Shown here piece by piece: positions 1 to 64,000 of a stretch of 64,000 nt of DNA. Under the pieces are notes generated by a model that did no database searches, was not told the origin of the DNA, and saw nothing but the letters and a program-made list of their open reading frames with translations. The position numbers and the translations under genes were made by a program. Origin of the DNA: Kiloniellaceae bacterium (GTDB lineage: Bacteria; Pseudomonadota; Alphaproteobacteria; Kiloniellales; J153); assembly GCA_021776115.1 (NCBI GenBank), contig JAJFGN010000024.1, positions 1 to 64,000 of the forward strand. The letters run 5' to 3'. The first letter of the stretch is position 1; every line of letters starts with the position of its first letter.

Positions 1-151
1 CATCCCGGACGCGACTTTCCTCCAAATCCATGCCCTCGCGAAAGCGGGGGTCTGATTTGGTAAGGAAAGTCAGCGATCCGGGATCCATCGCGCCGCAATC
101 CGGGCGTCGGACGAGCGGATACATGGATCCCGGATCAAGTCCGGGATGACG
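1..151. repeat. Interspersed palindromic repeat, copy A (truncated by window edge)
   Basis: The stretch begins and ends with the inverted motifs CATCCCGGACG and GTCCGGGATGACGG and contains internal GATCCGGGATCC and GGATCCCGGATC blocks. About 140 nt of it reappears in inverted orientation at 57676-57813 with only scattered differences. It lies in the 3' region of bamE. No coding frame in it looks real. Confidence 0.8.
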
Positions 152-211
152 GCAATGAACTAGGGTGCGAACTTCAGTTCCACCACACTGGGCGCCGTGC
201 CGGGGCGCCGG

Positions 212-691
212 TTACTGCTCTGCGCCGGCGGAGCCGCCGAATCGGCCGATGTTGCCAAAGATTTCCTGGAACAGATTGGGCTTCCGGCCCTCGGTCGGCG
301 TGACCCGATCGACCGGATCGATGTCCTGGCCATCGGATAAGCCGAGTGTTTTCGTCTCCGCCACCGTACCGGCAGTGTCGAAGGACACGACAACGACTTT
401 GCGTTCCAGGACTTCCGGGGCAAAGAAGGCGAATTCTGTCGTTTTCTGTCCGATGTAATACCACTTCGTGTCTTCGAAGGTGGAGACGGCCGAGGGAGAT
501 CCGAGCAAGCGTGCGACATCGTTGCGCGAATGTACACCAGGGGCGATACGGGCCAGATCCTCTTCGAGCGGCATATTGCCGCGAACATTGATGCTCTGCT
601 CGCAGGCGCCTAATCCGAGTGCGAGGACGGTGCCGACCAGGGCTGGCGCCCAAAGGCGTCTGACGCCGCGGCGGTGCGATTTTACGGCCAT
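212..691 (-). CDS. bamE: Outer membrane protein assembly factor BamE (SmpA/OmlA family lipoprotein)
   Basis: Small lipoprotein subunit of the BAM complex that inserts beta-barrel proteins into the outer membrane. The 159-residue product has a basic N-terminus (residues 1-12), a hydrophobic stretch and a lipobox ending in Cys30 (LGAC), followed by a SmpA/OmlA-like domain at about residues 40-115 with the usual 'LLGSPS' and 'WYYIG' elements. The C-terminal 40 residues are polar and low in complexity. It is transcribed away from the cytochrome chaperone gene at 808, an arrangement common in alphaproteobacteria. The family assignment is firm. The exact role is inferred from the family. Confidence 0.9.
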   Translation of the reverse strand: MAVKSHRRGVRRLWAPALVGTVLALGLGACEQSINVRGNMPLEEDLARIAPGVHSRNDVARLLGSPSAVSTFEDTKWYYIGQKTTEFAFFAPEVLERKVVVVSFDTAGTVAETKTLGLSDGQDIDPVDRVTPTEGRKPNLFQEIFGNIGRFGGSAGAEQ

Positions 692-807
692 TGACTACGC
701 ATCCCTAGGCAGTGGTTTCAAGTCATTCGCTTAGCTCTTGATTACACACCGATTGCCTGCCATTTCAAGCTCCATGTTTCACGGTCCGGGAAGCTAAAGG
801 CAAGTTT

Positions 808-1371
808 ATGGTCTTGGGCAGATTATTCCAACGCGAACAAAGCGAGACGCCGGCGGCATTGTTGTACGCCAAGCTGGTCACCCAGGCGCGCCAGCCGGCG
901 TTTTACGCGCATTGCGGCGTTCCCGATACCCTAGACGGGCGTTTCGATCTGATTTCTCTACATCTTTTCCTCGTATTGCATCGGCTCAAGCGAGATCATC
1001 CGGAGTCGGCCGACTTGGCGCAGGCGGTATTCGACCTGATGTTTCACGATATGGATCAGAGCTTGCGCGAGATGGGGGCCGGGGATTTAGGCGTCGGCCG
1101 CAGGGTTAAGACCATGATTCAGGGGCTGTACGGCCGTATAGCCGCCTATGAGGAGGGCCTGGGCGCCGCCGACGATACCCTGCAGGCGGCGCTGCGCCGC
1201 AATGTCTATGGCACCGTGGAGCCGTCTCCAGCATGTCTGGAGGCCCTGGCGGCCTATGTCCGCCGGCAGGTGACGACCTTGGCGGAGCAAGGCTATCCCG
1301 TCTTGGCATCCGGCGCGATGTTCTTCGGCGAGCCCCCGGCGCCAGGCCACGATAGACCAAGGGGAGGCTAG
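808..1371 (+). CDS. Ubiquinol-cytochrome c chaperone family protein (CBP3-like)
   Basis: The 187-residue protein resembles the CBP3/UQCC1 family, which in mitochondria helps assemble the cytochrome bc1 complex; the bacterial role is inferred from that. Visible family features are the N-terminal 'LYAKLVTQARQPAFY' type start, the 'FDLISLHLFLVLHRLK' helix and the 'LFDLMFHDMDQSLREMGAGDLGVG' type region in its middle. There is no signal peptide or membrane segment, so it is probably cytoplasmic. Its stop codon is 2 nt before the DUF177 gene, so the two are probably co-transcribed, as is usual in this class. Confidence 0.85.
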   Translation: MVLGRLFQREQSETPAALLYAKLVTQARQPAFYAHCGVPDTLDGRFDLISLHLFLVLHRLKRDHPESADLAQAVFDLMFHDMDQSLREMGAGDLGVGRRVKTMIQGLYGRIAAYEEGLGAADDTLQAALRRNVYGTVEPSPACLEALAAYVRRQVTTLAEQGYPVLASGAMFFGEPPAPGHDRPRGG

Positions 1372-1373
1372 GC

Positions 1374-1916
1374 ATGGAAAACCACCAGGTGCCGGAGCTT
1401 TCCCGCCCCCTCGCGGTTGAGCGCCTGGGCAAACAGGATATCGAAACCCGGATCCTGGCCAGCGATGCCGAGCGGGCGGCCCTTGCCACCCGCTTTGGCC
1501 TCCTTGCCTTGGATCGCTTTGAAGCGTCCGTAAGCGCCCATAGGGCCGGCCCAGGCGCGCGGGCACGCCTCACAGGGCATGTGACCGCTGAAGTGGTTCA
1601 GGCCTGCGTGGTGAGCCTGGAGCCGGTCAGAAGCGTCGTCAGCGAGGGTTTTTCGCAGCTTTACGATCTGGATCCGAGCGCAACGCCCGCGAAGGAAGTC
1701 GCGGTGGCGCCGGGCATCGAGGACGACGAGCCGGAGCCGGTCGGTCCAAACGGCTTGGACTTGGGTGAGGCCGTGGCTCAGCAGTTGGCCCTAATGCTCG
1801 ACCCCTATCCCCGGGTGCCAGGCGCGAGCCTGCCCCCGGCGCAAGACCCGCTGGGCGCGGAAGACGGGGGCAAACGGCGCCCATTTGAGGCCTTACGCGC
1901 CCTGAAACCGCGTTAG
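1374..1916 (+). CDS. DUF177 domain-containing protein (YceD-like)
   Basis: The 180-residue protein belongs to the YceD/DUF177 family, encoded next to rpmF in most proteobacteria and linked in the literature to 23S rRNA or ribosome maturation. A conserved core lies at about residues 60-125, with '[20 protein letters not shown]' type sequence and the acidic motif '[21 protein letters not shown]' after it. It has no N-terminal signal. It follows the cytochrome chaperone gene by 2 nt and precedes rpmF by about 120 nt. Family identity is secure; biochemical function is not visible from sequence. Confidence 0.85.
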
Positions 1917-2038
1917 GGCTCCGAGTCCGCCGGTTCCGGCAACCCCCCGATCACCCTTTGGCGCGGGCTTGCCGGAGCGCCGGATATTGTCTAATAAGCG
2001 GGCTTGAGTGGCCCGAGCCGAATACGAGAGTCGAAACC

Positions 2039-2221
2039 ATGGCAGTCCCAAAGTCTAAAATAACGCGGTCCAAGCGTAATATGCGGCGCGCCCACCACGC
2101 TTTGGTGGCGAGCGCCCACAACGAATGTCCCAATTGCGGCGAATTGAAGCGGCCACACCACGTCTGTGCGGCTTGCGGCTATTACGACAGCCGCGAGGTC
2201 GTCGAAATCGAAAGCGCCTGA
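2039..2221 (+). CDS. rpmF: 50S ribosomal protein L32
   Basis: The 60-residue protein begins [20 protein letters not shown], the canonical bacterial L32 start, and carries four cysteines in two CxxC pairs ('CPNCG' and 'CAACG') that would bind zinc, followed by '[10 protein letters not shown]'. A longer reading frame runs upstream to 1958, but the 2039 ATG gives the standard L32 length. It is a component of the large ribosomal subunit. It sits just ahead of plsX, the conserved order that couples a ribosomal protein gene to membrane-lipid genes. Confidence 0.97.
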
Positions 2222-2279
2222 TCGAGATCGGCCGGGCGCGAGCGGGACGATCTCACCGCCCGTACGAAGCGAGGACGTC

Positions 2280-3326
2280 GTGAGCGCTCGCATGACGATA
2301 GCACTGGATGCCATGGGCGGCGATGCCGCACCTGGCATGGTGATCCGGGGCGCCAGTATCGCGCGGGAGCGCTACCCAGAAGTCGATTTCCTGATCTTCG
2401 GGCGTGAGTCCGAGATTGGCCCGCACTTGGACAAGCTGGCCGATCTAAAGGCCGTTAGCACGGTGGTACACACCGACGACATGGTGAGCAGCGAGGACAA
2501 GCCTTCCGTCGCCTTGCGTGCCGGGCGCGGCTCCAGCATGCGCTTGGCAATCAATTCGGTGCGCGAGGGAAAGGCGGACGGCGTCGTTTCGGCCGGCAAC
2601 ACCGGCGCCCTGATGGCCATGGCCAAGTTCGTGCTGAAGACCTTGCCTGGCGTCGATCGCCCGGCTATCGCCGCATTTTTCCCCACCTTGCGCGGCGAAA
2701 CCTTGATGCTCGACCTTGGGGCGAACGTCGTATGCGACGGCCGCAACCTGGTCGACTTCGCGGTCATGGGAAATGCCTTCGCGCGCTGCGTCGTAGGGGT
2801 TTTGCAGCCGACCTATGGCCTGCTCAATGTAGGCTCGGAGGAGATGAAGGGGCACGAGGCCTTGCAAGAAGCCAGCGCGGTCTTGCGGGAGGCCAACCTG
2901 CCCGGACATTTCGTCGGATTCGTCGAGGGAGACGATATCGCGAAGGGGTCGGTCGACGTCGTCATCACCGACGGGTTCACCGGCAATATCGCGCTGAAGA
3001 CCGCCGAAGGCACGGCGTCGCTCATTTCAGAGTACATGCGGCGGACTTTCAAGAGCTCGCTCCTCGCGGGTCTGGGGTATCTTCTGGCTCGTTCAGCGAT
3101 GCGAAAGCTGCGTAAGCGGCTCGACCCACGGCGCTACAACGGGGCAATTTTTCTGGGGCTGAACGGTATTACGGTGAAGAGCCACGGCGGTACAGACGCA
3201 CTCGGCTTCGCCAACGCGATCGGCGTCGCGATCGATATGAAGAAATATGGGATCGTTGAAAAAACCAGGGCCGATTTCGCGAACCTCACCCAACCCTCCC
3301 CCAAGGCGCAGGCGGTGAACGGCTAA
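2280..3326 (+). CDS. plsX: Phosphate acyltransferase PlsX
   Basis: Converts acyl-ACP and phosphate to acyl-phosphate, the acyl donor for PlsY in glycerophospholipid synthesis; a peripheral membrane enzyme. The product starts M(S)[13 protein letters not shown], the hallmark PlsX N-terminus, and keeps '[10 protein letters not shown]' and '[11 protein letters not shown]' motifs. I chose the GTG at 2280 because GAGG lies 5 nt upstream (2271-2274); the ATG at 2292 is the alternative but lacks a ribosome binding site. Length is 348 residues, normal for the family. Its TAA stop overlaps the fabH start by one base (TAATG), so translation is probably coupled. Confidence 0.95.
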
Positions 3327-4300
3327 TGCAGTGGCGTTCACTGGTCGCCGGTTGCGGCGGCTACCTTCCGGCCCGCGTCGTGACCAACGCCGAATTGGCC
3401 AAGACGGTGGATACCTCCGACGAATGGATCCGGCAGCGCACCGGGATCCGGGAGCGCCGCTTTGCGGCCGACGGCGAGCTCACCTCCGCCATGGGCACGC
3501 ATGCCGCACAAGCGGCCCTAGACATGGCGGAGATGCGCGCCGAAGACGTTGATCTGATCGTGTGCGCGACCTCGACGCCGGACGAGACCTTTCCCTCGAC
3601 CGCCACACGTATACAGGCAGAACTAGGTATGGTGCGGGGCGCCGCTTTCGACGTGCAGGCGGTGTGCTCGGGGTTCGTATTCGGGCTCTCGGTCGCGGAC
3701 AACTATCTTCGGCTCGGACAGGCCAAGACGGCGCTTGTCGTGGGCGCCGAAACCTTCTCGCGTATTCTCGACTGGGAGGACCGCTCGACCTGCGTATTGT
3801 TCGGCGATGGAGCCGGGGCGGTCGCGCTGAGGGCCGTTGAAGGGAACGGCTCAAACAGCGATTCGGGTGTCTTATCGACGCACCTCTATTCGGACGGGCG
3901 TCATCACGATGCCCTCTATGTCGATGGCGGCCCGTCGTCGACCGGCACGATCGGGCATCTGCGTATGGAGGGCCGGGAGGTTTTCCGCCACGCCGTGGTA
4001 CGCATGAGCGAAGCAATCGACGCGGCCCTGGAAGCGAACGGACTGACACCTGGCGATATCGATTGGCTGGTGCCGCATCAGGCCAATCTTCGCATCATCG
4101 AAGCCATGGCGCGCCGACTCAACCTGCCGCTGGACCGCGTTGTCGTCTCGGTCGATCGCCACGCCAATACCTCCGCCGCATCCATTCCCCTGGCTCTGTG
4201 CGAGGCCGTGGCCGATGGCCGCGTCCAGCGCGGCGATCTGATCATGACTGAGGCGATGGGCGGTGGCTTCACATGGGGCAGCGCCTTGTTGCGCTGGTAG
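3326..4300 (+). CDS. fabH: Beta-ketoacyl-ACP synthase III (FabH)
   Basis: Condenses acetyl-CoA with malonyl-ACP to start fatty-acid synthesis in the cytoplasm. The thiolase-fold catalytic triad is visible in the 324-residue protein: Cys114 in '[10 protein letters not shown]', His251 in 'VPHQANLRI' and Asn281 in '[10 protein letters not shown]'. The C-terminus '[13 protein letters not shown]' is the usual FabH ending. It overlaps plsX by 1 nt, forming a membrane-lipid operon with rpmF and plsX upstream. No unusual residues were seen. Confidence 0.97.
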
Positions 4301-4384
4301 GGCAGACGACCGCCAACCTAACCGTTTGCGGCTTTGTTGCACGCATATGTCACACAGATACCTCACCCAGACATTTATGGATGT

Positions 4385-4413
4385 TTGACCGCTTCGACGG
4401 CTTGCGTTACCGT
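4385..4413 (+). promoter_or_regulatory. Candidate sigma70-type promoter of ihfA
   Basis: TTGACC at 4385-4390 is followed after 17 nt by TACCGT at 4408-4413, a weak -10. The start codon of ihfA is 32 nt further on, preceded by AGGGGGAAG. This would give ihfA a promoter separate from plsX-fabH. The -10 match is poor, so this is tentative. Confidence 0.35.
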
Positions 4414-4444
4414 CTGTGAAAATCGATAAGACAGGGGGAAGAAA

Positions 4445-4756
4445 ATGGCGCCAAGAACGGTTACTCGTGCCGATCTCGGCGAGGCGGTCTACCAAGAAGT
4501 CGGGCTATCGCGCAACGAGTCGGCCGACCTGGTAGAGTCAGTCTTAAGCGAAATATCCGATGCCCTCGTTCGCGGTGAGATGGTCAAGCTGTCCTCGTTC
4601 GGCAGTTTCGCCGTCCGCGAAAAAGGTCAGCGCGTGGGGCGCAATCCCAAGACCGGTGAAGAGGTTCCGATTTTGCCGCGGCGCGTTCTGGTGTTTCGGG
4701 CTTCGCATGTATTGAAGAACCGGATCAACGCCGCGCACACCAAAGTGGGCGGTTAG
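4445..4756 (+). CDS. ihfA: Integration host factor subunit alpha
   Basis: Architectural DNA-bending protein that acts as a heterodimer with IhfB. The 103-residue product has the complete HU/IHF fold: the '[20 protein letters not shown]' N-terminal helices, 'VKLSSFGSF' and the DNA-intercalating arm with the '[14 protein letters not shown]' signature, in which the proline of the arm is present. The start at 4445 has a strong AGGGGGAAG ribosome binding site. It lies between fabH and a MerR-type gene, the standard alphaproteobacterial and gammaproteobacterial order for ihfA and its MerR neighbour. Confident. Confidence 0.96.
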
Positions 4757-4762
4757 CGCACC

Positions 4763-5233
4763 ATGGCAAACGTCCTGGCCTCGCATACCGGAGAACCCGC
4801 TTCACCCATGCCCGAGAAAAAGTCCGCCGCCAAATCCGCCTCCGCGTTTCGCACCATAAGCGAAGTCGCGGAGCAGTTGGATGTGCCGCAGCACGTCTTA
4901 CGATTTTGGGAGACCAAGTTTTCAACCGTGCGGCCGCTTAAACGCGGCGGCGGGCGGCGCTACTACCGGCCGGAGGATATCGATCTGATCCGGCAGATCC
5001 GCAACCTTCTTTATGCCGATGGCTACACCATCAAGGGCGTGCAACGCCTCATGCGCGAGGGGCAGCTGAAAATGGTCGCCGCTCAGGTCTCGGCGAAAGG
5101 GGCTAAGTCCGCGGCGCCGGCCAGAAACGTCAGAAACGCCAGGCCCGCGGATGGCCGGGAAGATGGCGATTTGCAGGCCCTGATTACGGAATTGAGTGAA
5201 CTGCGCGACATGTTGCGCGACGCTGCCGGGTAG
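4763..5233 (+). CDS. MerR family transcriptional regulator (ihfA-linked type)
   Basis: The 156-residue protein carries a MerR helix-turn-helix and wing at about residues 30-100 ('[20 protein letters not shown]', '[12 protein letters not shown]'). The C-terminal third is basic then acidic and lacks the cysteine pattern of metal-sensing MerR proteins, so the ligand, if any, is unknown. An internal ATG at 4808 would remove 15 residues and start at 'MPEKKSAAK'. It follows ihfA by 6 nt and is probably co-transcribed; this pairing is very widespread, but its regulatory target is not established from the sequence. Confidence 0.88.
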
Positions 5234-5371
5234 GATCGGCGGCGCGCCCGCAGGTTTCGACGAGACCTTAAGACCGCCGGTTTCCAGCGCGGTCAGTTAC
5301 AGCAGTCAGTTACAATCGTAAGGCCCCGCCGGCGTCTTCACACCCGACAAGCGGTTTACCCCTCGGCCGCA

Positions 5372-5400
5372 TTGCCAGGCCATGGGCCCGTGGTTATATA
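5372..5400 (+). promoter_or_regulatory. Candidate promoter of tRNA-Pro
   Basis: TTGCCA (5372-5377), a 17-nt spacer and TATATA (5395-5400) fit the sigma70 consensus, 45 nt upstream of the mature tRNA 5' end. The preceding 130 nt after the MerR gene show no coding sequence. Confidence 0.5.
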
Positions 5401-5445
5401 GTGGCCTTACGGGGCAAGGCGGGCTGGTTTGGGCCGGCATGGCGG

Positions 5446-5522
5446 CGGAGCGTGGCGCAGTCTGGTAGCGCACTTGGCTGGGGGCCAAGGGGTCGCAGGT
5501 TCGAATCCTGCCGCTCCGACCA
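5446..5522 (+). tRNA. tRNA-Pro, anticodon GGG
   Basis: A 77-nt cloverleaf with encoded CCA: acceptor stem CGGAGCG/CGCTCCG, D-arm GCGC...GCGC enclosing AGTCTGGTA, anticodon stem CTTGG/CCAAG with loop CTGGGGG (anticodon GGG), T-arm GCAGG-TTCGAAT-CCTGC, discriminator A and CCA at 5520-5522. All stems are fully paired. GGG reads CCC and CCU proline codons. Confidence 0.97.
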
Positions 5523-5553
5523 ACTTTCCTCGAAATTTCCGCCGGAGGGGGTC

Positions 5554-7131
<1,578 letters not shown>

Positions 7132-7531
7132 TTGGAACCGTTGTCCCCGCAGGCCCGAATCGCAATTTCGGGAGAATAATGATTGAGATATCTACACTTA
7201 AGTTAATCAATTCTACCTTAATAATTACATAATGAATAAAGATAACAAACATTGTTAATTGTATAAATCCATTATTTATTTCAAGTTGTATCAAATATAT
7301 AAGTGAATTCGCTAGGTGTTCTGCCTTGCGGCGCCCCAATCGGGCGGGTGTGCCGCCTTGACTGGGGCTAGGCCAGACAAGGACCATTGATCCAAATCAA
7401 GACATCGCCGTGTAGCGGCACTAAAATAAATTGCGAATCGCCTGAAGACGGTCGCAGCTAGAGGGCTGCGCGACCGAAGGGCGGTTGCCGAGTTTTCTTG
7501 GGGGATCACTCTTTATCGAGGATCGGGACGT
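7132..7531. other. AT-rich regulatory region between histidine kinase and cbb3 operon
   Basis: No gene is supported here. About 7170-7310 is strikingly AT-rich compared with its surroundings. The operon-proximal half contains the FNR/FixK box at 7387-7400 and a leader hairpin at 7450-7475 (GGTCGCAGC ... GCTGCGCGACC with a two-base bulge). Both divergent promoters must lie in this stretch. Confidence 0.7.
7387..7400 (+). promoter_or_regulatory. FNR/FixK-type binding site upstream of ccoN
   Basis: TTGAT-CCAA-ATCAA is a perfect match to the FNR/FixK consensus TTGAT-N4-ATCAA. Centred about 138 nt before the ccoN start, it would allow class II activation from a start site near 7435. cbb3 oxidase operons are classical FnrL/FixK targets. 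Confidence 0.85.
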
Positions 7532-9190
7532 ATGACCGACGAACAACCGCGTGCTGTCGCCGGAACGACCTACGGTGCCGGCGCGTTATTGATTTTGGGG
7601 GCTGTGCTCGGCCTTTTCCTGATGGCCCGGGCGGCGGACCCGGTCATGGGATTCCACGGGTTTTTGTTTGTCGCATTTTGCGTTTTGGGGGTCTATTGGC
7701 TGATCGCCAGGCACTCTGGCGGCGACGCGGATGCCGGGCGCGCGGCGGCCCAATCGGTCCGCTACAACGACGCCGTGGTACGCGCGGGGGTCGTCGCGTC
7801 GACGTTTTGGGGTGTCATCGGCTTTACGGTCGGGCTGGTGATCGCCTTGCAGCTTGCCTTCCCGGTGCTGAACTTCGATCTGCCCTGGACCAATTTCGGC
7901 CGTTTGCGGCCACTGCATACCTCGGCGGTGATTTTCGCTTTTGGCGGTAACGTCCTGATCGCGACCTCGTTTCACGTGGTACAGCGAACTTGCCGGGCGC
8001 GCCTGGCAGGCGATTTAGCACCTTGGTTCGTGTTTTGGGGCTACAACTTCTTCATCGTGATCGCGGCCACCGGCTATGTTCTGGGCGTCACGCAGGCCAA
8101 GGAGTACGCCGAACCGGAATGGTACGCGGACTTATGGCTGACTGTCGTGTGGGTGGTCTATCTCCTGGTATTTCTGGCGACCCTGTGGCGGCGTAAGGAG
8201 CCGCACATCTATGTCGCCAACTGGTTCTACCTAGCCTTTATCGTCACGGTCGCGGTCTTGCATATCGTGAACGGTCTGGCGGTCCCGGTGGCCTGGAGCG
8301 GGACCGCGAGCTACTCACTCTTTGCCGGCGTGCAAAGCGCCCTGATCCAATGGTGGTACGGCCACAATGCGGTCGGCTTTTTCCTGACCGCGGGCTTCCT
8401 GGGCATCATGTATTACTTCGTGCCCAAGCAGGCGGAGCGGCCGGTCTATTCATACCGCCTGTCCATCGTGCATTTCTGGACCCTGATCTTTCTCTATATC
8501 TGGGCCGGGCCGCATCACCTGCACTACACGGCTCTGCCCGATTGGGCGCAAACCCTGGGCATGACGTTTTCGATCATGCTGTGGATGCCGTCCTGGGGCG
8601 GCATGATCAACGGTCTGATGACCCTTTCCGGTGCCTGGGACAAGCTGCGGACCGATCCCGTCATCCGCATGCTGGTCATCTCCATCGCCTTCTACGGCAT
8701 GAGCACCTTCGAGGGCCCGGTCATGTCGATCAAGGCGGTCAACTCGCTCAGCCACTACACCGACTGGACCATCGGCCATGTGCATTCCGGCGCCTTGGGC
8801 TGGGTCGGCTTTGTCAGTTTCGGGGCGATATACTTCCTGACCCCGGTGCTGTGGCAGCGGCAACGGCTTTATTCTCTGAAGCTGGTCAACCTGCATTTCT
8901 GGGTCGCGACCATCGGCATCCTGCTCTACATCACCGCGATGTGGGTTTCGGGTATCCTGCAGGGTCTGATGTGGCGGGCGTACGACACCCTCGGCTTCCT
9001 GGAGTACTCCTTTGTCGAGACGGTTGAAGCGATGCATCCCTTCTACGTGATCCGCGCGGCAGGGGGGGCGTTGTTCGTGATTGGCTCGCTGATCATGGCC
9101 TACAACGTTTGGCGCACAATTCGCGGCGATCTACGCGAGGAGGACTCGGTCTCCTCGCCGCAGACGATCGCCGCGGCGCCGGCCGGCTAG
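7532..9190 (+). CDS. ccoN: cbb3-type cytochrome c oxidase subunit I
   Basis: Catalytic subunit of the high-affinity proton-pumping terminal oxidase in the cytoplasmic membrane. The 552-residue protein has about 14 membrane segments after a variable N-terminal extension. Heme and copper ligands are visible: His129 in '[10 protein letters not shown]' and His418 region for low-spin heme, His278 in '[11 protein letters not shown]' with His328/His329 in '[11 protein letters not shown]' for CuB, and His416 in 'IGHVHSG' for high-spin heme. It heads the ccoNOQP-GHIS cluster and is preceded by a perfect FNR/FixK box, so expression at low oxygen is expected. The N-terminal 75 residues contain two extra hydrophobic segments. 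Confidence 0.97.
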
Positions 9191-9202
9191 GGGAGGGAAG
9201 CC

Positions 9203-9928
9203 ATGATCAAGCACGCGACAATCGAAAAGAACTCGATCTTGCTGACCGTCCTTGTCCTGATCGTGGTTTCGATTGGCGGGCTGGTCGAAATCGCACCTCT
9301 GTTCTACCTGGAGAGCACGATCGAGAAAGTCCAGGGCATGCGGCCGTACTCGCCCTTGGAGCTGGCCGGGCGGAAGATCTACATCCGCGACGGGTGCTAT
9401 AACTGCCATAGCCAGATGATCCGGCCGCTGCGCGATGAGGTCGAGCGTTACGGCCCTTACAGTCTGGCGGCGGAAAGCATGTACGACCATCCGTTTCAGT
9501 GGGGCTCCAAGCGCACCGGGCCCGACCTGGCGCGGGTGGGCGGGCGCTATTCCGACGATTGGCATGCCGCGCACATGAAGAACCCACGCAGTCTGGTGCC
9601 GGAGTCGATCATGCCGGGTTATCCCTACCTGGCCACGACACCGCTGGACTATGCCTTGATCGCGGCGGAGCTTGAGGCGAACCGGGCGGTTGGCGTCCCC
9701 TACACCGAGGAAATGATAGAAAGCGCCGAGGCGGATCTGAAGGCCCAAGTCGATCCGGACGACGATGGTTTCGACGACCTGCTGGCGCGCTATCCCAAGG
9801 CCCAGGTACGTGACTTCGATGGCGATCCCGAGGTGATCTCGGAACTCGATGCGATGATCGCGTATCTGCAGATGCTGGGGACGCTCGTCGATTTCGAGAC
9901 CTATAAAGCCGAAGACAACTTGCGCTGA
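9203..9928 (+). CDS. ccoO: cbb3-type cytochrome c oxidase subunit II (monoheme)
   Basis: Membrane-anchored c-type cytochrome that passes electrons to CcoN. The 241-residue protein has an N-terminal transmembrane anchor (about residues 11-33) and one heme c site, Cys65-Tyr-Asn-Cys-His69, with a likely Met ligand in '[11 protein letters not shown]'. Length and motifs are typical. It starts 12 nt after ccoN with a GGGAGGGAAG ribosome binding site. The C-terminal acidic stretch '[18 protein letters not shown]' is a small lineage-specific feature. Confidence 0.96.
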
Positions 9929-9942
9929 GACCGGAGGATACG

Positions 9943-10092
9943 ATGGCTTACCAAGACGTTGTGGCCTTTTCCGGCATATTCGGCCTGATCTTTTTCATGG
10001 TGTTGTTCGCCGGTGTCCTGATCTACGCCCTGTGGCCGGGCAACAAGCGCAAGTTCGATGAGGCGGCGCGCATGCCGTTGAAGGAGGACTGA
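9943..10092 (+). CDS. ccoQ: cbb3-type cytochrome c oxidase subunit CcoQ
   Basis: A 49-residue small membrane subunit that stabilises the oxidase. It reads MAYQDVVAFSGIFGLIFFMV and continues into a single transmembrane helix (about residues 8-30), then 'YALWPGNKRKFDEAARMPLKED', the typical CcoQ tail. It lies 14 nt after ccoO, with GGAGG upstream of the ATG, and ends 1 nt before the ccoP GTG start. Confidence 0.93.
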   Translation: MAYQDVVAFSGIFGLIFFMVLFAGVLIYALWPGNKRKFDEAARMPLKED

Positions 10093-10093
10093 G

Positions 10094-10963
10094 GTGGCCG
10101 CAGAAAAACACACCGACGACTATACCGGCATCGAGACGACCGGGCACGAGTGGGACGGTATCAGGGAGCTGAACAATCCCCTGCCGCGCTGGTGGCTGTG
10201 GACCTTCTATGCCAGCATTGTCTGGTCCATCGGGTATTGGATCGTGATGCCGGCCTGGCCGCTGGTCAGCAGCTACACCACCGGGATGATCGATTATTCC
10301 AGCCGGGCCCTGGTCGCCGAGCGGATCGAAGAAGCGCGGTCGGCGCAAGATGTCTATGCCGCAAAAATCGAAGGCGCGGCCCTCAGTGAAATCCAAAGCG
10401 ACCCGGAGCTTCTCGAATTCGCCATGGCGGGCGGGCGCTCCGCCTTCGCGGTCAATTGCTCGCAGTGTCACGGGCGCGGGGCCGCCGGCGCGCCCGGCTA
10501 TCCGAACCTGAATGATGACGCCTGGCTGTGGGGTGGAACCCTGGACGACATCGCGCAAACCATCGCCTACGGTGTTCGTACCGAGCACGATGAGACGCGC
10601 GTTGGCAACATGCCGGCGTTCGTCAGTGACGAGACCCTCACCAGGGACCAAGCCAACGACGTTGCCGAGTACGTCCTGTCGCTGGGCGGACGCGAACACG
10701 AGGCGGCCGCGGCCGGGCGCGGGTCGGAGGTGTTCGCGGAGCACTGCGCGGCTTGCCACCGGGCGGGCGGTGTCGGCAATACCGAGGTTGGGGCGCCCAA
10801 TATCGCCGACGGTATCTGGCTCTACGGCGATGACAAGGAGACCATCCTAGAAACCGTCACCTACGGCCGAGCGGGCGTGATGCCGATTTGGGCCGATCGT
10901 TTGAGCCCCGCGACGATCAAGCAGCTCGCGGTTTATGTACACGCTTTAGGCGGCGGTCAGTAA
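10094..10963 (+). CDS. ccoP: cbb3-type cytochrome c oxidase subunit III (diheme)
   Basis: Diheme cytochrome c subunit that receives electrons from soluble cytochrome c. The 289-residue protein starts with GTG, preceded by AAGGAGG inside the end of ccoQ. It has an N-terminal domain with the conserved 'WDGIRELNNPLPRWWLW' signature, one transmembrane helix (about 35-57) and two heme c motifs, Cys122-Ser-Gln-Cys-His126 and Cys217-Ala-Ala-Cys-His221, each followed by a Met ligand region ('NMPAF' and 'VMPIW'). All features are as expected. Confidence 0.96.
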   Translation: MAAEKHTDDYTGIETTGHEWDGIRELNNPLPRWWLWTFYASIVWSIGYWIVMPAWPLVSSYTTGMIDYSSRALVAERIEEARSAQDVYAAKIEGAALSEIQSDPELLEFAMAGGRSAFAVNCSQCHGRGAAGAPGYPNLNDDAWLWGGTLDDIAQTIAYGVRTEHDETRVGNMPAFVSDETLTRDQANDVAEYVLSLGGREHEAAAAGRGSEVFAEHCAACHRAGGVGNTEVGAPNIADGIWLYGDDKETILETVTYGRAGVMPIWADRLSPATIKQLAVYVHALGGGQ

Positions 10964-11003
10964 ATCCGGCTTGTTGGACAGATGCGGCAACCTAAATCAC
11001 TTG

Positions 11004-12533
11004 ATGATGGATCAAGCTGCCAGCACGGTCACGACGGCCTCGACGCCTAGTCCGGAAAACGCCGTGGCGCCGGGCGCGGCTGCCCAGGGAGTCGCACGGG
11101 TCGAGGCCGAGGCGGTCAATAAGAAAGAAACGCGCGCGCTGTATCAGAAGCGCGTCAAAATATTTCCCAAACGGGCCCGGGGTACGTTTCGGCGCGTGAA
11201 GTGGGTGGTCATGGCGCTCACCCTCGGCGTCTACTATTTCGTCCCCTGGTTGCGCTGGGACCGGGGACCGGCGGCGCCGGACCAGGCCGTCTTGATCGAT
11301 ATCCCGGCCCGGCGCTTCTATTTCTTTTTCATCGAGATCTGGCCCCAGGAAGTCTATTACCTGACCGGCCTTCTGATACTCGCGGCCCTGGCGCTGTTCG
11401 TGGCGACATCGCTGTTCGGGCGAGTCTGGTGCGGCTACACCTGCCCGCAGACGGTGTGGACAGATCTGTTCCTGGTGGTTGAGCGTCTGATCGAAGGTGA
11501 CAGGGGCGCGCGCATACGCCTCGACAAGGCAGCCTGGAGCGGGCGCAAGATCGTGCGACGGACGCTCAAGCACGCGATATGGATCGCCATCGCGATCCTG
11601 ACCGGCGGGGCCTGGGTGTTCTATTTCGCGGACGCGCCGACCCTGTTGCTGGACCTGGTGACATTTCAAGCGCCCGCTATCGCCTATATGGCGGTCGGCG
11701 GCCTGGCGTCCACAACCTATGTGCTGGGCGGTCTCGCGCGGGAGCAGGTCTGCATCTACATGTGTCCCTGGCCGCGTATTCAGGCCGCCATGACGGACAT
11801 CGAGTCGTTGATCGTCACCTATCGGGGATACCGGGGTGAGCCGCGCCGGCCGCACCGCAAGGCCGAGTCTTGGGAGGGCCGGGGCGATTGCATCGACTGC
11901 AATGCCTGCGTCGCCGTTTGCCCCATGGGCATCGACATCCGCGACGGGTCGCAGCTCGAGTGTATCAACTGCGGCCTGTGTATCGATGCCTGCGACGAAA
12001 TTATGGATAAGGTCGGCCGGCCGCGCGGCTTGATCGCCTACGATACCTTCGCCAATGTCGAGCGCCGGTCGATGGGCCAAAGCGCGCGGTTCTCGCTGAT
12101 GCGGATACGGCCGCTTATCTATGCCGGGCTGATCGTGGTCGTCGGATCGATCATGCTCTTCGGTCTGACCACCAGGTCCGTGCTCGACCTGAATGTCCTG
12201 CGCGACCGGAACCCGCTGTTCGTCACCCTGTCGGATGGCACGATCCGCAACGGCTACACGGTCAAGATCATCAACAAGCAACACGAAACGCGGAGTTTCC
12301 AATTGGACGTAGAGGGCCTGCCGGGTTACCGCATCAACGTCGTGGGTCAAGAATCGGGGGGCGGGCTGCTGCTTACGGCGAAGGCCGACAGGCTGGCCAG
12401 TTACCGGGTCTTCGTCAGTGCGCCCCGGAAAAGCTTGGAAGACGAGTCGACGCCGATCGGCTTTGTTCTCACCGACACCTTGGACGGGGCGCAGGCTGCT
12501 TATGACGCGGTATTCCGCGGTCCCGGTTCGTGA
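11004..12533 (+). CDS. ccoG: Cytochrome c oxidase accessory protein CcoG (FixG), polyferredoxin-like
   Basis: Membrane Fe-S protein needed for cbb3 assembly, proposed to be a copper reductase. It has about five membrane helices, a membrane-embedded 'WCGYTCPQTVW' motif typical of the NapH/CcoG group, two [4Fe-4S] clusters in 'CIDCNACVAVCP' and 'CINCGLCIDACD', and a C-terminal immunoglobulin-like FixG domain. The start is uncertain: ATG at 11004 or 11007, or TTG at 10971; none has a clear ribosome binding site. With the 11004 start it is 509 residues. It follows ccoP closely and precedes ccoH. Confidence 0.93.
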   Translation: MMDQAASTVTTASTPSPENAVAPGAAAQGVARVEAEAVNKKETRALYQKRVKIFPKRARGTFRRVKWVVMALTLGVYYFVPWLRWDRGPAAPDQAVLIDIPARRFYFFFIEIWPQEVYYLTGLLILAALALFVATSLFGRVWCGYTCPQTVWTDLFLVVERLIEGDRGARIRLDKAAWSGRKIVRRTLKHAIWIAIAILTGGAWVFYFADAPTLLLDLVTFQAPAIAYMAVGGLASTTYVLGGLAREQVCIYMCPWPRIQAAMTDIESLIVTYRGYRGEPRRPHRKAESWEGRGDCIDCNACVAVCPMGIDIRDGSQLECINCGLCIDACDEIMDKVGRPRGLIAYDTFANVERRSMGQSARFSLMRIRPLIYAGLIVVVGSIMLFGLTTRSVLDLNVLRDRNPLFVTLSDGTIRNGYTVKIINKQHETRSFQLDVEGLPGYRINVVGQESGGGLLLTAKADRLASYRVFVSAPRKSLEDESTPIGFVLTDTLDGAQAAYDAVFRGPGS

Positions 12534-12552
12534 GCATGGGGACCTGAGCGTT

Positions 12553-13038
12553 ATGATCCAGCGCACGATCACCGGCCGCCATGTGCTGTATGGCTTCGTC
12601 TGCTTCTTTGGCGTGATACTCGTGGCCAACGCGATCTTTATTTATCTGGCCGTCGATACCTTTACCGGGCTCAGCACCGAGAGGCCGTATCAGCGCGGCA
12701 TCGCCTACAATGAAACGCTGGAGGCCCGTTCGGCCCAGCGCGCATTGGGTTGGCGCGCCAAGGTGTCGTTCGACGAGGCCCGCGACGGCCAGGGGGTGCT
12801 GACGGTCGCAATGAGGGATCGTGCCGGCGCGCCCTTGGAAGATCTACGTGTCGCCGGGCAGATCCGCCGCCCGACCCACGAGGGCCTGGATCAAGACCTG
12901 ACGCTCGTGCGCAGCGGGATCGGCGCCTATTCGGTCGAGCTGATCTTGCCCCGGCGCGGACAGTGGGACCTTCGTCTTACCGCCGAGTCCCGGGATGGCG
13001 CGCGTTTCGAGATGGAGCACCGTATATGGCTGAAGTAA
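12553..13038 (+). CDS. ccoH: FixH family protein (CcoH)
   Basis: Small membrane protein required for cbb3 oxidase maturation. The 161-residue product starts MIQRTITGRHVLYGF, has one N-terminal transmembrane helix (about residues 9-34), the 'VDTFTGLSTERPYQRGIAYN' family signature and a beta-rich periplasmic domain. The frame is open upstream to 12418, inside ccoG, but the 12553 ATG gives the family length. Its last 13 nt overlap the start of ccoI, which suggests translational coupling. Confidence 0.92.
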   Translation: MIQRTITGRHVLYGFVCFFGVILVANAIFIYLAVDTFTGLSTERPYQRGIAYNETLEARSAQRALGWRAKVSFDEARDGQGVLTVAMRDRAGAPLEDLRVAGQIRRPTHEGLDQDLTLVRSGIGAYSVELILPRRGQWDLRLTAESRDGARFEMEHRIWLK

Positions 13039-15302
13039 CCCAGGCCGATGCGCGGCCGAGCGCGCCGCCGCCCAGGGAAGATTGGCCCGGGGAAGATTGG
13101 CCCGGGGACGGCTGGGCCGGCACTTCCGATCCGGCCGCCTATGTGCGGGAAGATGCCGACGGCACGGCGGAACTCGACCTCGTGGTCGAGAACCTGCATT
13201 GCCCGGGCTGCATTCCACGCATCGAGGGGGCGATTAAGGGGCTGCCCGGCGTGCTCGACGCCCGGGTTAACCTGACCACCAAACGGCTGCATCTGCATTG
13301 GCGCCCGGCCGAAGTGGGCGCGGGCACCCTGCTCGGTGCGGTTACCCGGCAAGGCTTCCATCTCGCGCCCTACGATCCCGGCGCGCTGCGCGGCGGCAAC
13401 GCGGAAGAAGCCAAGGCACTGCTACGCGCCATGGCCGTGGCCGGCTTCGCCGCCGCCAACATTATGCTGTTGTCGATCTCGGTTTGGAGCGGCCTGGTGT
13501 CCGACATGGGGCCCGCGACGCGCGGATTGTTCCACTGGATTTCGGCGCTTATCGCCCTGCCGGCGGTCGCCTATGCCGGACAGCCGTTTTTCCGCTCCGC
13601 CCTTGGCGCTTTGCGTGGGCGCCGCCTCAATATGGACGTACCGATTTCGCTGGCCGTCATCCTGGCCACGGCGATGAGCCTGGTTGAGACCGCCGGTGGC
13701 GGCGATTACGTCTACTTCGATGCCGCGGTGATGCTGCTGTTCTTTCTCTTGATCGGCCGCTACCTCGACCTTCGGGTGCGCGGCCAGGCTCGCTCGGCGG
13801 CGGAGAACTTGATGCTCCTGCATGCCCAGGGCGCCAGTGTGATGACCGCCGACGGCACCTCGCGCGCGCTGCCCATCGCGGAAATCCGAACCGGCATGCG
13901 GGTCTGGGTGGCGGCGGGCGAGAGGGTGCCGGTCGACGGCCGCGTTGAGCTCGGCCGCTCCGAAATCGATACCAGCCTGGTCACGGGCGAGAGTTTGCCG
14001 CGTTCGGTCGGCCTAGGGGCGGAGATTTTCGCTGGCACACTCAATCTGAGCGGTCCGCTGGAAATCGAGGTCACGGCGGCCGGCGAGGGCACCCTCTTGG
14101 CCGAGATCGTGCGCCTCATGGAAGCGGCCGAGCAGGGCCGAAGCCGCTACGTTCGCCTGGCCGACCGTGCCGCCCGAATCTATGCCCCAGCGGTCCATAT
14201 CCTGGCGGCGGCGAGTTTTCTGGCTTGGTTCGCCTTCGGCGGTTTGGGCTGGCAAGCCTCCCTCCTGGTTGCGGTCGCGGTGCTGATCGTGACCTGTCCC
14301 TGCGCCCTGGGCCTGGCGGTTCCGGCGGTGCAGGTCGCCGCCGTTGGGCGCTTGCTCAAGAAAGGCGTCTTGGTCAAATCGGGCGACGGCCTGGAGCGCT
14401 TGGCCCAGGTGGATACGGTCGTGTTCGATAAGACCGGCACGCTGACCCAGGGCCGGCCCGAGCTGGCAAACCGAAGCGACCTAACGGAATCCGAGCTTGG
14501 CCTCGCCGCCGCCATCGCGGCCGCCAGTCGTCATCCCCTGGCGCGCGCCCTTTGCCGGGCCGCCGGAGAGGTGGAACCGCTGAAGGCCGAGGTACGCGAG
14601 GAACCGGGCTTGGGCCTGGCCGCGATCCTGGATGGGAGAGATGTCCGTCTCGGCAGCCGAACCTGGTGCGGTGTCGAGGTGACTGAAAATGACGCGCCCG
14701 AAAGCGAGCTATGGCTTGCCGTGCCCGGCCGGGCGCCGGTTCGATTCGCCTTTCGCGATGCCCTGCGCGCGGATGCGGCGGCGCTGGTGGCCTGGCTCAA
14801 GGCCCGTGGCCTGGCGGTTGAGCTCTTGTCCGGCGACCGCGAAGCCGTGGCCCGTGAGGTCGCGCTGACGCTGGGGATCGAGCGCTGGGCGGCGGCGCGC
14901 AAGCCGGCCGATAAGATCGCCCGTTTGGAGGCGCTGGCCGCGGAGGGCCGCAAGGTGCTGATGGTTGGCGACGGCTTGAACGACGCGCCTGCCCTGGCCG
15001 CCGCATTCGTTTCCGCTTCGCCGGCCCAGGCCGCGGATATTAGTCAGACCGCCGCCGACTTCGTGATTCAGGGCGAGGGCCTGTCGCCCTTGGCCGAGGC
15101 GTTGCGGGTCGGGGTGACGTCGCGCCGCCTGGTATTGCAGAACTTCGCCCTGGCGCTCGGTTACAACGCTGTCGCCGTGCCGCTGGCGATGGCCGGTCTG
15201 GTCACGCCCCTGATCGCGGCTCTGGCGATGTCGGCTTCCTCGATCGCCGTGACGCTCAACGCGTTGCGGCTCAATCTGATAGAACGGACGGCCCAGCCAT
15301 GA
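13026..15302 (+). CDS. ccoI: Copper-translocating P1B-type ATPase CcoI (FixI)
   Basis: Cu(I) exporting ATPase that supplies copper to the cbb3 oxidase. The 758-residue protein carries an N-terminal heavy-metal domain with Cys59-Pro-Gly-Cys62, eight predicted membrane helices, the ion-path motif Cys424-Pro-Cys426, the phosphorylated Asp468 in DKTGT, the 'SRHPLARA' HP motif and GDGLND at 648-653. The frame extends upstream to 12750 but that part lies in ccoH; the ATG at 13026 is the sensible start. Residues 17-31 carry an unusual 'REDWPGEDWPGDGWAG' run encoded by a 15-nt tandem repeat. Confidence 0.95.
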   Translation: MAEVTQADARPSAPPPREDWPGEDWPGDGWAGTSDPAAYVREDADGTAELDLVVENLHCPGCIPRIEGAIKGLPGVLDARVNLTTKRLHLHWRPAEVGAGTLLGAVTRQGFHLAPYDPGALRGGNAEEAKALLRAMAVAGFAAANIMLLSISVWSGLVSDMGPATRGLFHWISALIALPAVAYAGQPFFRSALGALRGRRLNMDVPISLAVILATAMSLVETAGGGDYVYFDAAVMLLFFLLIGRYLDLRVRGQARSAAENLMLLHAQGASVMTADGTSRALPIAEIRTGMRVWVAAGERVPVDGRVELGRSEIDTSLVTGESLPRSVGLGAEIFAGTLNLSGPLEIEVTAAGEGTLLAEIVRLMEAAEQGRSRYVRLADRAARIYAPAVHILAAASFLAWFAFGGLGWQASLLVAVAVLIVTCPCALGLAVPAVQVAAVGRLLKKGVLVKSGDGLERLAQVDTVVFDKTGTLTQGRPELANRSDLTESELGLAAAIAAASRHPLARALCRAAGEVEPLKAEVREEPGLGLAAILDGRDVRLGSRTWCGVEVTENDAPESELWLAVPGRAPVRFAFRDALRADAAALVAWLKARGLAVELLSGDREAVAREVALTLGIERWAAARKPADKIARLEALAAEGRKVLMVGDGLNDAPALAAAFVSASPAQAADISQTAADFVIQGEGLSPLAEALRVGVTSRRLVLQNFALALGYNAVAVPLAMAGLVTPLIAALAMSASSIAVTLNALRLNLIERTAQP

Positions 15303-15457
15303 ACGTCCTCGGCTATCTCATCCCGATCGCGTTGTTCCTGGGGTTCGTCGGCCTTCTCGCATTCCTGTGGGCGCTCAAGTCAGGGCAATTCGAGGATCTG
15401 GACGGCGCCGCGCACCGCATCCTCTTCGACGACGACGATCTGGAAAATCCGAAGTAG
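15299..15457 (+). CDS. ccoS: cbb3-type cytochrome oxidase assembly protein CcoS
   Basis: A 52-residue membrane protein needed to insert cofactors into cbb3 oxidase. It begins MNVLGYLIPIALFLGFVGLL, a single transmembrane helix, followed by 'FLWALKSGQFEDLDGAAHRIL', the CcoS signature with the acidic ending 'DDDDLENPK'. Its ATG overlaps the ccoI TGA (ATGA), closing the operon. A palindromic repeat starts 25 nt downstream and may act as the operon's 3' end. Confidence 0.95.
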   Translation: MNVLGYLIPIALFLGFVGLLAFLWALKSGQFEDLDGAAHRILFDDDDLENPK

Positions 15458-15482
15458 GGCCGATTTCTTACTCGCTTCTTCT

Positions 15483-15554
15483 GTCATCCCGGATCGCAAG
15501 GCTCGCAAACCGAAAATCTGCGATTTCCGGGCTCACCTAACGTCCGGGATGACG
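15483..15554. repeat. Interspersed palindromic repeat, short copy C
   Basis: GTCATCCCGGATCGCAAGG at one end and CGTCCGGGATGACG at the other form the terminal inverted arms. The inner 'GCAAGGCTCGC ... CCGAAAAT ... TTCGGG' part matches the segment found only in copy B (57595-57813) and not in copy A. It overlaps the 3' end of the convergent DMT gene. Confidence 0.75.
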
Positions 15555-16454
15555 ATGGGGCTTGGCGCCGGCCCGCTTGCCGCTGCGGGCGACGGCGACT
15601 CCCAGCAGAATGATCACCAGGGCGCCGTAGGCGTTCGGCGGTGGCCGCTCGAACAGAATCAAGGCGCCGAACAGAACCCCGAACAACGGCACCAGGAAAT
15701 TGATCTGGGAAAAGAACGACGCGCCCTGGCGGTTTACGATGGCCAGCATGATCAAGGTCGCGATGGCTGTCGGCAGGACCCCCAGCAAGACAATGGCGGC
15801 AAGTGAGATCGGGCTCGGGGTGAGAGTCCAGGGCTGATCCCAGAGCAAACTGACCGGCAACAGCATCGCGGTTGAGACCAGCATGAGCGCGGCCGCCACG
15901 GCGCGGCGCGGCAGGCCGTTCAGTCCCTTGAGGACGATGGCGTTGATGCCGTAGCAGATTGCGGCGCCGGCAACCGCAAGTTGGCGCAGCGTGTCCTCGC
16001 CCAGTTGCGCCAGTTTCTCCGGTCCGATCAAGACGACCAATCCCGCGATGCCCAGGAGCACGCCCACCGCCTTGCGCGGCGTCATCTTCTCATCCTTGGT
16101 AAAGAGGTGGGCGAGGAGCAGCGTGGTCAGGGGCATGACCGCCATCAGGATCGCGGCCAGGCCGCTATCGATGCGCTCCTCGCCCCAGGCGATCAAAGTG
16201 AAAGGCAAAGCATTGCCGGACAAGGCTGCCAGCGCGATCAGGCCCCAAATACCTGCGCCGCGTGGCAAGGCCTGGCCCGCCATGCGCGCCACGACGATCA
16301 GGAGCGCCGCTGCGATGGCCAGGCGCGCCAGCGTCATGGTCGCGGCCGGCACGGTTTCGACCCCAACTTTCATCAGCATAAAACTGCCGCCCCAGATCGC
16401 AGAGAGCGCGATCAGCATCGCGTAATCGCGCGCGCCTGGGGACGTCTGGGTCAT
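15537..16454 (-). CDS. DMT superfamily permease (EamA family)
   Basis: A 305-residue inner-membrane protein with ten predicted helices in two EamA repeats; the first repeat starts at 'YAMLIALSAIWGGSFMLMK' and the second after about residue 150. Members export amino acids, metabolites or drugs; the substrate here cannot be read. The last residues (HRHPGR) and the stop codon lie inside a palindromic repeat shared with other intergenic regions, so the natural C-terminus may have been replaced by repeat insertion. It is convergent with ccoS and lies 66 nt downstream of hutI on the same strand. Confidence 0.88.
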   Translation of the reverse strand: MTQTSPGARDYAMLIALSAIWGGSFMLMKVGVETVPAATMTLARLAIAAALLIVVARMAGQALPRGAGIWGLIALAALSGNALPFTLIAWGEERIDSGLAAILMAVMPLTTLLLAHLFTKDEKMTPRKAVGVLLGIAGLVVLIGPEKLAQLGEDTLRQLAVAGAAICYGINAIVLKGLNGLPRRAVAAALMLVSTAMLLPVSLLWDQPWTLTPSPISLAAIVLLGVLPTAIATLIMLAIVNRQGASFFSQINFLVPLFGVLFGALILFERPPPNAYGALVIILLGVAVARSGKRAGAKPHRHPGR

Positions 16455-16520
16455 GGGCGACTCTCCGTTATCTCGTATGCCTGGTCAGGCCAGGCTCTGT
16501 GACTAGGGTGTTTGCGCGAA

Positions 16521-17735
16521 TTAAGCCGCGCCGCTCTTGACGACGCCGGCTAAGGGGTTGAAACCGATACGGTAGGCCAGCTCCGCCGGGCGCTCGATGT
16601 CCCAGATCGCGAAGTCGGCCACTTTCCCCACTTCCAGCGTCCCGTGGCTGTCCGCCAAACCGAGCGCCCGCGCGCCGTGCCGGGTGACGCCGAGCAGCGC
16701 TTCCTCGGGGGTCATGCGGAACAGGGTGCAGGCCATGTTGACCATCAGCAGCAAGGAGGTAACCGGGGCGCTGCCCGGATTGCTATCGGTGGCCAGCGCG
16801 ATCGGCACCTTGGCGCGCCGCAGGGCCTCGATCGGTGGCAGCTTGGTTTCGCGCAAGGCGTAAAAGGCGCCGGGCAGAAGCACCGCGACCGTGCCCGCCT
16901 GGGCCATGGCCGCGACGCCCGCCTCGCTCGTGTACTCCAGGTGATCCGCCGACAGGCCTTGAAACTTGGCCACCAGGGCGGCGCCGCCCAAGTCCGACAG
17001 CTGATCCGCGTGCAGCTTGACCGGCAAGCCCTGGGCCCGCGCCGCCTCGAAGACTTGCGCGGTTTGTTCGGCGGAAAACGCAATGGTCTCGCAAAAGGCG
17101 TCGACCGCGTCGGCCAAGCCGGAGGCCGCGACCTCCGGCATCATGGCGACGACGGCGTCGATATATTCGGCGGCGCGGTCCTTGTATTCCGGCGGCACGG
17201 CGTGCGCACCCAGGAAGGTCGTCCTCACGGTGACCGGCAGAATTTCGGCCAGGCGCCGCGCCACGCGAAGTTGCTTCAGCTCGTTGTCGAGGTCGAGGCC
17301 ATAGCCGGATTTGATCTCGAGCGTGGTGACGCCCTCGGCCAAGAGGGCGGTCAGACGGCGCTTGGCGGTCGCGGTCAGCGTGTCTTCGTCCGCCGCACGC
17401 GTGGCGCGCACGGTCGAGACAATGCCGCCCCCGGCGCGCGAGATTTCTTCGTAGGTGGCGCCTTCAAGGCGCTGCTCGAACTCCTGCGCCCGGTCGCCGC
17501 CGTAAACCAGATGAGTGTGGCAGTCGATCAGTCCCGGCGTCAGCCAGCGGCCGTCCAGGCGGTGGACCTGGCGGGCCAGGCTTTCCGGTGGGCCGGGCAG
17601 GTCGGCGCTGGCGCCAAGCCAGGCAATGCGCCCGCCGTCGGCCGCGATCGCGCCGTCCTCGATCGCACCGTAGGGCGTGGGGTCCTCCGCCGCCATGCTT
17701 GCCAGGCGGCCGCCGATCCAAAGCGCGTCCCACAT
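16521..17735 (-). CDS. hutI: Imidazolonepropionase
   Basis: Hydrolyses 4-imidazolone-5-propionate to N-formimino-L-glutamate, the third step of histidine degradation, in the cytoplasm. The 404-residue amidohydrolase begins [12 protein letters not shown] and shows the metal-binding '[15 protein letters not shown]' motif, '[17 protein letters not shown]', '[15 protein letters not shown]', '[12 protein letters not shown]' and '[12 protein letters not shown]'. The frame continues to 17771, but the 17735 ATG gives the family length. It is divergent from hutF. No hutH, hutU, hutG or hutC lies in the window, so the rest of the pathway must be elsewhere. Confidence 0.95.
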
Positions 17736-17757
17736 GATGCCGGGAATCCTGAGTGTT

Positions 17758-17773
17758 ACTGACCTATACAAGT
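17758..17773. promoter_or_regulatory. Possible HutC operator half-site between hutI and hutF
   Basis: On the minus strand this reads ACTTGTATAGGTCAGT, where ACTTGTATA matches one half of the HutC-type operator (CTTGTATATACAAG-like) and the other half is degenerate. The location between divergent hut genes is right, but only one half-site fits. Confidence 0.3.
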
Positions 17774-17830
17774 TCCGTCATAGTGCATAAGGTCGCGCGC
17801 AGAAACCCTCCAATCGTACCAGCGGTCCCG

Positions 17831-19213
17831 ATGCCGGAATCTTCCCTGTTCGCCGCGCAGGCGCTTTTGCCCGAGGGCTGGGCGCGCAATGTTCTGTTCC
17901 TCTTTGGGCCGGATGGCGGCCTGGTCACAGTGACCCCGGACTCCGAACCGGGCGATGCGCCGCGCGCGGCGGGTGCGGTCGTTCCCGGCATGGCGAACCT
18001 GCACAGCCACGCCTTTCAGCGCGCGATGGCCGGCCTGACCGAACGCGCGGGTCCTGGGGAAGATAGTTTTTGGACTTGGCGGGATCTGATGTACGGCTTC
18101 GTCCGACGCCTGACGCCGCAGCAGGTCGAAGCGATCGCGGCTCAACTTTATATCGAGATGCTGAAGGCCGGCTACACCGCCGTCGGTGAGTTCCATTATC
18201 TACATCACGATCCGCAAGGGACACCCTATGCCGATCCCGGCGAGATGTCGAAACGGGTGATCGCGGCGGCTGGTGCGACCGGTATCGGTATCACGCACCT
18301 GCCCGTGCTTTATGGCTACAGCGATTTCGGCGGCCAAGCGGCGGGCGAGGGACAACGCCGCTTCCTGCACCGGCCCGACGCCTTCCTGCGGTTGGTGGAG
18401 AGCCTGATCGCGGCCCATCGCGGCGACCCGCAGGTGCGCATCGGCATCGCGCCGCACTCCCTGCGCGCGGTGACGGCCGAGACCTTGAACGCGGCGGTCC
18501 GGGGATTGAATACCCTCGACGACTCGGCCCCGATTCACATTCACATCGCCGAGCAACAAAAAGAGGTGCACGACTGCATCGCGTGGTGTGGCGAGCGCCC
18601 GGTCGAATGGCTGCTGCGCCGCGCCTTGCCCGACGCGCGTTGGTGTCTGGTGCATGCGACGCACATAACCGAGGAAGAGGCGGTGCGCATGGCGGCGTGC
18701 GGGGCGGTCGCCGGCTTGTGCCCGACCACCGAAGCCAACCTGGGCGACGGCGTTTTTCCCGCGCCCGGATTCCTGGCCGCCGGCGGCGGGTTCGGCATCG
18801 GTTCCGACAGCCACATCTCCGTCAGCGCGGTCGAGGAACTGCGGTGGCTCGAATACGGCCAGCGCCTGACGTTGCGGCGGCGCAACGTTCTGTCCGGCGG
18901 TGCGGATGCGCCGTCTGTCGGCGCTTTCCTGTTCAAGCGCGCCTTGGCGGGCGGGGCGCAAGCTCTTGGCCGGCCGATTGGGCGTTTGGCTCCGGGGTGC
19001 CGCGCGGACCTCCTGGTGCTGGACGACACGCAAGCGTCGCTGGCGGGCAAGTCGGGCGACGTTCTTCTCGATGCCGTGGTTTTCGCCGGAAACGAAAACG
19101 CGGCGCGCGACGTCATGGTCGGCGGCCGTTGGGTCGTGCGCGAGGGGCATCACGCGGACGAGGCGGAAGTGCTACGGCGCTACCGAGAGGTATTGGCCGC
19201 GCTGCTGGATTAA
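17831..19213 (+). CDS. hutF: Formimidoylglutamate deiminase
   Basis: Deaminates N-formimino-L-glutamate to N-formyl-L-glutamate, the five-step route of histidine degradation. The 460-residue amidohydrolase has 'VVPGMANLHSHAFQRAMAGL' metal ligands near the N-terminus, 'GYTAVGEFHYLHHD', 'IAPHSLRAV', 'HIHIAEQQKEV' and 'IGSDSHISVS'. I chose the ATG at 17831; a longer reading starts at 17753 but would run through the hut intergenic region. Divergent from hutI. The next step (HutG) is not in the window. Confidence 0.94.
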   Translation: MPESSLFAAQALLPEGWARNVLFLFGPDGGLVTVTPDSEPGDAPRAAGAVVPGMANLHSHAFQRAMAGLTERAGPGEDSFWTWRDLMYGFVRRLTPQQVEAIAAQLYIEMLKAGYTAVGEFHYLHHDPQGTPYADPGEMSKRVIAAAGATGIGITHLPVLYGYSDFGGQAAGEGQRRFLHRPDAFLRLVESLIAAHRGDPQVRIGIAPHSLRAVTAETLNAAVRGLNTLDDSAPIHIHIAEQQKEVHDCIAWCGERPVEWLLRRALPDARWCLVHATHITEEEAVRMAACGAVAGLCPTTEANLGDGVFPAPGFLAAGGGFGIGSDSHISVSAVEELRWLEYGQRLTLRRRNVLSGGADAPSVGAFLFKRALAGGAQALGRPIGRLAPGCRADLLVLDDTQASLAGKSGDVLLDAVVFAGNENAARDVMVGGRWVVREGHHADEAEVLRRYREVLAALLD

Positions 19214-19222
19214 CGCGAGACG

Positions 19223-22200
19223 TTACGCCTCCGGCCCGGGCGATTCCGGTGCCGTCGCCTCGCCGGTGCCGGGCGCGGCGCGCTTGCGGCGCCCGGCCGC
19301 GCGCAGGACGACGTAAAACACGGGCGTCAGGAACAGCCCGAACAGCGTCACCCCGAGCATGCCCGAGAACACGGCGGTGCCGAGGGCCTGGCGCATCTCC
19401 GCGCCCGGTCCGGTGGCGATGGCCAGCGGCACGACGCCCAGAATGAAAGCGAACGCGGTCATCAGGATCGGCCGCAGGCGCAGCCGGCAAGCCTCGACCA
19501 CCGCCGGGATCGGGTCGAAGCCCTCTTCCTCCTTCTGCCTAGCGAACTCGACAATCAGGATGGCGTTCTTGGCGGCCAGTCCCACGAGCACGATGAGCCC
19601 GATCTGGGTCAGGATGTTGTTGTCCATGCCGCGCACCGTAACGCCGGTTAGCGCCGACAATACGCTTAACGGCACGATCAGAATGATGGCGAGCGGCAGC
19701 ATCCAGCTTTCGTACTGAGCCGCCAGCAGCAGGAAGACGAACACCACGGACAGGGTGAAGATGAAGACCGCCGTGTTGCCGCTCTGCTGCTCCTGGAACG
19801 CGAGTTCGGTCCATTCGAAGCCGATGCCCTGGGGCACGATCTCGGCCGCCAGGCGCTCCATGACGCCCAGAGCATCGCCGGACGAGACGCCGGGCGCCGC
19901 GTTGCCCTGGATCGGCACCGACGGGTACATGTTGTAGCGCTGGACCAGGTTGGGGCCGGCCACGTCGCGTATGTCGACCAAGGTCCCAAGCGGCACCAGC
20001 GCCCCGGTCGCGGAGCGGACCTTCAGGCGCAGGATATCCTCGCGCTCGTTCCGGAACGCCTGGTCGGCCTGGGCGCGGACCTGGTACACCCGTCCAAATG
20101 CGTTGAAATCGTTGACATAGGCCGCGCCAAGGTTGACCTGCAGGGTCTCGAAGATCGCCGATATGGGCACATTCAGCATGCGCGCCCTGGTGCGGTCGAT
20201 CTCCAGGAATATCTGCGGATTGGACGCGCTGAAAGTGGTGAAAACCCCGGTGACGCCGGGCGTTTGCCCGGCTTGCCCCATGATTTGATAGGCCGATGCC
20301 AGGACCCTATCGACCTCGTCGCCGAGGCGTTCCTGAAGCTGCATCTTGAAGCCGCCGGCGTTGCCGATTCCACGCACCGGCGGCGGTGGAATCGCGATGA
20401 TGAATGCCTCTTGGATCGATTGCAGACGCCCAAAGAGGTCGCCGATGATCGCCCCGGCGGGCATGCCTTTCGCGGTGCGCTCCGCGAACGGTTCGAAGAG
20501 CACGAAGATCGCGGCGGCGTTGCTGGCGTTTGTGAATGTGGCGCCGGAGAAGCCCGCGAAGGCGACCGCGTTGGTGACCCCGGGCGTGGCCCGGATGATC
20601 TCGGAGGCGGTCTGCACGACCGCGTCCGTGCGCGATAACGAGGCCCCGCCGGGAAGCCGCACGACGACGATTCCGTAGCCCTGGTCCAGAGTCGGGATAA
20701 ACCCGCGCGGGACCGTGTTGACCAACTGCACAGTGCCCGCGAGCAGTCCGGCGAACACCACGAGCATGACCAAGCGCCACCGCGTCACGAATCCGACCAC
20801 GCCCGCGTAGGCCCGGGTCAACGCATCGAACGCGCGGTTGAACGCGCTGGCCGCCATCTGGCCCCAGCGCGCCAGGAAAAAGCGCGGCCGGGGCGCGTGG
20901 TGCGGTTTCAGCAGCAGGGCGGCGAGCGCCGGCGAAAGGGTCAGGGAGTTGATCGCCGAGATGACGGTCGAGGCCGCGATGGTCAGGGCGAACTGGCGAT
21001 AGAACTGGCCGGAGATGCCGGGAATGAAGGCGGTCGGCACGAACACCGCCACCAGGACCAGCGACATCGCGATAACGGCGGTGCCGACCTCGTCCATCGT
21101 GCGGTGCGCGGCCGCGCGCGGGGCCATGCCTTGCGCGATGTTGCGCTCCACGTTCTCGACCACGACGATGGCGTCGTCGACCACGATGCCGATGGCCAGG
21201 ACGAAGCCGAACAGGGTCAGCGTATTTATCGAGAATCCGAAGCCGGCCATGATCGCGAAGGTGCCGATCAACGATACCGGGATCGCCACGATCGGGATGA
21301 TCGCGGTGCGCCACGATTGCAGGAAGACGACGATGACCAGCACCACCAGGACGATCGCCTCGAGGATCGTCTTGTAGACCTCTTCGATCGATTGGGCGAT
21401 GAACTCGGTCGGATTGTAGACGATCCGGTAGTCGATACCGGGCGGGAAGTCGGCCTGCAGGCGCCGCATGGTCGCGAGGATCTGCGCCGCCGTCTCCAGC
21501 GCGTTGGTCCCCGGCCTTTGGAAGATGCCGAGCGCGACCGCCGGCTTTCCGTTCAGGTAAGAATTGGTGATGTAGTCCTTCGCGCCCAGCTCGACCCGGG
21601 CGACGTCCTGCAGGCGGATCAGGCGGCCGTCCGCCCCGGCCTTGACGATCACCTGACGGAATTGCCTCACGTTGTCGAAGCGGCCTTGCGTGGTGACGAC
21701 GAACTGAAAGGCATCGTCGCTCGGAGTCGGCGGTGCGCCGAGCGAACCGCCGGAAACCTGCACGTTCTGTTCGCGTAGCGCCGCCACGACATCGCCGGCG
21801 GCCAGTCCATAGGTCTGCAGCTTTTCCGGGTCAAGCCAGACCCGAAGCGAATACTCCCGCTCTCCGAAGATGGTCAGGCTGCCGACCCCGTCCAGGCGCA
21901 ACAGGATGTCCCGGACACGGGTCTTCGCGTAGTTCGAGACGTAGAGCTGGTCGTAGCTCTCGTCCGGCGAGAGCATGTGCACAACCATCATAAGGTCCGG
22001 CGAACTCTTGGTTGTGGTCACGCCCTGGCGGCGCACTTCCTCGGGCAGGCGGGGTTCGGCGATCGCGACGCGGTTTTGGACCAGGACCTGGGCGGTATCG
22101 AGATCGGTGCCGAGACGGAACGTGATCGTTAGCGACACGCTGCCGTCGCTGGTCGAGTACGAGGACATGTAGAGCATGCCCTCGACCCCGTTGACTTCCT

Positions 22201-22405
22201 GCTCGATGGGAACCGCGACGGTCCGGGCGACCGTTTGCGCGTCCGCGCCCGGATAGTTGGCGCGCACGACGATGCTCGGCGGGGCGATCTCGGGGTACTG
22301 GGTGACCGGCAGGGACAAGGCGGATATGACGCCGACGATGACGATGATCAACGACACGACCGAAGAGAAGATCGGCCGGTCGACGAAGAAATGGGTGAAT
22401 TTCAT
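19223..22405 (-). CDS. RND efflux pump inner-membrane transporter (HAE1/AcrB family)
   Basis: A 1060-residue proton-driven exporter with the RND layout: one N-terminal helix, a large periplasmic loop, helices 2-7, a second periplasmic loop and helices 8-12. The proton-relay segment 'GIVVDDAIVVVENVERN' carries the paired Asp residues of helix 4, and 'PGGASLSRTDAV' and 'LAAKNAILIVEFA' are family hallmarks. It would form a tripartite pump with the adaptor encoded upstream. No outer-membrane channel gene or TetR regulator lies beside it, so a shared TolC-type channel is likely. Substrate unknown. Confidence 0.95.
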   Translation of the reverse strand: MKFTHFFVDRPIFSSVVSLIIVIVGVISALSLPVTQYPEIAPPSIVVRANYPGADAQTVARTVAVPIEQEVNGVEGMLYMSSYSTSDGSVSLTITFRLGTDLDTAQVLVQNRVAIAEPRLPEEVRRQGVTTTKSSPDLMMVVHMLSPDESYDQLYVSNYAKTRVRDILLRLDGVGSLTIFGEREYSLRVWLDPEKLQTYGLAAGDVVAALREQNVQVSGGSLGAPPTPSDDAFQFVVTTQGRFDNVRQFRQVIVKAGADGRLIRLQDVARVELGAKDYITNSYLNGKPAVALGIFQRPGTNALETAAQILATMRRLQADFPPGIDYRIVYNPTEFIAQSIEEVYKTILEAIVLVVLVIVVFLQSWRTAIIPIVAIPVSLIGTFAIMAGFGFSINTLTLFGFVLAIGIVVDDAIVVVENVERNIAQGMAPRAAAHRTMDEVGTAVIAMSLVLVAVFVPTAFIPGISGQFYRQFALTIAASTVISAINSLTLSPALAALLLKPHHAPRPRFFLARWGQMAASAFNRAFDALTRAYAGVVGFVTRWRLVMLVVFAGLLAGTVQLVNTVPRGFIPTLDQGYGIVVVRLPGGASLSRTDAVVQTASEIIRATPGVTNAVAFAGFSGATFTNASNAAAIFVLFEPFAERTAKGMPAGAIIGDLFGRLQSIQEAFIIAIPPPPVRGIGNAGGFKMQLQERLGDEVDRVLASAYQIMGQAGQTPGVTGVFTTFSASNPQIFLEIDRTRARMLNVPISAIFETLQVNLGAAYVNDFNAFGRVYQVRAQADQAFRNEREDILRLKVRSATGALVPLGTLVDIRDVAGPNLVQRYNMYPSVPIQGNAAPGVSSGDALGVMERLAAEIVPQGIGFEWTELAFQEQQSGNTAVFIFTLSVVFVFLLLAAQYESWMLPLAIILIVPLSVLSALTGVTVRGMDNNILTQIGLIVLVGLAAKNAILIVEFARQKEEEGFDPIPAVVEACRLRLRPILMTAFAFILGVVPLAIATGPGAEMRQALGTAVFSGMLGVTLFGLFLTPVFYVVLRAAGRRKRAAPGTGEATAPESPGPEA

Positions 22406-22429
22406 CGAGGTGGGTTCCGCGATCGCCTT

Positions 22430-23590
22430 CTACGAGCGGCTCGCCGGCAGCTCGATGACCTCCGGATCGACCTTGAGCCCCGGACGCACGCGGATCAGGC
22501 CCTTGACCACGAGGTTTTCGGTCCCGTCCAGGCCTTTGCGCACCACGCGGTAGCCGTCGATGCGGGGGCCGGGCCGGATGACCTTGGCGGATACGGTGTT
22601 GTCGTCTCCCACGATGTAGACGATTCGGCGATCCTGGTCATTGCCGATGGCCTCGTCGGGAATCAGGATGCCATCGTAGAGAGGCGATCCGGGGATGCTG
22701 ATTCGGCCAAACAGTCCGGGCTGCAGGATCAGGCTTTCGTTCGGGAACACGGCGCGGCCGCGCATCGTGCCGGTCGCCTCGTCGATCCGGTTGTCGACGA
22801 AGTCCAGAATTCCGCGCTGTTCGCCAATCGCTTCGTCGGCCACGCTCACGCGCACCTCGTAGGGCGTGACCCGGCCGGACGGCCGAGTCCCCTCGCGGCC
22901 CATGCGCGCGTAAGCCAGGTACGACCGCTCATCGACGTCGAAATAGAATTGGATCGGATCCAGCGAGGCGATATTCGTGAGTACGGTCTCGTTGGCGCTG
23001 ATCAGGTTGCCCACGGAAACGCGCTTGTTGCTTATTCGTCCGGCAGCCGGCGCGCGAATCTCGGTGAATTCCATATCCAATTCAGCGCGCCGCACGGCGG
23101 CCTTGGCCCCTTCGATTTGCGCCTGCGCGGCGGCATAGCGTTGCCGGCGTTCGTCCAGGGTCGAGCGTGAGATGTTTCCCCGCGTGACCAGGGCCTCCGC
23201 CCGCTCGAGCTCCTTCGAGGCAAAATTGAACTCGGTCCTGGCGACGTTCAGCGTCGCGGCCGCCTCGTCGAGGACCGCCTTGTAGGGCCGCTGGTCGATG
23301 GTGAAGAGCAGGTCACCCACTTTAACGAGCGTGCCTTCCTCGAAGTGGGCCTTCTGTAAGTAGCCGGAGACGCGTGCGCGCATGTCGACGCTGTCAACCG
23401 CCGCGAACCGGCCGGTGAAGTCGTCCCATTCCATGATCGGCTTGACGACCGGCTTGGCGACGGTGACCTTTGGCGGGGCCGAAGGCGCGGACAGGGCCCC
23501 GGCCGTCTCGTCAAAACAGCCGGACAGGATTAAGCCGATAGCGGCCGCGATTGTCGGTGCTACGAGTCTTCTCGAGTACCTTCGCTTCAT
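22430..23590 (-). CDS. RND efflux periplasmic adaptor subunit (membrane fusion lipoprotein)
   Basis: Periplasmic adaptor linking the RND transporter to an outer-membrane channel. The 386-residue product starts MKRRYSRRLVAPTIAAAIGL and has a lipobox 'LILSGC', a biotinyl-lipoyl-like segment starting 'VDMRARVSGYLQKAHFEEGT', an alpha-helical hairpin (about residues 90-160), and beta-barrel and membrane-proximal domains. The reading frame runs 31 codons further upstream, without a plausible signal. It is 24 nt upstream of the transporter gene in the same operon. The regulator is not visible. Confidence 0.93.
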   Translation of the reverse strand: MKRRYSRRLVAPTIAAAIGLILSGCFDETAGALSAPSAPPKVTVAKPVVKPIMEWDDFTGRFAAVDSVDMRARVSGYLQKAHFEEGTLVKVGDLLFTIDQRPYKAVLDEAAATLNVARTEFNFASKELERAEALVTRGNISRSTLDERRQRYAAAQAQIEGAKAAVRRAELDMEFTEIRAPAAGRISNKRVSVGNLISANETVLTNIASLDPIQFYFDVDERSYLAYARMGREGTRPSGRVTPYEVRVSVADEAIGEQRGILDFVDNRIDEATGTMRGRAVFPNESLILQPGLFGRISIPGSPLYDGILIPDEAIGNDQDRRIVYIVGDDNTVSAKVIRPGPRIDGYRVVRKGLDGTENLVVKGLIRVRPGLKVDPEVIELPASRS

Positions 23591-23817
23591 GCTGAACTCC
23601 GCGACCGGTGCCTGCCCAAAGACCGCAGCGAATATCTTTTGCCGATCGGACCCTATGGTCGCCGATCTCGGCCCATGGTTCAACCTCAGGGCTTATAGGG
23701 GCATGGGTCGATCCCAGCTCAAGAGCGGGGTCGTTTACGATAGAGATGCCGCTGGCAAAACATCGGAAGGGCCGTATGCTTGCGGCGGATCTCTGAAACA
23801 GCTTGGCGATAAGCCCG

Positions 23818-24819
23818 ATGGCCGAGATTCGATTCACTTACCTGTCCGGCCCGGATATCGCGCGTCTCGAGATGACCGATCGGGAAATCCTGGACGCGGT
23901 CGAGACTGGGTTGCGCGCGCAGGGCCAAGGTCAGACCGTGATCGAGCCGCGCGTGCACCTGGAACCCGATCCTGCCTTCAACGGACACTTCAATGTCTTG
24001 CGCGGTTATGTCGCGCCGCTCGGTTACGCGGGCGTCAAGATCGTCGGCGACTATGTCGACAATTATAAGCAGGGCCTGCCCTCGGAGATGGCGTTGCTCA
24101 ATCTCTTCGACCCGCGCACCGGCATGCCGCGCGCCCTGGTCGACGCCACCGCGATTACCGAGATGCGCACCGGCGCCTTGACCGCGCTGGGTGCGAAGTA
24201 TTTGGCGCGCAAGGGTTCCAAGGTGCTGGGCCACATTGGCGCGCGCGGCACGGCCTACTGGAACGTGCGCCTGCTCGATCGCCTGTTCGATTTCGACGAG
24301 ATTCGCGTCCACTCGCGCCGGCGCGAAAGCCGCGAGCCCTTCGCGGCGCGCCTGGCGCAAGATTTGGGCAAGGACGTGCGCGCGGTCGACACCTGGCAAG
24401 CCTGCCTGGAGGGCGCGGACATCCAAGTCGAGGCGTCGCGCCTACCGGCGCCGGAACCTCTGTTCAAAACCGAATGGGTCAAGCCGGGGAATTTCGTCGT
24501 GCCCTACGGCACCATGAGTGCGGTCGAGCTGTCGCTGACCGACGTCATGGACAAGCTGGTCGTCGACGATTGGGGCCAGTGCCAGGGCGGTAAGCTGGGC
24601 AGCCTGCGCGCCCACGTCGAGGCCGGAAAACTAAGCGCGGAGACTCTCCACGCCGAAATGTGCCAGATCGTGACCGGCGCGCGTCCGGGCCGCGAAAGCG
24701 ACGCCGAGACCATCCTGTTCTGGCACCGGGGACTATCGCTATCCGACATCGCGCTCGGCGCGGCGATGCTGGAGAAGGCCCATAAGCTCGGCGTGGGACA
24801 AGACCTGCGCTACGCTTAG
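23818..24819 (+). CDS. Ornithine cyclodeaminase / mu-crystallin family protein
   Basis: A 333-residue NAD(P)-dependent enzyme of the OCD/mu-crystallin family. The Rossmann segment is 'KVLGHIGARGTAYWNVRLLDRLF', and the substrate-binding region contains 'GVKIVGDYVDNY' and 'RTGALTALGAKYLARKG'. Related enzymes include ornithine cyclodeaminase, alanine dehydrogenase and delta1-pyrroline-2-carboxylate reductase; the sequence alone does not choose among them. The ATG at 23818 is preferred over an in-frame TTG at 23803. It is 75 nt upstream of a TAXI binding protein on the same strand. Confidence 0.88.
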   Translation: MAEIRFTYLSGPDIARLEMTDREILDAVETGLRAQGQGQTVIEPRVHLEPDPAFNGHFNVLRGYVAPLGYAGVKIVGDYVDNYKQGLPSEMALLNLFDPRTGMPRALVDATAITEMRTGALTALGAKYLARKGSKVLGHIGARGTAYWNVRLLDRLFDFDEIRVHSRRRESREPFAARLAQDLGKDVRAVDTWQACLEGADIQVEASRLPAPEPLFKTEWVKPGNFVVPYGTMSAVELSLTDVMDKLVVDDWGQCQGGKLGSLRAHVEAGKLSAETLHAEMCQIVTGARPGRESDAETILFWHRGLSLSDIALGAAMLEKAHKLGVGQDLRYA

Positions 24820-24894
24820 GCGTCCTGGCCGGTCCCGCTGGCCCCATACAAACGCCCCTGATAGGGTGGCGGCGGCCGTGTAGGGAGGATTGCC

Positions 24895-25872
24895 ATGTTT
24901 AAGAGACTTTGGGGCGCCGTGGCCGCGGTCACGCTCGCGTCGGTGACCCTGACCGCCGGGACGGCGCGGGGCCAGCAGGCCGAGGATTATCGGGAGAACA
25001 TCAATAAGGGCACCGTTTCGATCATCTCCGGCGGCATCAGCGGCACCTACGTGCGCATTGCAGCCGACCTCGCGAACGTCTTGGACGATGGCGACGATCT
25101 TCGCGTTCTCGCCATCATGGGCAAGGGCTCGGTCCAGAACATCGACGATATCTTGTACTTGCGCGGGATCGACATTGGGATCGTCCAATCGGACGTCTTC
25201 GCCTTCGTGAAGCGTCAGAACAAGCATCCAACCATCGACGAGAGAATTCGTTACATAACAAAGCTATATAACGAAGAATTCCACTTGCTTGCGAACGAGA
25301 GCTTTGCGCGGGTCGAGGATCTGGCCGGTAAGCGGGTCAACTTCGGCCGGCGGGGCAGCGGTACCGCGATGACCGCCAGCGTGATCTTCGATACCTTGGG
25401 CATCGCGGTCGTGCCCGTCTACGACGACCAGCCCTTGGCACTGGAAAAGGTAAAGGCCGGAGGCATCGCCGCCATGGTCTATGTCACCGGTAAGCCGGGC
25501 GCGATTTTCGAGACTATTGGCACCAGCGACACGGTGCATTTTTTGGACATGCCCCTTACGCCCGCGCTTATGGAGACTTACCTGCCGTCGCGCCTGACAA
25601 GCCAGGATTATCCAGGACTAGTCCCAGCGGGTGAGGAAGTCCGGACCTTGGCCGTGGGCGCCGTCATGGCCGTGTACAACTGGCCGGAGGACCATCCGCG
25701 GCGGCCAAAGGTGAGCCGGTTTATCGACGCCTTCTTCAGCAAGTTCGCCGCGTTTCAGGGCCCGCCGCGCCACCCAAAATGGCGCGAAGTCAGCCTCAAC
25801 GCGACAGTGCCGGGTTGGACACGCTATGAGCCGGCCGAGGCCTGGCTGCAACGCAACGCCGTGAACCAGTAA
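24895..25872 (+). CDS. TAXI family TRAP transporter solute-binding subunit
   Basis: A 325-residue periplasmic protein with a signal peptide (about residues 1-26, ending 'ARGQQ') and the TAXI-family pattern 'SIISGGISGTYVRIAADLANVL' and 'DIGIVQSDVFAFVK'. TAXI proteins deliver carboxylates or amino acids to a fused TRAP permease, but no permease gene is adjacent, so this is an orphan binding subunit. A strong GGGAGGATT ribosome binding site precedes the ATG. The ligand is unknown; the ornithine cyclodeaminase-like neighbour hints at an amino acid. Confidence 0.88.
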   Translation: MFKRLWGAVAAVTLASVTLTAGTARGQQAEDYRENINKGTVSIISGGISGTYVRIAADLANVLDDGDDLRVLAIMGKGSVQNIDDILYLRGIDIGIVQSDVFAFVKRQNKHPTIDERIRYITKLYNEEFHLLANESFARVEDLAGKRVNFGRRGSGTAMTASVIFDTLGIAVVPVYDDQPLALEKVKAGGIAAMVYVTGKPGAIFETIGTSDTVHFLDMPLTPALMETYLPSRLTSQDYPGLVPAGEEVRTLAVGAVMAVYNWPEDHPRRPKVSRFIDAFFSKFAAFQGPPRHPKWREVSLNATVPGWTRYEPAEAWLQRNAVNQ

Positions 25873-25877
25873 CCGAA

Positions 25878-28871
25878 TTACGGGTTCTGCCAGGCGCGTA
25901 GCGCCTCCAGATGACGGCTGGCGTCGTCGTCGCCCGCCGACAGCGCGCGTTCATACCACTGTGTGGCGACCGCTGGGTCAGCGAACGCGCCGAGCACGCC
26001 TAGTCCGCTTAATACGCGCGGGTCGTAGGTTTGCGCCACCGCCATCAAGGCCGCCGTATCGCCAAGATCGGCGGCCTGCTCGAAGAATAGGCGTGCCGAG
26101 GCGATATCACCGCGACCCAGGTACTCATTGCCGCGCGCCAACATAAGCTTGGCCGAGCCATCGCGGCTGGCGACTTGCTCTGCCGCCCGGGATTCGGCGG
26201 CGCCTTGAGGCGTCGCGCCCGTGGCGCTGTCCGCGACCGGCGTAAGCGGCCCCGCATCGAGTTTTTTATCGGCGGGCGAGGCCGCCGCCGCGCCAATCGT
26301 GGCTTCCTTCGACGAGCCTGTCTGAGGACGAAGGTCGCTGGCGGCGACCGGCGTCGCCCGGCCCTTCAACGCGGCTAGGTTGGTGGCCAGTGTTCTTGCT
26401 TCCGCTTTCCAGCTTTCGACCGCCTCCAGCAGCAGATCCGATTTCTCGTCGGCCTTGCGGGCCCGGGTTCTCAGGTTGAGAACTTCGGCCTGAGCGGCCG
26501 CCATGCTTACGACCAACGACTCGACACGGCTCTGAGCCGCGGTGCGCGCCGCGCCCTGTTCCTCGGCAAGGTGTTTTGCCTCTTCAAGCTCTTTGGCCAG
26601 ACGATCCGCGTCGGCCTTCCTGGCCGCCGCGGCCGCGCGCACGGTTTCGGCGGCCTGGCGAGACTCCGCCACTTCTTGAGTCAGGGCGTCGGCTTGGGCC
26701 AGGGCTTCCTGGCGATCCTCGCTGAGCATCGCAACCCGGCGCTCGGCCGCGGCCAAGCGTGCCACGAGTTGTGCCGAGGCGCCGTTGGTGCCCTCAAGAG
26801 AGGTGCGCAGTGTGGCAGCCTCGTCTTTGAAGCTGGCCAAATCGCGCTCCAGGGTGTCGGCCTTGGCGACGGCGGATGCCCGGTCCGCCTTGAGGGCCGC
26901 GGCTTCCTCGCGCGCCTTGGCGAGAAACTCCGACAGCTGGGCGGCCTCGGTGTTGAGGCCGTCCGCTTCCGTACGCAAATCCGTATTCGCCTTTAGCGCC
27001 AGGGCAAGGTCTTGCGCCAGAGCCTGGCTTTTCTTTGCCGCTGCATCCGCGCCGGCGCGAATTTGCGCACTGTTTTGGCGCTCAGCCGCGAGGCGGGACG
27101 CGAGTTCGGCCGTCTGCTGCCCGCCTAGCTCAGCGGCTTTTTGCAGACGCGCGACGTCGAGCTTGGCGGCATCCAAGGCGGCGCCCAAGCGGCGGGATTC
27201 CGTCTCCGCCGCCGCCAGTCGTTCGGCGCGCGCACGTGTTTCCCCGAGTTCCTTATTCAGCGCCGCAAATTGCGCCTTGAGCGCGAGTTGATCTTTCTCC
27301 TGCGCCTGAATCTGTTGCTTGGACGTGGCCAGTTCCTTTTCAAGCCGCTGGACCACCGCTTGAGCCGCCGAGCCGGATTGATCGAGGTTTTCAATCTCGT
27401 CCTTTGCAGCCGCAAGGGCCTTGGCGCCCTCTTGCTCCAGCCGCAGGCGCGCCAGCATGCCGGCCTCGATTTCGCCTTGGGCCGTCGCCAAGGCTTCGGT
27501 CAAGTCGGTTGCTTCTGCCTGGGCGGATTGCGTGGCGTTGTTCGCCTGGTTCAGCGCTTCGCGTGCCGCCTTCAACTCTTTTTCAATGGCCTGCACCGCC
27601 GCGCTGCCACCGCTGCGTGCGGCGGTTAAGGCGGCGGTGAGATCGCCGACGGTGCCACGCAGTTCAGCGTTAGATTTTTGGACCTCCGTAAGGCGCGGGC
27701 CCAAGGAGCTGATGTCTTCGATGCGCGCGCGCAGGGTATCGATCTGGCGCCGTGCGCCGCTAAGCTCGCCTGTAAGGCGTTCGGTTTCCCCGCTTGCCGC
27801 GGCGGCGCGTGCAAGAGAATCGGTAACGCGCTGCTCCATCGCGGCCAGCTCCGATCGGTCCAGCCGCTCGCCAAACAAAAACGGATTTAACCCGGGGCCT
27901 CTGAGTTCAACCCAGGTGACGCCACTTGCGACCGCGATGAGCGCACCGCCAAGGAGGCCGGCGGCCGCGATCAAGGTTAGCGTGGCCGTGGCGGGGCGTT
28001 CGGAGCGGGAGGAGGCGATCGCCGGGGCCGGCCTCATCACCGTTATGGGAACGTCTTGTGCCCTGGACGCGATGTCACGCATCGATTCGAGCTTGGAACT
28101 CTGACCCAAATCGCGGCTTAAGTCCGCCGCCGGTCGCTTTTTCGAGGAGCGAATTACCCGCGCGACGCGCGGCGGCTTGGCTCTGGCGCTGGGCGGGCGC
28201 CGGCGACCGTCCAAATCGTCGGCACCGGTGGGCTGGTCGCCTTTGGCGCCCTCGGGCGGCGCCGTATCTTTCTCGCCCTGCTGCGCGGCAGCCTGGGAAC
28301 TTTTCTCTTGTCCCGTGGCTGTCGCGATTTTCTCGCTGGCGGCCGAATTTTCCCGTGCAGCCGCTATTTCCGCGGCCGGCTCCGCCGGATCGGAACCGAG
28401 GGGCGCCCGCCGCGACGCCGTCGCCGTAAGAGCCGACGGACCCATCCGGTCCATGGCCCTGACCACTAGCCTGGACATATCGCTTGGCGTGCGCGCAGGC
28501 GCGGCCGTCTCTGGTCCGGAAGTTTCCGGTGGGCCGGGCGAGGGAGTCGTTCCGAGGGACAGGAGCTCACCCGAAGGGAGGGGAGTTTCCGGCCAGAAGT
28601 GTGGCAGTAGCCGGTCTCGCTCGCGGCAGAAAGCTTCCAGATCGTCCCAGCAAAGCTCACGCAGGGGGTCCGGTTCGATCTTTAGGGTCGCGGGCGCGCC
28701 CTTATCTGCGCCTGCGTCCAGGCCGATGTGAGCGCCATCGGCCGCGGCAGCATAAGCCCACTCCGCCAACTCGCGCTCGACATCCTCGGCGCTGTCCCCG
28801 GTCTCGGCGCTCCACAGGCGAGCGATCTCCGCGATGCTCAGCTGTTGCGGCCGTACTTCCTGTTCGGCCAT
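25878..28871 (-). CDS. Large membrane-anchored coiled-coil protein with Sel1-like C-terminus
   Basis: The 997-residue product is not a recognised named protein. It has an N-terminal soluble domain of about 95 residues, a proline/alanine-rich low-complexity region (100-290) with a basic patch, one transmembrane helix at about 296-319, a very long Ala/Glu/Lys/Arg-rich coiled coil (about 340-860), and a C-terminal tetratricopeptide/Sel1-like segment from about 905 ('LARGNEYLGRGDIASARLFFEQAADLGD'). This suggests a protein spanning the membrane with an extended rod in the periplasm, perhaps an envelope scaffold. It is convergent with the TAXI gene and has its own promoter-like sequence. Confidence 0.85.
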   Translation of the reverse strand: MAEQEVRPQQLSIAEIARLWSAETGDSAEDVERELAEWAYAAAADGAHIGLDAGADKGAPATLKIEPDPLRELCWDDLEAFCRERDRLLPHFWPETPLPSGELLSLGTTPSPGPPETSGPETAAPARTPSDMSRLVVRAMDRMGPSALTATASRRAPLGSDPAEPAAEIAAARENSAASEKIATATGQEKSSQAAAQQGEKDTAPPEGAKGDQPTGADDLDGRRRPPSARAKPPRVARVIRSSKKRPAADLSRDLGQSSKLESMRDIASRAQDVPITVMRPAPAIASSRSERPATATLTLIAAAGLLGGALIAVASGVTWVELRGPGLNPFLFGERLDRSELAAMEQRVTDSLARAAAASGETERLTGELSGARRQIDTLRARIEDISSLGPRLTEVQKSNAELRGTVGDLTAALTAARSGGSAAVQAIEKELKAAREALNQANNATQSAQAEATDLTEALATAQGEIEAGMLARLRLEQEGAKALAAAKDEIENLDQSGSAAQAVVQRLEKELATSKQQIQAQEKDQLALKAQFAALNKELGETRARAERLAAAETESRRLGAALDAAKLDVARLQKAAELGGQQTAELASRLAAERQNSAQIRAGADAAAKKSQALAQDLALALKANTDLRTEADGLNTEAAQLSEFLAKAREEAAALKADRASAVAKADTLERDLASFKDEAATLRTSLEGTNGASAQLVARLAAAERRVAMLSEDRQEALAQADALTQEVAESRQAAETVRAAAAARKADADRLAKELEEAKHLAEEQGAARTAAQSRVESLVVSMAAAQAEVLNLRTRARKADEKSDLLLEAVESWKAEARTLATNLAALKGRATPVAASDLRPQTGSSKEATIGAAAASPADKKLDAGPLTPVADSATGATPQGAAESRAAEQVASRDGSAKLMLARGNEYLGRGDIASARLFFEQAADLGDTAALMAVAQTYDPRVLSGLGVLGAFADPAVATQWYERALSAGDDDASRHLEALRAWQNP

Positions 28872-28910
28872 GAGTGGCGTATTCCCTGCATGCCTCTTGA
28901 TTAGCTCAAT

Positions 28911-28916
28911 ATTATA
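28911..28916 (-). promoter_or_regulatory. Candidate -10 element for the coiled-coil gene
   Basis: TATAAT, read on the minus strand, lies 40 nt before the start codon at 28871. No good -35 hexamer sits 16-18 nt upstream, so the promoter assignment rests on the perfect -10 and its placement. Confidence 0.4.
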
Positions 28917-29024
28917 TCAAAGGGCAGGGTAGCGCCATTGCAGAGATGGAACTGGAAAGAGAAAAAGGGATGCCGAGGCCCGCGTGGTTAATAAATACGG
29001 CGCCCGGCACAATATCCGGCCAGC

Positions 29025-29945
29025 CTAAGTCAGGCGGTGGACCGGGGATTCCTTGGGCCAAAACAGGTAACGCAGAAATATCCAGCGGTATCCGGGAAGA
29101 AGATAGCCGCCGTTATGCTCTAGAATGGCCTCGCGGTACATGCGGTAACGGCTAGGCAAGCGATACCAGGGCGTTCCCGGCTCTAGGTGATGCACGGTGT
29201 GAAGATTGTTGTTCAAGAACAGCAGTGACATGATCGGGCCGGATTCGACGATCGCCGTACGCTCCCGGACCTCGGCACGCGCCTGATGCTCTAGAAAGGA
29301 GCGTACGAGGTTGAGGGCGGCGCCCGAATACGCAAAAAAGACCAGATATTCGACCACGGGGATGCCGCAGATCCCCACCGCCCAGCCGAGGACCAGAGCA
29401 CAGCTAACGGTATGCAAGGCCCAGGTTTTTAAGTGGCTGCGGTCGCCGGCCGCGACCCGCCCGATCTCGCTGACGGCAACGCGCCAGGTCGAAACCAAGG
29501 GCATAAAGACCATGCGCCCCGCTAGGGTTCTAAGCCCCCATAGCCAGGCGCGGGAGAGGGGGCCGCAACGGGCCCAGTCTTCTTCCGTGACATAGTTCGA
29601 TTCCGGATCTTCAGTCGGATCGGTCAAGGCGACGTCGTTGTGGTGGGCCAAGTGGGTTTCGCGGTATAGCCGAAAGGGCAACCATAGCCAGAGCACCGGA
29701 AAAACCAGTAGCTCGTTAAGCCACGGCCACGGCGTGGGATGCCCGTGAACGACCTCATGCTGCAGCGCCCCGTGCCAGGCGACGAGATAGGCGCCGAGGG
29801 GGAGGACGACCCACCAGGGCAGGGCCTCATACCACCACGTCAGAAGGCCAAAGCCGCTATAAACGGCAACCGCCACGGCGATTGTCGGCCATTCGATCCG
29901 GCCCGGCTTCCTCGCCGATTCTTGTCCTACGACCGTTGTTCCCAC
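29025..29945 (-). CDS. Fatty acid desaturase family membrane protein
   Basis: A 306-residue integral-membrane non-heme di-iron protein. The three histidine clusters are present: 'HGALQHEVVHGH', 'HLAHHNDV' and 'NNLHTVHHLEPG'. The fold fits acyl-lipid desaturases, alkane hydroxylases or carotene ketolase/hydroxylases; the 'TPWYRLPSRYRMYREAILEHNGGY' tail is common to one bacterial subgroup of desaturase-like proteins. I place the start at GTG 29945 (GGAG 7 nt upstream); the frame is open to 30122, but that stretch is hydrophilic and His/Cys-rich and looks non-coding. It is divergent from the HTH regulator gene. Confidence 0.85.
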   Translation of the reverse strand: MGTTVVGQESARKPGRIEWPTIAVAVAVYSGFGLLTWWYEALPWWVVLPLGAYLVAWHGALQHEVVHGHPTPWPWLNELLVFPVLWLWLPFRLYRETHLAHHNDVALTDPTEDPESNYVTEEDWARCGPLSRAWLWGLRTLAGRMVFMPLVSTWRVAVSEIGRVAAGDRSHLKTWALHTVSCALVLGWAVGICGIPVVEYLVFFAYSGAALNLVRSFLEHQARAEVRERTAIVESGPIMSLLFLNNNLHTVHHLEPGTPWYRLPSRYRMYREAILEHNGGYLLPGYRWIFLRYLFWPKESPVHRLT

Positions 29946-30178
29946 ACCCAAGCTCCAGGTCCTTATCCCAACCCCGAAAGCGGGGTTACCGTGGACCGAC
30001 TTATGGCTTGAGGATATATCTCCAAACCTTTGATAACAACGAGATAGAGCGCACAATTCAAAATGATCGCAAACAAAATAGGAAAAATGGTGACAATATG
30101 CGACAATGGTGATATGGGTCACATTATAAAGTGGCGGATATATGCCACGATGCCGGCGATTTGAAAGGGTTTGCGGAC

Positions 30179-31060
30179 GTGAAAAAGCGTCAGACGGTTG
30201 AAGTCTTTCGAGAGCGTTTGACTGAGGTGATCGCTAATTCGGGGTTGAGCCGCGCCGCTTTTGCGGCCCGCGCCGGATTGGACCGCTCCACTCTTTCGCA
30301 GCTACTATCGACCAACAACGACCGGCTGCCGCGCGCGGAGACGATTGCGGCAATCGCGGCGCGCGAACAAGTAAGCGTGGACTGGCTGCTGGGCATCAGC
30401 CAGGAGGGACAGCTTGGGGCCGGGCTCCTGGCACAGGCGCTGGAGATCGAATCCGGGGCGGGATCCCCGGCGGACGCGCGCCTGGCACGCTGGCGCGCGG
30501 AAGCGGCGGGCTACAAGATCCGCTATGTGCCGACGACTTTGCCCGATGTTTTGAAAACCGAAGACGTCATGCGTTACGAATATTTCGAGCACAACCCGCG
30601 TATGCCCGAGGTGCGTATCGAGCAGGCCGAAAACGAGCTTGCTTATACCCGTTTGCCTGAGACCGATATTGAGGTCTGCAGCTCGCTTCAATCGCTGCAG
30701 GATTTCGCGCGCGGCTATGGAATCTGGAGCGGCCTGCCGGTTGCTGGCCGCATTGCCCAGCTCGACAGCATAGCGGCGTTGCTTGACGAGCTGTATCCCA
30801 CCTTCCGGTGGTTTCTGTTCGACGGCTTGCAGCGCTACTCGGTCCCCTTGACGATCTTCGGGCGGAACAGGGCGGCAATTTATCTGGGCGATATGTATTT
30901 CGTCTTCAACTCGACCGATCACATCAACGCCCTGATCCAAAACTTCGACGGCCTCATTCGCGGTGCGGTCGTCCAGCCACCGGACGTGATCGCGCTGGTG
31001 CGGGAGCTGCGAAAGGAAGCGGCCGCCACGGAAGCAAATGAGGGAAGGAAAATCGCGTAA
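30179..31060 (+). CDS. Helix-turn-helix (XRE-like) transcriptional regulator with large C-terminal domain
   Basis: The 293-residue protein has an N-terminal Cro/CI-type helix-turn-helix (about residues 5-65: 'LSRAAFAARAGLDRSTLSQLL') and a long C-terminal region that resembles no common ligand-binding domain I can name. I selected GTG 30179 (AAGGG upstream) because a TATAAA sequence sits immediately before the alternative GTG at 30131. The gene overlaps the GFA gene by 1 nt (TAATG) and is divergent from the desaturase, so it may regulate one or both. Confidence 0.82.
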   Translation: MKKRQTVEVFRERLTEVIANSGLSRAAFAARAGLDRSTLSQLLSTNNDRLPRAETIAAIAAREQVSVDWLLGISQEGQLGAGLLAQALEIESGAGSPADARLARWRAEAAGYKIRYVPTTLPDVLKTEDVMRYEYFEHNPRMPEVRIEQAENELAYTRLPETDIEVCSSLQSLQDFARGYGIWSGLPVAGRIAQLDSIAALLDELYPTFRWFLFDGLQRYSVPLTIFGRNRAAIYLGDMYFVFNSTDHINALIQNFDGLIRGAVVQPPDVIALVRELRKEAAATEANEGRKIA

Positions 31061-31479
31061 TGAGCGAAGCGGTAGCTCCGCAACGCGCCTCCGGCGGATG
31101 TCTGTGCGGCGCGGTGGCTTACGAGGTTCGCGGGCCAATGCGCGATGTCATCAATTGCCACTGCGGTCAGTGTTTGCGCACGCACGGCAATTTCGCCGGC
31201 TATACCTCTGTCCGGCGCGACGATCTGTCGCTGACCGAGGAACGGGGTCTTAAATGGTACGACTCTTCCAACCTTGCCCGCCGGGGTTTCTGCGACACCT
31301 GTGGGGCCAGCCTGTTCTACGAACGGCTGGAAGGCGGCATGATTTCAATCGCGGCCGGGACCCTCAACCGGCCGACGAAGTTGAAGACGGTTGCCCACAT
31401 ATTCGTGGCCGACAAGGGTGATTACTACGAGATCGCCGACGGCTTGAAGACCTACCCCGGTAGCCAGATGAAAGCGTAA
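31060..31479 (+). CDS. GFA family zinc-binding protein (Gfa/CENP-V fold)
   Basis: The 139-residue protein has the GFA-family zinc motifs 'GGCLCGAVAYEV', 'NCHCGQC' and 'CDTCGASLFYE'. The family was named for glutathione-dependent formaldehyde-activating enzyme, but most members have no proven activity and bind zinc only. The start codon overlaps the regulator's stop, and the next gene begins 14 nt downstream, so all three form one operon. No function beyond the fold should be assumed. Confidence 0.9.
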   Translation: MSEAVAPQRASGGCLCGAVAYEVRGPMRDVINCHCGQCLRTHGNFAGYTSVRRDDLSLTEERGLKWYDSSNLARRGFCDTCGASLFYERLEGGMISIAAGTLNRPTKLKTVAHIFVADKGDYYEIADGLKTYPGSQMKA

Positions 31480-31493
31480 CGGAGAGCACGCGA

Positions 31494-32300
31494 ATGGGGA
31501 TTGCCAGCTTACCCATGTACGATCTACCCGAGGTTACGCGGGCGACCAATTCCTGGTGGCGCGGCCTTGCCCGCGCGATGATGCGCGAGGGTTTATCGGA
31601 TGTGCCCGAGACCCTGACCCGCGGCGTCGAGTTTCCGACCCTTTGGCGCGATCCGGATCTGCTGTTCGGCCAGACCTGCGGCTTTCCGCTGACGCATGAA
31701 TACAAGGACGATCTTCGCGTGATCGCGACGCCCGCCTATTCGGCGCCCGGATGCGTTGGTGCGGCGTATTGCAGTTTTGTCATCGTACGTGACGACGATC
31801 CCGCCAAAGAACCGGCTGATCTGAAAGGCCGCGTCGCCGCCTTCAACGGGCCGGACTCTCAGTCGGGTTACAGCGCGCTTCGCGCCGTGATCGCCCCCCT
31901 CAGCGGCGGCGGGACGTTCTTTGCCCGCATAATGGAAAGCGGCGCTCACGCCAAGAGCTTGGAATTGGTTGCGCGCGGGGAGGCCGATGTTTGCACGACC
32001 GACTGCGTGACCTTTGCCCTTTTGGCCCAGCACCGACCGGCGGCTGTGCGTGGCCTGCGGGTGTTGGCCGAAAGCCCCAGCGCACCCGGTCTGCCCTATG
32101 TCACGCGCAAAGATGTGGACGAGGATACGATTGCCCGTTTGCGCGCGGCCGTATCCGCGGCCGCCGAGGATCCCGGCCTGGCCGACACGCGCGCGGCCCT
32201 TCTGATTGGGGGGGCGGAGATCCTACCGGACTCGGCCTATGTCCGAATTCTGGAGATCGAGCGTGCGGCGCACGATCTCGGTTATCCCAACATCGTTTGA
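31494..32300 (+). CDS. PhnD-like periplasmic-binding-fold protein without a signal peptide
   Basis: The 268-residue protein has the PhnD/SsuA-type ligand-binding fold ('TNSWWRGLARAMM', 'GQTCGFPLTHEY', 'GRVAAFNGPDSQSGYSALRAVIAPL'). It begins MGIASLPMYDLPE with no hydrophobic leader, so it is predicted to be cytoplasmic, which is unusual for a binding protein. No ABC permease or ATPase follows. It ends the HTH-GFA operon and its last 19 nt overlap, convergently, the 3' end of the next gene. It may act as a ligand-binding regulatory partner; this is inference. Confidence 0.8.
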   Translation: MGIASLPMYDLPEVTRATNSWWRGLARAMMREGLSDVPETLTRGVEFPTLWRDPDLLFGQTCGFPLTHEYKDDLRVIATPAYSAPGCVGAAYCSFVIVRDDDPAKEPADLKGRVAAFNGPDSQSGYSALRAVIAPLSGGGTFFARIMESGAHAKSLELVARGEADVCTTDCVTFALLAQHRPAAVRGLRVLAESPSAPGLPYVTRKDVDEDTIARLRAAVSAAAEDPGLADTRAALLIGGAEILPDSAYVRILEIERAAHDLGYPNIV

Positions 32301-33910
32301 CCGCTTTCGAGTAGGCGCCGGGCCGCTGCCGCGACCTGCTCCAAATCCGCCGAGGCATCGAGGCGCGCCCAGGTAATGCCGCCAAGATCGTAATCGTGCT
32401 GGGCGCGCACGACCGAGGCCGTTGCGTCCGACGCATCGCCCGTGCGTTGGGTCACGCGCTGCAACAGCACGTTTTCGGACGCCTCTAGCCACAAGCCCAT
32501 AAAGGGCACGCCCAAGTCCGTGGCCAAGGCCTCTATCGCCGTCCGCTCGCCGGCTTTGGCATAGACGGCGTCGGCAACGACGGCTCGTCCGGCGGCGAGC
32601 GCGGTGCGGGCATGGACCAAAAGCTCGGCGTAGACCTTATCGCTCGCGCGCGCCGTGTAAGCATCGCTCGGCAAGCGGGTCAAGTCGTCGACGCCGGCAA
32701 GTTTTTTGCGCAAGACGTCGCTGCGCAGATGAAGGGCGCCGGGTGCGGCGCCCAACTCCGGCGCCAGCGCGCGCGCCAGCTGGGTTTTTCCGGTCCCCGA
32801 CAGGCCGCCGATGGCGATCAGGCGGGGCGGGGCCGGATGCAGGTAGGCGCGGGCCGCGGCCTCATAGGCGCGTGCGTCTTCGAGCAGGACGTTCTTAGCT
32901 TTCGTGTCAGACTGACTGAGCGTCATGCTGACGCTGACCTTGGCGCGAACCGCCGCGCGCATGGAAAGGAACAAGGGCAGGGCGGCCAATCCCTCGAGAT
33001 CGTCCCGGCGTTGCTGGTACCGGTTCAACACGAGGTTGGCGAAACCGCGCAGGCCGCGCCGCTCCAAATCCATCAGCAAGAACGCCAGGTCGTAGATCGT
33101 ATCGATGCAGGAGATCGCGTCGTTGAAGTCGATACAGTCGAACAGTCTCGGCCGGCCGTCGATCACACAGATGTTGCGCAAGTGCAGGTCGCCGTGGCAG
33201 CGGCGCACGAGGCCCGCGTCGAGTCTAGCGTCGAGAAGGCGCGCGACTTGATCGAGCTTGCGGTACGACTCCGATTCCAAGGCCGCCGCCTCGGGAAAAA
33301 GATCGGGCCGCTCGGCCATCTCGCAGGCGTTTTCCGCGATCACCGCGCGCGCGCCGGCGGCGGCGCCGCCCGCCGCATCGGCGCCGAAGACAGCTTCGGC
33401 GACGTCATGCAAGGCGGCGATCTCGTCCGCCAGGTCCACCATTATCTCGGCCGTTAGCTGGCCGGCTTCGGCCAAGCGGTCGCATAAGCCCGCTTGATCG
33501 AAACGCCGCATGACCACCGCCCACTCAAGGGTCTCGCCGGCGCCGCCGAAGGCCAGGGCGCCGTCCGTCGACCGGACGATCGCCTCTGTCCCCAAATACA
33601 ACTCCGGCGCGGTGCGCCGGTTCAAGGCGACCTCCCGCTCGCAAGCGGCGCGGCGTAACGCCAGGGTCGAAAAATCCATGTAGGGGTAGCGCACGGCGCG
33701 CTTGATCTTGTAAGCGCGGGCACCGGCCAGGAACACCATGGCGCCGTGGGTGTCGATGCGTTCGACCGCCTCGACGTCAGGCCCAAAGGTTTGTGGATCG
33801 CCCAACCAGGCCGCGACTTCACTCTGGTCGGCGACGATGTGGCCCGAGCCTTCGGCAGGGTGGCCCGAGCCTTCGGCAGGTCGGTCGCGCGCGGCGTCTG
33901 GTTCGGTCAT
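32282..33910 (-). CDS. Bifunctional aminoglycoside phosphotransferase-like / P-loop kinase protein
   Basis: The 542-residue product combines an APH-like kinase fold in the N-terminal ~330 residues ('RRCHGDLHLRNICVIDG', 'LFDCIDFNDAISCIDTIYDLAFLLMD') with a C-terminal AAA-type P-loop kinase domain ('AIGGLSGTGKTQLARALAPEL'). This two-domain family is widespread and uncharacterised; drug resistance should not be inferred. The start at ATG 33910 is followed by a duplicated 'PAEGSGH' segment encoded by a tandem repeat at 33840-33880. It is divergent from the Lon-like gene. Confidence 0.9.
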   Translation of the reverse strand: MTEPDAARDRPAEGSGHPAEGSGHIVADQSEVAAWLGDPQTFGPDVEAVERIDTHGAMVFLAGARAYKIKRAVRYPYMDFSTLALRRAACEREVALNRRTAPELYLGTEAIVRSTDGALAFGGAGETLEWAVVMRRFDQAGLCDRLAEAGQLTAEIMVDLADEIAALHDVAEAVFGADAAGGAAAGARAVIAENACEMAERPDLFPEAAALESESYRKLDQVARLLDARLDAGLVRRCHGDLHLRNICVIDGRPRLFDCIDFNDAISCIDTIYDLAFLLMDLERRGLRGFANLVLNRYQQRRDDLEGLAALPLFLSMRAAVRAKVSVSMTLSQSDTKAKNVLLEDARAYEAAARAYLHPAPPRLIAIGGLSGTGKTQLARALAPELGAAPGALHLRSDVLRKKLAGVDDLTRLPSDAYTARASDKVYAELLVHARTALAAGRAVVADAVYAKAGERTAIEALATDLGVPFMGLWLEASENVLLQRVTQRTGDASDATASVVRAQHDYDLGGITWARLDASADLEQVAAAARRLLESGQTMLG

Positions 33911-33961
33911 GATGCTCGCCAAGTGAGGTCTAGTCGGTAGGCAAGGAGCCTCCACGCGGCA

Positions 33962-33975
33962 TTGACGTGGGTCAA
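33962..33975 (+). promoter_or_regulatory. FNR/FixK-like dyad upstream of the Lon-like/Usp operon
   Basis: TTGAC-GTGG-GTCAA is a perfect dyad that fits the FixK-type pattern TTGA-N6-TCAA with TTGAC half-sites instead of TTGAT. It is 88 nt before the Lon-like start and 52 nt before the divergent gene's start. Confidence 0.55.
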
Positions 33976-34062
33976 GGGCGCAGGGGTGCGCCGGGCCTAA
34001 GGTTACTGCTAAAATCGGTGCAGGTGCCGGAATCGGGCAGCTTTTCTAACCGAGGGAACTTC

Positions 34063-36480
34063 ATGACCATCGAACCTTTGCCCGCCCGGGCGTTGTGCTG
34101 GCAATGCGCCGCGGACGAGCTGCTCGTCGCCTCCTCCGACGATCTGGAAGACCTGACGGAGGTGATTGGTCAGGAGCGCGCCGTGGCCGCCATTCGCTTC
34201 GGAATCGGCATGCGGCGGCCGGGTTACAATATCTACGCGCTGGGACCGGAAGGGATCGGTAAGCACACTTTGGCGCGGCGTTTCATGGAGGCGCAGGCCA
34301 AGGACGAGCCGCGTCCCTTCGACTGGTGTTACGCCAGCAACTTTACCGACCCCCGCACGCCGCGGCTTCTGAAACTGGGCGCCGGGCGTGGCGCCGCCTT
34401 CAGAGACGACATGGCGCGATTCGTGGAAGAAGTCCGCCACGCCCTGCGCTCCGCCTTCGAAGGCGAAGACTACCGGACTCGGCGTCAGGTTCTTGAGGAG
34501 GACTTTAAGGAAACTCAGGACAAGGCGTTAGAGGAAATTTCGGAAGACGCCAAGGCGCGCGAGATCGCCCTTATGCGCACGCCGGTCGGCTTTGCCTTCG
34601 CGCCGGTGGCCGACGGTAAAGTAGTTAAGCCGGAAGTCTTCCAGCGCTTGGGAGAGGCCGAGCGCAAACGAATCGAGGGGGATATCGAAGACCTGCAAAA
34701 GCGCCTGCAGAAGGTCTTGGAAGAAACGCCGCGCAAGGTGAAAAATTTACGCGACAAACTGCGTGAGCTGAGCGATCAGGTCGCTGGCTTCGCGGTCGGC
34801 CATCTGGTCGAAGATCTGCGCAAAAAATACGCCGACCTGCCGGAGATCGTGCGTTTCTTGGAAGAGGTGCGGCAGGACGTTGTGCAGAACGTCGAGATGG
34901 TCGCCAACGCGCCCGACGGGCCCGCCGCCGATGCTGCCGCGACCGCTGAGGGCCAGGACGGCCATCCGCTGTTTCGCCGTTACCACGTGAACCTTTTGGT
35001 CGACAACGGCGAAACCGAGCACGCGCCGGTTGTCTACGAGGATGATCCCTCCCACGACCGCTTGCGCGGCCGGATCGAACACCGGGCTGAAATGGGTGCG
35101 CTTCTGACCGATTTGCACATGATCCGTCCAGGCGCCTTGCACCTCGCCAACGGCGGCTATCTGATTCTCGACGCGCGCAAGGTTCTGACCCGTCCGATGG
35201 CCTGGGAGGGCTTGAAGCAAGCCCTCATGGCGCGGGAGGTGCGGATCGAGCCCCTGGCGCAAACCATGGGCCTGTTGAGCACCGTTTCCTTGGAGCCCGA
35301 GTCCGCGCCGCTCGACGTCAAGGTCGTCTTGGTTGGCGACCGCAGGATCTATTATCTTCTGGCGGAGCTCGATCCCGAATTCAGCCGGTTGTTCAAGGTG
35401 GCGGCGGATTTCGACGAACGGATCGAGCGCAACGGCAAGAACAACCTGCTATACGCGCGTTTGGTCGCCACGCTCATCCGACAGGAAGAGCTCAGACCCT
35501 TCGACGCCGGCGGGCTGGCAAAGGTGCTGGTGTACGGCGCGCGCCAGGCGGGCGATGCAGAGCGTTTGTCTACGCACCTGGAAGACCTGGCCGATCTCTT
35601 GCGCGAGGCGGATCATTTTGCCCAAGGGGACGGCCGTTCGCGGGTAACGGCGGCGGACGTGCAGCAGGCCGGGGATTCGCGTGTTTACCGTCTGGACCGG
35701 GTGCGGCAGCTTATTCAGGAGGAGATGCGCCGGGGCACGATCGCCATCGATACCGAGGGCGAGACGGCGGGCCAGATTAACGGCCTCTCGGTCATGCAAC
35801 TCGGCGGCTTGGCTTTCGGCAAGCCGAGCCGGATCACGGCGCGGGTCCGCATGGGCCGGGGCGAAGTGGTCGACATCGAACGGGAGGTGGAACTGGGCGG
35901 GCCGCTCCACTCCAAGGGGGTCATGATCTTGGCCGGCTTCCTGGCCTCGCATTATGCGACCGACCGGCCGCTATCCCTGAGTGCAAGCCTGGTGTTCGAG
36001 CAATCCTACGGCGGCGTGGACGGCGACAGCGCATCCTCGGCGGAGTTGTATGCCTTGCTGTCCGCGATTTCCGGGGTGCCGATCAAGCAATCCTTCGCGG
36101 TGACCGGCTCGGTCAACCAGCACGGCGAGGTCCAGGCGATTGGCGGCGTCAACGAGAAGATCGAAGGCTTCTTCGATCTATGCGATGCGCGCGGTCTCAC
36201 GGGGGCTCAGGGCGTGCTGATCCCACGAACCAACGTCAAGCACCTCATGCTGCATGCGCGGGTTCTCGAGGCGGCCGAGGCCGGTAAATTCCAAATCTAC
36301 GCCGTCGACACGATTGACCAAGGGATCGAATTGCTGACCGGCATCCCGGCCGGAGAGAGAAGTGCGAGTGGCGGCTTTCCCGAAGCCACGGTGAACGGCT
36401 TGGTTGAGGCGCGCTTGCGCGATATGGCGGAAAATCGGCGCGCCTATGGTCTGCCTGCCGAAAAGGAAGGGCGTCCATGA
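34063..36480 (+). CDS. Lon-like ATP-dependent protease (LonB-type, with long insertion)
   Basis: The 805-residue protein combines an AAA+ module with Walker A 'GPEGIGKH' at residues 61-68, a long helical insertion (about 120-270) and a C-terminal Lon protease domain whose Ser656 ('GDSASS') and Lys699 ('VNEKIEG') form the catalytic dyad. The lack of the classic Lon N-terminal substrate domain separates it from LonA. The start at 34063 has GAGGG upstream; the frame runs to 33967 without a plausible start. The Usp gene overlaps its stop by 4 nt. Such Lon-like/Usp pairs are seen in low-oxygen regulons of other proteobacteria. Confidence 0.93.
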   Translation: MTIEPLPARALCWQCAADELLVASSDDLEDLTEVIGQERAVAAIRFGIGMRRPGYNIYALGPEGIGKHTLARRFMEAQAKDEPRPFDWCYASNFTDPRTPRLLKLGAGRGAAFRDDMARFVEEVRHALRSAFEGEDYRTRRQVLEEDFKETQDKALEEISEDAKAREIALMRTPVGFAFAPVADGKVVKPEVFQRLGEAERKRIEGDIEDLQKRLQKVLEETPRKVKNLRDKLRELSDQVAGFAVGHLVEDLRKKYADLPEIVRFLEEVRQDVVQNVEMVANAPDGPAADAAATAEGQDGHPLFRRYHVNLLVDNGETEHAPVVYEDDPSHDRLRGRIEHRAEMGALLTDLHMIRPGALHLANGGYLILDARKVLTRPMAWEGLKQALMAREVRIEPLAQTMGLLSTVSLEPESAPLDVKVVLVGDRRIYYLLAELDPEFSRLFKVAADFDERIERNGKNNLLYARLVATLIRQEELRPFDAGGLAKVLVYGARQAGDAERLSTHLEDLADLLREADHFAQGDGRSRVTAADVQQAGDSRVYRLDRVRQLIQEEMRRGTIAIDTEGETAGQINGLSVMQLGGLAFGKPSRITARVRMGRGEVVDIEREVELGGPLHSKGVMILAGFLASHYATDRPLSLSASLVFEQSYGGVDGDSASSAELYALLSAISGVPIKQSFAVTGSVNQHGEVQAIGGVNEKIEGFFDLCDARGLTGAQGVLIPRTNVKHLMLHARVLEAAEAGKFQIYAVDTIDQGIELLTGIPAGERSASGGFPEATVNGLVEARLRDMAENRRAYGLPAEKEGRP

Positions 36481-37313
36481 CAGACCCAGCCGTCCTGCCG
36501 GCGCTGCGCCGAATTTTGGTGGCGCTGGATGGGGACGAGAGTGCGCGTGCGGCGCTGGACGCCGCGGCAGAGATAGCGGCCGCCCTGGAGGCCGAGCTTG
36601 TCGGCCTCTACATCGAGGACACCGAGCTGTTGGAGGCGGCCGACTTGCCGGTGACCTGGTCGATCCCGCGCATCGCCGGACCGCGTGGCGCCATCGACGC
36701 GGTTGCGATGAGCCGGGCGTTCAAAGTTTCGGCGGGCGAAGCGGGGCGGGCGGTTGCCGCCGCGGCCCAGCGATTCAGTCTCAAGTGGTCGTTCGAAGTG
36801 CGCCGGGGTGCGGTGGTCGAACTGGTCTTGAGCGAGGCCCGTGGCTTCGATCTTATGGCGCTGGGGGCCTCGGGCGAGGCCATGCGGCGCGCCGGTGTCG
36901 AAATGACAAGCGGGCTGATGGCCATGTCGGCGCCCGGCGCGCTCCTGCTGGCTCGGGGGCCGGGATGTAGCAGCGGTCCCCTGGTGGCGCTGTACGACGG
37001 CTCGGACCGGGTCTTGGCCTTGGCCCGGCGCATGGCCGCAATCCAGCGCCGCAGGCTGATTGTCGTGGCGGTTGGCGCCAACGAAGGTGAGGCGGCCGCG
37101 CGCCAGGTTCTCGCCGCGGATTGGCTGCGCCAGGCCGGATTGCGCGGTTCGGTGCGCAAGCTGGTTATGGACCGGCAAGAATCGATGAGCGAAGCCTTGG
37201 GCCGCGAATATCCCGGTGTTCTGCTCGTTGACCGGCGTGGGCCTATTTCTGCCCAGCTTTCCTTGGAGACCTTGGTGCGCGAGGCGGCCTGTTCGGTCCT
37301 GATACTGAAGTAG
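36477..37313 (+). CDS. Universal stress protein family protein
   Basis: A 278-residue cytoplasmic protein built of two Usp-like halves. The first half starts 'LRRILVALDGDESARAALDAAAEIA', and a second domain follows from about residue 160, with a weak 'SVLILK' ending. The ATP-binding G-2x-G-9x-G(S/T) signature is not obvious, so it may not bind nucleotide. Its ATG overlaps the Lon-like stop codon (ATGA), so the two genes are translated together. The FixK-like dyad upstream of the operon suggests a role at low oxygen. Confidence 0.85.
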   Translation: MTDPAVLPALRRILVALDGDESARAALDAAAEIAAALEAELVGLYIEDTELLEAADLPVTWSIPRIAGPRGAIDAVAMSRAFKVSAGEAGRAVAAAAQRFSLKWSFEVRRGAVVELVLSEARGFDLMALGASGEAMRRAGVEMTSGLMAMSAPGALLLARGPGCSSGPLVALYDGSDRVLALARRMAAIQRRRLIVVAVGANEGEAAARQVLAADWLRQAGLRGSVRKLVMDRQESMSEALGREYPGVLLVDRRGPISAQLSLETLVREAACSVLILK

Positions 37314-37395
37314 AACCTGGGGATGCTTCGTTCGCGTTCGGTCCAAAATCGATTGGCGTTTATTGAAGCGCTTGGATGGGCATGCTCCCCCAATG

Positions 37396-37476
37396 GATTG
37401 CCGGACTTGTTCCGGCAATCGATTGAGGTCGTGGTCTCGGTGATGGATCGGCCCTCGGGTCAAGCCCGAAGGTGAC
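37396..37476. repeat. Intergenic hairpin repeat after the Usp gene
   Basis: GATTGCCGGA-CTTGT-TCCGGCAATC (37396-37420) is a perfect 10-bp hairpin with a 5-nt loop, followed by a second smaller hairpin around CTCGGGTCAAGCCCGA (about 37455). There is no T-run, so a Rho-independent terminator is doubtful. The rest of the 222-bp gap shows nothing coding. Confidence 0.6.
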
Positions 37477-37535
37477 AAAGAAGACGAAAATGCGCCTGTA
37501 ACATCTTGAAAATACGTAGCTTGTTTTCGGATGGC

Positions 37536-38333
37536 CTATTCAACCAAATCGCGGCAGGCGTGCCAGGTTGCGTGACCGACCAGCGGGAAGGTTACGATCA
37601 GGCCCAAGAAGCCGGGGATCAATCCAAATCCGGTCAAGACCGCGATCAGCCAAGCCCAAAGAGCCAATACCGGAAAGTTTCGGCGCACGGCGCGCACGCT
37701 GACCAGCATGGCCGTGATGGCATCAATGTCGCGCATCATCAGCAGCGGCACGGAGATCACGCTGACAGTGAACACCCCGGCGGCGATGATTCCGCCGACG
37801 ATCGAGCCGACGATCAGCAGGCCCAACCCTTCCCAGGAGAAAAATAGCAGGGGTAGGACTTGTTCTAGCGGCGGGAAATCTAGGGTTCCAAAGAAGAGTG
37901 CGAACAACAGCGACGCGATTCGCATCCACGCCAAAAGGGCCAGCGCCAATACGACACCCAAAAACGCGATCTGAGTCGGCGAGCGAGTCGCGACGAAGAG
38001 CGCTGAGGCCAGGGTAACCGGCTCGCCCGCTTCCAAGCGGCGGCTGGTCTCGTAGAGCCCAACCGCGAGCATCGGTCCGACCAGCATGAACCCGGCGGCG
38101 AGCGGCGGCAGCAGGTATTCCAGGCTCGCCGCAAAGAGACCGGCGGTCAGGGAAAGGCTGATCGCGGTGAATATGGCCCCGTAAGTCAGGCTCACGTGTG
38201 GCGCGCGCCAGATGTCGTGCCATCCGGCCGCCAGCCATGACCAAGGTTGCTCCAGCGCGACTTGCCGCACCCTTGGCGTCGCGCCAGCGGCCCTGGAAAC
38301 CGCAGATGTCACGTTCCGATCGGCCATTTCCAT
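37536..38333 (-). CDS. DUF2189 domain-containing integral membrane protein
   Basis: The 265-residue protein has about six transmembrane helices and the DUF2189 family pattern ('GWHDIWRAPHVSLTYGAIFT' near the N-terminus, 'GMRIAS-like' central helix and 'PLVGHATWHACRDLV' at the end). DUF2189 proteins are often encoded near cbb3 oxidase or other respiration genes, but no activity is established. The gene is divergent from hemN, with a perfect FNR/FixK box in the gap, so it may be induced at low oxygen together with hemN. Confidence 0.88.
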   Translation of the reverse strand: MEMADRNVTSAVSRAAGATPRVRQVALEQPWSWLAAGWHDIWRAPHVSLTYGAIFTAISLSLTAGLFAASLEYLLPPLAAGFMLVGPMLAVGLYETSRRLEAGEPVTLASALFVATRSPTQIAFLGVVLALALLAWMRIASLLFALFFGTLDFPPLEQVLPLLFFSWEGLGLLIVGSIVGGIIAAGVFTVSVISVPLLMMRDIDAITAMLVSVRAVRRNFPVLALWAWLIAVLTGFGLIPGFLGLIVTFPLVGHATWHACRDLVE

Positions 38334-38368
38334 TCCGGGTCAGGATACACGCAAAATCCGAGTCCTGC

Positions 38369-38382
38369 TTGATCTGAATCAA
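38369..38382. promoter_or_regulatory. FNR/FixK-type box between DUF2189 gene and hemN
   Basis: TTGAT-CTGA-ATCAA is a perfect match to the FNR/FixK consensus, centred 46 nt before the hemN start and 43 nt before the DUF2189 start, so it could act on either divergent gene. hemN genes are well-established FNR/FixK targets. Confidence 0.85.
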
Positions 38383-38420
38383 GGCCCGGAACCGAGGACA
38401 GAGGCCTAATTCTCCCTATC

Positions 38421-39791
38421 ATGCAAGACCAGATCGGCAGCCTTTTATCTAAATACGATCAGCGGGTTCCCCGCTACACAAGCTATCCCACGGCGCCGCA
38501 TTTCGGACCGCAGGTCCGGCCGGCGCATTACCGCCAATGGCTGGCGGCGCTCGATCCCGGCGCGCCGCTGTCGCTTTACGTCCATATTCCCTTCTGCGAC
38601 AGCATGTGCTGGTTCTGCGGCTGCCACACCAAGATCGTCAAGCGCCATCAGCCGGTCACCCAGTATCTCGACGTCCTCTTGCAGGAGATCGATTTGGTGG
38701 CCGATGCCCTGGGGCCGCGGCGCCAGGTCTGTCACTTGCATTTCGGTGGCGGGTCGCCAACGATCCTCGCGCCGGCGGAAGTCGACACGCTTTTCGCCCG
38801 CTTGCGCGGCCGCTTCGATATTCTTGACGATGCCGATATCGCGGTCGAGATCGACCCGCGCGACCTGGACCCTGCGGTCATTCCAGCCCTCGCCCGTGGC
38901 GGGGTCAATCGGGCCAGCATTGGGCTGCAGGACCTCAACCCCAAGGTCCAGGCCGCCGTGAATCGGATGCAGACCTTCGAGGAGACGGAGGAGGTTATCG
39001 AGACATTGCGCGCGGCCGGTATCGACTCGTTCAACATCGACTTGATGTATGGCCTGCCGCATCAAGATGTGGCTGGTGTGGCGGCGACCATCGATGGCGC
39101 GCTACGCCTGGCGCCGGATCGACTATGCCTCTTCGGTTATGCTCACGTCCCCTGGATGAAAAAGCATCAGCGGCTGATCGATGAGGCGGCCTTGCCTGGG
39201 CCGGAATCGCGCTTTGCCCAGTACATGGCGGCGGCGGACCGCTTGACGCGCGCCGGATACCGGTGGATTGGCCTCGATCACTTTGCCCGGCCCGAGGATT
39301 CGCTGGCGGTAGCGGCCAAAGACGGTACCCTAAGGCGTAATTTCCAGGGCTATACAACTGACGGCGCGGAAGCCCGGATCGGATTCGGGCCCTCGGCCAT
39401 CGGCGTCTTGCCCCAGGGTTTCATTCAAAATACGGCGGTCATGCACGATTACCGGGAAATGGTGGCGAGCGGTGAGCTGCCGATCGTGCGCGGCCGGCGC
39501 CTGAGCGACGACGACCGCCTGCGCTCCGCGGTAATCGAGCGCTTAATGTGCGATTTGAGCGCCGATCTGGGCCGGATCAGCCGGGACTTCGGCTCCGGCG
39601 CCGCCGACTTCGCGGCGGAGATCGCTGCCCTGGACGGCATGCTTGCCGACGGCCTGGTCGAGATCGAACAAGGCGATCTCGGACCCGTCGTCCACGTCAC
39701 GGCGAAGGGCCGGCCTTTCGTGCGGGCCGCTTGCGCCGTCTTCGACCGCTATCTCAATCCCGGCGAAACCCGGCACGCCCGCGCGGTCTAG
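38421..39791 (+). CDS. hemN: Oxygen-independent coproporphyrinogen III oxidase
   Basis: Radical-SAM enzyme that oxidatively decarboxylates coproporphyrinogen III to protoporphyrinogen IX without oxygen, allowing heme synthesis at low O2 for cbb3 oxidase. The 456-residue protein has the CxxxCxxC cluster motif at Cys59, Cys63 and Cys66 followed by the HemN-specific Cys68 ('CWFCGC'), plus 'HLHFGGGSPTIL' and 'NIDLMYGLPHQ'. These features separate true HemN from HemW-like proteins. A perfect FNR/FixK box lies 39 nt upstream of its start. Confidence 0.95.
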   Translation: MQDQIGSLLSKYDQRVPRYTSYPTAPHFGPQVRPAHYRQWLAALDPGAPLSLYVHIPFCDSMCWFCGCHTKIVKRHQPVTQYLDVLLQEIDLVADALGPRRQVCHLHFGGGSPTILAPAEVDTLFARLRGRFDILDDADIAVEIDPRDLDPAVIPALARGGVNRASIGLQDLNPKVQAAVNRMQTFEETEEVIETLRAAGIDSFNIDLMYGLPHQDVAGVAATIDGALRLAPDRLCLFGYAHVPWMKKHQRLIDEAALPGPESRFAQYMAAADRLTRAGYRWIGLDHFARPEDSLAVAAKDGTLRRNFQGYTTDGAEARIGFGPSAIGVLPQGFIQNTAVMHDYREMVASGELPIVRGRRLSDDDRLRSAVIERLMCDLSADLGRISRDFGSGAADFAAEIAALDGMLADGLVEIEQGDLGPVVHVTAKGRPFVRAACAVFDRYLNPGETRHARAV

Positions 39792-39812
39792 GATCTGGGG
39801 ATATTCGCAGCC

Positions 39813-39838
39813 CTAATATCAACGACCCTTGGTATTAG
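39813..39838. terminator. Hairpin downstream of hemN, possible terminator
   Basis: CTAATATCAA-CGACCC-TTGGTATTAG forms a 10-bp stem (one T-G wobble) with a 6-nt loop, 22 nt after the hemN stop. It lacks a T-run on the plus strand, so termination is plausible but not proven. A palindromic repeat begins immediately after it. Confidence 0.45.
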
Positions 39839-39840
39839 TC

Positions 39841-40008
39841 GTCATCCTGGAACCCGGTTCGCAACAGGGACGTACTCCAGGCCGCCACAGCCATATCGTC
39901 ATCCCGGCCGAGCGCATGCGAGAGCCGGGATCTTCGGTTCCCCCACGCACCTAAGATCCCGGATAAGCGCCTGGCGGCACTTTCCGGGATGACGGCCGAA
40001 TGTCCGCA
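39841..40008. repeat. Palindromic repeat copy D, left of the L,D-transpeptidase gene
   Basis: The element includes CATCCCGGCCGAGCGCATGCG, AGATCCCGGATAAGCGCC and TTCCGGGATGACGGCCGAATG blocks. It is almost the exact reverse complement of copy E at 41800-41967, so the two enclose the L,D-transpeptidase gene as inverted repeats. The remainder of the 365-bp gap to 40156 holds no other clear signal. Confidence 0.85.
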
Positions 40009-40156
40009 CGCCGCGAGCCGTCGACCCAAAATTCGGCGATCGCCGGGCCGAATTTCGCGTTTTCGCGCGAAGCGGTCATCCAAAGCGCGTATAGTCACGG
40101 CAAAGCGCATATATAGGCGCATATAGTCGTGGGCGGTAAAGGAAGGGGCAGGGACG

Positions 40157-41794
40157 GTGCGCGCCGGTTTTCTTTGGGTCATCTTGATTGCGTTCGTTGT
40201 CTCGGCGCCCGCCTTCGCCGGGACCGTAACCGAGGAATTGGCGGAACGGCTCGGCCGGGGTGTGGAATCTCCGGCGACCGAAGAGGAAGCGCAATCGCTT
40301 GCCGTGCTCGCGCCGTTTTACGGCGCGCGCGCCATGGTGCCGCTTTGGGTCTCCGAGCAGGGGGCGAGTGCGCGGGCGCGAACCTTGGCGCGGATCTTGG
40401 ACTCGGCCGACCGGGACGGGCTCGATCCGCAAGATTACGGGGCCCAGGCCATCGGCGCCTTGCTGAATGCCGAGCGTCCGGAGCTCCTCGCACAGCTCGA
40501 GTTGCGTTTGAGTCTCGGCCTCATGCAGTTGGCGTCCGATCTGGGCCGGGGCCGCACGTCGCCACACATAGCCGACCCGAAGCTCTATCCCTATCGCGAG
40601 GCGGTCGATCGGGGGCGGGTCATACGCGGCGCTGCCGAGGCGGACGATCTTGTCGCCTACCTGCGCAGTTATCAGCCACAGACACCGCGTTACGATAGAT
40701 TGAAAGCGGCTTTGGCCGACTACCGGGTCTTGGCGGCGCGGGGCGGTTGGGCGCCCATCGCCGGCGGCCCCACTCTCAAGCCGGGCATGACCGATTCGCG
40801 GGTTGCGCCGCTGCGCGCCCGGCTCAGGCTCTGGGGCGATTTGAAGGAAGCAGACGACCGGGCGCTCAGCGGCGGCGAAGCCAACCTCTATGACGAGGCC
40901 CTGGTCGAGGCGGTCGAGCGGATGCAAGTCCGCCACGGGCTCGACCGGGACGGCGTTGTGGGACCGGCAAGCCTGGCGGCCCTCAACGTGCCGGTCGAGG
41001 CGCGGATCGAGCAGCTCATCCTGAACCTGGAGCGCCGCCGCTGGATGCGGGACGATCTGGGCCAGCGGTACATCTTCGTGAACCTGGCCGATTTCGTCCT
41101 GAAACTGGTGGACGAGCCCAAGACCCTCTTGGACATGCGTGTCGTGGTCGGCAAGACCTACCACATGACGCCGGTGTTCAGCGCGGAGATGACCTACCTC
41201 GAGATCAACCCTTTTTGGAATGTGCCGCTCAGCATCGCGCGCAAGGAGATCCTGCCGAAAATTCGGCAAGACGTCAGCTATCTGGCGAAGAACAACTTCA
41301 CGCTATTCAGCGACTGGAGCGGCGGCGCCAAAGTTGTCGATCCCGCGACCATCGACTGGACCCTCGCGAAGGAAAAGAGCTTCGCTTTCAAGCTGCGTCA
41401 AGGCTCCGGCGACGGCAATGCGCTGGGCCGACTCAAGTTCATGTTTCCGAATCGCTTTAGTGTGTATCTGCACGACACACCGGCGAAATCGCTGTTCAAG
41501 AAGGCGTCCCGCGACTTCAGCCACGGTTGTATCCGGGTCGAGAACCCGGTCGCGCTTGCGGCCGCGGTGCTGGCCGACACGCCGGGCTGGCCGCGGGAGA
41601 GCATCGAGCAAGTAATTGACTTGGGCAAGCGGCAGGTGGTCACCTTGTCGAAGCCGCTGCCCGTCCACATCAGCTATCTCACCGCCTTCGTGAACAAGGA
41701 CGGCTCGGTTCATTTCCGGGGCGACATCTACAAGCGCGACGAGCGCCTATCGGAAGCCCTGCTCGGCGCGCGGGCCCGCCGGATTGCCAATTAG
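40157..41794 (+). CDS. L,D-transpeptidase (YkuD family, YcbB-like)
   Basis: A 545-residue periplasmic peptidoglycan cross-linking enzyme. It has a signal peptide (about residues 1-22), an N-terminal region and a peptidoglycan-binding module (about 215-275), then a YkuD catalytic domain with His456-Gly-Cys458-Ile-Arg, where Cys458 is the nucleophile ('SHGCIRVENPV'). The domain order matches the LdtD/YcbB type. It starts at GTG with a GGAAGGGG ribosome binding site. It would form 3-3 cross-links. The gene is bracketed by inverted repeats at 39841-40008 and 41800-41967. Confidence 0.93.
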   Translation: MRAGFLWVILIAFVVSAPAFAGTVTEELAERLGRGVESPATEEEAQSLAVLAPFYGARAMVPLWVSEQGASARARTLARILDSADRDGLDPQDYGAQAIGALLNAERPELLAQLELRLSLGLMQLASDLGRGRTSPHIADPKLYPYREAVDRGRVIRGAAEADDLVAYLRSYQPQTPRYDRLKAALADYRVLAARGGWAPIAGGPTLKPGMTDSRVAPLRARLRLWGDLKEADDRALSGGEANLYDEALVEAVERMQVRHGLDRDGVVGPASLAALNVPVEARIEQLILNLERRRWMRDDLGQRYIFVNLADFVLKLVDEPKTLLDMRVVVGKTYHMTPVFSAEMTYLEINPFWNVPLSIARKEILPKIRQDVSYLAKNNFTLFSDWSGGAKVVDPATIDWTLAKEKSFAFKLRQGSGDGNALGRLKFMFPNRFSVYLHDTPAKSLFKKASRDFSHGCIRVENPVALAAAVLADTPGWPRESIEQVIDLGKRQVVTLSKPLPVHISYLTAFVNKDGSVHFRGDIYKRDERLSEALLGARARRIAN

Positions 41795-41799
41795 GGTCT

Positions 41800-41967
41800 G
41801 TGGACATTCGGCCGTCATCCCGGAAAGCGCCGCAAGGCGCTTATCCGGGATCTTCGGTGCGCGGGGGAACCTAGGATCCCGGCTCTCGCATTCGCTCGGC
41901 CGGGATGACGATGCGGGTATGCTTGCCCGGATAACTGCCTCTGTCACGGACCGGGTTCCGGCATGAC
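41800..41967. repeat. Palindromic repeat copy E, right of the L,D-transpeptidase gene
   Basis: Begins 6 nt after the L,D-transpeptidase stop. It reads GTGGACATTCGGCCGTCATC ... CGGCCGGGATGACG ... CCGGGTTCCGGCATGAC, the inverted partner of copy D, sharing most bases over about 165 nt. The sequence after it (to the DUF882 start at 42118) shows only the GGGGGAG ribosome binding site. Confidence 0.85.
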
Positions 41968-42117
41968 GACCGAGGGGACAGCAGGTGGGTGCCCGGCCGC
42001 CCGGCCCCAAAGTTGCCCCTTTACTCTGCTTCCACGGCGCGCTAATTCGGCCGGGGTCCGATTCATCTGATCGTAACGGAAGGCGGGGCAAGCTGCGTCG
42101 CGGTGGGGGAGACAAGC

Positions 42118-42699
42118 ATGACCGAGACTAATCGGGACGTCCTAGCGCGCCCCCGGACCCGCCGGGGCTTCCTCAGGAATCTCACGGCCGGCGCGGCCAC
42201 GCTGACTCTCGCCTCAGGGGCGGCGGCCTGGGCCCGGCCTCTGCTGCCGCCGAAACGCGCCCTGGCCTTCCGCTCGCCCCACACCGGAGAAGAGCTGCGG
42301 ACGGCCTACGTCAGAGAGGGCGAGACCGTCCCGGTGGCGCTCCGCCAGATCAACTATATTCTGCGCGACTGGCGCACGGGCGAGGCCCATCGGATCGATC
42401 TTCGCCTGCTCGACGTGCTGTATGCCCTGGGACGCGAACTGGACAGCACCGCGCCCTTCGAGGTGATCTCCGCCTACCGCTCGCCGAAGACCAACGCGCA
42501 GCTTGCCGCCAAGAGCAACGGCGTCGCCAAACGCAGCATGCACATGCGCGGCATGGCCATCGACATTCACCTGCCCGGCCGGCGGCTGGAAGACCTGCAC
42601 CGCGCGGCGCTCGGGCTCAAGGCCGGCGGCGTCGGGCTCTATTCCCGCTCCGGGTTCCTTCACATAGATACCGGCCGGGTCCGGCGCTGGGGAAGCTAG
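42118..42699 (+). CDS. DUF882 / YcbK family protein (M15-type peptidase-like), Tat-exported
   Basis: The 193-residue protein begins with a Tat-type leader (Thr-Arg-Arg-Gly-Phe-Leu then a hydrophobic stretch to about residue 40). The mature part is the DUF882 fold: 'FEVISAYRSPKTNAQLA', 'SMHMRGMAIDIHLPGR' and 'GFLHIDTGRVRRW', which supply the zinc ligands His-Asp-His. Homologues are thought to act on peptidoglycan. It follows the L,D-transpeptidase, and both modify the cell wall. The ATG at 42118 is preferred to an upstream GTG at 42103 that overlaps the ribosome binding site. Confidence 0.88.
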   Translation: MTETNRDVLARPRTRRGFLRNLTAGAATLTLASGAAAWARPLLPPKRALAFRSPHTGEELRTAYVREGETVPVALRQINYILRDWRTGEAHRIDLRLLDVLYALGRELDSTAPFEVISAYRSPKTNAQLAAKSNGVAKRSMHMRGMAIDIHLPGRRLEDLHRAALGLKAGGVGLYSRSGFLHIDTGRVRRWGS

Positions 42700-42708
42700 C
42701 GCCGGATC

Positions 42709-43422
42709 TTATGCCGTCATTCGCCGGCCAAGCTCGATCAGGTCTGACGCGATGACGTCCCAGTCGGCACCGGGTTCCAGGTCGGTGGTCTGGCCGGGGC
42801 CGTGTTCTTGCGGCCGGGGCAGGAAGGCGGTCTTCAGTCCGGTCGCGCGGGCGGCCGCCAGATCGCCGTTGTGCGCGGCGACCATCATCACCTCCTCCGG
42901 CGCGAGGCCCAGGGCCGCGGCCGAGGCCAGGTAAACCGCCGGCTGCGGCTTGTAGGCGCGGGCGACTTCGGCCCCCAGGATCGCGTCCCAGGGCAGCCCG
43001 CCGTACTTGGCGAGCCAAGTCATCAAGGCGATGGAGCCGTTGGAGCAGGGCGCGATCGCGTAAGCCGACTTGAGCGCGGTCAGGCCCGCGACGCTGTCGG
43101 GCCAGGGCGGCAGCTTCTCCCACGCCCGGTTCAGATCGTCGCGCGCCGCCGCATCGATCGACTCGGCCAAGCCAAACTCGGAAACCGTGGCGTCCAGGTT
43201 TTCCCGGTGCAGCACGTCCAGCGCGATGTAACCGCGGCCGCCGTTGCGTATCGCCTCCATGGCCGGTTGGTACTTCGCCCGCCAGGCGTCGGCGAAGGCG
43301 TTGCCATCGACGGCAAGGCCCCGCGCGCCGCAAAAGGACTCAACCTCCCGCGCGACACCGGAGCGCCAGTCGACAACCGTGCCGAACACGTCGAATATCA
43401 GCGCCCTGACCAAGAGAACCAT
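42709..43422 (-). CDS. Haloacid dehalogenase type II family hydrolase
   Basis: The 237-residue protein has the HAD motifs: nucleophile Asp in 'ALIFDVFGTVVDWRSG', motif II 'ALKSAYAIAPCSNGS', and motif III/IV 'VMMVAAHNGDLAAARATGLKTAFLPRP'. This pattern fits the L-2-haloacid dehalogenase subfamily, though many such proteins act on phosphate esters. It is convergent with the DUF882 gene, leaving a gap of 9 nt. It has no signal peptide. Substrate unresolved. Confidence 0.9.
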   Translation of the reverse strand: MVLLVRALIFDVFGTVVDWRSGVAREVESFCGARGLAVDGNAFADAWRAKYQPAMEAIRNGGRGYIALDVLHRENLDATVSEFGLAESIDAAARDDLNRAWEKLPPWPDSVAGLTALKSAYAIAPCSNGSIALMTWLAKYGGLPWDAILGAEVARAYKPQPAVYLASAAALGLAPEEVMMVAAHNGDLAAARATGLKTAFLPRPQEHGPGQTTDLEPGADWDVIASDLIELGRRMTA

Positions 43423-43536
43423 CCATGGGACATTTTGAAACGGGCGGTCATTATCCCTATCGGTGAACGGCCAAGCAAATGCCGGCTGTGCTGCAATACG
43501 CGCAAGACATCGCGGCCGTGTGACGCGACTGTGGGA

Positions 43537-43845
43537 TCAGGTCACGCCGCTCGCGGCAACGCACTTGTGTTCCTCGGACCAATAGGGTCCGGCCACAAAC
43601 TCGCATTCGACGATCACCGAGGTCGTGGTCCCGACGACGGACTCGCCGGCGTGGTGTAGCGATCCCGCCTCAGGGCAATCGAGTGTCCAGCAGGTGCGGC
43701 TTACGATGACTTCAGTGTTTCCCGACTGGCCGGGCCGCGAGATCATCACGCAATCGCCGGTCTGCGGCACGCCCGGCATCTCGAATACCAGGTTGTGATG
43801 GGGCTCTTCGTCTTCGATCGGGACAAGCACGAATTCGACTCTCAT
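43537..43845 (-). CDS. Small conserved-looking protein of unknown function
   Basis: A 102-residue product beginning MRVEFVLVPIEDEEPHHNLVF, with an acidic start, several aromatic and cysteine residues ('CWTLDCPEAG', 'VIVECEFV') and a glycine/valine-rich middle consistent with a beta-rich fold. I do not recognise a family. The frame continues 12 codons upstream, but the start chosen has the most natural protein end. It sits between the HAD gene and the oxidoreductase operon, on the same strand, 64 nt downstream of the operon's last gene. Confidence 0.5.
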   Translation of the reverse strand: MRVEFVLVPIEDEEPHHNLVFEMPGVPQTGDCVMISRPGQSGNTEVIVSRTCWTLDCPEAGSLHHAGESVVGTTTSVIVECEFVAGPYWSEEHKCVAASGVT

Positions 43846-43909
43846 GGCTTCGCACTCCTCGTCAGCGGTAGTAACCAACAACGCCCCGGCGGTCTTGCGC
43901 GTCGCGAAT

Positions 43910-45559
43910 TCAAATATTTTCCGGGACCATTTCGATGGCGCCGCAGGGGCACTCGGCGGCGCAGATGCCGCAGCCCTTGCAGTAGTCGTAGTTGAACTCG
44001 AAGCGCTTGCCGGGCCCGAGCTTGATCACCGCGTTGTCCGGGCAGACGCCGTAGCAGTTGTCGCACTCGAAGCAGTTGCCGCACGACAGACAGCGGCGGG
44101 CCTCGTAGAGCGCGTTGGTCTCGTCGAGCCCGCGGTGGACCTCGTCGAAGCTGGTCTGCCGGCGGACGACGTCGAGCTCCGGCTGCACGGTCTTGGGCGC
44201 GTCGGCGTAGTACCAGGTATTGAGCTTGTCGACGCCGGCCAGTTCATGGCGCGGCGGATGCTCGTAGCGCTCGCCGCGCAACCAGTCGTCGATGTGCCGC
44301 GCCGCCTTCTTGCCGTGGCCGACCGCCACGGTGACGGTGCGCTCGCTCGGCACCATGTCGCCGCCGGCGAACAGGCCCTCGAAGCCGGTCATCATGTCCG
44401 GCCCGACCTGGATCACGCCGTCCTTGGCGATCTCGACCCCCGGCACCTTGGCGATGAAGCCGGTATCGACATTCTGGCCGAGGGCCAGGACGAGGGAGTC
44501 GGCCTCGATGGTGTCGAACTCGCCGGTCGGCTCCGGCCAGCCCTCGTCGTTGAGCGCCATCTTCTCGACCACGAAGGAGCCGCTGTCGTCGATCTCCTTG
44601 ATCGTGGTCAGCCAGTTGAGGATCACGCCCTCCGCCAGCGCCTCCTCGACCTCGAAGTCGTGGGCCGGCATCATCTCGCGGGTCCGGCGATAGACGATGA
44701 TCGCCTCCTCGGCGCCCAGGCGCTTGGCGGTGCGGGCCACGTCGATCGCGGTGTTACCGCCGCCATAGACCACGACCCGGCGGCCGAGCAGCGGCGGATT
44801 TTCGCTGGTCTCCATCTCGTGCAGCACGCCGATGGCGTCGAGGATCTTGCCGGCGTCCGGGGTCGGGATGTTGACCCGTTTGGCGAGATGCGCGCCGATG
44901 GCGAGGAAGCAGGCGCCGAAGCCGCCGTCCTTCATCTCGGCCTGGATGTCCTCGACCTTGTGGTTCAGCTCAAGCGCGACGCCCATGGCAAGGATCCGGT
45001 CGATCTCGGCCTGCACGATCTCGCGCGGCAGGCGGTAGGCCGGGATGCCGAAACGCATCATGCCGCCGGGCACCGGCCCGGCCTCGCGGATCGTCACGGC
45101 GTGTCCCAGGCGGCGCAGGTGGTAGGCCGCCGAGAGTCCGCTCGGGCCGGCGCCGATCACCAGCACTTTCTTGCCCGAGGGCGCGGCCTCGACCGCCGGC
45201 ACCCAGCCCTTCTCGATCGCTTGGTCGCCGAGGAAGCGCTCGACCGCGTGGATGTTGATCGCGTCGTCGAGCGCCGAGCGGTTGCAAGCGCCTTCGCAGG
45301 GGTGATAGCAGGCCCGGCCCATGATCGCCGGCAGCGGGTTGTTGCGCATCACCTCGTGCCAAGCAGCCTCGTAGTCGCCGTCCTCGGCGTGAGCGAGCCA
45401 GGCCTGGATGTTCTCGCCCGCCGGACAGGCGCTGTTGCAGGGCGGCAGGCGGTCCAGGTAGACCGGCCGCTCGGTGCGCCAGCTCCCGGTGAGGTTGGCC
45501 AGGCTCGAGCCGACGTCGAGCGTGATCGCGAAGGGCACATCGGGGTGTTGCTGGCTCAT
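43910..45559 (-). CDS. NAD(P)-dependent GltD-like flavoprotein with C-terminal bacterial ferredoxin domain
   Basis: The 549-residue protein is a GltD-type oxidoreductase: N-terminal Cys-rich region with 'CNSACPAGENIQAWL' and 'ACYHPCEGACNR' (iron-sulfur), FAD motif 'VIGAGPSGLSAAYHLRR', NAD(P) motif 'VVYGGGNTAIDVARTAKRLGA', then a C-terminal ferredoxin domain with 'CLSCGNCFECDNCYGVCP' and 'CKGCGICAAECPCGAI' (two 4Fe-4S clusters). It is the last gene of the operon and overlaps the beta gene by 4 nt. It probably passes electrons from the 2-oxoacid oxidoreductase to NAD(P)+, making the complex independent of free ferredoxin. Related to the PadH-type subunit of phenylglyoxylate dehydrogenase. Confidence 0.9.
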   Translation of the reverse strand: MSQQHPDVPFAITLDVGSSLANLTGSWRTERPVYLDRLPPCNSACPAGENIQAWLAHAEDGDYEAAWHEVMRNNPLPAIMGRACYHPCEGACNRSALDDAINIHAVERFLGDQAIEKGWVPAVEAAPSGKKVLVIGAGPSGLSAAYHLRRLGHAVTIREAGPVPGGMMRFGIPAYRLPREIVQAEIDRILAMGVALELNHKVEDIQAEMKDGGFGACFLAIGAHLAKRVNIPTPDAGKILDAIGVLHEMETSENPPLLGRRVVVYGGGNTAIDVARTAKRLGAEEAIIVYRRTREMMPAHDFEVEEALAEGVILNWLTTIKEIDDSGSFVVEKMALNDEGWPEPTGEFDTIEADSLVLALGQNVDTGFIAKVPGVEIAKDGVIQVGPDMMTGFEGLFAGGDMVPSERTVTVAVGHGKKAARHIDDWLRGERYEHPPRHELAGVDKLNTWYYADAPKTVQPELDVVRRQTSFDEVHRGLDETNALYEARRCLSCGNCFECDNCYGVCPDNAVIKLGPGKRFEFNYDYCKGCGICAAECPCGAIEMVPENI

Positions 45560-46581
45560 AGCGGCGTCTCCTCCGCTTCACGCTGCAGGCCGAAGCGCGC
45601 GATGTTGGCGTCGGCCATGCGCTGCAGGCGGGCGATCCGCGCGACCCCGTCACCGCCGTCCTTGAACAGGTGGGCGAAGCGCTTCTGCGGCCTGAGGTAC
45701 TCCTCGACCGGGACCTTACGGCGGATCGGAAGGCTGCCGGTGATCTCGCCGTGCTCCGCCTCGAACAGCGGGAACAGCCCGCACTCCGAGGCCAGGCGCG
45801 CGATGCGGATGGTGTCGTGACTGGCCGAGCCCCAGCCCAGGGGACAGGGCACGAAGATGTGGATGTAGCGCGCGCCGCGGATCGCCATGGCCTTCTCGAC
45901 CTTGCGCTCCAGATCGTGAAGGTCGGAGACCGAGGCGGTGGCGACGTAGGGGATGTTGTGGGCCATGGCGATCAACGGCAGGTTCTTGCCGGTGCCGAAG
46001 ACGTTGCCCGGCTCGGGCCCGACCGCCGGCGTGGTCGCGGTGCGCGCGGTCGGCGGCGTCGCCGAGGAACGCTGGACGCCGGTGTTCATGTAGGCCTCGT
46101 TGTCGTAGCAGATATAGAGCACGTCATCGTTGCGCTCGAACATGCCGGACAGACAGCCGAAGCCGATGTCGGTGGTGCCGCCGTCGCCGCCCTGGGCGAC
46201 CACCCGGACCTGCTCGCGGCCCTTGACGCGCATCGCCGCGGCGACCCCGGAGGCCACGGCCGCGGCGTTGCCGAACAGCGAGTGGATCCAGGGCACCTGC
46301 CAGGAGGTTTCGGGATAGGGCGTGGTGAAGACTTCCAGGCAGCCGGTGGCGTTGACCGCGATTAGCTGGCCCTCGGTCGCGCGCATGGCGGCGTCCAGGG
46401 CGTAGCGCGCGCCCAGCGCCTCGCCGCAGCCCTGGCAGGCGCGGTGGCCCGAGGTGATGGCGTTGCTGCGCTCCATGCTGCCCTGCACCGAGCGCCGTGC
46501 CTGGTCGACCAGGCGATTGCCGACCGTGAAGGTACCCTTCTGATAGAACTTGACCTTTTGCTCGGCGGTCATGTCGGACAT
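45556..46581 (-). CDS. 2-oxoacid:acceptor oxidoreductase, beta (thiamine diphosphate) subunit
   Basis: The 341-residue subunit carries the thiamine diphosphate motif 'GDGGTTDIGFG' and a Cys pair in 'HRACQGCGEALG', along with 'YICYDNEAYMNTGVQRS'. It belongs to the pyruvate/2-oxoacid:ferredoxin oxidoreductase beta family and forms the catalytic core with the alpha subunit. The sequence does not tell whether pyruvate, 2-oxoglutarate, phenylglyoxylate or another acid is used. It overlaps the flavoprotein gene and lies 13 nt after the alpha gene. Confidence 0.92.
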   Translation of the reverse strand: MSDMTAEQKVKFYQKGTFTVGNRLVDQARRSVQGSMERSNAITSGHRACQGCGEALGARYALDAAMRATEGQLIAVNATGCLEVFTTPYPETSWQVPWIHSLFGNAAAVASGVAAAMRVKGREQVRVVAQGGDGGTTDIGFGCLSGMFERNDDVLYICYDNEAYMNTGVQRSSATPPTARTATTPAVGPEPGNVFGTGKNLPLIAMAHNIPYVATASVSDLHDLERKVEKAMAIRGARYIHIFVPCPLGWGSASHDTIRIARLASECGLFPLFEAEHGEITGSLPIRRKVPVEEYLRPQKRFAHLFKDGGDGVARIARLQRMADANIARFGLQREAEETPL

Positions 46582-46594
46582 GGCTGCGGCCTCC

Positions 46595-47848
46595 TCAAAC
46601 CACTTTCGCGGCGCGCGGGCCGATCTCGCGCAGGATGTTCTCGGCGATCGGCCCGGCGGTGATCTGGCCGCGTTGGTTGTCGATCTCGCGGCGTACGATG
46701 TCGAGGTCCAGATCGAGGAAGTGCGGATCCTTGATCTCGCCGCGCTCGACCCGCCCGAACAGTCGGAGCAGCGACTTGCGGGTGATCGGCCGGCCGCCCA
46801 GCCCGGCGATCACGGTATGGACGTGGGTCCCGGTGTCCTGCAGCGCCATGCGCACGTCGGAGGCCAGCACGCCGCCGAAGCCGAGCGCCAGGCTCTTTTC
46901 CAGCACGATCACCTTGGCGGCGCCCTGCAGCGCGTAGCGCAGCCCGTCGAGCGGGAACGGCCGGTAGCTGCACAGCGTGATCACGCCGACCCTGGCGCCG
47001 TCCTCGCGCAGCTCGTCGACCGTATCCTTCACCGTGCCGGCGACCGAGCCCAGGGTCACCACGACAGTCTCGGCGTCCTCCACGCGGTAGCTGTGGAACA
47101 GCCCGCCGGACTCGCGGCCGAAGATCTCCTTGAACTCCTGCTGGATCTCCGGGATCACGCCCAGCGCCTGCAGCAGCTTGTCGTGCGCCAGGTAGCGCAC
47201 CTCCATGAAGGCCTCGGGGCCGACCATGGCCCCGATCGAGTAGGGGTCCGAAGGATCGAGGACCTGGCGCGGCTGGTAGGGCGGCAGGAAGGCGTCGACC
47301 TGGGCCTGGTCGGGGATCTCGACGCGCTCGTAGGCATGGGTCAGGACGAAGCCGTCCATGCAAACCATCACCGGCGCGCTCAGCCGCTCGGCCAGCTTAA
47401 AGGCCTGGATGTGCAAATCGGCGGCTGCCTGGTTGGTCTCGGCGTGGAGCTGGATCCAGCCGGCGTCGCGCAGCGCCATGCTGTCGCGGTGGTCGTTCCA
47501 GATGTTGATCGGCGCGCCGATCGCCCGGTTCCCGATGGTCATGACGATGGGCAGGCCGAGCCCGGCGGCGTTGTAGACCGCTTCGGCCATGAACAGCAGG
47601 CCTTGGCTGGCGGTCGCGGTGTAGGTTCGCGCGCCCGCGGCCGAGGAGCCGATCGCGACCGAGAGCGCGGCGAACTCGCTCTCGACGTTGATGAACTCGC
47701 AGTTCTGAATCGCGCCCTCGCGGATCAGCTTGGCGCAGCCCTCGACGATGTGGGTCTGCGGGGTAATGGGATAGGCGCAGATGACCTCCGGACGGCAGAA
47801 GGCGATCGCTTTGGCAACGGCCTGTGAACCTTCGATCTGCTCAAGCAT
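46595..47848 (-). CDS. 2-oxoacid:acceptor oxidoreductase, alpha subunit
   Basis: The 417-residue subunit is the pyrimidine-binding alpha component: 'SQAVAKAIAFCRPEVICAYPITPQTHIVE' at the N-terminus, 'NVESEFAALSVAIGSSAAGARTYTATASQGL' and the 'DTVDELREDGARVGVITLCSYRPFP' transketolase C-like domain. It pairs with the beta subunit downstream. The ATG at 47848 has a GAGAGGCTGAAG ribosome binding site and lies 24 nt after the gamma gene. The alpha-beta split matches the three- or four-subunit archaeal/bacterial type rather than the single-chain NifJ. Confidence 0.92.
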   Translation of the reverse strand: MLEQIEGSQAVAKAIAFCRPEVICAYPITPQTHIVEGCAKLIREGAIQNCEFINVESEFAALSVAIGSSAAGARTYTATASQGLLFMAEAVYNAAGLGLPIVMTIGNRAIGAPINIWNDHRDSMALRDAGWIQLHAETNQAAADLHIQAFKLAERLSAPVMVCMDGFVLTHAYERVEIPDQAQVDAFLPPYQPRQVLDPSDPYSIGAMVGPEAFMEVRYLAHDKLLQALGVIPEIQQEFKEIFGRESGGLFHSYRVEDAETVVVTLGSVAGTVKDTVDELREDGARVGVITLCSYRPFPLDGLRYALQGAAKVIVLEKSLALGFGGVLASDVRMALQDTGTHVHTVIAGLGGRPITRKSLLRLFGRVERGEIKDPHFLDLDLDIVRREIDNQRGQITAGPIAENILREIGPRAAKVV

Positions 47849-47872
47849 CTTCAGCCTCTCGGATTCTATCCG

Positions 47873-48433
47873 CTAGTTAGTTCTGATCGAATCGTACGCC
47901 TTGGCGGCGGCTGCGGCATTGTCGTCGCCGAGCTTCCCGGGGAACTTCTGCCGGATCGCGGCCACGACAGACTCAAGCGTCACGCGTCGCGTCACCGCCG
48001 CGAACGCGCCGAGCAGCGCGGCGTTGGGGAGCGCCCGGCCGACATACTGGAGCGCCCATTCGGTCGCCGCGACGGTGCTGATGTGATGCGGCGGAAACTT
48101 TTTCACATAATCCCCGAGCCCCAGATCCCGGTAACTGCGGCGGGTGTTGACGAGCAGGTAACCTCGCGTGTCCAGACCCTCGAAAAGGTCCACCTGGTGA
48201 AGTAGCGTGGGGTCTTGAACGATCAGGGCGTCGGGCGTCATGACGGGTTCGCGCAGACGGATTTCCTTGTTGTCGAGGCGACAGAACGCAACGACCGGCG
48301 CCCCCATCCGCTCCGAGCCGAAGCTGGGGAAAGCCTGGGCGTGATAGCCCTCGAGGAAAGCGGCGACGGACAACATCTCGGCGGCCGAGACCACGCCCTG
48401 ACCGCCTCTGCCGTGTACGCGAACCTGAAAAAT
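47873..48433 (-). CDS. 2-oxoacid:acceptor oxidoreductase, gamma subunit (apparent ATT start)
   Basis: The 186-residue subunit matches the gamma family from its first residue: 'FQVRVHGRGGQGVVSAAEML' and 'AFPSFGSERMGAPVVAFCRL'. The family normally begins M-FQ, and here the codon at that position (48433-48431) is ATT with no nearby in-frame ATG, GTG or TTG. A perfect GGAGG (48442-48438) lies 4 nt upstream of it. I therefore propose initiation at ATT. The open frame to 48676 has no homology and is compositionally unlike a gene. Alternatives are a sequencing error or a distant in-frame start. Confidence 0.8.
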   Translation of the reverse strand: MFQVRVHGRGGQGVVSAAEMLSVAAFLEGYHAQAFPSFGSERMGAPVVAFCRLDNKEIRLREPVMTPDALIVQDPTLLHQVDLFEGLDTRGYLLVNTRRSYRDLGLGDYVKKFPPHHISTVAATEWALQYVGRALPNAALLGAFAAVTRRVTLESVVAAIRQKFPGKLGDDNAAAAAKAYDSIRTN

Positions 48434-48610
48434 GTTGCCTCCGAACTCCTGCGTCTCTCGGGAACGGTTCGATTTACAAGCCGCCCGGTCTCGACCGGAT
48501 ACCCACGCCGCAAGCGAATTAATACCGCACCCACAGGTGCCCATCCTCCCGGGCCGAGCGAGCGGACCCGATACCAGGAGCAAACCTACCCCTGGGGCCC
48601 GACGCGCATC

Positions 48611-48624
48611 TTGATCTGTGTCAA
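48611..48624 (-). promoter_or_regulatory. FNR/FixK-like site upstream of the oxidoreductase operon
   Basis: On the minus strand this reads TTGAC-ACAG-ATCAA, one base from the perfect FNR consensus and a full match to the FixK-type TTGA-N6-TCAA pattern. It lies about 180 nt before the proposed gamma-subunit start, which would leave a leader of about 140 nt. It also sits 101 nt beyond the end of the nucleoside phosphorylase gene. Confidence 0.55.
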
Positions 48625-48724
48625 CACGGGCGGGCTCGAAATTCGCAAGACGCCGCCGGTCCGCAGCCGCACCCAAATTCCTTGCGGTTCGCTCTTGGCG
48701 CGGTGCGGCTCATCACGCTTGCCG

Positions 48725-49519
48725 CTATCGCAACAGGGTGTCGATCCCTCCGCCGACCAGGGCGTCGAGGAGGCGCAATGAGTCCAGGGCGCCGTGCGCG
48801 GCGCCTTTTTCGAAATCCACTTCCGTGACCGCCATGGTGTTGGTCACGTGCGCGAAGCAGAGAACCGGGGCCGCTTTGGCCGCTGCGAAGGCGTAAAGGG
48901 CGGCGGACTCCATTTCGATCGCGGCCAGCCCCAAGGCGCGGCCTTCCTCGATCACGGCCTGCGTCTCGCGAAACGGCGCGTCGGTGGTCCAAGTGCTGCC
49001 CTTGTGGACGGTCAGATCGCTTTCCGCCAGGGTGTCCCAGGCCGCGTCGATCAGCTTGGGGTCGGCGGCCGCGAAATCCGCCGGCGGCTGGTAGTGATAG
49101 CTGGTGCCCTCGTCTCGTAAGGCGCGTTCGACGAGCACGTAGTAAGGCGGCTCGCCCAGGGGCTTAAGCTGTCCCGAGGAGGTGATGCTGATAAGCAGAC
49201 GGCATCCGCTGGCGAACATTTGTTCGGCCAAAAGCACGGCGTAGGGCGCGCCGACCGCGTTTCCGACGATACCGATTCGCTGGCCCGATCCCTGGAATTC
49301 GAACATCTCGGAGTGGTAACACGGCCATGTCGCCAGGGGTTTCGCCCGGCCGGAGGCGTGCAGGTACCGAAGGATATCGCCGTCGGGATCGAGCAGGACG
49401 ATCTCCGGCACCTCGGCCGTGGCGAGGCCCTTCTGCCGCCGCGCCTCGCGCAGAAGATTCTCGGCCCGAAACACCGAGGGCGCGTCGGGATGCTTGGTAC
49501 GAAGGATAGGTGGGGGCAT
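48725..49519 (-). CDS. Nucleoside phosphorylase (PNP/UDP family)
   Basis: The 264-residue protein has the purine/uridine phosphorylase fold: 'IGIVGNAVGAPYAVLLAEQ' (phosphate-binding region), 'ISITSSGQLKPLG' and the ribose-binding 'AIEMESAALYAFA' motif, which carries the key Glu-Met-Glu. A uridine-phosphorylase-like substrate is likely, but AMP nucleosidase or MTA nucleosidase relatives cannot be excluded. The frame extends to 50284; the ATG at 49519 gives a family-length protein, with ATG 49546 as an alternative. It is upstream of the oxidoreductase operon on the same strand. Confidence 0.85.
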   Translation of the reverse strand: MPPPILRTKHPDAPSVFRAENLLREARRQKGLATAEVPEIVLLDPDGDILRYLHASGRAKPLATWPCYHSEMFEFQGSGQRIGIVGNAVGAPYAVLLAEQMFASGCRLLISITSSGQLKPLGEPPYYVLVERALRDEGTSYHYQPPADFAAADPKLIDAAWDTLAESDLTVHKGSTWTTDAPFRETQAVIEEGRALGLAAIEMESAALYAFAAAKAAPVLCFAHVTNTMAVTEVDFEKGAAHGALDSLRLLDALVGGGIDTLLR

Positions 49520-49681
49520 GAATGGCTCTCGCGATGATGGCGGCATCTTAACCCAAGGGTCTCTGATATTGGGTCCCTTCGATTGGGGGCCCCTACGATT
49601 GGCTGCGCGACGGTGCGGGATGGTTTTGTGATAATCTAGGCTTATATCGTGTGCGGGACAGGGAACGAAGTCGTGAAGGGT

Positions 49682-50389
49682 ATGGAACACAAAATTCTGG
49701 TGATCGAGGATAGCGCGGACATCGCCGACCTGGTGGCCATGCACCTGGGCGATATGGGCTGCGCGGTCAAGGTCGCCGGGGACGGTTTGAGCGGTCTGCA
49801 ATTGGCGCGCGGCGGTGGCTACGATCTCATCATCCTCGACCTCATGCTGCCCGGTCTCGAGGGGCTGGAGGTTTGCCGGCGCCTGCGCGCGGGGGTCGAT
49901 TACACCCCGATCCTGATGCTGACCGCCAAGTCCTCCGAGATCGACCGTGTCCTGGGCCTGGAGATCGGCGCGGACGACTATCTCACCAAGCCGTTCAGCA
50001 TCCGCGAGCTGGTCGCGCGGGTGAAGGCCATCCTGCGGCGCACCGAAATGCTGGCCAAGGACCCGCCCAAGGAAGACCCCCAAGTCAGCGTCGGCGACAT
50101 GGCGATCGACATCGCGCGGCGTAGCGTCAGCGTGGCCGGGAGCCCGGTCGATCTGACGGCCAAGGAGTTCGATCTTCTGGTGCAGTTCGCGCGCAACCCC
50201 GGCCGGGTTTATACCCGCCAGCACTTGCTCGATTTGGTTTGGGGACGCGGGCATCTCGGCTACGAGCACACCGTCAATTCTCACATCAACCGGCTGCGCA
50301 GCAAGATCGAGGCCGATCCCGCCAATCCGCGCTTCGTTCTGACCGTGTGGGGCGTGGGCTATAAATTCAACGACAAGCTGGCGGCATGA
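49682..50389 (+). CDS. OmpR/PhoB-type response regulator
   Basis: A 235-residue cytoplasmic regulator with an N-terminal receiver domain (phosphorylated Asp53 in 'YDLIILDLMLPGLEG', Lys102 region 'GADDYLTKPFSIRELV') and a C-terminal winged-helix DNA-binding domain ('DLTAKEFDLLVQFARNPGRVYTRQHLLDLVWG'). The start at 49682 is preferred over the further-upstream 49649. Its stop overlaps the kinase start (ATGA), so the two form a two-component system. Confidence 0.93.
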   Translation: MEHKILVIEDSADIADLVAMHLGDMGCAVKVAGDGLSGLQLARGGGYDLIILDLMLPGLEGLEVCRRLRAGVDYTPILMLTAKSSEIDRVLGLEIGADDYLTKPFSIRELVARVKAILRRTEMLAKDPPKEDPQVSVGDMAIDIARRSVSVAGSPVDLTAKEFDLLVQFARNPGRVYTRQHLLDLVWGRGHLGYEHTVNSHINRLRSKIEADPANPRFVLTVWGVGYKFNDKLAA

Positions 50390-51870
50390 CGCTGGTCCCG
50401 CGCAGCCTCTACGGCAAGCTGGTCGGCGCCATGGTCGTGCTGATCGGCGCGATCGGCTTGTCTTATGTGATCTTGGCCCTGGGCACGACCCGGCTTTACC
50501 TGGAAGAGGTGAACCAGAAACTCCATCGCTCCCTGGCCGCGAGCCTGGTGGCGGAAAACGAACTGGTGCGCGGCCAAACGATAAACCACGAGGCCCTGGA
50601 GCAGGCGTTCCACAACCTGATGATCGTCAATCCGGCGATCGAGGTCTATCTGCTGGACCCGGACGGCCGGATTCTGGCTTTCTCCGCGCCGCCGGGAAAG
50701 GTGCGGCGGGAGCGGATCGATCTAGCGCCCGTTGCCGCCTTCCTGGCCGGCGGCGAGGCCTTTCCGATCCGCGGCCAGGACCCACGCGACCCCGAGGGAT
50801 ACAAGGTGTTTTCCGCCGCGCCGATCATGGATGGCGACGTGCTGGGCGGTTACCTCTATGTGGTTCTGGGCGGCGAGGCCTACGATTCGGTCGCCCGGGT
50901 GTTTCAGGGCAGCTACATCCTGCGCCTGGCCGCCAGCGTGGCGGCGGCGGGCCTGGTCCTGGCCTTGGCCGCCGGGGCCTTGTCCTTCGTCTGGTTGACG
51001 CGGCGGCCAAGGCGCCTGTCGGCCGCCGTCGAAGCCTTCAAGCAGAGCGATTTCCAGGAACCGCTCAGGCTGTCGGGCTGGCGCCCAAACCCCCGGGGCG
51101 ACGAGATCGACCATCTGGGTTTGACCGTGGAGAGCATGTCGCAGCGCATGGTCCAGCAGATCGCGCAGTTGCGCCAAGCGGATTCCACGCGGCGCGACAT
51201 GGTCGCCAATATCTCGCACGACCTGCGCACACCCCTGACCTCGCTCCAAGGTTACCTGGAAACCGTCTTGATGAAGGGCGACAGTCTCTCGCAAGAGGAC
51301 CGGAGGCGTTATGTCGAGCTGGCCTTGAAGCACAGCCAGCGCCTCGGCCAACTGACCGAGGAACTGTTCGAGTTGGCCACACTTGAGAGCGACGAGCCGC
51401 CGATTCAGATCGAATCTTTCTCCTTGGCGGAGTTGGTGCAGGATGTGGTGCAGAAGTTCCGGCTTGAAGCCGAAAAGCGCCAGATATCTCTGGATACCGA
51501 GATTCCACAGGATGCTTCGGCCGTGACCGGCGATATCGCGCTCATCGAACGCGTGCTGGAAAACCTGATCGAGAATGCCCTGCGCTATACCCCGGCCGGG
51601 GGCCGCGTGTGCTTATCGCTGATCCTCGATGCCGGGCGTGTCGCGGCGCAAATCAGCGACACCGGACGCGGTATTTCGCGTGAGGAGCTGCCGCATATTT
51701 TCGAGCGTTTCTATAGGGTTGAAAAGGCGCGCGGCGACGCCGCCGAAGGAACCGGGCTGGGCCTGGCCATCGTAAAACGGATTCTCCAGCTTCACGACAG
51801 CGCCATCGAAGTCGAGAGCGAACCGGGCGTCGGGACGAGCTTTCGCTTCGCCCTGCCGGTCACGGGCTGA
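50386..51870 (+). CDS. Sensor histidine kinase, partner of the adjacent OmpR-type regulator
   Basis: A 494-residue membrane kinase: transmembrane helix at about residues 12-33, a periplasmic sensor region, a second helix (about 183-203), a HAMP-like linker, HisKA with the phosphorylated His278 ('NISHDLRTPLTSLQGYLE') and a HATPase_c domain ('NLIENALRYTP', 'GTGLGLAIVKRI'). Its ATG overlaps the regulator's stop by 4 nt. Signal not identifiable. The next gene, the spondin-domain protein 160 nt downstream, could be a target but nothing in the gap proves it. Confidence 0.93.
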   Translation: MTLVPRSLYGKLVGAMVVLIGAIGLSYVILALGTTRLYLEEVNQKLHRSLAASLVAENELVRGQTINHEALEQAFHNLMIVNPAIEVYLLDPDGRILAFSAPPGKVRRERIDLAPVAAFLAGGEAFPIRGQDPRDPEGYKVFSAAPIMDGDVLGGYLYVVLGGEAYDSVARVFQGSYILRLAASVAAAGLVLALAAGALSFVWLTRRPRRLSAAVEAFKQSDFQEPLRLSGWRPNPRGDEIDHLGLTVESMSQRMVQQIAQLRQADSTRRDMVANISHDLRTPLTSLQGYLETVLMKGDSLSQEDRRRYVELALKHSQRLGQLTEELFELATLESDEPPIQIESFSLAELVQDVVQKFRLEAEKRQISLDTEIPQDASAVTGDIALIERVLENLIENALRYTPAGGRVCLSLILDAGRVAAQISDTGRGISREELPHIFERFYRVEKARGDAAEGTGLGLAIVKRILQLHDSAIEVESEPGVGTSFRFALPVTG

Positions 51871-52032
51871 ACCAAACCTCACGGTAACGTGTTGCCCGGA
51901 AAGTCCGGCGCGATTCTTTCGTGATAGTCGCGGGACCACCGCGTGAAACGGACCGGCGAAGCTCCTGTCTTCGGCACCTTGTCGAGGAACCAGCCCTCCA
52001 TCCTGCATCTCTTTTCCTAGGAGCGACCCACA

Positions 52033-52719
52033 ATGAATGTTTTGACACGAACCTTCAGTCTTGGCCTCGCGTTGGCCGGCATCCTTGCCGGCGCCGCTTA
52101 CCCGGCCGCCGCGAGCGAGGATGGCCGGACTTACTCTGTTCGTATCACCAACCTGACCCGGGCCCAGGTCATCACGCCCCCGGCCGTCGTCGCGCATCGT
52201 CGCGGCTATTCTTCGTTCGAGATCGGGGGGGCCGCCAGCGATGCCCTCGCGACTCTCGCCGAGACCGGAAACCCGGGTCCTTTCGCCGATGAGGCGACAC
52301 TCGACCCGAACGTAGCGGCAGTCGCAATCGGCGATGGTATTCCGCCCGGTCAGTCGACGGTGGTCGAGATCACAACCTCCAAGCGGGCCAAGTTGATCAG
52401 CGTCACGGCCATGCTGGCGACCACCAACGATGCCTTCGCGGCGGTGCGGGGTCTGCGCTTGCCGCGCGGGTCGCACACCGCGCATGCGCGCGCGGTTGCC
52501 TACGATGCCGGCAGCGAAGCCAATAACGAGGATTGCGATTTCATTCCCGGTCCGCCCTGCGGCGGGCCCAACAACCGGGACACGGATGGCGCCGAGGGCT
52601 TCATTCACGTCCATAACGGCGTGCACGGCGGCGCGGATTTGGTGCCGGCGGACCAGGATTGGCATAATCCGGTCATGCAAGTCGAGGTTACGCGCGTACA
52701 CGGCGGCGACGAAGACTAA
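52033..52719 (+). CDS. Spondin domain-containing secreted protein
   Basis: A 228-residue exported protein with a signal peptide (about residues 1-28, ending 'PAAA'). The rest resembles the spondin N-terminal domain: 'YSVRITNLTRAQVITPPAVVAH', 'LAETGNPGPFADEA' and 'ISVTAMLATTNDAFAAVRGLRLP'. Family members in bacteria are secreted, and some bind cell-surface material; the role is unknown. It follows the two-component system in the same direction and is followed by a strong terminator-like hairpin. Its tail is His/Asp-rich. Confidence 0.88.
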   Translation: MNVLTRTFSLGLALAGILAGAAYPAAASEDGRTYSVRITNLTRAQVITPPAVVAHRRGYSSFEIGGAASDALATLAETGNPGPFADEATLDPNVAAVAIGDGIPPGQSTVVEITTSKRAKLISVTAMLATTNDAFAAVRGLRLPRGSHTAHARAVAYDAGSEANNEDCDFIPGPPCGGPNNRDTDGAEGFIHVHNGVHGGADLVPADQDWHNPVMQVEVTRVHGGDED

Positions 52720-52739
52720 GGTCCTCGCGCCGCCTACCG

Positions 52740-52773
52740 CACCGGCCGCTGGGAGGGCGGCGGCCGGTGTTTC
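52740..52773 (+). terminator. Terminator-like hairpin after the spondin-domain gene
   Basis: CACCGGCCGC (52740-52749) pairs perfectly with GCGGCCGGTG (52760-52769) over 10 bp with a 10-nt loop, followed by TTTC. The T-run is short, so termination is likely but may be Rho-assisted. Confidence 0.65.
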
Positions 52774-52821
52774 GCCTTCCGATCCGGCCGCGGTAAGCCG
52801 GCGATCCGGGGCTGGTCCCGC

Positions 52822-52986
52822 TCAGCCCGTCATCTTCATGTTTTCAAGCACCTGATCCCGGTATTCCGGGTCCCAGACGACCCGGTCCAGGTCGATCTGC
52901 TCGTCCGCGTTGGACGAATCCGGCGTGTCTTGCCGCCAGGCATTCAGGCTCACGCCGGCCGTATCGAAGTCGCACTGCTGTCTCAT
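52822..52986 (-). CDS. Possible small protein of unknown function
   Basis: A 54-residue frame beginning MRQQCDFDTAGVSLNAWRQD and ending 'DPEYRDQVLENMKMTG', preceded by AGGAAAG. The acidic composition and the regular 'WDPEYRDQVLENMKM' end look protein-like, but no family is recognisable. It lies convergent with the spondin-domain gene and divergent from the MFS gene at 53246. It could be a small real gene or chance. Confidence 0.4.
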   Translation of the reverse strand: MRQQCDFDTAGVSLNAWRQDTPDSSNADEQIDLDRVVWDPEYRDQVLENMKMTG

Positions 52987-53245
52987 GTCTTTCCTCGGTT
53001 CGCGCATTTTGCTCAACCCAGGTCCCCCGTAGGACCATTCGCTTTTGCGATGCCTGACAGATTGGGTGCCAATCCTGGCGGGAAAAGGGCGAACGCGGAT
53101 GATACTTTGGGCAATTCTGAGGCAGATTTGAGGCAAAGCGGTCCTGACGGAGACGGGCTTCTGTCGTCGCGGGGCAGGTATGCGCGGGCCCGTCTTGCTG
53201 GGTTTCGGCTCCCGGTGTACACCGAAAGCCACGGGAGAGCTTGAT

Positions 53246-54448
53246 ATGCAGCAAAATTCGGCGCGTCTGCCGCTCGCGTTTTCGTGCCTTGGGCACGCCT
53301 ATATGCATATGTTCACAGCTTTCTATTTCGTTATCGTCCTGTCGCTCGAAGACGTTTGGCAACGGCCTTATCACGAGCTGATCGAACTCTGGACGCTGGG
53401 ATCGCTCCTGGTCGGCCTCGCCGCCTTGCCCGCCGGCTGGTTGGGCGATCGCCTCGGCGCCGCCAACATGATGATTGTGTTCTACGTCGGTCTCGGTCTC
53501 GCTGGGATCGCCTGCGGCTTTGTCGAGGGGCCGAGCGCGCTCTTCATAGGTCTGACCGCGATCGGCCTGTTCAGCGCGATCTATCATCCGGTTGGCATCG
53601 CCTGGGTCGTGCGCAGCGCCAAGGCCCGCGGCAAGGCGCTGGGCATCAATGGTGTGTTCGGGAGTATCGGCATCGCCGGCGCGGGCCTGGTCGCGGGCGG
53701 CCTGATCGACGCCTTCGGCTGGCGCGCGGCGTTTATCGTGCCGGGCGTGGTTTGCGTGCTCACCGGTCTGGCGCTGTGGATTTGCGTGCATCTGGGGCTA
53801 GTCAGCGACGGCGTGGCGCTCAAGCGCGACGCCAAGCCGGAGAGCCGGGGCGACATGCTGCGCGCGGTCCTGATCCTGCTTCTGACCATGGCGATCATGG
53901 GCATCTTGTTCCAGGCGACCCAGGCCGCGATTCCCAAGGTCTTCGATTTGCGCCTGCGCGATATCGCCGGGGAGGGCACCTTCGGCATCGGCCTGATCGT
54001 GGCCGGGGTTTACACGGTGGGCGGTATCACCCAGCTCGTCGGCGGCTACCTGGCCGACAAATTTCCGCTCAAGCCGGTCTATCTGCTGTCGTTCCTTTTG
54101 CAGGCCCTCGCCCTTGCCGCCGTGGCCTCGCTCGGCAACCTGCCCTTGATCGCCTTAAGCGCGGTCATCGTGCTGCTCAGCGTCGTGGCCTTGCCGGCGG
54201 AGAACATGATGCTGGCCCGCTATACGCCGGAGCGTCACCACAGCTTCGTGTACGGGGTGAAGTTCGTGCTCGCCTTCGGGACCGCGCCGATCTCGATCAT
54301 GCTGGTTTCGCGAATTCAAGAACAAACCGGGGAGTTCGAGTTGCTGTTCTTGGCCCTCGCCGCCCTGGCGCTAATCGCGACCCTGGCCGCCCTGTTACTG
54401 CCCGGCGAATGGCGCCGCCCCCGGGCGATGCCCGTGGCGGCGGAGTAG
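53246..54448 (+). CDS. MFS transporter
   Basis: A 400-residue permease with twelve predicted membrane helices. The first loop carries the MFS signature 'LPAGWLGDRLGAANMM', and the mid-protein loop after helix 6 is basic. The start at 53246 follows GGGAGAG; the frame is open to 53180 without a sensible start. It resembles general MFS exporters, and no substrate can be assigned. It is followed by a GC-rich intergenic palindrome. Confidence 0.9.
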   Translation: MQQNSARLPLAFSCLGHAYMHMFTAFYFVIVLSLEDVWQRPYHELIELWTLGSLLVGLAALPAGWLGDRLGAANMMIVFYVGLGLAGIACGFVEGPSALFIGLTAIGLFSAIYHPVGIAWVVRSAKARGKALGINGVFGSIGIAGAGLVAGGLIDAFGWRAAFIVPGVVCVLTGLALWICVHLGLVSDGVALKRDAKPESRGDMLRAVLILLLTMAIMGILFQATQAAIPKVFDLRLRDIAGEGTFGIGLIVAGVYTVGGITQLVGGYLADKFPLKPVYLLSFLLQALALAAVASLGNLPLIALSAVIVLLSVVALPAENMMLARYTPERHHSFVYGVKFVLAFGTAPISIMLVSRIQEQTGEFELLFLALAALALIATLAALLLPGEWRRPRAMPVAAE

Positions 54449-54492
54449 GGGGCATGGCGTAAGTCGCGGGCGGCGCCGAACATGGCATGCAG

Positions 54493-54591
54493 CCCCCCCA
54501 CCCTAACCCTCCCCCTCGAGGGGGGAGGGAATAGAGGGCAGGCGCAACCTTCTTCCCCCTCCCCCTCGACGGGGGAGGGCCGGGGTGGGGG
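54493..54591. repeat. GC-rich double-hairpin intergenic repeat
   Basis: Two hairpins, CCCTCCCCCTCGAGGGGGGAGGG (54508-54529) and CCCTCCCCCTCGACGGGGGAGGG (about 54557-54579), lie inside outer arms CCCCACCCTAACC and GGCCGGGGTGGGG. Such elements are common in alphaproteobacterial intergenic regions and may act as transcription boundaries between the MFS and VOC genes. Confidence 0.75.
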
Positions 54592-54623
54592 TGACAGTGG
54601 CGCTAAGTAAGGCGGTGAGCCGG

Positions 54624-55034
54624 ATGACAGAACACGCTATAAAAATTGACCGCCTGGACCATCTGGTCCTGACCGTGCGCGATGTCGAGGCGGCCCTGCG
54701 CTTCTACGAGAGCGTGCTGGGCATGCGCCGCGAGAGCTTTGGCGAGGGCCGGGTCGCGCTTCATTTCGGGCGCCAGAAGATCAACGTCCACCCCCATCCA
54801 ACCCCGGTCGATATCGTCGCCAAGGACCCGCGCCCCGGCACCGCCGACCTCTGCTTCATCGCCCAGACACCGCTCGAGACCGTGATCGCCCATCTTGAAG
54901 CCAGCGGCGTTGAGATCGAGTTAGGGCCGATAGAACGCACCGGCGCCCAAGGCCCGATCGCCTCGGTCTACTTTCGCGATCCCGACGGCAACCTGATCGA
55001 GGTTTCCAATTACCGGGGCGTGACGATCTCTTGA
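54624..55034 (+). CDS. VOC family protein (glyoxalase/bleomycin resistance fold)
   Basis: A 136-residue metal-binding-fold protein: 'RLDHLVLTVRDVEAALRFYESVLGM' and 'IASVYFRDPDGNLIEVSNY' hold the usual His and Glu metal ligands. The frame extends 13 codons further upstream into the repeat at 54591, but the ATG at 54624 is natural. Substrate unknown; VOC proteins include glyoxalases, dioxygenases and antibiotic-binding proteins. Confidence 0.9.
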   Translation: MTEHAIKIDRLDHLVLTVRDVEAALRFYESVLGMRRESFGEGRVALHFGRQKINVHPHPTPVDIVAKDPRPGTADLCFIAQTPLETVIAHLEASGVEIELGPIERTGAQGPIASVYFRDPDGNLIEVSNYRGVTIS

Positions 55035-55112
55035 CGCGGCGACCCGCCGGGGTAATTTGCTGTCACGGTCCGGCGTCCATGCTGGCCCGTGACCTTTGCG
55101 TAGGGGGCAATC

Positions 55113-55532
55113 ATGTTGAAATCTTTGCGGCGCAGCGCGGTCCTCTTGGTGGCGTTGACTCTTGCTGCCTGCGGCGAGGAACCGGTTTCGGAGGTTTCCA
55201 TCGCTAACCTGCACCGGAAGGCCGCGGCGGGAGACGCCTCCGCCTTCAAGGCCGCCTTCGACGAGGTCAAGGGCAAGAAAATCGCCTGGCGCGGCGTCGT
55301 CGTCGAATCGCAGCGCCAGTTCGGCGATGACTACGTGGAAGAGGGCCTCTTGATTGTCGATGTGGATCCCGCGGGCACGCCGCCCGTGGCGGAGGCGCGC
55401 TTCAATATCCCGCCCTCGCGCATCGACGACTTCAAGCCCGGACAGGCGGTCTCGTTCACCGCCATCATCCGCGAATTCGAGCTGAGAAAGGGGCCGCTCA
55501 TGCTCATGCTCGAGATGAAAGAAGTGAACTAG
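55113..55532 (+). CDS. Putative lipoprotein with OB-like domain
   Basis: A 139-residue product with a lipobox ending in Cys20 ('LTLAAC') and a beta-rich region 'KGKKIAWRGVVVESQRQFGDDYVEEGLLIVDVD' followed by 'LMLMLEMKEVN'. The pattern is like the small OB-fold lipoproteins of the tRNA_anti-like type. No function is assigned. It lies 78 nt after the VOC gene in the same direction, and its 3' end is followed by a T-rich stretch at 55602-55607 preceded by GC-rich sequence. Confidence 0.7.
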   Translation: MLKSLRRSAVLLVALTLAACGEEPVSEVSIANLHRKAAAGDASAFKAAFDEVKGKKIAWRGVVVESQRQFGDDYVEEGLLIVDVDPAGTPPVAEARFNIPPSRIDDFKPGQAVSFTAIIREFELRKGPLMLMLEMKEVN

Positions 55533-55708
55533 AAACCCTCGCGCCGATCTGGACCCCAGCTCGCCTAGGGTTCAATAGCGTTAGCGTATTGCGCCGAAGG
55601 GGTTTTTTACGCAGGAGATCCGCTGCATCCGGCAGGTTACGCTTCGCTAAGCTGCCCCACTGTTTGTGGCGTTAGAGGCCGGGAATACGCGGACGAGAGG
55701 GGGATGTA

Positions 55709-56140
55709 ATGAACGATAAAAATAACAACGCTGGTGGTGTCCACTGGAGTTTCTGGGCAATCGGCGCCGTCACGCTGATCTATAATGTTGCGGGCATCGT
55801 AAATTTTTTCACTCAGATGAATGCAGACACCGTCGCTGCCATGCCCGAGTCGTATCGCGCGATAATCGAAGGCCGGCCCGCATGGGCCACCGGCGCTTTC
55901 GCGATTGCCGTTTTCGGCGGTGCGCTTGGTTGCCTTCTGCTTCTGCTCAGGAAGTCTGCTGCGTATTATGTGTTTATCGCGTCGCTGCTTGGCGCGATTG
56001 TGACAATGATCCACACCCTTATGGCCGGTTCGGATTTCGGTCCCGTCGAATTTTTGATCGGTAATCTGGCACAGCTGGCGGTGACGGCGTTTTTGATCTG
56101 GTATTCGAACTGGGCCGGGCGCAAGGGGTGGATCGGCTAG
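55709..56140 (+). CDS. Small integral membrane protein of unknown function
   Basis: A 143-residue protein with four predicted transmembrane helices (about residues 14-36, 62-81, 86-106, 114-132) and a hydrophilic Asn-rich start 'MNDKNNNAGG'. The pattern resembles the DoxX-like or sugar-permease-like small membrane proteins, but I cannot name a family. It has GAGAGGGGG upstream. It is convergent with the MerR-ATPase gene across a repeat. Confidence 0.75.
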   Translation: MNDKNNNAGGVHWSFWAIGAVTLIYNVAGIVNFFTQMNADTVAAMPESYRAIIEGRPAWATGAFAIAVFGGALGCLLLLLRKSAAYYVFIASLLGAIVTMIHTLMAGSDFGPVEFLIGNLAQLAVTAFLIWYSNWAGRKGWIG

Positions 56141-56198
56141 GAACAAACGGTAGGTAATTAATGAGGGCGCTCATTCGTCCATTTTTCGGGGTGAAGAA

Positions 56199-56266
56199 AG
56201 GGAAAAAAAGGTAGCGTCCCTTTTTCCGCTTCAGGGAAAAAAAGGTAGCGTTCCTTTTTCCGCTTC
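56199..56266. repeat. Tandem 34-nt hairpin repeat (two units)
   Basis: Units at 56199-56232 and 56233-56266 share AGGGAAAAAAAGGTAGCG; the 3' part is TCCCTTTTTCCGCTTC in unit one and TTCCTTTTTCCGCTTC in unit two. Each unit can fold through its GGAAAAA and TTTTTCC arms. It sits between the convergent membrane-protein and MerR-ATPase genes and could terminate transcripts on both strands. Confidence 0.75.
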
Positions 56267-56287
56267 CCCTTTCCCACTTTGACACCA

Positions 56288-57322
56288 TCAAGCGACCTGT
56301 GGCCGCCACGCGATGATGCCTTCCGTCCGCGCCCGCACCTCGGGCGAGGCCAAACACGTGGCGACGGCCTCATAGCCAGGGGCGCCCTGATAGGGTTCGA
56401 CGCGGGTCGGTGGGCTGTGGTTGGCGGGGCAGAGGATGATTGCCTCGTCAACACCCACGGCTTCCAAGTCCAGGATTGCGTTGGAGCGCGTGAGAAAAAA
56501 GAGCGGTTGCCCGTCCGGCCCACGGCGGCGCAGGTGGGCAATCAGGGCCTCCTGAGTGGCCTTGTCCAGCCCCTGTTCCAGCATGTCGATGACAAGGATG
56601 GCCGGGCTTTCGGATTCCAGTCCCGCGAGCAGCGCGACCAGGGCATCCGATACCGTGGCGCCGTCCTCAACGAGCCAAGCGAGTGCTTGATCGACCCTCG
56701 GCTTGACAGCCGGGTCGGTTTCCAATTGCGCCCGCGTCGCTGCACCGCCGTCGGCCAAGCGCTCCAGCCCCAAGAAGGCCGCGCAAGGGAGAGCTTCAGC
56801 TATGCGCTTGGCCAGCCGTGTTTTGCCACTACCCAGTGGACCGATGATGTAGTTCAGAGCGCGGATGTCGCACAGTTCGAAGAGTTCACCACCCCAGGGC
56901 CAGGGAAGGTCGAAGGCGACGCGGAGTTCACTTGCTGGTTTCAGCAGTTGCGCCAGTTCCCCAGGCCCCGGCGCCTGGCCACAAGCTAAATCGGCACGCA
57001 GGCGGCGAACCTTCTCCACGGCGGCCGTGATAGAACGGAGCCGGCCTTCGAGTATTGCTTGGTGCGCGGCCAGAGCCGGCTCAAGGCCCTGGGCGTCACC
57101 TCCAAGCACCCGCGCCAACTGGCCAAGACTGAGGCCGAGTTCGCGCAGGGCCGCAATTTCGGCGGCGCGGGCCATCTCGTTGGGGCCGTAGGCGCGCCAA
57201 CCGGCATCGGTGCGCGGCGGCGCGATTAGGCCGCGCTGCTCGTAGATCCGCAGGGCCTTGGCGGAAACGCCGAGCCGCTTGGCGGCTTCGGAGGGGTTTA
57301 AGAATTGGGCGGAAGAGCTCAT
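56288..57322 (-). CDS. MerR-family regulator fused to a P-loop ATPase domain
   Basis: The 344-residue protein has a MerR helix-turn-helix (about residues 8-78: 'NPSEAAKRLGVSAKALRIYEQRGLI', 'WRAYGPNEMARAAEIAALRELGLSL'), a dimerisation helix (to about 115), and then a nucleotide-binding domain with Walker A 'GPLGSGKT' at 161-168, an acidic Walker B-like 'AILVIDMLEQGLD' (241-253) and 'LFFLTRSN' after it, which looks ABC-ATPase-like. The fusion of a MerR DNA-binding domain to a P-loop ATPase is unusual. A textbook MerR-type promoter, with a 19-bp spacer and a dyad inside it, lies immediately upstream, suggesting autoregulation. Confidence 0.85.
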   Translation of the reverse strand: MSSSAQFLNPSEAAKRLGVSAKALRIYEQRGLIAPPRTDAGWRAYGPNEMARAAEIAALRELGLSLGQLARVLGGDAQGLEPALAAHQAILEGRLRSITAAVEKVRRLRADLACGQAPGPGELAQLLKPASELRVAFDLPWPWGGELFELCDIRALNYIIGPLGSGKTRLAKRIAEALPCAAFLGLERLADGGAATRAQLETDPAVKPRVDQALAWLVEDGATVSDALVALLAGLESESPAILVIDMLEQGLDKATQEALIAHLRRRGPDGQPLFFLTRSNAILDLEAVGVDEAIILCPANHSPPTRVEPYQGAPGYEAVATCLASPEVRARTEGIIAWRPQVA

Positions 57323-57352
57323 AAATCACCTCGTTTTTGGCTGACCGCTATC

Positions 57353-57383
57353 CTTATAGGGGCGGCCTCAAGGGCCGGGTCAA
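57353..57383 (-). promoter_or_regulatory. MerR-type promoter with 19-bp spacer and internal dyad
   Basis: Read on the minus strand: -35 TTGACC (57383-57378), a 19-nt spacer containing the perfect dyad CGGCC-CTTGA-GGCCG, and -10 TATAAG (57358-57353). MerR-regulated promoters characteristically have 19-20-bp spacers with the operator in between. It lies 31 nt before the start codon, which has AGGTGA as its ribosome binding site. The rest of the gap to 57590 shows nothing coding. Confidence 0.75.
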
Positions 57384-57594
57384 GAGGGAGTTCGCGATTT
57401 TCTGCCGTTCTTCCCCCGCCGAAGTAGCCACCGTGTGAAAGGCAGCTAATGGCACTTAGAGACATGCGTGCCTTTTCGGATAATGTCCGGAAAGGCTCTG
57501 CAAAAGGGCATCTCGGCGCCTTGGATGGCATCGGCCATTCATAAGTTCCCACCCTAGTGTGGTGGATCTGAAGGTCGCACCCTAATTCATTGCC

Positions 57595-57813
57595 GTCATC
57601 CCGGACGTTAGAGCCTGCCCCCGACCGGATCGGGGGCGAACCCGAAAATTGCTCGATTTTCGGCAGGCGAGCCTTGCGATCCGGGATCCATGTATCCGCC
57701 TGTCCGACGCCTGAACGACGGCGCGATGGATCCCGGATCGCTAACTTTCCTTACCAAATCAGACCCGCTTTCGCGGGGCATGGATTTGGAGGAAAGTCGC
57801 GTCCGGGATGACG
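57595..57813. repeat. Interspersed palindromic repeat, long copy B
   Basis: A 219-bp element bounded by GTCATCCCGGACG and CGTCCGGGATGACG. Positions 57676-57813 match copy A (1-151) in inverted orientation over about 140 nt. The left part (57607-57676) shares with copy C the GCAAGGCTCGC and CGAAAAT/ATTTTCG blocks (here in reverse complement). It precedes the MFS gene at 57959; the 145 nt between them show no other clear signal. Confidence 0.8.
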
Positions 57814-57958
57814 GGGGAACTTAATGCCAGGAATCTAAGTCCTCACCCTAGAAACACCTGCCCCCGATCCGGGACCCAGTCCGTGACACTGGCAACCCCC
57901 TTGTCTAAGACAAGAACGGCGGGGCGACGACCGGACGCCCCGGGAACGCGCGCGGGCT

Positions 57959-59158
57959 ATGACGCAGATGACGGGAAATCACCTGGCGGAACCGCCTGGC
58001 GGGGCGGCGGAGATGGGCCTGCGGTTGCGGCCCCTGATCGCGTTGATCGCCTGCCTGACGGTCTTCGATGTAACCATGGGCCTGACCTATCCGCTGCTGG
58101 CTCTGATTCTCGAATCCCGCGGCCATGACACGGTCACGATCGGCTTGAACGCCGCCATGATTCCGGTCGGTTTGGTTGTAAGCTCGCCCTTTGTCCCCAG
58201 GTTCGCGCGGCGGGTCGGCGCCGTGCGCTTCGTGATGGGCTGCGTTGTCACCGTGGCGGTTCTGCTCGCCCTGCTTAAGGTCTTGCCTTGGCTGGGGGTG
58301 TGGTTCGGCTTGTGCTTCGTTTTGGGTATCGCCGTGGGCGGGCTCTTCATCGTCACCGAGGCCTGGGTCATGGAATTGGCGACCCGCGCGACCCGAGGCC
58401 GGGTCGTTGCGATCTACACCAGTCTCCTGTCCTTGGGCTTCGCGGGCGGGCCTGTTCTGCTAGCCTGGACCGGGATTGAAGGCTGGTTGCCGTTCTTGAG
58501 CGGCATTGGCTTTGCCATGATCGGCTTGTTGGCGCTGGTGCTGGCGCGCGATTCCTTCCCGGCGCTCAGGGTGGAGGAAGAGCACGCCTCCCTCCTGACC
58601 TTCATGCCGCTGGCGCCGACGCTGCTCTTGGCGGTCATGGCCTTCGCGATCTTCGATACCTCCGCCATGTCGCTCATGCCGCTCTATGGTCTGCGCCACG
58701 GACTCGACGAGGCCACGGCCGCTTATGCGCTGAGCGTGCTCATTGTCGGTAATGTCCTGTTGCAGTACCCGATCGGCTGGCTGGCGGACCGGATACCGCG
58801 CCGGCAGGTCATGCTCGCCTGTGCCGCTTTCACGGTCTTCGGCGCCTTCCTCCTGCCGCGGGCGATGAACACGCTTCTGCTATGGCCGCTGCTGTTCGTT
58901 TGGGGCGCCTCGGCGTTCGGCATCTTCACCTTGGCCCTGGCGGAATTGGGCGACCGTTTCAGCGGCTCGCTGCTCCTGGCCGGCTCGGCCGCCTTCGCGC
59001 TTGTCTGGGGCCTGGGCGGGATCGTGGGACCGCCGCTGGCCGGCACGGCCATGGAACACCTGGGGCCGGAGGGACTTCCCCTGGTCCTGGGCACGACCTT
59101 CGCGGGCTTTTTTATTCTGGCGGCCTGGCGCACGTGGCGGGCACCGCTTCGCGGATAA
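57959..59158 (+). CDS. MFS transporter
   Basis: A 399-residue permease with twelve predicted helices. The helix 2-3 loop 'VPRFARRVGAVRFV' and the second-half 'GWLADRIPRRQVMLA' loop are the duplicated MFS signatures. It resembles the YcaD/LmrB-type drug or metabolite exporters, but the substrate is not known. It has no adjacent regulator; the MerR-ATPase gene 640 nt away is divergent and could control it. The start codon follows GCGCGGGCT, a weak ribosome binding site. Confidence 0.88.
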   Translation: MTQMTGNHLAEPPGGAAEMGLRLRPLIALIACLTVFDVTMGLTYPLLALILESRGHDTVTIGLNAAMIPVGLVVSSPFVPRFARRVGAVRFVMGCVVTVAVLLALLKVLPWLGVWFGLCFVLGIAVGGLFIVTEAWVMELATRATRGRVVAIYTSLLSLGFAGGPVLLAWTGIEGWLPFLSGIGFAMIGLLALVLARDSFPALRVEEEHASLLTFMPLAPTLLLAVMAFAIFDTSAMSLMPLYGLRHGLDEATAAYALSVLIVGNVLLQYPIGWLADRIPRRQVMLACAAFTVFGAFLLPRAMNTLLLWPLLFVWGASAFGIFTLALAELGDRFSGSLLLAGSAAFALVWGLGGIVGPPLAGTAMEHLGPEGLPLVLGTTFAGFFILAAWRTWRAPLRG

Positions 59159-59332
59159 CATCGCCGCCCGCCGCGGCGAGCCCCGAAATTTCCACAGCTT
59201 TGCCGTTGCGCGCGGCCAGGCGGCTGTCAAGGTCGTGGGCGAGCGATGGCAGCGCAGGAAACCAGGTCCATGATCACGCCTTTCGACCGCCAGAACCCGG
59301 CTTTGGCCTCGAGCGCTGTGGGCATTTTTTTA

Positions 59333-59410
59333 TTTCCCTGTTCTCAGGGAATAACAGGGAATTTTGGGGCCGGAAAATTCCCTGTTAATTCGGGAACAGG
59401 GAATTTAGGG
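59333..59410. repeat. Intergenic hairpin repeat of the CAGGGAATTT type
   Basis: Contains repeated arms TTTCCCTG, CAGGGAATAACAGGGAATTTT and AAAATTCCCTGTTAATTCGGG-AACAGGGAATTT that can fold in several ways. This type of AT-and-GGG repeat recurs in many alphaproteobacterial genomes. It lies between the MFS and metY genes (convergent) and is the only notable feature of this 276-bp gap. Confidence 0.7.
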
Positions 59411-59434
59411 AAATCGGACTCCCGAGCGGCCGTT

Positions 59435-60733
59435 CTACTTTGTTGCCTGCTTGAGCGCCCGGTCGAGATCGCGCGTGATGTCGTCCAGGGTCTCCAGGCC
59501 GATCGACAAGCGGATCACGTCGGGCCCGGCGCCGGCGGCGCTGCGTTGGTCCTCGCTCAACTGCCGGTGAGTCGTGGAGGCCGGGTGCAGGATCAGCGAG
59601 CGGGCGTCGCCGATGTTGGCCAGGTGCGAGAACAGCTCGCAGGCCTCGACGACCTTGATGCCCATCTCAAAGCCGCCTTTGACGCCGAAGGTGAAGACCG
59701 AGCCGGCCCCCTTGGGCAGATACTTCTTCGCCAAGTCATGATAGGCGCTGGACTCGAGTCCGGCGTAGGAGACCCACTCGACCAGCTCGTGACTTTCCAG
59801 AAACCGCGCGACCGCGAGCGCGTTGGCGCAGTGCCGCTCCATGCGCAAGGACAAGGTCTCGATCCCCAGCAAGGTCTGGAAGGCGTTCATCGGCGCCATG
59901 GTCGCGCCCAGATCGCGCAAGCCCACGGCGTGCGCGTGCGTCGTATAGGCCATGTCGCCGAAGGATTCGGCGAAGCGCAGGCCGTGATAGGCCGGTTCCG
60001 GCGCCGCCAGGCTGGGGAACTTCTCGCTGCCGGCCCAATCGAAGGTGCCGCTATCGACCACGCAGCCGCCGGTCGAGGTGCCGTTGCCCGACAGGAACTT
60101 GGTCGTCGAGTGCACGATCAGGTCGGCGCCCCAGAGAAACGCCGGGCACAGGTAGGGCGTGGCCATGGTGTTGTCGACGATCAACGGGATACCGGCCTCG
60201 CGGGCGACGGCGGAGAGGGCTTCCAGGTCGCTGATCACGCCGCCGGGATTGGCCAGGCTCTCGACGAAGATGGCCTTGGTCTTGGGCGTGAGCGCCTTGC
60301 GCAGGTTCTCCGGCTCGTCGACATCGACGAAGCTGCAGCGCCAATCGAATTTCTTGAAGGTCTTGCCGAACTGGGTAATGGAGCCGCCGTACAGCCGGTT
60401 CGAGGCGATGAAATCGTCGCCCGGTTCCATCAAGGGAAACAGGGTCAAGATCTGCGCCGCGTGGCCCGAGGCGCAGGCGGTCGCGCCCCTGCCGCCCTCG
60501 AGACTGGCGATGCGCTCTTCCAGCGCCGCCACGGTGGGGTTGGTCAGGCGCGAATAGATGAAGCCGAAGGTCTGCAGGTTGAACAGCGACGCCGCGTGAT
60601 CGGTGTCGTGGAACACGTAAGACGTGTTCTGGTAAATCGGCGTCTGACGCGCCCCCGTTATCGGCTCCGGCTGGGTGCCGGCGTGGATCATGCGGGTCTC
60701 GAACCCGAAGCGTTCCTTACGGTCCTTGGTCAT
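59435..60733 (-). CDS. metY: O-acetylhomoserine aminocarboxypropyltransferase / sulfhydrylase
   Basis: A PLP enzyme that makes homocysteine from O-acetylhomoserine and sulfide (direct sulfhydrylation route of methionine synthesis), in the cytoplasm. The 432-residue protein has the Cys/Met-metabolism family signature 'HSTTKFLSGNGTSTGGCVVDSG', in which the Lys binds PLP, and 'GNPTVAALEERIASLEGG'-like start elements ('LTNPTVAALEERIASLEGG'). It overlaps the upstream CoA-binding gene by 4 nt. The operon is preceded by a long structured leader. Confidence 0.94.
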   Translation of the reverse strand: MTKDRKERFGFETRMIHAGTQPEPITGARQTPIYQNTSYVFHDTDHAASLFNLQTFGFIYSRLTNPTVAALEERIASLEGGRGATACASGHAAQILTLFPLMEPGDDFIASNRLYGGSITQFGKTFKKFDWRCSFVDVDEPENLRKALTPKTKAIFVESLANPGGVISDLEALSAVAREAGIPLIVDNTMATPYLCPAFLWGADLIVHSTTKFLSGNGTSTGGCVVDSGTFDWAGSEKFPSLAAPEPAYHGLRFAESFGDMAYTTHAHAVGLRDLGATMAPMNAFQTLLGIETLSLRMERHCANALAVARFLESHELVEWVSYAGLESSAYHDLAKKYLPKGAGSVFTFGVKGGFEMGIKVVEACELFSHLANIGDARSLILHPASTTHRQLSEDQRSAAGAGPDVIRLSIGLETLDDITRDLDRALKQATK

Positions 60734-61233
60734 GCGATGCGGGTCCGACGGCGCCTGCTGGTGATGATCCCGGTATTGAAGCCGCCCCAGGACAGCTCAT
60801 TGTGCAGGCGGCCGTATTCGATCTTCGGGCAGCGGTCCATGATCACTGTCAGGCCGGCGGCCTCCGCCCGCGCGGCGGCGGCATCGTCGCGCACGCCAAG
60901 CTGCATCCAAATTACACCAATGCGCTTGCTGTCTTTCAGCGCGATGGCCTCGTCCACGGTTTCGCCGGCCGCGTCGGAGGCGCGGAAGATATCGACCATG
61001 TCGATCGGGTCCGGCACCTCCGCCAGGGTGGCGCAACAGGTTTCGCCGAGGATGTCTTGACCGGCCGCGCGCGGATTGACCGGAATCACCCGGTAGCCCT
61101 TTTCTTGAAGATACTTCATGGCGAAATAGCTGGGCCGGTTCCATTTGGGGCTGGCGCCGACCATGGCGATGCTGCGCACCCCGGCCAGAATACCGCGCAA
61201 AAACTCGTCGTTGTAAAACAGGGGCTCGCTCAT
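60730..61233 (-). CDS. CoA-binding domain protein (YccU-like Rossmann fold)
   Basis: A 167-residue Rossmann-fold protein: 'SIAMVGASPKWNRPSYFAMKYLQEKGYRVIPVNP' and 'MVDIFRASDAAGETVDEAI' with 'VIWMQLGVRDD' are the CoA-binding (COG1832/YccU) signatures. No reaction is established for the family. Its last 4 nt overlap the start of metY (ATGA), so they are co-translated, which suggests a role in sulfur or methionine metabolism. I chose the ATG at 61233; the frame extends to 61338 without a good start. Confidence 0.9.
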   Translation of the reverse strand: MSEPLFYNDEFLRGILAGVRSIAMVGASPKWNRPSYFAMKYLQEKGYRVIPVNPRAAGQDILGETCCATLAEVPDPIDMVDIFRASDAAGETVDEAIALKDSKRIGVIWMQLGVRDDAAAARAEAAGLTVIMDRCPKIEYGRLHNELSWGGFNTGIITSRRRRTRIA

Positions 61234-61263
61234 TGGCAGGGGATCTCCGGGGTATTTAGCGAA

Positions 61264-61545
61264 GCATCCCGCAGATTGCGATGCAGGGAAAGCCCCTTGG
61301 CGGTTTGGCCTGGGCGCCACGTTGTAGGCGCCGCGCAAAACTCGCGTACGAGGTCGAAGTTAAGGCCTAATACACTGATTTTACGGGTGTATTTCTGCGT
61401 CTTTAGGTTAACCCGATGGCAATCACACCAGGTGGATAATGGAAGGGTCGCAGGTAATGCGACAGGCCCCGCGCGAATGGAACCCCCCGTCCATTGGCCA
61501 TCACTGGCCCTCCTCCCGCGAGCGCGCGGGGCCGCTTTTAGCGGC
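61264..61545 (-). ncRNA. Hairpin-rich leader region of the CoA-binding/metY operon
   Basis: Successive perfect hairpins are visible: GGCGCC-ACGTTGTA-GGCGCC (61313-61332), AATACAC-N11-GTGTATT (61369-61393), GTCGCA-GGTAA-TGCGAC (61447-61463), AATGGA-N8-TCCATT (61476-61495), GGCCA-TCAC-TGGCC (61496-61509), CCCGCG-AGCG-CGCGGG (61515-61530) and GCCGC-TTTTA-GCGGC (61531-61545). An 11-bp helix GGCCCCGCGCG/CGCGCGGGGCC (61465-61475 with 61523-61533) competes with the last two. The minus strand runs into metY; a 32-codon ORF (61403-61501) lies inside. I see no known riboswitch consensus. Confidence 0.5.
61403..61501 (-). CDS. Candidate small leader ORF with strong ribosome binding site
   Basis: A 32-codon ORF reading MANGRGVPFARGLSHYLRPF then HYPPGVIAIGLT. 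It is preceded on its strand by GGGAGGAGGG (61517-61508), a near-perfect Shine-Dalgarno match 7 nt from the ATG. The start codon lies in the GGCCA/TGGCC hairpin. It contains no second Met and no Cys codon. Its third-position GC is lower than in the neighbouring genes. Whether it is translated is unproven; the strong binding site is the main argument. Confidence 0.5.
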   Translation of the reverse strand: MANGRGVPFARGLSHYLRPFHYPPGVIAIGLT

Positions 61546-61559
61546 GACGGGGATTGGGG

Positions 61560-61670
61560 AACTAGAGGTCAAATATAACGCGTAGAATCAATATACTGCA
61601 TCTATATAGCAATTACTGTGTCAATAAGATGTTATAATATATTGATTTTACATAATAAAAATAAAAACTC
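61560..61670. other. AT-rich intergenic stretch
   Basis: Between the end of the leader and the stop of the enoyl-CoA hydratase gene lies about 110 nt of very AT-rich DNA with TTGACA (minus strand, near 61622-61617) and TATATT/TATATA motifs. No pair has clear 16-18-bp spacing, so I cannot assign a promoter, though it is the likely place for one serving the CoA-binding/metY operon. Confidence 0.5.
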
Positions 61671-62486
61671 TTATTCGTGACGCCACGTGGGTTTACGCTT
61701 GTCGATAAAGGCATCGATGCCTTCCTCGGCGTCGCGGAAGGTCATATTCCGGGCCATTTCCTCACTGGCGAAATCGTAGGCCGTCAGCAGTCCCATCTCG
61801 ACCTGCTTGTAGAAGGCGCGCGTGCCGGTCGCGATCGCGGCCGCCGATTTGGCCAGGATCGCATCTGCCAGTTCGGCGACGGCGGCGTCCAAGCCCCCGG
61901 CCGGGACGACCCGGTTGACCAGGCCGTAGGACAACGCCCGCTCCGCCGGAATAATGTCGCCGGTGAGCAGCATTTCCAGGGCGTGCTTGCGGTGCACGTT
62001 TCGGCTCAGCGCCACGCCCGGTGTCGTACAGAACAGGCCGGCTTTGATCCCAGAGGTGCCGAATTTGGCGTCCTCGGCGGCGACCGCCAGGTCGCAGTTG
62101 GCGACCAATTGGCAGCCCGCCGCCGTGGCGATGCCGTGGACCCTGGCGATCACCGGCTGGGGCAGGCGGGTCATGGAAACCATCATCCGGCTGCAGGTCT
62201 TGAACAGGGCCTCGTAGTACGCCCGGCTGGGGTTGGCTCGCATCTGCTTCAGGTCGTGGCCGGCGCAGAAGGCCTTGCCCGCCCCGGCCAAAACCACGAC
62301 CCGGACCGAGCGGTCGGCCGCGATCTCATCGAAGGCTTGCTGCAGGGCCGCCAGAAGCTCCTCCGACAGGGCGTTGTATTGCTTCGTGCGGTTCAGGGTC
62401 AGGGTCCGAACGCCGCCGGAATCCTGGCTTAGCAAGACGGGCTGCGCGGCGCTGTCGGTTTGGAGCTGCTGGATTTCCGCGCTCAT
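61671..62486 (-). CDS. Enoyl-CoA hydratase family protein
   Basis: A 271-residue crotonase-fold protein: the oxyanion-hole segments 'AFCAGHDLKQM' and 'NCDLAVAAEDAKFGTSGIKAGLFCTTPGVAL' are present. The latter lacks the usual Glu pair arrangement of classical hydratases, so the real reaction could be different (many crotonases carry out isomerase, hydrolase or decarboxylase chemistry). The C-terminus is 'KPTWRHE'. It is divergent from the thioesterase gene. No other beta-oxidation gene lies nearby. Confidence 0.88.
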   Translation of the reverse strand: MSAEIQQLQTDSAAQPVLLSQDSGGVRTLTLNRTKQYNALSEELLAALQQAFDEIAADRSVRVVVLAGAGKAFCAGHDLKQMRANPSRAYYEALFKTCSRMMVSMTRLPQPVIARVHGIATAAGCQLVANCDLAVAAEDAKFGTSGIKAGLFCTTPGVALSRNVHRKHALEMLLTGDIIPAERALSYGLVNRVVPAGGLDAAVAELADAILAKSAAAIATGTRAFYKQVEMGLLTAYDFASEEMARNMTFRDAEEGIDAFIDKRKPTWRHE

Positions 62487-62654
62487 GGGGCTGTTCCTTA
62501 CTTAGGGCAGGGCAGTAACCTGCCGATTCTGACCCCGGCGGGCGGCAAGTTCAAGGGCCCCAAGTGCATGGGCCGCAAGTTCATGGGGTCTGGGCGGCGC
62601 GCCTGCCAGGCGTTATGAAAGAACCCGAAACCAGCCAGGAGAGGACCCGCGCCC

Positions 62655-63089
62655 TTGCCACGCATATCCAAAGCGGAAATCGACGACTTGTGCGCGGAGG
62701 CGCTGCCGTGGGTCGCCATCCTCGGCCTGGAGATCGAGGATATCGGCCAGGGCACCTGCCGGGTGCGCATGCCGGGCAAGGAAGAATTCCTGCGCCCCGG
62801 CGGCACGGTCAGCGGCCCGGCGCTCATGAGCCTGGCCGACTACGCCATGTATGTCGCCGTTCTCTCTGCGATCGGGCGGGTTGAGCTGGCGGTGACCATC
62901 AACCTGACCGCCAATTTCCTGCGCCGGCCCAAACCCGGCGCCATAATTGGCGATTGCCGCCTGATCAAATTGGGGAAGCGCCTAGCCTATGGCGAGGTCT
63001 CGCTCTTTTCGGAAGGGGAGGTGGATGCCGGCCCGGTCGCCCACGTCACCGCGACCTATTCCATTCCGCCTGAGCGGTCCGAGCCCTGA
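62655..63089 (+). CDS. PaaI family thioesterase (hotdog fold)
   Basis: A 144-residue hotdog-fold protein with the PaaI-type core 'RPGGTVSGPALMSLADYAMYVAVLS' and 'TINLTANFLRRPKPGAIIGDC'. These enzymes hydrolyse acyl-CoA thioesters in the cytoplasm. The start is a TTG at 62655 with a strong AGGAGAGG ribosome binding site 8-10 nt upstream; the first in-frame ATG would remove part of the fold. It is divergent from the enoyl-CoA hydratase gene and may act on the same acyl-CoA pathway; that is inference. Confidence 0.85.
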   Translation: MPRISKAEIDDLCAEALPWVAILGLEIEDIGQGTCRVRMPGKEEFLRPGGTVSGPALMSLADYAMYVAVLSAIGRVELAVTINLTANFLRRPKPGAIIGDCRLIKLGKRLAYGEVSLFSEGEVDAGPVAHVTATYSIPPERSEP

Positions 63090-63418
63090 TCCTTCCACGG
63101 ACCCTAAACCGCCGCATTCGCGCCGGGTTTCGGGCTTTGACGAGCAGGTGTCCAGTTCTATTACAGTTCGACCGGAGGCTTAAGGCTTGGGAGGTGGATG
63201 AAAACAAGGGATTGCCTACGTTTCGCCGCCACAGGGTTGTCAGCTTTCGTTACATTTGCTCTGGGGGTGGCGGCGGCCAGAATTTCAAGCTGTTGAAATA
63301 TAATATTACTTATTTCTGGCACCAAGTTTGCTTGCAAAAGTGGTTAATGCAACAAGCGCCATAACCTGCGACAGCGAGCCCTGTCGGGGTCGGGCGCTTA
63401 CTTTTAGGGGGATCGTAA
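63090..63418. other. Intergenic region before a secreted-protein gene
   Basis: No gene is supported in these 329 nt. The central part (about 63270-63320) is AT-rich, with TATAATATT-like sequence at 63299-63307, and a small perfect hairpin CGACAG-CGAGCC-CTGTCG is at 63369-63386, about 33 nt ahead of the next start codon, which has AGGGGG upstream. Confidence 0.6.
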
Positions 63419-64000
63419 GTGTCGAAGAAGAGCTTGGGTTTTGCCGCCGTCGTATTGGCAACGCTTGCCGCCGCCTCTCCGGCGAATGCACTACTGTTCG
63501 ATCAAAACGTGACTAACAATGTGATCTTCGGCTCCGGCAATACGAACGGCGCCTTCACGGTAGATCGCAGTTTCGGGGTCGAGCTCGGTTTGCGCGCCAA
63601 GCTGCGCTTCGACGCGGCCGGCCAGCCGCAGAACACTTTCAACAGCAACGGCGACGGGACCTACACTTTTAGCGCTGGCCAAGCCGTGGGCGGTTTTTCC
63701 GCGGCAACGCCGGTTTGGAACTTCGAGTGGTCCATCAATTCGAATTATAACGGCACGTCTCCGTGGGCGCTCAACGGTTTGAGCTATGTGATCGCAATCG
63801 ATTTCGATCCTGGCGCCGGCACGAATTTCCTGACTTTCGATCCGATCAACGTGACTGCAGCCGATCACTCGATCGGCGACAATTCAACGGCCGAGGGCGC
63901 GGGTGTCGAGGCGGCGAATGCGGCCGAATATGCCGCCCTTGTCGGTGCCAATAACTTGGCCCAGAACTCCTGGAATATGGATTTCTTCAATGATGGGGCA
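63419..64000 (+). CDS. Secreted protein, N-terminal part, PEP-CTERM-like (truncated by window)
   Basis: The first 194 codons of an exported protein. It starts GTG with an AGGGGG ribosome binding site 7 nt upstream and has a signal peptide (about residues 1-25, ending 'SPANA'). The mature part is Asn/Gly/Thr-rich and beta-like ('DQNVTNNVIFGSGNTNGAF', 'FDAAGQPQNTF'), a composition typical of PEP-CTERM or VPLPA-CTERM extracellular proteins. The C-terminal sorting signal would be beyond the window, so this assignment is a guess from composition and start. Confidence 0.6.
   Translation, partial: MSKKSLGFAAVVLATLAAASPANALLFDQNVTNNVIFGSGNTNGAFTVDRSFGVELGLRAKLRFDAAGQPQNTFNSNGDGTYTFSAGQAVGGFSAATPVWNFEWSINSNYNGTSPWALNGLSYVIAIDFDPGAGTNFLTFDPINVTAADHSIGDNSTAEGAGVEAANAAEYAALVGANNLAQNSWNMDFFNDGA

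Follow-up and report, generated by a model that had tools for sequence, protein, structure and literature searches.

Accessible C-rich loops are described as a common pairing site of the small RNAs (sRNAs) of the Alphaproteobacteria. According to the cited account of NfeR1, ribosome-binding sites in related bacteria are the pairing partners of loops that are C-rich or carry CCUCCUCCC, and NfeR1 itself silences ntrB by means of CCUCCUCCC loops (PMC10746234). NfeR1 of Sinorhizobium and CcsR of Rhodobacter belong to the alpha-r14/cuckoo RNAs, the NfeR1 type being described as having three hairpins whose loops all carry the motif. The alpha-r8 RNAs (MmgR, SisA-D) are described with a CCUCC-type anti-Shine-Dalgarno stretch, with a single-stranded UUUCCUCCCU and with a location that usually adjoins an N-formylglutamate amidohydrolase gene, and CrfA of Caulobacter is described in the same source as an sRNA sponge of CCUCC-bearing sRNAs (PMC12559287). 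PmaR of Agrobacterium is described as highly conserved and confined to few species, with a C-rich loop that is accessible (PMC6234868). Among the riboswitches of methionine metabolism, SAM-II is described as preceding metA and metZ in Sinorhizobium (PMC9373788). Furthermore, CtrA-activated promoters are described with TTAA-N7-TTAA or TTAACCAT near -35, and the CtrA promoters of R. sphaeroides with an invariant A at -11 and with G seen at -4 (PMC6180460).

No study of Kiloniellaceae sRNAs surfaced in the literature, among the matches listed. The window discussed here is a stretch of 64,000 nt of DNA from a Kiloniellaceae bacterium, in which the first-pass annotation had described positions 61264-61545 as a hairpin-rich leader, possibly an attenuator or riboswitch, of a CoA-binding/metY operon, with an sRNA on the opposite strand as a second possibility. 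This paper describes the conserved element at this site, its probable nature and its relation to the systems named above.

Conserved Block and Its Borders

The RNA was compared in seven sequences, namely the window and six relatives, all of them Kiloniellaceae; the named records of the six relatives are metagenome-assembled genomes. The alignment delimits a conserved block with sharp borders at about 61399 and 61533, which comprises a promoter-like region (61402..61446, + strand) and a structured RNA gene of 89 nt (61447..61535, + strand) that was recognized by conservation, covariance model and fold z. The RNA (61447-61533) is 85-95% identical between the window and the six relatives and the promoter part 51-82%, while both neighbouring genes are 73-85% identical to the window and the flanking DNA 25-53%. 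Taken in 15-nt bins, mean column identity is 0.75-0.97 for the bins that span 61444-61533 and 0.83 where the bin covers an upstream GGTTAACC box; the two bins that separate this box from the RNA have 0.48-0.56, and those outside the block 0.19-0.45. In the alignment of the RNA, 69 of the 89 columns are listed as invariant. The sequences differ by 1- and 2-nt gaps within the block, so that a small protein or other coding gene was ruled out in all six frames. On the strength of this comparison, an RNA gene with these borders and with the fold given below is well supported.

The conserved block covers only a part of the hairpin-rich stretch. The abundance of hairpins noted at first is real, since 61264-61545 contains 10 perfectly paired stems of 5 bp or more (loops of 3-20 nt), 6 of which have at least 6 bp. 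Dinucleotide shuffles of the stretch have on average 5.2 stems of 5 bp and 1.4 stems of 6 bp, and they reach 10 of the former in 13 of 300 cases and 6 of the latter in 1 of 300. However, the stem count is by itself unremarkable for this GC-rich window, because other 282-nt pieces of it have 6.4 stems on average and 30 of 217 reach 10; the whole 282 nt, moreover, folds only somewhat better than shuffles (z of -1.40 on the + strand and -2.07 on the - strand). Conservation of the helices in relatives, which had been proposed as a check, is found for 61447-61533 but not for the hairpins at 61298-61319, 61313-61332 and 61369-61393, which in the alignment with the six relatives are complete in the window only. 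Hairpin 61531-61545 keeps 5/6 pairs in G003 and 0-3/6 in the other relatives, and hairpin 61264-61284 keeps 4/5 and 5/5 pairs in two relatives of the same genus and 0-3/5 elsewhere. About half of the stretch (61264-61401) is intergenic DNA with conservation limited to the genus. Judged from the alignment, the hairpins of 61264-61545 are real but are not a single element.

In addition, a second block of genus-level conservation (61243-61300, 81-83% identical to G001 and G003) lies just upstream of the CoA-binding gene and contains hairpin 61264-61284; it would represent either the real leader of that gene or an extension of its N-terminus. In unrelated genomes, weak and scattered matches arise to the A/T-rich stretch 61597-61670, which separates the RNA from the hydratase stop; they are a matter of composition, not of homology.

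Fold and Strand of the RNA

The fold on the + strand begins with hairpin P1 (61447..61463), which has 5/5 pairs in 7/7 sequences with one U-G change. It is followed by helix P2, the 5' arm of which (61465..61475) pairs with the 3' arm (61523..61533) by 11/11 pairs in all seven. P2 encloses hairpin P3 (61476..61495), fully paired in 7/7 and bearing an invariant loop of six C (61483-61488), hairpin P4 (61496..61509), with 4/4 pairs in 7/7 (G-U in two), and the short stem-loop P5 (61510..61522), which overlaps the CCTCCTCCC motif, forms in 7/7 and has 3 pairs, none of which varies. P2 is the 11-bp long-range helix of the first-pass annotation and its pairing is exact; within 100 nt, 0/200 shuffles reach 11 bp, yet 8/217 other pieces of the window do.

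Two changes are seen in P2, one compensatory (C-G to U-A) and one from C-G to U-G, and the compensatory change is common to two species of one genus. The covariation score is reached by 16/500 shuffles, the two-sided pair count by 261/500 and the number of pair types by 500/500. Covarying pairs had been suggested as the support to look for, and one such pair is present in P2, but the covariation evidence is thin, consisting of this one compensatory pair in seven related sequences. Two other hairpins (61515-61530 and 61531-61545) do overlap the 11-bp helix, and it was on this overlap that the idea of alternative structures was founded. Hairpin 61515-61530 is kept in 7/7 sequences and never varies, which argues neither for it nor against it, and the compensatory change of P2 sits in its loop; the evidence favours P2 over this hairpin, and a switch between both may be possible.

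With regard to the strand, fold z on the + strand is -2.96 to -5.19 in 7/7 sequences, and on the - strand it is -0.38 to -3.08, being weak in G001, G004 and G007. In the window and in G003, most shuffles fold less well than the - strand, and in G005 and G008 the - strand energy is equal to or slightly lower than that of the + strand, so energy alone cannot settle the strand. In the alignment, 4 pairs show a total of seven G-U cells, which are paired on the + strand and would be A-C mismatches on the - strand, and no cell shows the reverse. The + strand orientation of the RNA has good support from these substitutions and from the fold statistics.

Comparison with Known RNA Families

Rfam 15, searched with the window at 61150-61750 and E up to 10, gave one match (E 5.9), at chance level and outside the RNA, and the six relatives gave two (E 0.79 and 4.7), both outside the RNA. 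The first-pass annotation had recognized no known riboswitch class, and this agrees with the absence of any Rfam match in the element; a riboswitch or other known family is ruled out by Rfam and by the strand. 6S RNA is ruled out too, its gene sitting elsewhere (it was found over the cut-off and away from the RNA in 8/9 family genomes, the own copy being on contig C49), as is a tRNA or tmRNA, the sole tRNA being at 5446 and none at the RNA. The metY-type gene nearby recalls SAM-II and other methionine riboswitches; unlike these, the RNA lies on the strand opposite to the metY-type gene and has no Rfam match.

The anti-Shine-Dalgarno motif reported at 61509-61517 is indeed present there as CCTCCTCCC on the + strand; it is exact in only 5/7 sequences, with CCTCAACCC in G004 and G007. 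At the RNA level, CCUCCUCCC is exact in 5/7, where it is only partly unpaired, and G004 and G007 have CCUCAACCC. The P3 loop has the same six C in all seven sequences, and their computed probability of being unpaired is at least 0.7 and mostly 0.9.

The RNA resembles the alpha-r14/cuckoo RNAs in being alphaproteobacterial, in having CCUCCUCCC in 5/7 sequences and in its open C-rich loop, and a conserved upstream box is described for NfeR1 too. In contrast to the three motif-bearing loops of the NfeR1 type, however, it has one partly paired copy of the motif, lost in 2/7, while its invariant loop is the six-C one, and it forms one branched junction and not hairpins in a row. The DUF1127 gene found at CcsR/CIN1 loci was not seen beside the RNA, whose neighbours are the hydratase, CoA-binding, metY and thioesterase genes. 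A CCUCC-type stretch is shared with alpha-r8, but the UUUCCUCCCU core is absent from the seven aligned sequences and an N-formylglutamate amidohydrolase gene was not seen beside the RNA. With PmaR the RNA has in common the accessible C-rich loop, the narrow distribution and the high conservation, and it is set apart by the description of PmaR as a spoon-like single stem with a large loop, as against the multi-hairpin junction here. By analogy, the RNA most likely works like the alpha-r14/cuckoo and alpha-r8 RNAs and belongs to none of these families.

Promoter-Like Region and a Possible Link to CtrA

A -10-like hexamer, GATAAT (61435..61440, + strand), has its second-position A and last-position T in 7/7 sequences. 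In the alignment the spacing between this hexamer and the start of P1 is exactly 6 nt in all seven, which makes the first P1 base the natural +1. With +1 at 61447, the GGTTAACC box (61406..61413, + strand), invariant in 7/7, is at -41 to -34, and together with GCAA at 61419-61422 it is a possible activator (CtrA-like) site. The combined pattern GGTTAACC-N2-AT-N-GCAA is exact at 7/7 RNA loci (-41 to -25), and in the nine genomes it occurs exactly at one other place (G008 C118) and with one mismatch at seven further places, a reversed control pattern giving two matches. When the spacing to the -10 hexamer is added, the pattern is exact at the RNA in G000, G001 and G003 and once elsewhere (G048), leaving out the other four RNA loci. 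A -35 consensus or sigma-70 promoter match is absent at the RNA gene. An intrinsic terminator match is absent there as well, no U-run follows P2, and the conservation of the sequence ends where P2 ends.

All seven RNA loci have TTAA-N7-GCAA at -39 to -25. Like the CtrA-activated promoters, the promoter region of the RNA has the first TTAA half and the A at -11; unlike them, it has GCAA in place of the second TTAA, and a G at -4 is not conserved. The own genome encodes CtrA (427 bits, cut-off 350), and the region upstream of ctrA has two GGTTAA without a full site. Control of the RNA gene by CtrA is a plausible guess. The transcription start, the regulator and the 3' end given here are predicted.

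Locus Layout and Distribution

The RNA gene is flanked by genes of the - strand only. Divergent from it is the CoA-binding protein gene (60730..61233, - strand, PF13380), followed by the operon's second gene, a metY-type gene (O-acetylhomoserine aminocarboxypropyltransferase, 59435..60733, - strand, NF004650 above cut-off), and convergent with it is the enoyl-CoA hydratase gene (61671..62486, - strand, PF00378 and NF006008). The hydratase gene is the convergent neighbour in 7/7 loci, its aligned end lying 78-298 nt beyond the end of the RNA, and the order hydratase, RNA, CoA-binding gene is kept in 6/7, the distance from RNA to operon differing between loci. In G001 alone, a cyclase-domain gene (PF00211; L009:1-1218) separates the RNA from the CoA-binding gene. 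Farther along the window, an open reading frame with a signal-peptide-like start (63419-64000) continues past the window end; Pfam and NCBIfam gave no match for it.

The covariance model found the RNA in 7/61 genomes of the order, all seven inside the Kiloniellaceae (9 genomes) and with one match each, and the same seven were recovered by searching for the P3 hairpin as a pattern in which up to 3 mismatches were allowed. No match was obtained in the remaining two family members, G002 (89% complete) and G006 (59% complete), in which the hydratase and CoA-binding genes were not found either. Model R1 found none in the 52 order genomes outside the family (E 0.01, strict filters); laxer filters on 23 of these 52 gave only chance-level matches (E 0.40 and 0.50), 289 genomes of the class, the own one included, gave two (E 0.66 and 0.81), chance-like when aligned, and 23 sister-family loci with filters off gave 55 weak matches, the best of 16.5 bits. 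The whole-genome searches scored only part of the first-look candidates, by which remote members could escape. When 143 related genomes, the own one among them, were searched at the DNA level, 13 matched at E 0.01, only 7 of these (own included) in the RNA and the others in A/T-rich or other parts of the query. A repeat or mobile element was ruled out, as the own genome gave no second copy (next best match 34.6 bits vs 789) and searches of plasmids, phages and viral contigs found no relative of the RNA. In G005, contig C50 (L022:1-300) starts inside a copy of the element and bears a second hydratase gene; this contig may be a duplicate or an assembly variant.

In sister families the gap between the hydratase and CoA-binding genes (aligned ends) is 23-62 nt in 10/23 loci, 568 nt in 1/23 and about 1.2-1.3 kb in 6/23, and in 6/23 the hydratase gene was not seen within the locus. 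From this tight spacing, the RNA probably arose between the two genes within the Kiloniellaceae.

Putative Function and Alternative Explanations

The RNA is probably a small regulatory RNA. The sRNA opposite to the operon, which had been the second thought of the first-pass annotation, is backed by the conservation, by the strand-specific pairs and by the promoter-like region at a fixed distance. The best explanation, to which a probability of about 60% is given, is a + strand gene for a trans-acting sRNA with a six-C loop antisense to G-rich ribosome-binding sites. The gene would have the convergent hydratase gene on one side and the divergent CoA-binding/metY operon on the other, and would extend from 61447 to about 61535. 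RNA polymerase would start at the first base of P1, using the -10 hexamer, and the GGTTAACC box, bound by an activator for which CtrA is the best guess, would replace a recognizable -35. The transcript would fold into P1 and then into a junction closed by the 11-bp P2 and enclosing P3, P4 and P5, and the 3' end would be made by trimming back to P2, as suggested by the lack of a U-run after it. The exposed six-C loop of P3 would pair in trans with G-rich ribosome-binding sites and block translation of target mRNAs, aided in most species by the CCUCC stretch. By analogy with loops of the NfeR1 and PmaR type, such antisense pairing is the most likely action of the RNA.

A + strand structured RNA without antisense pairing, whose six-C loop and junction bind a protein or a small ligand or which titrates another RNA, is a less probable alternative. 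It would account for the near-invariance of the entire RNA and not of the loop alone (85-95% identity, 69/89 columns), and for a junction closed by an 11-bp helix, which exceeds what pairing requires; the sponge CrfA would be a precedent. However, C-rich accessible loops commonly serve for pairing in alphaproteobacterial sRNAs, and for cis switching the next annotated-looking + strand gene downstream, at 62655, is too far. A more speculative and doubtful proposal is a new Kiloniellaceae class of RNA under CtrA cell-cycle control, in which a compact junction with the invariant six-C loop would serve as a sponge or as the binding site of a protein or ligand, the RNA then not being a further anti-Shine-Dalgarno sRNA, and in which the conserved hairpin 61515-61530 would be a second state.

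The constant convergent hydratase gene, 78-298 nt from the RNA end in 7/7 loci, could suggest a cis-antisense RNA or a transcription-collision element for the hydratase mRNA. This is improbable, as antisense overlap requires no conserved fold, yet the RNA shows conservation of both fold and sequence, and the 61 columns that separate it from the hydratase gene, where identity is 25-53%, do not.

The first proposal, in which the element serves the CoA-binding/metY operon as a leader, attenuator or riboswitch, is very unlikely. It could draw on the position of the element 5' of the operon in 6/7 loci, on the two overlapping structures (hairpin 61515-61530 and P2) that are both kept in 7/7, and on the - strand fold, which surpasses that of most shuffles in two sequences (the window and G003). 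An operon leader, however, would need to be read on the - strand, the strand of the operon, and the conserved RNA reads on the +; the G-U changes disrupt the - strand pairs, and the - strand z is weak in three sequences. Moreover, in G001 the operon starts 2.3 kb off, behind the intervening cyclase-domain gene, and the RNA still adjoins the hydratase gene. The variable distance to the operon, the lack of an Rfam match and the 10/23 sister-family loci whose short gap leaves the operon without a leader also argue against it. Finally, a DNA element such as protein-binding palindromes or a mobile repeat is hardly credible, even though GGTTAACC is palindromic and GC-rich inverted repeats are common in the window, because the G-U wobble and compensatory changes fit RNA only, and neither a second copy in the own genome nor plasmid, phage or viral relatives were found.

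Biological Meaning

The site is re-read as an independent RNA gene instead of a riboswitch, and with it an RNA family of 89 nt is defined, with a covariance model and in seven species. It is most likely a new sRNA family, with G-rich ribosome-binding sites as its pairing partners and CtrA perhaps as its regulator. As a lineage-specific RNA gene at a place where sister families have a tight hydratase/CoA-binding pair, it is a tractable case of a young and strongly constrained RNA. To our knowledge, a tie between CtrA and a small RNA is unexplored in the order Kiloniellales; if the link to CtrA is true, the RNA would be a small RNA tied to the alphaproteobacterial CtrA system in this order.
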